Shown here: piece after piece, positions 1 to 34,114 of the stretch
How positions within the stretch are numbered: position 1 is the stretch's first letter
How the letters are laid out: each line of letters begins with the position of its first letter
NCBI GenBank assembly: GCA_020027535.1
Contig: JAHRAK010000106.1
Span: 1-34,114, forward strand
Length of the DNA stretch: 34,114 nt
Direction of reading: 5' to 3'
From: Nitrospirales bacterium
Lineage (GTDB): Bacteria > Nitrospirota > Nitrospiria > Nitrospirales > UBA8639
Position numbers and translations under genes: made by a program
The notes under the pieces: generated by a model
What the model was told of the DNA's origin: nothing
What the model saw: only the letters and a program-made list of their open reading frames with translations
Databases searched by the model: none

Positions 1-2
1 AC

Positions 3-122
3 GCAGGCACTATGGCAGGTCTTCCCGAGAGAATCAAGTATGCTGAATACCTATATAATGGCATGCTTACATACATCAGGACGCCACCCAACCACAAGAT
101 AGGCGTCAAGTTAAAGGGATAA
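3..122 (+). CDS. C-terminal fragment of an unknown protein (partial, runs off left edge); ...AGTMAGLPERIKYAEYLYNGMLTYIRTPPNHKIGVKLKG*
   Basis: Open frame from the window edge to TAA at 120-122; the same peptide is encoded in inverted orientation at the right end. Confidence 0.4.
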   Translation, partial: AGTMAGLPERIKYAEYLYNGMLTYIRTPPNHKIGVKLKG

Positions 123-127
123 ATCCC
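15..127 (+). repeat. Left copy of a 113-bp exact inverted repeat bounding the window
   Basis: gcaggtcttcccgag...aaagggataaatccc is the exact reverse complement of 34002-34114. Confidence 0.95.
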
Positions 128-269
128 GTCCATTCTGCCTTGACAAATAACTTCTGCTTTTCCAGTATTGAGATTAGCTCTTAACTATCTCCCTTAAACA
201 CCTGAAAGTATGCCGGATGTCCTGACCCATCCATTCCCTCATCCTTCCTGCTTTGAAGACGACGAATTC

Positions 270-2591
270 ATGAACGCGAAAAAACTTTTCTTTGCAATGG
301 CTTCTATAGTGGCGTTGACCGGCTGCGGCGGTGGCGGCGGCGGCACCGGTCCAATGGTGCCGGCATGCATCGAAACTGCTGAGTTCGGGTGCATTTCGTC
401 AGCAAGATACGAGGAGGAGTTGGAAAGGATCACGGAGACTCACAGAACCCGAATTTCCAATCAATGGGAGTTGGCTGCAATCCAGGCAGATCAAGCCTAT
501 GCAAATCTCGAACTGACCCAGGGACCGGATGCAGAACCCGGGGCGGGCGTGACCGTCGGCCTGATTGATTCAGGGATTGATACGGAGTTTTTCCGTTTCT
601 CAGGCAAAACCGTATCGGAAGAATTCTTTGGCGGTGCTGTTGATGAGCAGGGTGATGAGCCTTCACACGGCACTGCGGTTGCCAGTGTGATTGGGACCCG
701 ACCAATTATCTATATAAACGGTCTTCCTTTCCGTAGGACCTTTCACGGCGTTGCCTGGGGCGCCGACCTGAAGATGTTTGCGATTCCGCTCAGGGATCAA
801 CCGCCGCCGGACACACCCTATGAGCCGATCCCCCTGACCAACTTGAGGCCTGGTTCATTCCATACGACTCCGTTTTTCGCTGCTCTTGACGCTGCCCTTA
901 TGCAAAACGTTGATATTCTGAATTTGAGCATTAGCTATCCGGGAATAATCGAAAATTATCACAAACAAGACATCCGTAATCATTTGAGTAGGACCATTGC
1001 CACATTTGCGCAGACGGGCGCTCAAGACAAAACGATCCTCGTCTGGGGCGCCGGCAATGCAAATGGTCGGCCCTGTACGCCCGGTTCTGATAATTGTGTC
1101 GATGAATTTCTCGATGCCAGTTCAGTGGAATTTTTTGCCGGTTTGGTCGCACGAATTCAGGAACTGCGAGGACATTCCATTGCCGTTGTCGCGGTGGGGC
1201 AAGGCGGTGATATCACCGATTTTTCCAACCGCTGTGGAATTGCGGCCGACTGGTGCCTCGCCGCCCCTGGCGAGGAGTTTCGCGCAGCCTACTTTGGCCC
1301 CGACCGGGACGGTCGCCCCGGAGTAAGGGGGTCCGTATACGTTCGTGGTACGTCTTTTGCCACGCCGATAGTCTCGGGCGGGCTCGCGGTGATGAAACAA
1401 CTTTTCCGCGATCAACTTCCGAATACGGCGCTTGTGACGAGGCTTTTCGCCACTGCCGACAAAGGCGGCAAGTTTGCCGATCGGGAGATTTATGGTCAAG
1501 GCATGATGGATCTCGGTGCGGCGACGTTGCCCGTAGGCGAAACCGGGATCAACCTCGGCCTTACAGTCGGCAGTCCGGGTGTCAACGTCCGAATGACCAG
1601 TCTCCGCCTCGGCGGCGCACTCGGCGACGGACTGGGCCGTTCGCTGGCGGGTCAGGAAATCGTCGCGTTCGACAGCCTGGGGGCACCCTTCTGGTTCAAG
1701 CTGGCCGGTTTCACCGGAACAACCCGCGGGCCGTCTTCGCTGATACGGCTTCGCGAGTTGACGGCACAGAACCCGATCACGCGACGCATCGATAGGCGGC
1801 TGACGACGTTCACGCCGGCTCGAGCCGGCGGTTCGGTTGAACAGGATCTGGGGTACGGGATGCTGCGGTTCGGTTACAGGGAGAGACCCGCCGGTCCTGA
1901 GGGCGGACATTTTATGTTGGCGGATAACGCCACCACGCTGACATTCACCGGAGTCAACGGCATGTCGTTCTCGACATTTACCGCGTCCGGGTTTGCGGGC
2001 AGAGCCCCGACTTCGGGCGTTGCGCTCGCGTGGCGGCCGTTTGACGTTCCGGTCGGCTTCCGGGCCGGCTGGCTGGCCGAGCAGGCAACCTTGTTGGGGA
2101 CTATGGCAACAGGTGCTTTTGGGCAATTCTCGGCAGATGCCGCGGTGACGGGTCTTGAGACAAGTTTCGAGATCGGCCGCTGGCACCTGGCCGCTGATGC
2201 CGAAATCGGCAAGGCACACCCGCAGGTTCGCGGTGGCATCATAACCCGTATGTCCTCTTTGACCACCAGTGCATTTGCCTTCAATGCCACGCGTCGATTG
2301 GCAAATGGCGGCCTGATACGGATTGTGCTCTCACAGCCCTTACGCGTGGAAGGAGGCCGGGCAGCCCTCTCCGTTCCGATCGGCCGTACCAAGGACGGGG
2401 ACATCCTGCGACAAGCGGTGTCAGCCGATGTTGCACCGTCCGGTCGCCAGATCGATGTTTCGGCGCAATGGTATTACCCGCTAGTCAATGGTGAATTGCG
2501 CTTCGATGCTGCCTGGATGCACAACCCGGGCCATAATGCCGACGCGGACCCGGCAGTGCGCTTGCTGGCGGGGTGGCAATTCGAGTTCTAG
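270..2591 (+). CDS. Subtilisin-like (S8) serine protease with lipoprotein signal and probable C-terminal autotransporter barrel
   Basis: Start at MNAKKLFFAMASIVALTGC (lipobox LTGC + Gly run); S8 motifs DSGID, HGTAVASVIG, GTSFATP; beta-rich C-terminus ending in aromatic F (WQFEF). Confidence 0.88.
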   Translation: MNAKKLFFAMASIVALTGCGGGGGGTGPMVPACIETAEFGCISSARYEEELERITETHRTRISNQWELAAIQADQAYANLELTQGPDAEPGAGVTVGLIDSGIDTEFFRFSGKTVSEEFFGGAVDEQGDEPSHGTAVASVIGTRPIIYINGLPFRRTFHGVAWGADLKMFAIPLRDQPPPDTPYEPIPLTNLRPGSFHTTPFFAALDAALMQNVDILNLSISYPGIIENYHKQDIRNHLSRTIATFAQTGAQDKTILVWGAGNANGRPCTPGSDNCVDEFLDASSVEFFAGLVARIQELRGHSIAVVAVGQGGDITDFSNRCGIAADWCLAAPGEEFRAAYFGPDRDGRPGVRGSVYVRGTSFATPIVSGGLAVMKQLFRDQLPNTALVTRLFATADKGGKFADREIYGQGMMDLGAATLPVGETGINLGLTVGSPGVNVRMTSLRLGGALGDGLGRSLAGQEIVAFDSLGAPFWFKLAGFTGTTRGPSSLIRLRELTAQNPITRRIDRRLTTFTPARAGGSVEQDLGYGMLRFGYRERPAGPEGGHFMLADNATTLTFTGVNGMSFSTFTASGFAGRAPTSGVALAWRPFDVPVGFRAGWLAEQATLLGTMATGAFGQFSADAAVTGLETSFEIGRWHLAADAEIGKAHPQVRGGIITRMSSLTTSAFAFNATRRLANGGLIRIVLSQPLRVEGGRAALSVPIGRTKDGDILRQAVSADVAPSGRQIDVSAQWYYPLVNGELRFDAAWMHNPGHNADADPAVRLLAGWQFEF

Positions 2592-2609
2592 GCTGGCCCG
2601 ACGGGGTGG

Positions 2610-3968
2610 TCACTCCCGAAGCTGCCCCGAACCGTACACCACGTATTTGGAGCAGGTCAGATCTTCGAGCCCCATGGGGCCTCGGGCATGAATCCTGGTT
2701 GTGCTGATGCCGATTTCCGCGCCCAAGCCGAATTGGTAGCCGTCATTGAGTCGCGAAGAAGCATTCACCATCACGGCACCGGCATCGACTTCCTGCAGGA
2801 ATCTCATGGCGCGCCCGTAGTCCTTGGTCACAATGACTTCGGTATGCCGCGAGCCGTACGTCTGGATGTGAGTCATGGCCTCATCCATATCCTTGACGAC
2901 TTTAACGGCCAACGTCAGCGAGAGAAACTCCTGGCCATAGTCCTCTTCGGTCGCGCTTTGGGCCGCGGGAATATATTGACGGGTTTTTTCGCAACCCCGT
3001 ATTTCCACGTCGGCCTCGGTCAGGGCCTTGCCCAGCTTCGGCAAAAAAGTGCGGGCAATACCCTGGTGGACCAGTAACGTCTCCATGGCATTGCACGTCG
3101 ACGGCCGTTGGACCTTGGCATTCACGCTAATGGCCTCAGCCATCGCAAGATCGGCATCGGCATCGATATAGGTGTGGCAGACGCCTTTATCATGCTTGAT
3201 CACCGGGATAGTCGAGTGCTCGGTCACGAGTTTCATCAAGGACTCCCCGCCCCGTGGAATAATCAGGTCAATGAATCCATCCTGTTTCAGCAATTCCAGC
3301 ACCGCTTCCCGTTCAGTGCGTTCCACCAGGGAGATGGCCCCTTCGGGGATACCGGCTTTTTCGCCGGCTTCGGATAACACGCGGGCAATGGCCATATTAG
3401 AATGAATGGCTTCCGAACCGCCCCGAAGCACGCAGACGTTGCCCGACTTGAGACACAACGCCGCGGCATCGGCCGTGACGTTGGGGCGGGATTCGTAGAT
3501 GATCCCGATGACCCCGATGGGCACGCGGACCCGTCCGACCCTCATGCCGTTGGGCCGTTCCTGCATGCCTGCTGATTGCCCGACGGGGTCGCGCAATCTG
3601 GCAATTTGCCGGAGCCCGTCCGCCATGTCACGGACGCGTTCGGGAGTCAGCCGAAGCCGGTCGGCCATGGCCTCTCGGCCATTACTCGTATCAAAGGCTT
3701 CAAGATCCTTTTCATTTTCTTCCAGAAGCGCGTCGGTGGCTTCTTCCAACCCCTCGGCCATAGCCACCAGAGCTTCATTCTTGACTGATGCGACCAGACG
3801 GCTCAATTGGGGAGCTGCGGCGCGGGCCTGTTCGAGAAGCGTGCGAAGATAGGTTGGGGTATCGACAACCTCCTCTTCGACAACCTCTTCCGGGGGCCTA
3901 TCGACGTCTCTTGTAGACTCTTCTATATCTTCTTCGTTCAGTTCTTCTTGGGTTTCTTCCGTGCTCAT
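2610..3968 (-). CDS. proA: Glutamate-5-semialdehyde dehydrogenase (gamma-glutamyl phosphate reductase) with acidic N-terminal extension
   Basis: RVPIGVIGIIYESRPNVTADAAALCLKSGNVCVLRGGSEA, VQRPSTCNAMETLLVH, YQFGLGAEIGISTTRIHARGPMGLEDLT. Confidence 0.96.
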   Translation of the reverse strand: MSTEETQEELNEEDIEESTRDVDRPPEEVVEEEVVDTPTYLRTLLEQARAAAPQLSRLVASVKNEALVAMAEGLEEATDALLEENEKDLEAFDTSNGREAMADRLRLTPERVRDMADGLRQIARLRDPVGQSAGMQERPNGMRVGRVRVPIGVIGIIYESRPNVTADAAALCLKSGNVCVLRGGSEAIHSNMAIARVLSEAGEKAGIPEGAISLVERTEREAVLELLKQDGFIDLIIPRGGESLMKLVTEHSTIPVIKHDKGVCHTYIDADADLAMAEAISVNAKVQRPSTCNAMETLLVHQGIARTFLPKLGKALTEADVEIRGCEKTRQYIPAAQSATEEDYGQEFLSLTLAVKVVKDMDEAMTHIQTYGSRHTEVIVTKDYGRAMRFLQEVDAGAVMVNASSRLNDGYQFGLGAEIGISTTRIHARGPMGLEDLTCSKYVVYGSGQLRE

Positions 3969-4232
3969 GTTCTCCAGCCTTAAAAATATGACGTATTGGG
4001 TGATGGTGTAATTGTCTTATCTGGATTCGAGAATACCCATGCCTCATGAACCAGGTCAAGCAAAGCAGGAAATAGCCGAGAGTAAAGTCCAATTTCAGAC
4101 GTATTCAGGAGAACCAGCGTCTTTCTCCAGGCCGTTTCCTTGATTTTCCGCATTCAATCCTGTTACACATGTCGGCGCTGTTACTTCAGCAAACATAGAA
4201 ATACCGCCTCCTCCATCGCGATCTCACCTTGT

Positions 4233-4308
4233 GCCGAGGTAGCTCAGTTGGCAGAGCACAGCCCTGAAAAGGCTGGTGTCGGCAGTTCGATTCTGCCCCT
4301 CGGCACCA
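4233..4308 (+). tRNA. tRNA-Phe (anticodon GAA), CCA encoded
   Basis: GCCGAGG...CCTCGGC acceptor, TAGCTCAGTTGGCAGAGCA D-arm, CAGCC-CTGAAAA-GGCTG anticodon arm, GGCAGTTCGATTCTGCC T-arm, ACCA end. Confidence 0.93.
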
Positions 4309-4572
4309 TATTTTCCATCCACGAGCCCGATTCCGCTCAGATCATCCAAAGACGCAATTTCCTGGTTAAAGATATTTTTTAACTGTCAAGTCTTGATCCT
4401 GCCTTCCTGCGCTGGTATGGTTCCCCTGTTCATCCCTACAGGCTGCCCTTTGTCGGGTCGCCTGCTGAATATAACAGCCTGATCGTGTCGCCCTGGGTCG
4501 CTCCCAGTCGTGGCCGATTGTTACACCAACGGTAAATACGCAGGGAGTCTATCGCCTGTAGGGATGGGTCGG

Positions 4573-4592
4573 CCCGACCATATGTGGTCGGG
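4573..4592. promoter_or_regulatory. Hairpin CCCGACCA-TATG-TGGTCGGG upstream of the OMP gene
   Basis: Perfect 8-bp stem, 4-nt loop, about 20 nt before the AGGAGG ribosome-binding site. Confidence 0.5.
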
Positions 4593-4622
4593 AATTATCT
4601 ATCCTTTTAGTCAGGAGGTAGT

Positions 4623-5282
4623 GTGATGTTCATACGAATTGCCATGATGACAGTCCTTCTCATGGGGTTGTTCGCGACAGCAGCCTGGGCGAGTGACGGG
4701 CACTGGTATGCCGGGCTCAAAGGCGGCATCGGAGGCGGCGCGGACGCGGAGGATCCCGGCAATACGACTGATACCAAGGTCGGGCCAGCGATCCTGGGGG
4801 CAGTCGGCTACGCCTTCAAGAGCTTCAGGGTGGAAGGTGAAGTGTCATGGAGAAAGAACGATTTTGAGGATGTTTCTTTCCAAGATCCCCTCACGGATGG
4901 AACTTTCAGTAAGACAGACATTGAGGCAGACCTGCAAAATCTGGCGTTCATGGTCAATGGAGCCTATGACTTTCACCTCAATTCTCGCATTACGCCGTTC
5001 GTCCTCATTGGATTGGGAGTATCGAATGTCGAAGTCAAAGTTAAAAGCACCTACATGGAACCAGGAGAGTCTAAGCAGATCAGTAAAAATGAGCAAGACA
5101 AGACGGTTTTTGCGTATCAGGCCGGGGCTGGGGTGGCCTATCACGTCACGGATACCGTCTCGCTTGACGTATCCTACCGCTTCTTTAGCACGCCGACGGT
5201 GAAATTTGAGGAAGAATTCGAAGGAACCGAATTCAACAACACTCACCACCAAGGGTGGGTGGGGATCTCATATGCCTTCTAA
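4623..5282 (+). CDS. Outer-membrane beta-barrel protein (OmpA/OMP_b-brl-like porin family)
   Basis: Signal peptide, alternating beta strands, DVSYRFF, terminal aromatic WVGISYAF; strong RBS (AGGAGG at 4613). Confidence 0.82.
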   Translation: MMFIRIAMMTVLLMGLFATAAWASDGHWYAGLKGGIGGGADAEDPGNTTDTKVGPAILGAVGYAFKSFRVEGEVSWRKNDFEDVSFQDPLTDGTFSKTDIEADLQNLAFMVNGAYDFHLNSRITPFVLIGLGVSNVEVKVKSTYMEPGESKQISKNEQDKTVFAYQAGAGVAYHVTDTVSLDVSYRFFSTPTVKFEEEFEGTEFNNTHHQGWVGISYAF

Positions 5283-5329
5283 GGCTTCTCCTGCTGGAGC
5301 TGGATGACTCCTCCGGGCTTCGGCAAAAC

Positions 5330-5359
5330 GGCTCCCTCTGGCTGACGCTGGGGGGAGCC
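5330..5359 (+). terminator. Possible hairpin terminator after the OMP gene
   Basis: GGCTCCC...GGGAGCC followed by TTATTCTT. Confidence 0.35.
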
Positions 5360-5381
5360 TTATTCTTCCAAGGACAACGGG

Positions 5382-5918
5382 ATGGTGGTGTTGAGCACCG
5401 GAAACGCCCGTTCGAGGCTGCGCTTGAACGCATCTCATGAAGGTGTGACGCAAAAAACGGTTGTACTAGGGTCAAGGGAGAAAAATGACTTTCCGTTATC
5501 ACGTGATTCGCAGAGTTCTCCCCTGCCCGACTATAAGAGGAATGTTGCAGGAAGGTCCCCGACCAAATCATTTCAGAAATTGTTGGTTTGGAATGACCGA
5601 ACCCAACGGGTGACAAGTACGCTCCTCCCAGATGGCCCTACGAGAATAGCCGACACGGTCCTGTTGCTCTTATTGGGATATCGCGAACTTCGAGGGCTCA
5701 GTCAGATATCCGCGCTGCTTCTGAATCAGAGACTCAGATCCGCAGGCTTCGACGATTACCGGCTGGACCGGGAAATGTCGCCTTATCAGAAGGCCAGGCT
5801 GGTTCTACGTTCCGGAGTCGGAAAAGGCAGCCGCTATCGACTCACCACACGCGGCGTCAAAAAAGCCCAGGAACTCGTCCAAACCCTGGCCGCGCTTATT
5901 CCGGATTCCCTGCCCTGA
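5382..5918 (+). CDS. Hypothetical protein (start uncertain; C-terminal half may be winged-helix-like)
   Basis: 178-aa ORF; no recognised motif. RIADTVLLLLLGYRELRGL...RYRLTTRGVKKAQELV resembles a transcriptional-regulator-like fold. Confidence 0.4.
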   Translation: MVVLSTGNARSRLRLNASHEGVTQKTVVLGSREKNDFPLSRDSQSSPLPDYKRNVAGRSPTKSFQKLLVWNDRTQRVTSTLLPDGPTRIADTVLLLLLGYRELRGLSQISALLLNQRLRSAGFDDYRLDREMSPYQKARLVLRSGVGKGSRYRLTTRGVKKAQELVQTLAALIPDSLP

Positions 5919-5973
5919 TCGGCCGGATGATGATCCCCGCTACGGCCCTTGGTGTCGGTCGAAGCTTCAGTCT

Positions 5974-6009
5974 GGTAGGTCGGATTAGCGCAGCGTCATC
6001 CGACAATCC
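5974..6009. repeat. GTAGGTCGGATTAGC...ATCCGACA palindromic repeat
   Basis: ggtaggtcggattagcgcagcgtcatccgacaatcc, same family as 13447, 19302 and 22702. Confidence 0.7.
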
Positions 6010-6046
6010 CACTTGATACTCGTACCGGAACACAGTACAGTTTCTT

Positions 6047-6325
6047 ATGATTCGGACGATTCGACATCGGGGACTCAAACGGTTGTATGAGCACGGAGAT
6101 CCCAGCAAAGTACGTGCTGACCAAGCAGAGCGAATCGCACTCGCTCTAGCGGACCTTGATGCAGCCAGCAAACCCTCAGACCTAGGACTCCCAGGGTATG
6201 AACTTCACCCGCTGAAAGGTGTTTGGAAAGGATTCTGGAGTATCTCGATCTCCGCCAATTGGCGGATCATCTTCCGCCTTGAAGAAGGTGATGCATACGA
6301 TGTCGACTTGGTTGATTATCACTAA
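6047..6325 (+). CDS. higB: HigB-like type II toxin (RelE/ParE superfamily)
   Basis: MIRTIRHRGLKRLYEHGD...ALADLDAASKPSDLGLPGYELHPLKGVWKGFWSISISANWRIIFRLEEGDAYDVDLVDYH is typical HigB; followed by HigA. Confidence 0.93.
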   Translation: MIRTIRHRGLKRLYEHGDPSKVRADQAERIALALADLDAASKPSDLGLPGYELHPLKGVWKGFWSISISANWRIIFRLEEGDAYDVDLVDYH

Positions 6326-6340
6326 AATGAAGGAGACCCC

Positions 6341-6634
6341 ATGGCTATGAAGGATCCGCCGCATCCTGGCTACAGCATCAAGAAGAACTGTCTCGATCCC
6401 CTGGATCTGAACGTCACCGAGGCAGCAAAGGTCTTGGGCATAGCTCGTCACACGCTTTCTCGCGTACTAAACGGCCACGCGGCCATTTCACCTGAGATGG
6501 CTATTCGGCTGGAGAAAGCCGGGTGGTCTAACGCCGAGTTCTGGCTACGCCGTCAGACGACATACAATCTGGCGCAGGCGCGCAGGAGCGAAGATCGCAT
6601 CAAAGTGGATCGCTACCAACCGCAGGCGGTGTGA
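6341..6634 (+). CDS. higA: HigA-like HTH antitoxin
   Basis: [68 protein letters not shown]; 15 nt downstream of higB. Confidence 0.93.
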
Positions 6635-6787
6635 TGGAAGTAAGATCAAGCGTGGGAATACTGTTTGATCTACGTGAACTTCCTATGGCCGATGATTTAG
6701 GCAGGGACAGTGCCTACTGTCACGAGACGATGTGCTGAAAGACGGTGCACATTCAACTGGGCCGGGAAAGGGTGATGCTGACTTGTT

Positions 6788-7060
6788 TTACTCCGTGAAG
6801 AGGTCTGAGTGCGAGCCGGTACGGACCAGGTGCAATTCGTTTCCTTCGATTCGGTATATCAGGAGCCAGTCCGGCTCTATGTGTGTCTCCCGATACCCTT
6901 TCCAGATCCCTCGCAATGGATGATCGCGTTGCTGTGCGGCTGACGGCTCTTGCTGGATCAAGGTTGCCAGCACCGCCCGCAACTTCGTCAGGTCTTTCCC
7001 TTGTTTCCGGGCTCTTTTGACGTCGCGTTTGAACTGCGTGGATCGAACCGGGGTCAGCAC
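6788..7060 (-). CDS. YafQ-family (RelE superfamily) mRNA interferase toxin
   Basis: STQFKRDVKRARKQGKDLTKL...HPLRGIWKGYRETHIEPDWLLIYRIEGNELHLVRTGSHSDLF. Confidence 0.93.
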   Translation of the reverse strand: MLTPVRSTQFKRDVKRARKQGKDLTKLRAVLATLIQQEPSAAQQRDHPLRGIWKGYRETHIEPDWLLIYRIEGNELHLVRTGSHSDLFTE

Positions 7061-7068
7061 TCAGATGC

Positions 7069-7326
7069 TCAGATGCCCAGATCCCGGAACAGGTCTTCGG
7101 CCTTGCCGAACCGCTTACCCTTGCCTTCGTTCAATTCCTTCATGGCTTTGAGGGTCGTGACGTTGGGCACTTGGACGGCGAATGGTAGTCGCTTTTCGTC
7201 TGCCACGCGCACCAACAACAGGCGAATGGCATCGGATACTGATAGGCCCATGGACTGGAGTACTTTTGTGGCTTGTCTTTTGGTCTTGCTCGCGATCCGG
7301 GCGCGTACGACGGTATCGGCATTCAT
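7069..7326 (-). CDS. RelB/DinJ-family antitoxin
   Basis: MNADTVVRARIASKTKRQATKVLQSMGLSVSDAIRLLLVRVADEKRLPF; directly upstream of the YafQ-like toxin. Confidence 0.92.
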   Translation of the reverse strand: MNADTVVRARIASKTKRQATKVLQSMGLSVSDAIRLLLVRVADEKRLPFAVQVPNVTTLKAMKELNEGKGKRFGKAEDLFRDLGI

Positions 7327-7519
7327 CTTGGCGTCCTCCTGTTCTGTAGCTTGAATATAGCTACAGAACCTTCCCACGTCAAGGGATTTCCAGGAGAAAG
7401 CTGGATTTCCGATCCCCTACCCTGATTGGCTTGGCCGCCATCCCGATCCGCCCGGATTGCGACAGGCTCTTCCGGACATTTGCCTGCCTTTTCCGTTTTC
7501 CGCTCGAATGGCACCGGTT

Positions 7520-7897
7520 TCAGAACGCGATCCGCCGGATACCGGCGACCACGTCGAAATGGGTATCGTTGCTCAACACCGGGAGCGCGTGCTGGCGGGC
7601 GAGCGCCGCGATCCAGGCGTCATTTGGCGGGATGGGATGCCCCAACCGTTTCAATTCCAGGCGGATGTCGGCGTAGACATCTGCCGTGGCCGAGGTCACG
7701 GCGGCGATTTCGGCTAAAGGCAAATAGCGGCGCAGCCATTCTTCGTAGCGGCTGCGATGCCGTGATTGGCGAATGCCGAAATAATATTCACCAAGGACGA
7801 CGCTCGGCACGACAAGCCGACCGGCGGATCGAAAGGCGACCTCCACTGCGGCAAGCCCTTCCACCCACGCGGATAAGGCATTGGTATCGAGGATCAT
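7520..7897 (-). CDS. vapC: PIN-domain toxin (VapC family)
   Basis: MILDTNALSAWVEG...LGEYYFGIR...NDAWIAALARQHALPVLSNDTHFDVVAGI. Confidence 0.93.
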   Translation of the reverse strand: MILDTNALSAWVEGLAAVEVAFRSAGRLVVPSVVLGEYYFGIRQSRHRSRYEEWLRRYLPLAEIAAVTSATADVYADIRLELKRLGHPIPPNDAWIAALARQHALPVLSNDTHFDVVAGIRRIAF

Positions 7898-8145
7898 GCG
7901 AGGTCTTCAGGGGAGAGGGTCTCGAATTCCTGCTCAATGACAGTGAGGACGCGGCGGTTTTCATCGGAGAGATCGGAAAGCACGCCGAACCCGGCCATCC
8001 ATGGCGCCTGGGTTTCGCTGGCGCAACGGCGAAGCTGTTCCTCAAGCGCTTCGGTAAAGAACCGCTTCAAGGTCATGCCGCGTCCGGCGGCAAGGGCTTT
8101 GGCCTGCCGGAACGTGGAATCAGGGAGTTCAACGGTCGTCTTCAT
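7894..8145 (-). CDS. vapB: VapB-like antitoxin
   Basis: MKTTVELPDSTFRQAKALAAGRGMTLKRFFTEALEEQL; 4-nt overlap with vapC. Confidence 0.85.
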   Translation of the reverse strand: MKTTVELPDSTFRQAKALAAGRGMTLKRFFTEALEEQLRRCASETQAPWMAGFGVLSDLSDENRRVLTVIEQEFETLSPEDLA

Positions 8146-8148
8146 GTC

Positions 8149-8176
8149 CCATATTCCCATAATTACGGGAATATGG
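8149..8176. promoter_or_regulatory. Probable vapBC operator palindrome
   Basis: CCATATTCCC-ATAATTAC-GGGAATATGG, perfect 10-bp arms, 3 nt upstream of the vapB start. Confidence 0.7.
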
Positions 8177-8254
8177 TCAAGACATTTTGGATGGCGGTAG
8201 ATCGCTGGGGGCGGCAAAGGGAGAGGCAGAGGAAGGGAATAAGGTCACGTGCTT

Positions 8255-8956
8255 TTAGTCCTGCCCGGCTATGACCGCATCGATCATGGAGCGAAACAGG
8301 AGTTGCCCGTCCTGGTTGCCTAACACGGATTCGGCGCAGCGTTCCGGATGCGGCATCAGCCCTAACACGTTGCCTGCCGCGTTGCGAATCCCGGCAATAT
8401 TATCCAATGAGCCGTTGGGGTTGGCCTGGTCCGTCACGGTCCCGTCTTCCCGGCAATACCGGAACACGATTTGGGCATTGGCCTGGAGGGCGGCCAGGGT
8501 GACCGGGTCGGTATGGTAATTGCCCTCGGCGTGGGCAATGGGAAAGCGCATCACATGCCCGGATTCATAATACCGGGTAAACGGAGTCCCGGCATTTTCC
8601 ACTTTTACCCAGACGTCTTCGCAAATAAAGGAAAGGCCGACGTTGGGCAGCATGGCTCCGGGTAACAACCCCGCCTCGAGCAGGATCTGAAAGCCATTGC
8701 AGATTCCCAGGACCAACCCGCCTGCCCGGGCGAATTCCTTGACCGCCTGCATAATGGGTGACAATTGCGCGATGGCACCGGTGCGCAGGTAATCCCCGTA
8801 CGAGAATCCGCCGGGCAGGACCACGGCATCCATTTCACCCAGGGACGTGTCGCCATGCCAGATGAGGTTGACGTCCTGTCCCAACCCGTCTGCCAGGACG
8901 TGCGCGCAATCGCGGTCGCAATTGGACCCGGGGAAGACAATGACGCCCCATTTCAT
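8255..8956 (-). CDS. purQ: Phosphoribosylformylglycinamidine synthase subunit PurQ
   Basis: [58 protein letters not shown]. Confidence 0.97.
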
Positions 8957-9219
8957 GAGGGAGGCCGTGACGGTTGGAGCTCCAGTTCGTACCGGTATTC
9001 TTCAATGACCGTGTTGGCGAGCAGTGTTTCACACATGGCTTTGAGTTGCTGTTCCGCTTGCGCAGGATCGTCTTCGTTCAATTCGATTTCCAAAAACTTT
9101 CCCACCCGGACGTCGTTCACGCTGGAAAACCCCAGGGTCTCCAACGATTGTTGGATGGCCCGCCCCTGCGGATCCAAAATGCCCGATTTCAAGGTGACGT
9201 GAATTCTTGCCCTGATCAT
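8953..9219 (-). CDS. purS: Phosphoribosylformylglycinamidine synthase subunit PurS
   Basis: [47 protein letters not shown]; overlaps purQ. Confidence 0.95.
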
Positions 9220-10568
9220 GAGCGAGCCCTGCTTGTCCTGCCTTGCGCGCGTTTCACTTTCGATGAGACGGCTTTGGAGCCAAAGACCCGACGGTATACT
9301 TCGTCGAGGTGACGAACGTACCATGCCGGATCGAAACAGGCTTTGATTTCGGCCGGCGTCAACTTTTTCGAGATCAACGGATCGTGCGACACGAGGTCGT
9401 GAAAGGGCTCCCACCCTTCCCAGGCTTCCATGGCGTTGCGTTGAACCGCTTCGTATGCGGCTTTGCGTTCGATCCCGCGATCGACCAAAGCCAACAATAC
9501 GCGTTGGGAGTATACCAACCCACCCGTCAGGTTTAAATTCTTCAGCATCCGTTCCGGATACACCACCAGATTTTTCAGGAGTTGGGTCAGGCGCACGATC
9601 ATGTAATCGATCAGAATCGTGCTGTCCGGGATAATAATACGCTCGACCGAAGAGTGGCTGATGTCACGTTCGTGCCACAGCGCGACGTTTTCCAAGGCGG
9701 CCAGACTATTGGCTCGAATGACCCGGGCCAGGCCGCAGAGATTTTCGGATCCCACCGGATTCCGTTTATGCGGCATCGCGGAGGACCCTTTTTGCCCCAC
9801 GCTGAAATATTCCTCGGCTTCCAGGACTTCGGTCCGTTGGAGATGGCGGATTTCAGTCGCCACCTTTTCAATGCTGGCGGCAATCAGGGCCAAGGTGGTC
9901 ACAAACGCGGCATGCCGGTCCCGTTGCACGACCTGATTCGACACGGGAGCCGGTTTCAACCCCAGCTTCGCACAGGTGATTTTTTCGATCCGCGGCGGCA
10001 AGTGCGCAAACGTGCCCATGGCTCCTGACAGTTTTCCAACGGCAATATCCTCTCCGGCAGCGATCAGGCGCCGGCGTTGCCGAGTGAATTCCTCGTACCA
10101 GAGGGCAAACTTGAAGCCCAGGGAAATGGGTTCGCCGTGAATGCCGTGCGACCGTCCCACCATCATCGTCTCCCGGTGCGCGAAGGCTTGATCCCGCAGA
10201 ACCTGCAATAAAGCGTCCAGGTCCTCCAGGATGATGCCCACCGCCTCGACCAGTTGGATTGCCAGCCCGGTGTCGAGCACGTCGGAGGACGTCAGCCCCA
10301 CGTGCAAATGCCGGGCCGGGGGGCCGGCCTGCTCGGCAACGGATTCCAAAAACGCAATCACGTCATGTTTGGTGATCCGTTCGATTTCCTCGATCCGGTC
10401 AGGATCCAGGGTGACTTTTCGTTTGACCCGTCGCGCCACGCCTCCGGGGACTTCACCCCTTTCTTCACGCGCTTCACACACGGCCAGCTCGACTTGCAGC
10501 CAGGTTTCATACTTCCGTTTCCGGGTCCATACGGCCCCCATACGGGGCAAAGTGTAACGTTCAATCAT
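9216..10568 (-). CDS. purB: Adenylosuccinate lyase
   Basis: MIERYTLPRMGAVWT, HVGLTSSDVLDT, GSSAMPHKRNPVGSENLCGLARV. Confidence 0.97.
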   Translation of the reverse strand: MIERYTLPRMGAVWTRKRKYETWLQVELAVCEAREERGEVPGGVARRVKRKVTLDPDRIEEIERITKHDVIAFLESVAEQAGPPARHLHVGLTSSDVLDTGLAIQLVEAVGIILEDLDALLQVLRDQAFAHRETMMVGRSHGIHGEPISLGFKFALWYEEFTRQRRRLIAAGEDIAVGKLSGAMGTFAHLPPRIEKITCAKLGLKPAPVSNQVVQRDRHAAFVTTLALIAASIEKVATEIRHLQRTEVLEAEEYFSVGQKGSSAMPHKRNPVGSENLCGLARVIRANSLAALENVALWHERDISHSSVERIIIPDSTILIDYMIVRLTQLLKNLVVYPERMLKNLNLTGGLVYSQRVLLALVDRGIERKAAYEAVQRNAMEAWEGWEPFHDLVSHDPLISKKLTPAEIKACFDPAWYVRHLDEVYRRVFGSKAVSSKVKRAQGRTSRARS

Positions 10569-10678
10569 CGGTGCTCCTCGGCAAATCCTTCTTCAGCCAA
10601 CGCCCTTTCAAAATCAGGATCGAGTTTTGCACACTCACGGGCCAAGCGTCCCTGGTCACCTTGATCCAAACGCGCCAT
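10565..10678 (-). CDS. Putative 37-aa small ORF overlapping the purB start
   Basis: MARLDQGDQGRLARECAKLDPDFERALAEEGFAEEHR*; 4-nt overlap with purB ATG. Confidence 0.35.
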   Translation of the reverse strand: MARLDQGDQGRLARECAKLDPDFERALAEEGFAEEHR

Positions 10679-10712
10679 GAGGGATGGCGCCGCTACAACT
10701 GCCAAAGACAAC

Positions 10713-10743
10713 GACACTGGATTCCCGCGTACGCGAGAATGAC
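10713..10743. repeat. REP-like palindrome
   Basis: gacactggattcccgcgtacgcgagaatgac. Confidence 0.7.
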
Positions 10744-10766
10744 CCGTAGCTTGCAAGAATAATTAG

Positions 10767-11258
10767 TCAATGAGCAAGATCCCTGCGTTTGGGCTCAAGA
10801 CGCGCGTCGTGTTTGATGAGTTGATCCAACACACCATTGACGAATCGTCTGGTTTCATCGTCCGCAAAGTTTTTTGCCAATTCGAGGGCTTCATCCACCG
10901 TCACTTTCGCCGGCACGTCAGGGATCCAGAGCAATTCGTACATCGCCTGTCGCAAAATATTCCGATCCACCACGGGCATACGATCCACCGTCCAGTTTCG
11001 TGCATAGGCGGTAATGAGTCCATCGAGTTCGACTTGATGGGTCCGGACGCCGGTGACCAACTCGGACGCAAACGTTCGGACCGACTCCGACGCGTCTCGT
11101 TGTGCCCAGAATTGCTCCAGCCAAAATTCGGTGGACTCGTGAAAATCGCACTGAAAAAGAATCTGAAGAGCCAGTTCGCGCGCATCATGCCGCGTGTACC
11201 CTCGTCGAGGTTCGGGCGAAGAGTTTGGTTCGTGTAGCATATTCGCAAACATCCGCAC
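10767..11258 (-). CDS. nusB: Transcription antitermination factor NusB
   Basis: RHDARELALQILFQCDF...VDRNILRQAMYELLWIPDVPAKVTVDEALELAKNFADDETRRFVNGVLDQL. Confidence 0.95.
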   Translation of the reverse strand: MRMFANMLHEPNSSPEPRRGYTRHDARELALQILFQCDFHESTEFWLEQFWAQRDASESVRTFASELVTGVRTHQVELDGLITAYARNWTVDRMPVVDRNILRQAMYELLWIPDVPAKVTVDEALELAKNFADDETRRFVNGVLDQLIKHDARLEPKRRDLAH

Positions 11259-11759
11259 TTACATGTGCCGGAAGCCGGTCGGCTTTCGATCAATTGCATG
11301 CAAGTCCTTCATCAGGGTTGCCATTTCGATAGCGGTACAAGCGGCTTGCGTGCCGCGGTTGACTTCAGTGGTACCTGCCCTGACCAAGGCCTCTTCTGCG
11401 GTATTGGTGGTCAAGACCCCGAAAATAATGGGAATGCCCGTCTCCCGAGAAGCCTGGGCAATGCCCCGGCTCATTTCCGCACTGATAAAATCAAAATGCG
11501 GGGTTTCGCCCCTGATGACCGCTCCCAAACAAATGACGGCATCGAACTGTTTGGATTGGGCCAGCTGCCTGGCCACCAACGGGATTTCAAATGCCCCGGG
11601 GACACGAACGATTTGCAGGTTGTCCTCAGAGGCACCGTGTGTTTTCAGAGTCTCGATCGCAGCGGCTTCCAGGCGGCTGGTGACAAATTCATTGAATTTA
11701 CTCACCACGATGCCGAATCGCAGTTCCCGGGCATTTAAATTTCCTTCAATGGGCGTCAT
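11259..11759 (-). CDS. ribH: 6,7-dimethyl-8-ribityllumazine synthase
   Basis: RFGIVVSKFNEFVTSRL, VPGAFEIPLVA, CLGAVIRGETPHFDFI, PIIFGVLTTNTAEEAL. Confidence 0.97.
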   Translation of the reverse strand: MTPIEGNLNARELRFGIVVSKFNEFVTSRLEAAAIETLKTHGASEDNLQIVRVPGAFEIPLVARQLAQSKQFDAVICLGAVIRGETPHFDFISAEMSRGIAQASRETGIPIIFGVLTTNTAEEALVRAGTTEVNRGTQAACTAIEMATLMKDLHAIDRKPTGFRHM

Positions 11760-11812
11760 GGGAATGTCCGACGAGCAGCTTCATTCTTGGCAGAGTGATC
11801 CTTTATCTCTTT

Positions 11813-11907
11813 CTGTCATCCCCGACTCCGATCGGGGATCCAGGAGTTGTTCCTTTTCCTCCGCGAAAACAAAGACACTGGATTCCCGCGTTCGCGGGAA
11901 TGACAGA
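11813..11907. repeat. REP/BIME-like inverted pair
   Basis: CTGTCATCCCCGACTCCGATCGGGGATCCAG...CACTGGATTCCCGCGTTCGCGGGAATGACAG. Confidence 0.8.
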
Positions 11908-11963
11908 CTCCGGATCGTTTCATGTCAATGACAATTAGGAGGCGATTCTGCGGGACCGGCCCG

Positions 11964-13169
11964 TCAGACGTTGTTTAAAAGATGACCCAGTTTGCTCTTT
12001 TTCGTTCGAAGGTAATGGACGTTCGTTTCCTGGGGGTCGACTTCAATGGGGACGCGTTCGACAACCGTCAAGCCATATCCCTCAATCCCCACGATCTTTC
12101 GTGGGTTATTCGTCATGAGACGGATCTGTCTGAGTCCCAAACTCACTAAAATTTGCGCGCCAATCCCGTAATTCCGCAAGTCCGGTTTAAATCCCAACTT
12201 GAGATTGGCCTCGACGGTGTCGCTGCCCTGATCCTGGAGATGATAGGCTTTTATTTTATTCAGCAACCCGATGCCCCGCCCCTCCTGATTCAAATACAAC
12301 AGCACCCCTTTGCCTTCTTTTTCAATAACGGCCATGGCGCGGTGAAGCTGATCGCGACAGTCGCAACGCAGGGAGCCGAAGACGTCCGACGTGAGACAGC
12401 CGGAATGCACGCGGACGAGGGCGGGTGATTCGTCAATGAGGCCCTTGACCAAGGCTATATGCGTTCCACTATCCAGTTCATTCTCGAAGACCCAGGCCTC
12501 GAAATTTCCGAAAATCGTCGGCAATTCGGCGCTCACGGATTTTTTGACGAAGGTCTCGCGTGACAACCGGTATTGAATGAGGTCTTTAATGGTAATGAGC
12601 TTGAGGGCGTGCCGCTTGGCAAATTCCATGAGGTCGGGAACCCTTGCCATGGTTCCATCCTCATTCATGATTTCACAAATGACCCCGGCCGGATACTTGC
12701 CGGCCATACGCGCCAGATCGACGGAGCCTTCGGTTTGCCCGGCCCGCTTGAGCACTCCGCCATCATGAGCCCGCAGAGGGAAAATGTGTCCCGGCTTCGT
12801 GAAATCGGAGGGTTTGCAGGAGAGATCGACGGCCATGCGGATTGTGGTTGCCCGGTCGGCAGCCGAAATTCCCGTGGTGACGTCCCGCGCGGCATCGATG
12901 GACACGGTAAAGGCGGTGCCGAACGGCGCGGTATTGTCCACTGTCTGGGGATGCAAATTGAGTTGCTCTGTCCGGTCGGCCGTGAGGGTCAGACAGATGA
13001 GGCCACGGGCATGTTTGGCCATAAAATTGATGGCTTCCGGGGTGACGGATTCGGCGGCCATCACTAGGTCGCCCTCGTTTTCACGATCTTCATCGTCGAC
13101 CAGGATGATGATTTTCCCGGAACGAATGTCCTCAAGGGCCTCGTCGATGGTATTGAAGACGGTCGTCAT
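11964..13169 (-). CDS. ribBA: Bifunctional DHBP synthase / GTP cyclohydrolase II
   Basis: [40 protein letters not shown] and [18 protein letters not shown]...[23 protein letters not shown]. Confidence 0.96.
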
Positions 13170-13323
13170 GGATGCAATCCCTCTTGCGGGATCTGATGGC
13201 GATGAATCAGCCTCTATCAAATCGGTCATTCTCGACTTCTCTTGTCCCCCATCTTGTCATCCTTGTATGTGTTCAGTCATTCGTTGACACTTTCCGTTTT
13301 TTCTTTCCCTCGCCTTTGGAAGA

Positions 13324-13482
13324 CAACCCCCCTCACTCCCCCTTATCAGGGGGACAGCAGAGTTTCTTGCCTCCCTGATAAGGGGGGAAGGGGGGTTCAG
13401 TAGGGGCGGACCTGCGTGTCCGCCCTCCCTTCTTGTAGGTAGAGACTGTAGGTCGGGTTAGCCGAAGGCGTCACCCGACAAT
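13324..13482. repeat. Cluster of palindromic intergenic elements between ribBA and the narK-like gene
   Basis: Imperfect IR AACCCCCCTCACTCCCCCTTATCAGGGGGA / TCCCTGATAAGGGGGGAAGGGGGGTT; hairpin GGGCGGAC-CTGCGT-GTCCGCCC (13404-13425); GTAGGTCGGGTTAGC...ACCCGACA. Confidence 0.75.
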
Positions 13483-13534
13483 CAACCCCTAAGTTTTATA
13501 TGGGGTTTCTACTCGCCTTGTCAATGGCGCGGGA

Positions 13535-14743
13535 TTACGAGGCTTCCTCTTTGATCGAAAGGGGCAAGGACCGTTGAATCCAGATCACACTGCCGGTGGC
13601 AATTCCCGTCAGGACGACAAAGACGAGAAATCCGCTCGCGTACGTCCCTGTCATATCCTTGAAAAGACCAAACCAGAACGGGAGGAAGAATCCGCCGAGA
13701 CCACCGGCTGCGCCAATAAATCCCGAAGCCGTCCCCATCATGTTCCGGTAGCGCAGTGACACCACCTGAAAAACGACCCCGTTGCCGAAGCCCAAGAGAA
13801 GAAGGGTTGCTATGGTTAAGGGAAACGCCCAGAACGGCGGCGGCAACCACGCCAGGAGAATGCACAGCCCCCCGATAGCGGGAAATCCCACCTGGAGCAG
13901 GCTGAACCCTCCGACCCGGTCGGCCCAGTGGCCTCCGACCGGTCGTGCGATACTGCCCGCAAGCCCGCATGCCGCCGTCAGGGTCCCGGCAGCGACCATA
14001 TCCAGACCATATTGATCATGAAAGAAAATCGGCAAAAAGCTGGAAAACCCGACAAACCCTCCAAACGTCACCCCATAGAAGAAACACAACCACTGCATGA
14101 ACCGTTCCTGGAAGACCATGCGGAAAGAGGCTGCCAGGCTCTTCCCGGGTTGGTTGTGCAAAGGAGTTTCATGGACGAACAGCGAAAACACCACGGCCGA
14201 GAGCAGGACCGGCCCAATCATCAGGCCGAAAACCCCGTGCCATCCGACGTGGGCCGCAAGATGTGGGGCGAAGAACGTTGCCAGGAAAACCCCGCTGTTT
14301 CCGGTCGCGGCGATGCCCATGGCCAACCCCTGATGTTGCGAGGAATAGGCGCGGCTTGCAACCGGAAGCGCCACGACAAAACTCGCGCCCGCCGCCCCCA
14401 GCAAAAGACCGATCCCCAACATTTGGGCATAGCTGTGACCGAACAGCCAGCCCAACGACAGCGCCACCACTTCTATCCAGAGAATGCCGAGCCCCACCCG
14501 TTTCACGCCGAACTGATCGGTGAACGGCCCGACCACGATGCGTAACAGGGCTCCGCCGAGCAAGGGGATGGCCACCAACAGCCCCTTCTGTGTGGCGCTC
14601 AAGGCGAAGTCCTGAGCAATGGCGATGCCCAATGCGCCGATCAACAGCCAGACGACGAAACTCACCTCGAAGTGGAGCCAGGCTCCCAATAAAGAAGGCC
14701 AGTGGCCGCTCTTCAGGGCATGCTTCAGCGCGTACGGGTTCAT
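13535..14743 (-). CDS. MFS transporter, nitrate/nitrite porter (NNP/NarK-like) family
   Basis: 12-TM MFS; GFGNGVVFQVVSLRYRNMMGTASGFIGAAGGLGGFFLPFWFGLFKDMTGTYASGF is NarK-like. Confidence 0.85.
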   Translation of the reverse strand: MNPYALKHALKSGHWPSLLGAWLHFEVSFVVWLLIGALGIAIAQDFALSATQKGLLVAIPLLGGALLRIVVGPFTDQFGVKRVGLGILWIEVVALSLGWLFGHSYAQMLGIGLLLGAAGASFVVALPVASRAYSSQHQGLAMGIAATGNSGVFLATFFAPHLAAHVGWHGVFGLMIGPVLLSAVVFSLFVHETPLHNQPGKSLAASFRMVFQERFMQWLCFFYGVTFGGFVGFSSFLPIFFHDQYGLDMVAAGTLTAACGLAGSIARPVGGHWADRVGGFSLLQVGFPAIGGLCILLAWLPPPFWAFPLTIATLLLLGFGNGVVFQVVSLRYRNMMGTASGFIGAAGGLGGFFLPFWFGLFKDMTGTYASGFLVFVVLTGIATGSVIWIQRSLPLSIKEEAS

Positions 14744-14980
14744 GGGCAAAAGTGCATTAAAAAGGTTGCATGAAGGCAACGTGACGTTTTCGAAAAATGC
14801 GTGCGTCGTGACTATAGAGCACCGAAACGAACCGCCGCAATCGAAGTCTTCTTTTGTGATTCCTCTTCCCAGGGTTTATAATTTTTTCCGAGACACGGGA
14901 TTGCAACGACCAAAATGCAAAAGACCCTCACCCTGCCTTCTCCCATCGGGAGAGGGTAAAACGCGTAGATCGAAAAGCTG

Positions 14981-15979
14981 ATGCCTTCTTCTCATCAAGA
15001 AAACGAGAGCCAACTCGAAGAGGATGAAATTTCTGCTTCTGTCGAGGCTGAACTCTTAGTCGAGCCCGAGAAAACGGAAGATCTTGCCGGCGACGAGACC
15101 CGGCCGGAACAGTCCGAGACCACGGATCTTGTTCCCACGACCACTTTGAGCCGTTACCTGGTTGAGGTCCGTCGCTACCCTTTTCTGTCCAAGGAAGAAG
15201 AATTAGCGCTTTTTCACGAATACCGGATGACCGGCAGCCGGGATGCGGCCGTCAAGCTGATCCTGTCCAATCTGCGAGTGTCGGTCGCCATCGCCAAGGA
15301 ATACGCGCATACCGGCGCCGACCAGATGGACCTCATCCAGGAAGGCAACGTCGGCCTGATGCAGGCCATGAAAAAATTCGACGTGTCCCGCAACGTCCGC
15401 TTCTACGCGTATGCCGCCTGGTGGGTCAGGGCCTATATTCTCCGGTACCTGTTACAGTCGCATCGACTCGTGAAAATCGGCACGACCCAGGAACAGCGAA
15501 AACTCTTTTACAACTTAAAAAAAGAAAAGGCCAAACTTGAACGAGAGGGGTTCGTGCCGGATGCCAAACTCCTGGCAGATCGGCTCCAGGTTCGAGAACG
15601 GGACGTGCTGGAAATGGATCAACGGTTGGGGAGCTGGGAACTCTCCCTCGACCAACCCATCGGCAAAGACAAGGACGACGGGACGTTTCTCGACTTGCTC
15701 CCCGCCCCCGCGCCCCGAATCGACGAGGCCGTCGCCCAAAAGGAACTGAAGCTGTTATTCCGGAAAAAGCTCGGGGAGTTTTCAAAGACCCTCGAGGAGC
15801 GAGACGAGGATATCCTGAGGAACCGGCTGCTTTCAGAAACGCCGTTGACGCTTGAGGAAATCGGCCGGAAATATTCGATTACCAAGGAACGATCGAGACA
15901 GTTGGAAGCCAGAATCATTAAGCGATTACGCGACGTTATGAAAGCCGAATTGAAGGATTTCGATGCCTTACGAGGGTAA
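14981..15979 (+). CDS. RpoH-like (sigma-32 group) RNA polymerase sigma factor with acidic N-terminal extension
   Basis: LSRYLVEVRRYPFLSKEEE, DLIQEGNVGLMQAMKKFDVSRNVRFYAYAAWWVRAYILRYLL, EEIGRKYSITKERSRQLEARIIKRLR. Confidence 0.9.
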   Translation: MPSSHQENESQLEEDEISASVEAELLVEPEKTEDLAGDETRPEQSETTDLVPTTTLSRYLVEVRRYPFLSKEEELALFHEYRMTGSRDAAVKLILSNLRVSVAIAKEYAHTGADQMDLIQEGNVGLMQAMKKFDVSRNVRFYAYAAWWVRAYILRYLLQSHRLVKIGTTQEQRKLFYNLKKEKAKLEREGFVPDAKLLADRLQVRERDVLEMDQRLGSWELSLDQPIGKDKDDGTFLDLLPAPAPRIDEAVAQKELKLLFRKKLGEFSKTLEERDEDILRNRLLSETPLTLEEIGRKYSITKERSRQLEARIIKRLRDVMKAELKDFDALRG

Positions 15980-16083
15980 TCCCGCCCAAATACCAGGATC
16001 CCCTGCCGAATCTTCACATTTTTTCACTTTCAGACCTTGACTTTCATCGAACAGGCCTTACCTGTTGATCTAACCATAGCATG

Positions 16084-16106
16084 AAATCCTCTAATCCTGA
16101 GGATTT
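16084..16106. promoter_or_regulatory. Inverted repeat upstream of groES
   Basis: AAATCCTC-TAATCCT-GAGGATTT, perfect 8-bp arms. Confidence 0.5.
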
Positions 16107-16174
16107 CCCAATACGATCATACATTTACCACACATCGAGAGCCGAGATTTTTAACCAAAGGAGGAAGTTGTCAC

Positions 16175-16489
16175 ATGGCCACACAAACAAAGGAAAAGGA
16201 AGAAACCAAAGGAACGGCGGCCAAAGGCTTTTTGCCCCTTGGCGACCGCATCTTTGTGACTTATACGGAAGAACTCGAACGCACGGCCGGAGGCATTTAC
16301 GTGCCCGACTCAGCCAGGGAAAAACCCCAACGGGGAACGGTTGAAGGTGTCGGAAAAGAAGTCAAAACCCTGAAAGTCGGCGATCAAGTCCTCTTCGACA
16401 AGTATTCCGGAACCAAAATCAGGATCGAAAACGATGATTGCCTGATTCTGAGAGAAGAAGACATCCTGGGCGTCTTCGTCGATTCCTAA
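16175..16489 (+). CDS. groES: Co-chaperonin GroES
   Basis: FLPLGDRIFVTYTEELERTAGGIYVPDSAREKPQRGTVEGVGK; AAAGGAGG RBS. Confidence 0.97.
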   Translation: MATQTKEKEETKGTAAKGFLPLGDRIFVTYTEELERTAGGIYVPDSAREKPQRGTVEGVGKEVKTLKVGDQVLFDKYSGTKIRIENDDCLILREEDILGVFVDS

Positions 16490-16557
16490 CGATTTGATCC
16501 ATACCACAGAATAAAAACTCAAGAATTACTTTAATTTGATGGAGGAAGATTAAGATT

Positions 16558-18201
<1,644 letters not shown>

Positions 18202-18257
18202 AAACGTTGATGTGTTTCAGTTCGTCATGTCAGCTTGATCTGCTGGCAGAGCAAGCT

Positions 18258-18296
18258 CGAAGGCCCGTGGAATTTTTCCCCGGGCCTTCGTTTTTT
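18258..18296 (+). terminator. Rho-independent terminator of groESL
   Basis: CGAAGGCCCG...CGGGCCTTCG followed by TTTTTT. Confidence 0.9.
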
Positions 18297-18524
18297 GGGG
18301 GGATTATAGATCTAATGTCGGAGCCCGACACCGGGGAAGGAGCTTTACGCATCTGCCTAGTTCCCAAAGGTGCGGACCCTATGCGGACCCCAAAGAGTGT
18401 CCTCTACAAGCCCTACGACACAACATGCCGCATCTTAATAGTAACTATTTCAGAAACCTTAAGAGCCATGCCGAATGCCAATAGGCATGGTAGCGCAAAT
18501 ACATCAGCAAATAAGGATTCAATC

Positions 18525-19076
18525 ATGGATGGGAAGAACGGTGTAACAAAGTATTCAATCGACAATAAGGATTTCTGGCATCTGACCCACGATGGGGGCA
18601 TTCTATCTCATAACGTTCTTCTCTACCAAGGGTATTACAAGAGCATTTCAGCAGAGAACCCCTTCGCTGATCCAAGAGGTTTTGTGACAATATATGGAGC
18701 TTACGCCCAGTTATCTGAGAAAGAAAAGACATGGGAAAGGATCCGAAAGACTGAGTTTCCTGACAGACCAACTCGATTCAACGCGCTGTTCTTATTCGAG
18801 TCAAAAGAACTTGCGGAAAACGCTGCGACCGAATGGTTCGGTGATGAAAGACGGCTCTTGGTAAGAGTACGACTCATATCTGATTCTCGAAGATTTAGGG
18901 CAGACGCAACGTGGCTGGATAATGTGAGTGCCGATAATGCTGAAGATCGTGCACGGCATTATTGGGAGGGTGAGATGACCAATAATCCGCGACCCGAAAT
19001 TATCGTCTGCGGTTGGGTGTACTTTCCCGACTGGGAACAATGGGCCAAGCTTTTGACGCCGGAGGCTTTAAGCTGA
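18525..19076 (+). CDS. Uncharacterised protein (DUF2441-like by recollection); start uncertain (ORF open from 18207)
   Basis: DFWHLTHDGGILSHNVLLYQGYYKSISAENPF...FNALFLFESKELAENAATEWFGDERRLLVRVRL; coding-like composition. Family assignment not verified. Confidence 0.65.
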   Translation: MDGKNGVTKYSIDNKDFWHLTHDGGILSHNVLLYQGYYKSISAENPFADPRGFVTIYGAYAQLSEKEKTWERIRKTEFPDRPTRFNALFLFESKELAENAATEWFGDERRLLVRVRLISDSRRFRADATWLDNVSADNAEDRARHYWEGEMTNNPRPEIIVCGWVYFPDWEQWAKLLTPEALS

Positions 19077-19234
19077 CCTTCCCCACTTTGGATCCAAGTG
19101 GAGCGTGAGGCATAGGTGGTGTTGACCTCCCTCAAAAATCATGCCCTAGATTTTGCGAAATATCGGCTTAAGTGGCCCTGCTTTTCTACCTCCACTCTTA
19201 GGGGATTTCTTCTTGTTTCAGCCATGGGCACTGT

Positions 19235-19297
19235 CAGGTGAGGGCTTTAGGCTTCTTCTTGAGTGAGCCTTCCACCGCCTGGCGAATAAATTCTTAG
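19235..19297 (-). pseudogene. Remnant: C-terminus of a CopG-like antitoxin
   Basis: Reverse strand reads ...EFIRQAVEGSLKKKPKALT*, parallel to the 3' end of the 22405-22669 antitoxin. Confidence 0.7.
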
Positions 19298-19301
19298 CCA
19301 A

Positions 19302-19337
19302 CTGTCGGGTTACGTTTCGTTAACCCGACCTACCTTG
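19302..19337. repeat. GTAGGTCGGGTTA-type palindromic intergenic repeat
   Basis: ctgtcgggttacgtttcgttaacccgacctacc; near-identical to 22702-22737. Confidence 0.8.
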
Positions 19338-19400
19338 ACTCATTTCCACAAACACGTCTCATAGATCCGCTGCAGGTCCCCTCTGAGCCTCGATTATCGC

Positions 19401-20909
19401 CTAAAACCGCCGAAACGATTCAATTCGGCGGGATGAGATGGACGAAGTTATCCTCTCACCGTTATTCTCAGACAATTCCTTTCGCAAGACTTCTTCGCGG
19501 TGCATGGCAAGGGAAAGATAGATCAATGCTTCACGTGCCATTTTCAAGAGGCGTAGAGTTTTATCCCGAAAGTCTTTGATTGATATAAATCGGTGTGTTT
19601 CGGTGCTCTCTCCGTCTTCGACGTTTTGAAAGCTGAGGAAACGGTGTTCGACCTGCTGCCGCAATTTAGCAAGGTCGGCAGCATCCGGTTCTGAGACCTC
19701 TCTGAGGGTGTAATCGAACAAATCTTTTGATAGGAAATACAAGCCCCGTAGAGGCCAGTTCGGACGGTCTTTGAACATCGGTCGAATCTCAAAGACTTGG
19801 CTGTTCAGCTTTTCAAACCACACGCCGCGAAAGCTAACCTTTCTGGCCTCCATTCCGATCTGAAAATAGTCGTTCAAAAACAGACCGATCTTATCGAATA
19901 TGGCGTAGGAAGATCGAAACGCGGATCGAAGATCTTCGGTATGATGGCCCAAGGCTTGACCTTCACCACTGTCGAGCATGAGCACGTCTCGCATCAAAAA
20001 TTCCGGATCGTCTTCAGAGGTCGCGCGGTACAGTCGATACCGAGCGCTGACATATTCCTGTTTCATCAGATTGTAGTACAAAGGAAACCGTGGCGCATCC
20101 CCAACCCTGTACGTGTGGCTGGGTAGGTGCAATACATCCGTCGCAGCTACACTGTCCGTGTATGCCTCGTTGAGTGGGTTCAGAAACAGTCTCTCTCGTA
20201 AGCACCAACGGCGATATGAGCGCTCTTCTGCGGTGGCACCTAGCGACCACTGGTTCAGATCAAATTCCTCGTCATAGTGACTCCGGATAAGATAGTCAGC
20301 AATCTGTTTGCGTTTTACCATCAGCGCGGGTGCGATGGAGTCACGGTCCCCACTTTCCCAGAAAGCGTCTTTATCAAGTGCTGCGTCGAAAAGAGACCGC
20401 GCAGCCGCCAACAAAAGGGGTTTATGGTTGTCGTCGTAAACGTCGTAAAGTATGCCTGCAAATGTCCTAACCCCTTTGGCTTGATTAGCGAGCGCCTTGG
20501 CAAAGCGAGGATTAGTTTCCAGTACTTTCAGCCATTGTTCGTTTGCCGCGACGGGGCGGCCAAGATTATTCAGTCGATTGGCGAGATTAGTGCGTATCTG
20601 GCAGGCGAAGATTGGATGGATGGTCTCAAAGTCCGGTTCGTTAATTGCCCGCCGAAGCAATAAAATATTCTGAATACCGTCCGGTTGCTCCCAGTTCCAA
20701 ATGTAGTCGGCGTCATGTTGTTTGGCTGTAATGATCGCGCTATATGTATTGGACTGATAATAGAGAAGATGGACTCGATCTGCACCCTCAGCGGTGTCTA
20801 GGCGGCTTTCACAGTCTCCGGCGAGTTTGCGTAGCGACGCTTCGTCACCTGCATCTGAAGCAAGATCTATTGCATGGGCGAGATCATTAAGGGCATGAGG
20901 ATCGTTCAT
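19401..20909 (-). CDS. TPR-like N-terminus plus C-terminal HEPN-domain protein (LA2681-like family)
   Basis: MNDPHALNDLAHAIDLA helical-repeat N-terminus; ...FLNDYFQIGMEARKVSFRGVWFEKL; RQQVEH (Rx4H HEPN motif) at 19644-19661 on the minus strand. Confidence 0.7.
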   Translation of the reverse strand: MNDPHALNDLAHAIDLASDAGDEASLRKLAGDCESRLDTAEGADRVHLLYYQSNTYSAIITAKQHDADYIWNWEQPDGIQNILLLRRAINEPDFETIHPIFACQIRTNLANRLNNLGRPVAANEQWLKVLETNPRFAKALANQAKGVRTFAGILYDVYDDNHKPLLLAAARSLFDAALDKDAFWESGDRDSIAPALMVKRKQIADYLIRSHYDEEFDLNQWSLGATAEERSYRRWCLRERLFLNPLNEAYTDSVAATDVLHLPSHTYRVGDAPRFPLYYNLMKQEYVSARYRLYRATSEDDPEFLMRDVLMLDSGEGQALGHHTEDLRSAFRSSYAIFDKIGLFLNDYFQIGMEARKVSFRGVWFEKLNSQVFEIRPMFKDRPNWPLRGLYFLSKDLFDYTLREVSEPDAADLAKLRQQVEHRFLSFQNVEDGESTETHRFISIKDFRDKTLRLLKMAREALIYLSLAMHREEVLRKELSENNGERITSSISSRRIESFRRF

Positions 20910-20951
20910 CTTCAACTCCCGATCTGCAATGAGTAATACAACGCACAACTG

Positions 20952-21260
20952 TCACTGTGTCGACTCTCTCTCTTTTCGACGACTCCTACCTCGCGGTTTT
21001 TCATGCATTGCGGATTTTAGAGGGGCGCTCATTTTCTCGTAGAGCATAAAGAGGTGCTCTACCCTCTCGCGTTCTGATGCGAACCCGGTACGGCGATAGA
21101 GTTTATCCACGGCGCGGTCGAGGGCTTGGTGGACCTTGCGGAGATTGTCTGGCATGCGGTCGGGATCGTAGAGGTCGGCCAGCGTGGCGTCCGAGTGGGC
21201 GTCGAGTACGGCCTGTGCTAGTGGCTCCAGTTTCGACACGTCCGGTTTCTCGGGTGGCAT
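20952..21260 (-). pseudogene. C-terminal remnant of a class I SAM-dependent (MmeI-like) DNA methyltransferase/RM enzyme
   Basis: LEPLAQAVLDAHSDATLADLYDPDRMPDNLRKVHQALDRAVDKLYRRTGFASERERVEHLFMLYEKMSAPL matches the C-terminal region of such enzymes; catalytic domains absent. Confidence 0.75.
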
Positions 21261-21371
21261 TGGGAATATCTTAAACTTGGCGGAATCGCCTTATCAAAGA
21301 TATTGGCGCAATACGGATTGAAACAAGGACTATAACGGCGAATAAGACAGCAGATCAATAAAGGGCATGGG

Positions 21372-21881
21372 TTACACGCCAAACATGATACCGGTCTGGG
21401 TCCAAAACTCCAAACAGGTGTTGGCATAGTCCTTATAGGCTTGTCGAACCCTCAAAACATTGCTCCACCGTTTGATCCACGGTTTTTTCCTGCCCATGAA
21501 GTGCCACAGCTTGGGATCAACTGCGGCGTCTTGCATTTGCACACGCAACTCCTCCGACACATGCCGAAACCGATGGTGGCGGTATTGAACATCTCGCATC
21601 AATCCTGGACGGATATTCCACTTCAATGGTAACTTGAGCCACCGTTCGGCAAAAAACTCGTTCAACCGATCCTGATCGGGAAACTCTCGAAAAGGCCGGA
21701 GTCTGTCGATGCTGGCAAGATCAACATAATCGTGGCACTCCCTGCGAATGGCGTCACAATCCATCACCAACACGCCGGAATTGAAGTAGTTCTCTTGTGG
21801 GACAAATCCCAACCCGGCAATATGATCAATGTAGTTCTTTTTCTTGAGTCGAGCACGGGCAACCTGTAAGGTAACTGGCAA
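21372..21881 (-). pseudogene. N-terminally truncated glycosyltransferase family 8 protein
   Basis: GLGFVPQENYFNSGVLVMDCDAIRR...FPDQDRLNEFF...LPLKWNIRPG...LWHFMGRKKPW; N-terminal nucleotide-binding DxD region missing. Confidence 0.75.
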
Positions 21882-21966
21882 TTACAGTATACGGCAGGAT
21901 ATGAAACGTTTCAATGCGAAACCGTACAACGGTTCGTAAAGGTAAGCGTAAAGATGTGGAAGAACA

Positions 21967-22143
21967 TTAAGAGGATTTGGGAGACTTGGTGAGGTAATCC
22001 CACTTCTTTGGAGGCTTTTGGAGAATCGCCTTAGCGATATTCTCCGGGCTGTCGGGGATCTTGAAGGAGGGATCATTGACCTCATCATATTTGGACTGAT
22101 GAGGTTTCGGTTTTCTGAGCTTCACTGGTTTGGTACGACCCAT
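21967..22143 (-). CDS. Small 58-aa protein of unknown function (below the supplied ORF-track cutoff)
   Basis: MGRTKPVKLRKPKPHQSKYDEVNDPSFKIPDSPENIAKAILQKPPKKWDYLTKSPKSS*; protein-like composition. Confidence 0.5.
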   Translation of the reverse strand: MGRTKPVKLRKPKPHQSKYDEVNDPSFKIPDSPENIAKAILQKPPKKWDYLTKSPKSS

Positions 22144-22190
22144 ACGGCAACCAAATTATCATAAAACTTTTTCGCCAATTCTTGTGACAT
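22122..22190 (-). CDS. 22-aa ORF with strong RBS overlapping the 58-aa ORF start
   Basis: AAGGAGGAGAAGTA-ATG: MSQELAKKFYDNLVAVWVVPNQ*. Confidence 0.3.
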   Translation of the reverse strand: MSQELAKKFYDNLVAVWVVPNQ

Positions 22191-22404
22191 TACTTCTCCT
22201 CCTTATTTGGGTAAACAGGTATATAATTCCCCGGCACTCCCGTCATCGGAAGATGTCAGACAAGAAATAATGAAGATCGAGAGGATTGGTATTCGGTAAC
22301 TCCGAAGACCCAATGCCCCTGCAAAGACACTGGATCCCTATAGATCGCCTGGATCCCCGATCAAGTCGGGGACAAGCGTCGAGGATGACAGGGGGGAGAC
22401 GCTA

Positions 22405-22669
22405 TCAGGCGAGGGCTTTGGGTTTCTTTTTGAGTGAGCCCTCCACCGCGCGGCGAATAAATTTTGGTCGAAATGCCTTCCTGGGCCGCTCGCTGGCGCA
22501 CAGCATTGAATAGCGGTTCGGAAAACCGCAGATTGACTTGCCTGGTTTTGGGCAACAACTCAAACGTGACAGGGGTAAAATTCTTCAGGTTCAGGTAATC
22601 CGTCAGATCCCGCTCCAGAAACTGTTCGGCCTCCTGATCGGTCTTAAATCTTGGAACTTTCTTCTTCAT
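22405..22669 (-). pseudogene. CopG-like (BrnA-type) antitoxin with an apparent frameshift near its C-terminus
   Basis: MKKKVPRFKTDQEAEQFLERDLTDYLNLKNFTPVTFELLPKTRQVNLRFSEPLFNAVRQRAAQEGI..., then a different frame reads KFIRRAVEGSLKKKPKALA*. Confidence 0.75.
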
Positions 22670-22701
22670 ATTTCCGGACCATCTTCTTATGTCTGTAGTC
22701 A

Positions 22702-22737
22702 ACTGTCGGGTTACGTTTTCGCTAACCCGACCTACCT
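22702..22737. repeat. GTAGGTCGGGTTA-type palindromic intergenic repeat
   Basis: actgtcgggttacgttttcgctaacccgacctacc. Confidence 0.8.
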
Positions 22738-23021
22738 TGACTGTCCTGCCCTGTGCTGAACGGAATTTCCCGTTCAGGTTCGCGGCGGCTCGGCACTTCA
22801 AGCTCTATTCCACGCGGCATGTTTTCGACCAGCCACTGCCCCAACGGCTTACGTGGCGGCGATTGCTTTTGCCACAATCGTTCGGGCACGATGACGAAGG
22901 TCTTTCTCCTGCCGATATACTGTTGCCCCTCCGCCTCGGCTAGACGCAGGATTTCAGACAGCCGCGCTTTGGCTTCGGCAACGGTCCAAGGCCGGTTGAA
23001 TTTAGCGTGTTCAGCGGTCAT
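22722..23021 (-). CDS. Phd/YefM-family antitoxin (no adjacent toxin seen)
   Basis: NRPWTVAEAKARLSEILRLAEAEGQQYIGRRKTFVIVPERLWQ. Confidence 0.85.
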   Translation of the reverse strand: MTAEHAKFNRPWTVAEAKARLSEILRLAEAEGQQYIGRRKTFVIVPERLWQKQSPPRKPLGQWLVENMPRGIELEVPSRREPEREIPFSTGQDSQGRSG

Positions 23022-23307
23022 TTGCTCTCCTATCAATTCGTAGCAGTCTGATATAGACCATATTTGAAGCCGAATCAAGAAGTCTCAGCCCGTCCAAGTT
23101 TGGTACGGCTAATCGCAGATTCCTCGCAAGGTCCTTCGCTTCGTTCAGGACAAGCTCGGAATGACCACTTAAAAGACAGCGCCATGAGATGGCGCGGCTA
23201 CAAAGACAAAGACCCTGGATTCCCGATTGAAAATGTCGGGAATAACCGCAGGAAAGATTGTTTTGCCTGTCTTGTTCGTCGAGAGGTGAATGCGGTATGT
23301 TGCCGGG

Positions 23308-24444
23308 ATGCCGGACACGGACTTGAACATTACGCTTGGGGTTGAAGAAGAGTTTTTTCTGGTCGATCCGGAGTCGCGGGACCTGATAGCCGACCCGGAT
23401 CCGGCGATCTTCGAAGCCTGTGAACGTGCCAGCGGGCCGCACAGCGTGGTGCATGAATTCCTGCGCTCTCAAATCGAGACTAACACCAAGGTCTGTGCGA
23501 ACTTCGCCGACTTGCGCCAGGCACTGACCGAGACACGTCGAATCGTCATTGATGCCGCGCGGCAGCATAAGGCCGCCGTGATTGCGTCGTCCACGCATCC
23601 GTTCGCCGACTGGCGGGTGCAATTGCCGACGCCGAAGGAGCGGTATCAGCGCTTAGCGATTACTCTTCAGGAGATACGGTCCCTTCTCGTGGGCAGCATG
23701 CATATTCACGCCGGATTCGGCGACCCCGACTCGCGCATACGGGTGATGACCGCCTTACGACCTCATCTCCCGTTGCTGAATGCCCTGTCGGCATCGTCAC
23801 CGTTCAGCTCGGGACGGGAGACCGGGTTCAAATCCTATCGGCTAAACCTCTTGAGTGTGATGCCGCGGTTCGGTCTCCCGCCGGCATTTGCCTCGCGACG
23901 CGACTACGAAACCCTGCTGGAAGGGTACCAATCTCTCAAGTTCATCGAGGACGGCTGCGAGTTGTGGTGGGACCTCCGTCCGTCACCGAAGTATCCCACG
24001 ATCGAGTTGCGCATCTGCGATATCTGTACCAACTTTGACGACGCCTTGGCCGTTGCGGCGGTGTATGCCTCTCTGATCCGCAAGCTACTTCGCCAGGACG
24101 CCGAAGACGCACTGCCACCGGAACCGGCAACCGGACTCATCGCCGAGAATCGCTGGTTGGCGGCACGCTACGGCGTGCTGGCGTTTTTCGGCGACGTCGC
24201 TTTGGGCGAACGCATCGACATCAACGATCACCTGTCCGCGCTCGTCGAGGACCTTGCCGAGGACGCCAAGGCGCTTGGCTGCGAGGCGGAATTGCGCCAT
24301 TCGCTCACGATCATCAGGGAAGGAACCGGCGCGGACCGGCAACTCGACCACTTCCGGCTGCGCCGGCTCGAAGGCGACAGCATAGAGAGCGCATTGCGTT
24401 CCGTGGCCGACCTGGTCATCCGGGAAACGATGGACGTCACGTAG
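23308..24444 (+). CDS. ybdK: Carboxylate-amine ligase YbdK-like (glutamate-cysteine ligase type 2 family)
   Basis: LNITLGVEEEFFLVDPESRDL...FLRSQIETNTKVCANFADLRQAL...VGSMHIHAGF...WWDLRPSPKYPTIELRICD. Confidence 0.93.
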   Translation: MPDTDLNITLGVEEEFFLVDPESRDLIADPDPAIFEACERASGPHSVVHEFLRSQIETNTKVCANFADLRQALTETRRIVIDAARQHKAAVIASSTHPFADWRVQLPTPKERYQRLAITLQEIRSLLVGSMHIHAGFGDPDSRIRVMTALRPHLPLLNALSASSPFSSGRETGFKSYRLNLLSVMPRFGLPPAFASRRDYETLLEGYQSLKFIEDGCELWWDLRPSPKYPTIELRICDICTNFDDALAVAAVYASLIRKLLRQDAEDALPPEPATGLIAENRWLAARYGVLAFFGDVALGERIDINDHLSALVEDLAEDAKALGCEAELRHSLTIIREGTGADRQLDHFRLRRLEGDSIESALRSVADLVIRETMDVT

Positions 24445-24509
24445 GAAAGATCCCGTTTCCCTCACCCCTGCCCTCTCCCACTGTTTGCGAGGAATCTGCA
24501 TTTGATTTT

Positions 24510-24650
24510 CTCTGTCATCCCCGACCTGATCGGGAATCCAGAGTCGTTTTCTTCACGAACGCAGGAAAAAGAAACAACCCTGGATCCTCGATTACAAATG
24601 TCGAGGATGACAGCAAGAGAAACTCGGGGACAAGCGTCGGAAATGACAGA
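24510..24650. repeat. REP/BIME-like palindromic repeat block
   Basis: TGTCATCCCCGACCTGATCGGGAATCCAG...CCTGGATCCTCGATTACAAATGTCGAGGATGACAG... Confidence 0.75.
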
Positions 24651-24767
24651 AGGAAGAGGCTGCACTTTTGCAAAGGGAAATCACTTGCTCTTGTGCTCGC
24701 AGCATTCTATTGTAGGAAGAACGTCTGCTGTTTTCGGAATGAGAACATTCGCAAAAGGACTTGGATC

Positions 24768-25160
24768 ATGAAACACTTGGCACTGGTCGTCTCTCTGGCA
24801 CTCGTTTTAAGCGGAATCCTGTTCCTGGATGGCGGGGTCGCTTATGCGGAACCCCGGACTGAATCGATTTGCAACCTGGGCATGGTCAAGGGAGAGCAAG
24901 GCCGCACCTGTGAGGTGCCGATCCCGTCAGGATGCACGGTCGCCAACTATCCCGGCTATGACGATCCGTGGATCGACGTCTCCAAGGGCGGTAAGACCAG
25001 TTGTGCAATCGACGAAGAAAAAACCGACTGGAAAACCAAGATCGTGGGTTCCTGTGGCCCGTGCGGCACGGATAATTGTTCGGCCCGGTTCAGCGTGATG
25101 TTTGCGTGTGGCGACAGCCAGCCCATGACGACCCAACCGAGAAAAGTCTATAAGGATTAG
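24768..25160 (+). CDS. Secreted Cys-containing hypothetical protein
   Basis: Signal peptide MKHLALVVSLALVLSGILFLDGGVAYA; several Cys (CGPCGTDNC). Confidence 0.65.
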   Translation: MKHLALVVSLALVLSGILFLDGGVAYAEPRTESICNLGMVKGEQGRTCEVPIPSGCTVANYPGYDDPWIDVSKGGKTSCAIDEEKTDWKTKIVGSCGPCGTDNCSARFSVMFACGDSQPMTTQPRKVYKD

Positions 25161-25307
25161 GCTGGCTGCGCCATAAGGCATGTCCCGGGCTTTGACCCGG
25201 GATGGCGTAGCTACAAAGGCCTCTACGCTTCCCTCTGCCCCTCCAGACCCTTCGCTACGCTCAGGGCAAGCAAAGAAAGGGAACAAGAAGGGACACAAAG
25301 ACCCTAA

Positions 25308-25342
25308 AGACACTGGATCCCCGATCAAGTCGGGGATGACAG
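25308..25342. repeat. REP-like palindrome
   Basis: agacactggatccccgatcaagtcggggatgacag. Confidence 0.75.
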
Positions 25343-25364
25343 AAGGAAAAGAGGGTTCGCTTTC

Positions 25365-26348
25365 GTGTCATCGACTACCCGTCTTCTTAAACAAGCCGCT
25401 CTTGAGCAGGGATTTCACGCGGTGGGTATTGCCCGCGTCCCGGCGTCGCATCCGGATCAGGACTCCTCTCCGGCGAGTCGTTCCTGTCACAACCTTTTCG
25501 ATCGCCTCCGGCATTGGTTGGCTCAAGGCTACCACGGCACGATGGCGTGGATGGGACGCAATCCCGAACGGCGTGCCGACCCCGCGCAGGTGTTGCCGAA
25601 CTGCCGTTCGATTCTTGCCGTCGGCCTCAATTACTGGACCGACGTGGCTCCGGATGAGCGGCGGGGTAACGGGCGGATTGCCCGGTATGCCTGGGGTGAG
25701 GACTACCATCGCGTGTTCAAGAAAAAGCTCAAGGTCCTTGAACGGACACTCACGTCTCTTGAGCCGGATTGTTCCACGCGCCATTACGTGGATACAGGCC
25801 CGGTGATGGAAAAATTCTGGGCGCAGCAGGCCGGCTTGGGGTGGATCGGCAAACATTCCAATCTCGTCTCCCCTGCCTTCGGCTCGTGGTTGCTGCTGGG
25901 AGAAATTTTAACCACCGCGGAGTTGGAGCCCGACGAACCCGGGGCCGATCTGTGCGGGACGTGCACCCTGTGCATGCGCGCCTGTCCGACCGGCGCCATT
26001 GTCGATCCCTACGTGGTCGATGCCACGAAATGTCTGTCGTACGTCACGATCGAATATCGCGGCGACCGGCCTTCGCTGGACCGGGACCTCCAAACCCGCA
26101 TGGGCAACCGCATCTTCGGCTGCGATGATTGTTTGGACGTGTGCCCGTATAATGCCTTTGCTCCGGCGACGGACGAGCCGGCCGTGCAGCCCACCGAGCT
26201 GACGCAGGGCCCGGACCTGACCAGGCTCTCGGCCTTGAGCGAGGAGGAATTCTCCCGCACCTTTGCCCGGTCCCCTATCCGGCGCGCGAAATTTTCAGGA
26301 TTCCAGCGCAACGTCGCCATTGCCCTGACGAATGAACCCGGGTCTTGA
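25365..26348 (+). CDS. queG: Epoxyqueuosine reductase
   Basis: YHGTMAWMGRNPERRADP, DTGPVMEKFWAQQAGLGWIGKHSNL, CGTCTLCMRACPTGAIV, CDDCLDVCPYN. Confidence 0.96.
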   Translation: MSSTTRLLKQAALEQGFHAVGIARVPASHPDQDSSPASRSCHNLFDRLRHWLAQGYHGTMAWMGRNPERRADPAQVLPNCRSILAVGLNYWTDVAPDERRGNGRIARYAWGEDYHRVFKKKLKVLERTLTSLEPDCSTRHYVDTGPVMEKFWAQQAGLGWIGKHSNLVSPAFGSWLLLGEILTTAELEPDEPGADLCGTCTLCMRACPTGAIVDPYVVDATKCLSYVTIEYRGDRPSLDRDLQTRMGNRIFGCDDCLDVCPYNAFAPATDEPAVQPTELTQGPDLTRLSALSEEEFSRTFARSPIRRAKFSGFQRNVAIALTNEPGS

Positions 26349-26361
26349 ACGTGGGCACGGG

Positions 26362-28785
26362 CTAGGTCAACTCCGCCATCGTCACGCCGTCGCCGCCTTC
26401 ATCCTTTGCTCCCGGTCGAAACGCCGTCACGTAGACCGACTGCGCCAGAAATTGTCGAATCGCGGCCTTGAGCTTTCCTGTCCCATGCCCATGAATGATC
26501 CGGACGGATTTGGCGTTGCTCAGCAAAGCCTGATCCAACTGAGCCGTCAGTTGTTCAAGCGCTTCTTCCGCTGTTTGCCCCCGCAGATCAATGCCGGCAA
26601 AACCCGACGCCGTGGAGCCCGTCGCGACGTTCTTGTTGGACAAGGATTGGCCGGGTTTCGATGAACACGTTGCGGATGGCGCCGGACGCGAGACCGCATC
26701 CGGTATCCCCTCCCCTTTTCCAAGCCCGACGAGTCGGTCTACGTGCACGGACATCTCGGATTCCCCCACCTGTACGCGCACGGATTTCTTGCCTTGGGAC
26801 TTTTCCAGCAATCGCCCCAACGTGTCCAGATTGGCGATTTCCACAATATCGCCTTCTTCGAGCGATTCGACCGGCACGGTTTCGAGCGATGCCCTGGTGT
26901 GTTGGGTCACGGAATCCTCGACACGTTGTAACTGGTGTTGCGCTTCCTGCGCGTGCGTCCACGTCCGTTGCCGGTGCAACGACTCGGTGATCCGGCGAAT
27001 CTCCGCACGAGCCGTCGCCAGTTCTTCGCGAAACTTCTTTTTCATTTTTTTGATTTCTTCGCGTTCGACCGAACGCAATCGTTCCGTAATCGCATGGGCC
27101 TCCGTCGCGTCACGGTCGGCACTCTCGCGTTGGGTCCGGGCTTCTTCCCGTTCTTCCTTTAACTCCTGATGTGTGTGTTGCAGGTCAGCGAAGATATGAT
27201 CGAGTTGGCGATCTTCCTGATGGACCAGGCTCAGGGCATGGTCGAGAATCGACGGGTCCATCCCCAAACGACCGGCGATATCGAGCGCGGAGGATCCGCC
27301 GGGGATGCCGGGGATGAACCGGTACGTCGGGGCCAGCGTGTTCACGTCGAATTCAAGGCTCGCGTTCAGAAACCCCGGGGTCGACAGGGCCAGGGTCTTC
27401 AATGAATTGTAATGCGTGGTCACCACGACCTTGAGCTTGAGTTCGGCGAACCGGCGGAGGAGTGCTTCAGCCAGGGCCGCACCCTCCGCGGGGTCCGTCG
27501 AATTGATGACTTCGTCCAGGAGCACCAGCGTGTGCGGAGACCCGCCGCCGGTGCGGTGTTCGATATTCTTGAGCAGACCGATCAGTTTTCTGATGTGGGC
27601 GGAAAAGCTGGACAGGTCCTTGGTCAGGTCCTGCGCATCGCCGATGTCCGCGAAGGTGTCCTCGAAAAACGCCATTTCCGAGCCGTCCCCGCAGGGCAGA
27701 TGGAGCCCGCCCCGCACCATCAGGCTACACAGGCCCAACAGCTTCAGCAGCACGGTCTTTCCGCCGGTATTGGGCCCGGAAATCACCAACACTGTGGCAT
27801 CCTTTTCAAACATGACGTTGTTGGCCACCACCTGCTCTATGGTTAACGGCAGCAAGGGATGCCGGGCTTTCCACAAACGAATGTGCCCGTCGGTATTGAG
27901 ACTCACCGGCGTGCCGTTCATGCGGACACTCAGGCGCGCTTTGGCTCCGATACAGTCCAGGATGGTCAGGACGTGCAGCAGGCTCCGCAGATCGTGCAGG
28001 TGCTCTACGACCCGGTCCGTGAGTTCCTGCAGAATCCGGTTGATTTCACGGGTGACCTGAAGCTCGGCGACTTTGATCTCGTTGTTCAGGTCGATGAGTT
28101 CACGGGGTTCCAAGAACACCGTGGCGCCGCTGGCCGACATATCATGCACGATCCCGGGGACGTCGTGCTGGCGCTCGGCCTTGATCGGCAGGACGTACCG
28201 GTTCTCCCGTTGGGCATAGTACGGTTCCTGCAGCAACTCCCGGTAGCGTGAGGACGCCACCATGGTCTCCACGCGCCGGCGGATGCGCTGTTTCAACCCT
28301 TGAGCCGTACGGAGGGCTTCGGCCAGGGCCGGTGAAGCCTGGCCGAGCATTTCTCCTTCTTCGCTCACGCAACGATCGATCTCCTGTCGCAATGCGGAGA
28401 GGTCCGGCAGGTTTGCATAATAGGCAAACAAGGCCGGTGCGGTCTGTTGATTCACCGTGAGACAGCGTCTGACCGACCCGGCCACGTGGATCATGACGGA
28501 GAGGGTTCTCAACGTATGGAGGTCCAGGACCCCGCCCTTTTCCGCCTTATCCAAGGCGTGTGACGAGTCTTCGAATTGCACGGCGGGGAACGGCACGGGC
28601 GCATGGTGCAGTTCCAGCATGTCCGTGGTTTCCTGCATGCGTCGCTGTGCGAGTTCGAGCGTGTCCTCCAGCGGCAACCGCCGGCACAACTCGGCTCCCA
28701 ACGCAGAATGCGCCTGCGCGGCCAACACCTCCAGCACCTGCGGCCATTCAAGGACTTGTTGCGTTTCTGATCTGTGGTCGGACAC
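26362..28785 (-). CDS. mutS2: Endonuclease MutS2 (MutS core + Smr domain)
   Basis: VISGPNTGGKTVLLKLLGL, LVLLDEVINSTDPAEGAALAEALL, IDLRGQTAEEALEQL...VRIIHGHGTGKLK. Confidence 0.97.
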   Translation of the reverse strand: MSDHRSETQQVLEWPQVLEVLAAQAHSALGAELCRRLPLEDTLELAQRRMQETTDMLELHHAPVPFPAVQFEDSSHALDKAEKGGVLDLHTLRTLSVMIHVAGSVRRCLTVNQQTAPALFAYYANLPDLSALRQEIDRCVSEEGEMLGQASPALAEALRTAQGLKQRIRRRVETMVASSRYRELLQEPYYAQRENRYVLPIKAERQHDVPGIVHDMSASGATVFLEPRELIDLNNEIKVAELQVTREINRILQELTDRVVEHLHDLRSLLHVLTILDCIGAKARLSVRMNGTPVSLNTDGHIRLWKARHPLLPLTIEQVVANNVMFEKDATVLVISGPNTGGKTVLLKLLGLCSLMVRGGLHLPCGDGSEMAFFEDTFADIGDAQDLTKDLSSFSAHIRKLIGLLKNIEHRTGGGSPHTLVLLDEVINSTDPAEGAALAEALLRRFAELKLKVVVTTHYNSLKTLALSTPGFLNASLEFDVNTLAPTYRFIPGIPGGSSALDIAGRLGMDPSILDHALSLVHQEDRQLDHIFADLQHTHQELKEEREEARTQRESADRDATEAHAITERLRSVEREEIKKMKKKFREELATARAEIRRITESLHRQRTWTHAQEAQHQLQRVEDSVTQHTRASLETVPVESLEEGDIVEIANLDTLGRLLEKSQGKKSVRVQVGESEMSVHVDRLVGLGKGEGIPDAVSRPAPSATCSSKPGQSLSNKNVATGSTASGFAGIDLRGQTAEEALEQLTAQLDQALLSNAKSVRIIHGHGTGKLKAAIRQFLAQSVYVTAFRPGAKDEGGDGVTMAELT

Positions 28786-28981
28786 GAGGATGACGGATGG
28801 ATTTTCCCTGCTTCCCTTACCTCTGCCTAGAGTAACGAAGTCGCCGGCGAAACGAAAGGGTGGAGTTCTCCGCCCTCTTGTCAGCAGAACCCGACGAAAC
28901 GTACAGTAGCTACATTAAAAAGCCTTGTTTGGGCGGCTTGGAGAATATGATACGTAGCGTGAATTTCCGGAACCATATTTC

Positions 28982-29698
28982 GTGACGAGCATTCTTCTGC
29001 TGGGGCTTTTGCTCGGCATGCAGCATGCTCTTGAGGCTGATCACGTGGCGGCCGTGTCGTCGCTTTGCACGGGCACGCGATCGGTTCGCCGGATCGCCGC
29101 CCATGGCGCCGTCTGGGGCTTGGGCCATTCATTGACGTTGTTGATTTTCGCCGGTGCGGCTGTCTTATTGGATCTGCGCTTCGGTGAGACCCTGGCCCAG
29201 GTGCTGGAGGGCCTCGTCGGCGTGATGCTGATCCTGCTGGGCGGACAGGTGCTTGTTCGCCTGTGGCGCGCCGGTTTTCATTTCCATCGTCACCGGCACG
29301 CTGACTGCCGGACCCATTTGCACGGCCACAGTCATCCCGGTGAAGGCACTGCCCATGATCCCGACCATCACGTTCATGCCCATGCAAGCGGGTTGCCCGT
29401 GCGGACGCTGCTGGTGGGCATGGTTCACGGTCTGGCCGGATCAACGGCCCTGGTGATCCTGACCGCCTCGACCGTACAGGACCCGGTCATCGGGCTGCTC
29501 TACGTCGCGTTGTTCGGCCTTGGCTCGATCGCCGGCATGCTGGTGTTGTCTTCGGTGCTGGCCGTGCCCCTGGCCTGGACGGCACAGGCTTTCACCCGGG
29601 CGCATCACAGCCTCCAGGCCGTCGTGGGGCTCGCTACGATTGCACTCGGCACGCTGGTGCTGGTGGAGGCTGGAAGCTCTTTCCTGTTCTATGGCTGA
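28982..29698 (+). CDS. NicO/UreH-like nickel/cobalt transporter
   Basis: GMQHALEADHVAAVSSL (Hx4DH), His-rich loop HFHRHRHADCRTHLHGHSH, multiple TM segments. Confidence 0.85.
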   Translation: MTSILLLGLLLGMQHALEADHVAAVSSLCTGTRSVRRIAAHGAVWGLGHSLTLLIFAGAAVLLDLRFGETLAQVLEGLVGVMLILLGGQVLVRLWRAGFHFHRHRHADCRTHLHGHSHPGEGTAHDPDHHVHAHASGLPVRTLLVGMVHGLAGSTALVILTASTVQDPVIGLLYVALFGLGSIAGMLVLSSVLAVPLAWTAQAFTRAHHSLQAVVGLATIALGTLVLVEAGSSFLFYG

Positions 29699-30040
29699 GG
29701 CTGCACACAACCCACCGCCTGAAAAACCGCTTTATCAATCAACAAAGATCTATTTTAGTATCTATATGGTGCTATTTTGCTTCTATTTGGCATAAAAACA
29801 GCATCTTTTATAGTATTTTTGGAACCATCTCGATTCATAGTTTCATCGGATAACCCTGTCAGCCACCCCTTAAATAATTTACCTGGCTGTAATATATATG
29901 ACATATTATTAACATGCATGAAATATACTTGAAATATCGCATACAACATGTGTTAGCCAGGATTCACTCAACCATGGGGGCTCGATGAGCGCCAGGCTCA
30001 CTTGGCCTTCCGGCTGTTCACAGAGGAAAGGAGACTCATC

Positions 30041-30217
30041 ATGAACCCATTTCTCACCCTTTTTCTGTTTTTGGTGCTGGCCGGCGCACCGGCCCTTGCT
30101 TTCGGATGGGACACCCCGGATTTGTCCGGCAAAACGTCTTGTTCGGAAGAGACAATGGATCTGATCGAAGACGGTGAAGATTACTATGATGAAGACGAGG
30201 CTGATGAAGATATTTGA
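30041..30217 (+). CDS. Small secreted protein with very acidic C-terminus
   Basis: MNPFLTLFLFLVLAGAPALAFGWDTPDLSGKTSCSEETMDLIEDGEDYYDEDEADEDI; GGAAAGGAG RBS. Confidence 0.6.
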   Translation: MNPFLTLFLFLVLAGAPALAFGWDTPDLSGKTSCSEETMDLIEDGEDYYDEDEADEDI

Positions 30218-30408
30218 CTGAGACCTGAAGTCTTTCAAAATCGAGTGAATCCTGGCACCCACTCGGCTCGGCATCAGCACAAGAATCTCTTCCTGTTTCC
30301 CGCTCCCGGCTTGGCTTATCCAGGGGCTCGGTCTTCCCCTTGTCCTGACAGACCCCGTTTCCTTAGAATTGCGAATGTTTGTTCGTTGACAATTTCCGCT
30401 GTCTCCTT

Positions 30409-30499
30409 CTGTCATCCCCGACCCCGATCGGGGATCCAGGGTTTTGTTTTTCTTTGCGAGGAGAACGACTCTGGATTCCCGCGTGTGCGGGAATGACAG
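30409..30499. repeat. REP/BIME-like inverted pair
   Basis: CTGTCATCCCCGACCCCGATCGGGGATCCAG...CTGGATTCCCGCGTGTGCGGGAATGACAG. Confidence 0.8.
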
Positions 30500-30539
30500 T
30501 TTCGGGCCAGTTTCGCATCAATGACCGAAAGTTCAGACT

Positions 30540-31763
30540 ATGACCCAGGATGAAGCCCGTTCTTATCTTAATTATCTGCTGACGCTCGGTCTCCGCCGCG
30601 AAGAGGCGTTTGGGCCATTGGCGATCTCGTTTCTTCGCGAACAGGACTTGACGGCACTCGGCATTGCTCCGGAAGAACAGTTCAGTTTGATCATCGCAAC
30701 GACCCAGGCCATTGCAGCGGAACCCAAACGCTATTCGCTCAAATTGGAATTGCTGCAAAAAGCCCGCCAGCTTCTCTCGACCACGCGGTTCTTCGATCCC
30801 GAATTAGACAGGGAATTGGAGCATGACGTTCAGAAAACCACCGCCGAGTTGGCCATCTATAACGACGCCATGAAATCGTCCCGGAATGCCTCCGTCGACC
30901 GTCACACCTTGATCGTCGAGACGGATCTCCCCGACTATTTCTTGGATCTGGCGCAGAAGCGCGCCGGCGCGTACTACCAAAACAAGTATCGGCTGACCAA
31001 GGAGGCCAAGACCGCGCAGCATTTCGGCGGCACGCCCAAGCGATTCGAGCCGGAGAATGAGACCTTGCATAAGGAGTTTCCCGGCGCCTGCGCTCCTTTC
31101 ATGGCCGTTCGGACGAACGGATTTCATATGATGCTCCCCTTCGATCTGAAGATCAGCCGCCGTCCCGATGATCCGCTGGAAGCGGGCATCCGGATTTTTT
31201 ATGCGAAAATGGGATACTCGTATCCTCTCCGGTATGAGATGGGGAAACTGTGCAGTTACCATGACGGGCAGGTTTACGACATTGCCCTGGATGACCCGCA
31301 TCTCTTATTCGTGTCCGTCTCCGGCATCAAGGATTCCGAATTTCCCGCCGCGTCCGTTCCTGCTTCCGGGGACGTGCCTCCGGAATACGCCTACCCGCTC
31401 GCCGTGCTCGAACATACCGGCAGTCTGGGGCCGTTCATTCAGGTCAGTTGCAATTTTAAAGTCTGGTTCGACGCCTCCAAGGTAGCCGTCCTGATCCAGG
31501 GCGCCCCGGACTTGTATGAATACGGGCTTCAGGGCGGCGCGGGGCTGATGACCCGCTCCTACGCCTCAGACAAAGTCCCCACCTATGCGGAAGCCCAATC
31601 GCAACCCTGGCAGGAAGGGCTGAGTTTTAACTTCGTGAATCTCCATCTGACCTTGAGCCCGGGAACGGACACGGGCTTGATTCCGCACAGCACGCCGGTC
31701 TTTACGGTTTTTCCCGTCCTGAGCAAACAAAGCTACAAGTTCGACCGGTTGGCTTCTCAATAG
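30540..31763 (+). CDS. Uncharacterised 407-aa protein
   Basis: Long ORF with coding-like composition; no recognised family. Confidence 0.75.
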   Translation: MTQDEARSYLNYLLTLGLRREEAFGPLAISFLREQDLTALGIAPEEQFSLIIATTQAIAAEPKRYSLKLELLQKARQLLSTTRFFDPELDRELEHDVQKTTAELAIYNDAMKSSRNASVDRHTLIVETDLPDYFLDLAQKRAGAYYQNKYRLTKEAKTAQHFGGTPKRFEPENETLHKEFPGACAPFMAVRTNGFHMMLPFDLKISRRPDDPLEAGIRIFYAKMGYSYPLRYEMGKLCSYHDGQVYDIALDDPHLLFVSVSGIKDSEFPAASVPASGDVPPEYAYPLAVLEHTGSLGPFIQVSCNFKVWFDASKVAVLIQGAPDLYEYGLQGGAGLMTRSYASDKVPTYAEAQSQPWQEGLSFNFVNLHLTLSPGTDTGLIPHSTPVFTVFPVLSKQSYKFDRLASQ

Positions 31764-32145
31764 ACTGCATGTTTGAAAAACACAATGTTATTTCAAAAAG
31801 ATAAATTTCAATGCTTGTTGTACGAATTCTTCCAATTTGACTTTTTCGACCTAGCTTTTGGCATCCACCTCATTTTGAACCACAAAGGCGGCGCATCGAC
31901 CGAACAGACATTGACTAATTATGCAGACGGCATCCCGGCTAACGGCATCTCATTTATCCGTGCAACCCTGAACTTGCAATCGACGTTCAACATGCGACTG
32001 TTTGCAGGGACACAAGCATGAATGCAAGAATCAAATTTGCGATTGAGCCCCATTCTGTTACTGTAAGTTTAGATCAGCCTATAAAGTGACACGGCCTGGA
32101 TGGAAAAGCAATGTCTGACAAACTGCTTGCCAGGAGGAATCAGCA

Positions 32146-32841
32146 ATGAGAATTGAACCCGAAATCGCCCGGGTCTCTCTTGTTATGTGTGGCCATTTCA
32201 ATCCTTTAATTTTTACACATTCATGGTTTGGTTGGAATGGGCTTCTTTCTAAAGAAATTGTCGATAACGCAAATATGCAAATTGCCCACCCTCAGATCAC
32301 GAAATTCAATGCAGACTGGCTTAACCTACAGGTTGAACCAGAACGTTTCATGATTAACACGACTCAAGCTCCTTATATTCGTTTGCAGGATCTGGCCGTC
32401 CGTATTTTTCGGAATCACCTTCCCCATACACCCCTTAACGCCTTAGGAATCAACAGAGAAGTACATTTTACTGTTAAGAAATTTGAAGAGCGAGACAGGC
32501 TAGGCAGATCGCTGGCACCGGTCGAGCCGTGGGGAGAATGGGGCAAGAAACTTGAACCAGATGGAGAACATGGTGGCATGACCTCCCTCACCATGAGACA
32601 AATAAACCCAGACGGCAGGCCGCCTGATGGACAAATAAATGTGACCGTAGAACCGTCCAATAGAGTCGGAGAGGGACATCTTGGTATATACGTTCGGATC
32701 AATGACCACTATAGTATTGAGGACGCAGAAAGTCATACCGCAACCAGCGAAATAGTTAAGCTACTAGAGAGAAATTTTGATGAATCTCTTCAACCTGCGG
32801 ACAAAATCATCGATCACCTTATGTCATTAACGGAGAAATAG
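32146..32841 (+). CDS. Uncharacterised protein, first gene of the MBL cassette (TIGR04255-like in overall organisation; weak)
   Basis: RBS AGGAGG before ATG; MRIEPEIARVSLVMCGHFNPLIFTHSWFGWNGLL...; 2 nt upstream of the next gene. Confidence 0.7.
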   Translation: MRIEPEIARVSLVMCGHFNPLIFTHSWFGWNGLLSKEIVDNANMQIAHPQITKFNADWLNLQVEPERFMINTTQAPYIRLQDLAVRIFRNHLPHTPLNALGINREVHFTVKKFEERDRLGRSLAPVEPWGEWGKKLEPDGEHGGMTSLTMRQINPDGRPPDGQINVTVEPSNRVGEGHLGIYVRINDHYSIEDAESHTATSEIVKLLERNFDESLQPADKIIDHLMSLTEK

Positions 32842-32843
32842 AA

Positions 32844-33449
32844 ATGTTGGCCACTGCACGCGCTCTTACAGATGATGATCTTCCGGATTTATCTTACCCC
32901 AGTGAAACCTCACTTGTCCCCGCTCTCACTAGCCATAGGTTACGTAAAATACATGCGGAACGTGTTGCGATTTCACTGCGCCAAACCCGAGACGCCTCAA
33001 TTCGCGATCCTCAAAGCACAGAAACCGGAATTGCCGATTTTACAACGCTGACTAGTAGCCTTCCTGATGTTGAGCCGATCATAACATTACCAAGCCTGCC
33101 ACAAACGTCACCGGCGCAGGCAACATTTCATGCCCTCCAGGAATGGGAAGGGTATGTCCTTGAGAAAGGAAAGTGTGAATTCACGGCACGATTATTGGAC
33201 TTGACTGCAGAGTCCTTACAAGAGGAAGAAGAAGTCGCAATTCCTTTGGCTGAAATTTCAGAAGATGATCTTAATCGGCTGCGTCCCGGCAGCGTTTTCC
33301 GTTGGGTCATCGGATACGAGCGCTCCGTGAGTAAAACCAAACGGCGCATTTCCCAGATTGTCTTCCACGACCTTCCTGCTATGACCAAGCAGGACATATC
33401 CGAGGGAGAAAAGTGGGCAAAACAAATCGCTCAGTCGATAGTGGACTGA
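32844..33449 (+). CDS. Uncharacterised protein, second gene of the MBL cassette; C-terminal beta-rich domain
   Basis: EWEGYVLEKGKCEFTARLLDLTAESLQEEEEVAIPLAEISEDDLNRLRPGSVFRWVIGYERSVSKTKRRISQIVFHDLPAM. Confidence 0.7.
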   Translation: MLATARALTDDDLPDLSYPSETSLVPALTSHRLRKIHAERVAISLRQTRDASIRDPQSTETGIADFTTLTSSLPDVEPIITLPSLPQTSPAQATFHALQEWEGYVLEKGKCEFTARLLDLTAESLQEEEEVAIPLAEISEDDLNRLRPGSVFRWVIGYERSVSKTKRRISQIVFHDLPAMTKQDISEGEKWAKQIAQSIVD

Positions 33450-34001
33450 CAGCCGTCAAAGCACCTCCCGAGCACGATCAAATAGAAGTGTGTCTCTTCG
33501 GTCCAGGTTACGGAGAGTGCATACTCCTTCATATCGCGTAAGGGAAATTGGGTAATCGTAGACTCCTGTCTCAATCAGGAGTCTCATCCAGCTGCATCAG
33601 CTTATCTGCACGGCTTGGGCTTAGATCCGGCTGGAGTTGTTCGCCTCGTGGTTGCGACCCATTGGCATGACGACCACATCAGAAGCATGGGAAAACTGAT
33701 CGAGATCTGCAACAACGCAACTTTCTGCTGTGCGAGTGCCCTGCGTGAGAACGAATTCCTTACGGCCGTGGGTGCCATGGAGTCCGGCCCTGTGGCTGCA
33801 GCTGGCTCTGGAATGCGAGAATTCCATAAAGTGCTGTCGTTACTTGCAGAGAGATCTTCTAAGCCCAAATTTGCTTTAGCTAACCGTCTGATATTTGATC
33901 AAGACGGTTGCGAAATTTGGTCCCTTTCTCCTTCTGATGAAGAATTCACAGCCTTCTTGCAACGAATAGGGCGCCTTTTGCCAAAGAAACACGAAACAAA
34001 A

Positions 34002-34114
34002 GGGATTTATCCCTTTAACTTGACGCCTATCTTGTGGTTGGGTGGCGTCCTGATGTATGTAAGCATGCCATTATATAGGTATTCAGCATACTTGATTCTC
34101 TCGGGAAGACCTGC
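34002..34114 (-). repeat. Right copy of the 113-bp exact inverted repeat
   Basis: Reverse complement of 15-127; identity stops at 34002 (flanks ...cgaaacaaaa versus gtccattctg). Confidence 0.95.
34007..34114 (-). CDS. Second, inverted copy of the unknown C-terminal fragment (partial, runs off right edge)
   Basis: Encodes the same ...AGLPERIKYAEYLYNGMLTYIRTPPNHKIGVKLKG* on the minus strand. Confidence 0.35.
   Translation of the reverse strand, partial: AGLPERIKYAEYLYNGMLTYIRTPPNHKIGVKLKG

Follow-up and report, generated by a model that had tools for sequence, protein, structure and literature searches.

At the right-hand end of the window, by which is meant the whole 34,114-nt stretch of Nitrospirales DNA analysed here, lie three genes read in the same direction and referred to below as the cassette (Table 1). 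Their packing had been described as tight in the original prediction, with one AGGAGG ahead of gene 1, two nucleotides between genes 1 and 2, and a gene 3 that starts at the gene 2 stop or overlaps it, and the coordinates confirm this, with overlap in the case of gene 3. The likely start of gene 3 is a GTG at 33413, within the end of gene 2, and it corresponds to an ATG in the intact Nitrospira relative at locus L005.

Table 1. Coordinates of features in the window and of the small-protein operons headed by gene-1 relatives.
Feature	Position	Strand	Remarks
Second copy of the repeat end, at the contig's other end	15..127	-	Identical 113 nt
Mod remnant, 82-aa ORF upstream of the cassette	31773..32021	+	First and last Mod parts joined
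Gene 1 ribosome-binding site AGGAGG	32132..32137	+	Read directly in the sequence
Gene 1	32146..32841	+	231 aa, open frame intact
Gene 2	32844..33449	+	201 aa, intact, 2-nt gap after gene 1
Gene 3, first piece, frame 2	33413..33541	+	Ends ...GPGYGECILLHIA*; premature stop 33539-33541; aligned to intact L005
Gene 3, second piece, frame 0	33537..34001	+	GNWVIVDSC...HWHDDH...LLPKKHETK; PF00753
End of repeated mobile element that cuts into gene 3; the contig stops within it	34002..34114	.	113-nt identity to other copies
Gene-1 relative and two small proteins	L101 4187-6011; L106 3178-5119; L109 4030-5845		

As assembled, gene 3 is broken twice. After the premature stop it resumes one base out of frame (KGNWVIVDSC...HWHDDH, read on a single contig, in which the shift may be an assembly error), and its identity to the intact L005 gene, 88% over the last 51 nt, stops at 34001, beyond which the L005 gene runs on. 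What is absent amounts to ~150 residues and includes the second half of the metal-binding site (D, HHGS). The proposal that gene 3 is a metallo-beta-lactamase (MBL) gene with a repeat boundary next door thus survives in part: the MBL motif and the repeat are both present, but the gene is not one open frame, and the repeat, starting at 34002, lies inside the gene instead of beside it. In the window genome, as assembled, the candidate effector gene is inactivated by the combination of a frameshift and a repeat element and, being twice broken, can give no intact MBL protein.

The 113 nt of the repeat are identical at G000:C100:24679-24791, which is the end of contig C100, and its last 48 nt are also present at C35:7175-7222, the end of contig C35. 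Read by eye, one frame of the repeat resembles the terminal part of a transposase. The two ends of the window contig are copies of this one repeat in opposite orientation, and other contigs of the genome end in the repeat as well. A separate case of effector loss, independent of that in the window, is found in a Nitrospinae relative (L009 8369-12863), where the MBL gene is split by ~3.4 kb of transposase-bearing DNA with a transposase resembling the IS1595 kind. That the window and L009 have both lost the effector would fit an effector that is costly, and would also fit plain decay.

Upstream of the cassette is an 82-aa ORF, residues 12-38 of which match residues 8-34 of a 1025-aa Mod protein (67% identity, 1e-9) and residues 44-82 of which match the last 39 residues of that same protein (49% identity, 2e-8). 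The longer Mod, which is MTase_III at 591 bits, is encoded directly downstream of the cassette at another locus, L006. The short ORF is apparently a type III-like Mod methyltransferase after an in-frame internal deletion, and because this collapsed remnant is just upstream, the window cassette was probably once located within a restriction-modification island.

Recurrence, spread and genomic neighbours

Searching 84,980 species genomes for gene 2 in a single scan yielded 39 loci. Gene 1 is upstream of gene 2 in 32 of these (two of the seven loci lacking it begin at a contig edge) and an MBL gene is downstream in 36. The three genes are all on one strand and as a rule follow one another within 0-15 nt or overlap at start and stop, and the next most common real neighbour family is present in at most 8 of the 39 loci when antisense shadows of the cassette genes are excluded. 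Since the same three genes in the same order are found in dozens of genomes, the cassette is not due to chance. The divergence of the three proteins is also matched. For the 20 loci in which all three genes are intact, the distance matrices correlate at 0.795 for genes 1 and 2, 0.792 for gene 1 and the MBL gene, and 0.861 for gene 2 and the MBL gene, values that none of 2000 permutations reach. Recurrence of the gene order in unrelated genomes had been named beforehand as support for a system, and separate occurrence of the genes, or a housekeeping assignment for genes 1 or 2, as what would count against one; the genes do co-occur, and genes 1 and 2 match no housekeeping family.

Eleven named phyla are represented in the gene-1 tree, where the window and its Nitrospira relative fall together with Latescibacterota and a SAR202 bin. 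Relatives of the cassette come mostly from metagenome bins, many of them apparently sponge-derived, and because the names derive from such bins, single phylum assignments may be misbinned. A sponge-type gammaproteobacterial chromosome, OY282378.1, has two copies of the cassette (L013 and L029), one of them degenerate.

Association of the cassette with defence genes is given descriptively, locus by locus. At L010 the cassette is surrounded by genes whose products match profiles for DUF499 (HmaC-like), DUF1156 methyltransferase (HmaB-like) and PLD/SNF2 helicase proteins; homologues of these HMA-like neighbours are also present at L015, L017, L021 and L042, and in several loci the cassette has the DUF499 group on one side and the DUF1156 gene on the other. 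Profile matches additionally identify type III Mod and Res as neighbours at L006 and PtuA at L013. Type IIG enzymes are near the cassette at L037, L039 and L099, type I restriction genes at L048, and an AbiLi/AriA-like ATPase at L015. Two MBL systems adjoin at L018 (9671-14202, minus strand), where a true 6A-MBL pair, with its E1-E2-JAB protein at 351 bits and its MBL at 296 bits, both above the NCBIfam cut-offs, is directly downstream of a window-type cassette. The surroundings at L008, L014, L020, L031 and L032 are housekeeping genes.

From the repeated use of the same site between the DUF499 group and the DUF1156 gene, the type I, IIG and III enzymes that adjoin the cassette, and the collapsed Mod in the window, it could be argued that the cassette is a helper of adjoining restriction-modification or HMA systems and not an independent system. 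We consider such dependence improbable: the neighbouring systems are mutually unrelated, and many loci (L008, L014, L031 and L032 being examples) have no recognised defence gene adjoining the cassette.

Mobile elements are a further setting. On the viral contig L047 the cassette is between terminase- and portal-like genes and on the phage contig L045 it adjoins a large tail-like gene, these genes having been identified by eye from sequence, while on a third viral contig, L044, it is flanked by methyltransferase genes. It is also carried by an Adhaeribacter plasmid and, beside tyrosine recombinases, by a conjugative Pantoea plasmid. The PHROG families phrog_36401 and phrog_28593, for which no function is assigned, match the phage-type gene 1 and MBL; a tblastn search of phage GenBank records with one phage-type gene 1 and MBL gave no match. 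Proximity to defence genes and carriage by mobile elements had both been named in the original prediction as observations that would support a system, and the restriction-modification, HMA-like, 6A-MBL and PtuA neighbours, the phage contigs and the two plasmids provide them.

The cassette proteins and known relatives of the proposed effector

No family could be named for genes 1 and 2 at the outset, and this has not changed, as neither has a Pfam, significant NCBIfam or PADLOC family match. Members of the gene 1 family have the motif GxFNPxIFTPxW...TPxxAxGxN...NDHY, and the AF2 model of gene 1 has a mean pLDDT of 88. Comparison of the model with the PDB gave no fold match over its length; in a viral structure library TBP-like proteins were retrieved at low TM, together with an unnamed viral protein, A0A515MGR4, at TM 0.56/0.62, from which no function is drawn. 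Several specific candidates were discarded, namely TIGR04255 as the gene 1 family (hhalign probability 4%, E 0.01, and no NCBIfam match), an AdoMetDC fold (PDB matches at TM 0.33 with rmsd >14 Å) and an internal duplication (not significant, E 0.23). The gene 2 product has a variable, poorly conserved N-terminus and a conserved beta-rich C-terminal domain (~residues 94-200, LQEWEG...FRWVIGYER), recognition of which from the window alone was correct, as was that of HWHDDH in gene 3. The domain is modelled at pLDDT mostly 80-95 and its best PDB matches, which are weak and none below E 0.01, are OB-folds; an OB-like beta-barrel is proposed.

Intact gene 3, with a length of ~360 aa, is by its sequence a ComEC-like MBL. 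The L005 protein matches PF00753 (Lactamase_B) at 8.6e-7 and 29.5 bits (cut-off 22.7); the HWHDDH motif of the window gene is of the HxHxDH type; its relatives conserve the second half of the metal site (D, HHGS), as aligned to ComEC structures; and the gene 3 profile matches ComEC at both halves of the site, THxxxDHI and KVPHHGS. Features shared with the MBL nuclease domain of ComEC/Rec2 (PDB 9ic4, 30bt) are GxGxxI...VD, THxxxDHIxG, SxDxE and KVPHHGS. Unlike ComEC/Rec2, gene 3 belongs to an operon of three genes and its product, cytosolic in appearance, stands on its own; its first motif is HWHDDH, and the motif halves are ~40 residues further apart than in ComEC (106 versus 66 positions). 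The best PADLOC matches are the defence MBLs RTasMBL (41 bits) and LmuA (38 bits). These likenesses suggest a metal-dependent nuclease, and specifically a DNase. An antibiotic beta-lactamase of class B was rejected as a candidate, with bla_class_B_core at 23.7 bits against a cut-off of 100 and the MIM family at 22.9 against 640.

The substrates of MBL folds are many, and with so many relatives known from bins of apparent sponge origin, it is conceivable that gene 3 is a hydrolase which, with two accessory proteins, acts on a small-molecule or sponge-symbiosis substrate and has no part in defence. This is very unlikely in our estimation, as the top-scoring MBLs are ComEC and defence MBLs with the antibiotic beta-lactamase models far below cut-off, and as the cassette is carried by phages and plasmids and has relatives in which HEPN or PIN takes the place of the MBL (below). 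The suggestion of a role in nucleotide or peptide processing, which had also been made, found no support.

ComEC-like MBL proteins are effectors in Hachiman, AVAST, Lamassu and DRT, and one of them, HamM of Hachiman, has been shown to be a latent DNase that is unlocked by proteolysis (PMC12799240). Pro-nuclease modules of the trypsin-MBL or caspase-MBL type are found in Hachiman (HamM), AVAST, Lamassu, DRT and canu (PMC12799240). An exchangeable ComEC-like MBL effector, extra MBL sequence and a spread among unrelated systems are common to these modules and the cassette; the cassette differs in having two unrelated small partner proteins and in having its MBL gene last, not first. Pfam scans gave no match, to a trypsin-like or caspase protease or otherwise, for genes 1 and 2 or for the divergent gene-1 and gene-2 members scanned, one sub-threshold match among the latter apart, and membership of the trypsin-MBL modules was rejected as no protease partner gene was found in the cassette. 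Where such modules have MBL insertions that gate the active site and are cut by the protease, what is observed in the cassette MBL is the ~40 additional residues between its motif halves. With 6A-MBL (NF058523/NF058524) an MBL-fold effector is shared, but the cassette is without the E1-E2-JAB partner. Membership was rejected here also: the MBL of an intact relative scores 26.5 bits against the NF058524 cut-off of 220 and there is no cap2_3 E1-E2-JAB partner, the L018 locus at 296 and 351 bits serving as positive control for the models. Genes of HMA and of the DUF499-DUF1156-PLD helicase group are frequent neighbours, but genes 1-3 match none of their components, and HMA (HmaA-HmaB-HmaC) was set aside as an identity for the cassette, HmaB/HmaC-like proteins being only neighbours, as at L010.

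Exchange behind gene 1 and proposed function

The plan of gene 1, gene 2 and MBL is retained at L070, L071 and L099 by highly diverged members. Behind other gene-1 relatives the third gene encodes instead an HEPN protein (L072, L100 and L115, all above the Pfam cut-off, L111 looking similar on visual inspection) or, at L069, a PIN protein (3.6e-15). The gene-1 group of the HEPN/PIN type is homologous to that of the MBL type (hhalign 99.2%, E 7e-20), and the original MBL-type gene-1 profile alone also retrieved L069 and L072, while for the middle genes of the HEPN-type operons there is no detectable relationship to gene 2. These HEPN and PIN toxin modules consequently have the same upstream gene-1 family as the cassette and differ from it in effector and middle gene. 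With gene-1 relatives heading HEPN and PIN operons, the slot behind gene 1 is, at the level of sequence, exchangeable between MBL, HEPN and PIN, and the term 'modular' that had been applied to the system proves apt. Whether the HEPN proteins are active is uncertain because they carry R-x-x-A-D-Y instead of a clear RxxxxH motif. In a further operon type the gene-1 relative is followed by two small proteins of no known family (L101, L106, L109 and, more doubtfully, L105); that at L101 is placed between hsdS- and hsdR-like genes. Other gene-1 relatives are apparently alone, with no adjacent effector operon (L102, L103, L107, L110 and L112-L114).

One upstream family combined with exchangeable nuclease-type modules, on phages, plasmids and in defence islands, is the pattern of conflict systems. 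It is because of this pattern, and of the ComEC-like MBL effectors and HamM (PMC12799240), that gene 3 is proposed to be a latent DNase controlled by genes 1 and 2. With moderate confidence we favour a conflict cassette of three genes that moves horizontally, is directed most likely against phages or plasmids, and has an MBL nuclease as its effector. Genes 1 and 2 would keep the nuclease latent and release it upon infection. Gene 1, as the constant part of a wider family that is otherwise combined with pairs of genes of which the last encodes HEPN or PIN, might be the sensor or regulator that carries the trigger, and gene 2 could be an adaptor or inhibitor whose OB-like domain joins gene 1 to the nuclease. 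That the cassette has no protease or other obvious activator of an MBL pro-nuclease counts against this reading, as do the housekeeping surroundings of some loci, the preponderance of metagenome bins among the relatives, the weak fold matches of genes 1 and 2, the motif of the HEPN proteins and the gene-1 relatives that seem to be alone. The original interpretation as a modular conflict system is supported by these results; that its function is defence or conflict is what genomic context and domain content suggest.

A rather unlikely explanation, though one that several of the same observations would suit, is an addiction module of toxin-antitoxin type in which the MBL, HEPN or PIN protein is the toxin and gene 2 and/or gene 1 the antitoxin, the main function being maintenance of plasmids, prophages and islands and not phage defence. 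The tightness of the operon and its carriage on plasmids and prophages are as expected for such a module, PIN and HEPN are classical toxin folds, and genes 1 and 2 are still open in the window and L009 where the effector is disrupted. That there are three genes instead of two, with a widely shared component upstream, is less easily accommodated, and the repeated nesting in HMA-like and restriction-modification loci is a better fit to defence.

The kind of effector is already known. Neither of the two partner families, nor a swapping of MBL, HEPN and PIN behind gene 1, came up in the libraries and papers searched. PADLOC, in its 2023 version, is without the gene 1 and gene 2 families, though a recent description could be missed there, and the literature other than preprints on similar three-gene systems and on 6A-MBL yielded nothing on this cassette, with the same chance that a recent description was missed. 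Gene 1 may represent an undescribed sensor family that heads three-gene operons in which an MBL DNase, an HEPN or PIN RNase, and one or more modules of another, unknown kind are interchangeable. Phages, plasmids and defence islands would then be the vehicles of a new class of immune or conflict system; this broader proposal is put forward tentatively, as somewhat short of probable. For the conflict cassette, a ComEC-like MBL with two non-protease partners suggests a mode of gating other than proteolysis. The cassette has a wide distribution among uncultured bacteria and is missing from the defence catalogue that was searched. The gene 1 family is in addition a handle for finding HEPN- and PIN-containing operons of unknown trigger, and a profile of diverse gene-1 proteins identifies members in 19 of the 396 genomes of the window's phylum.
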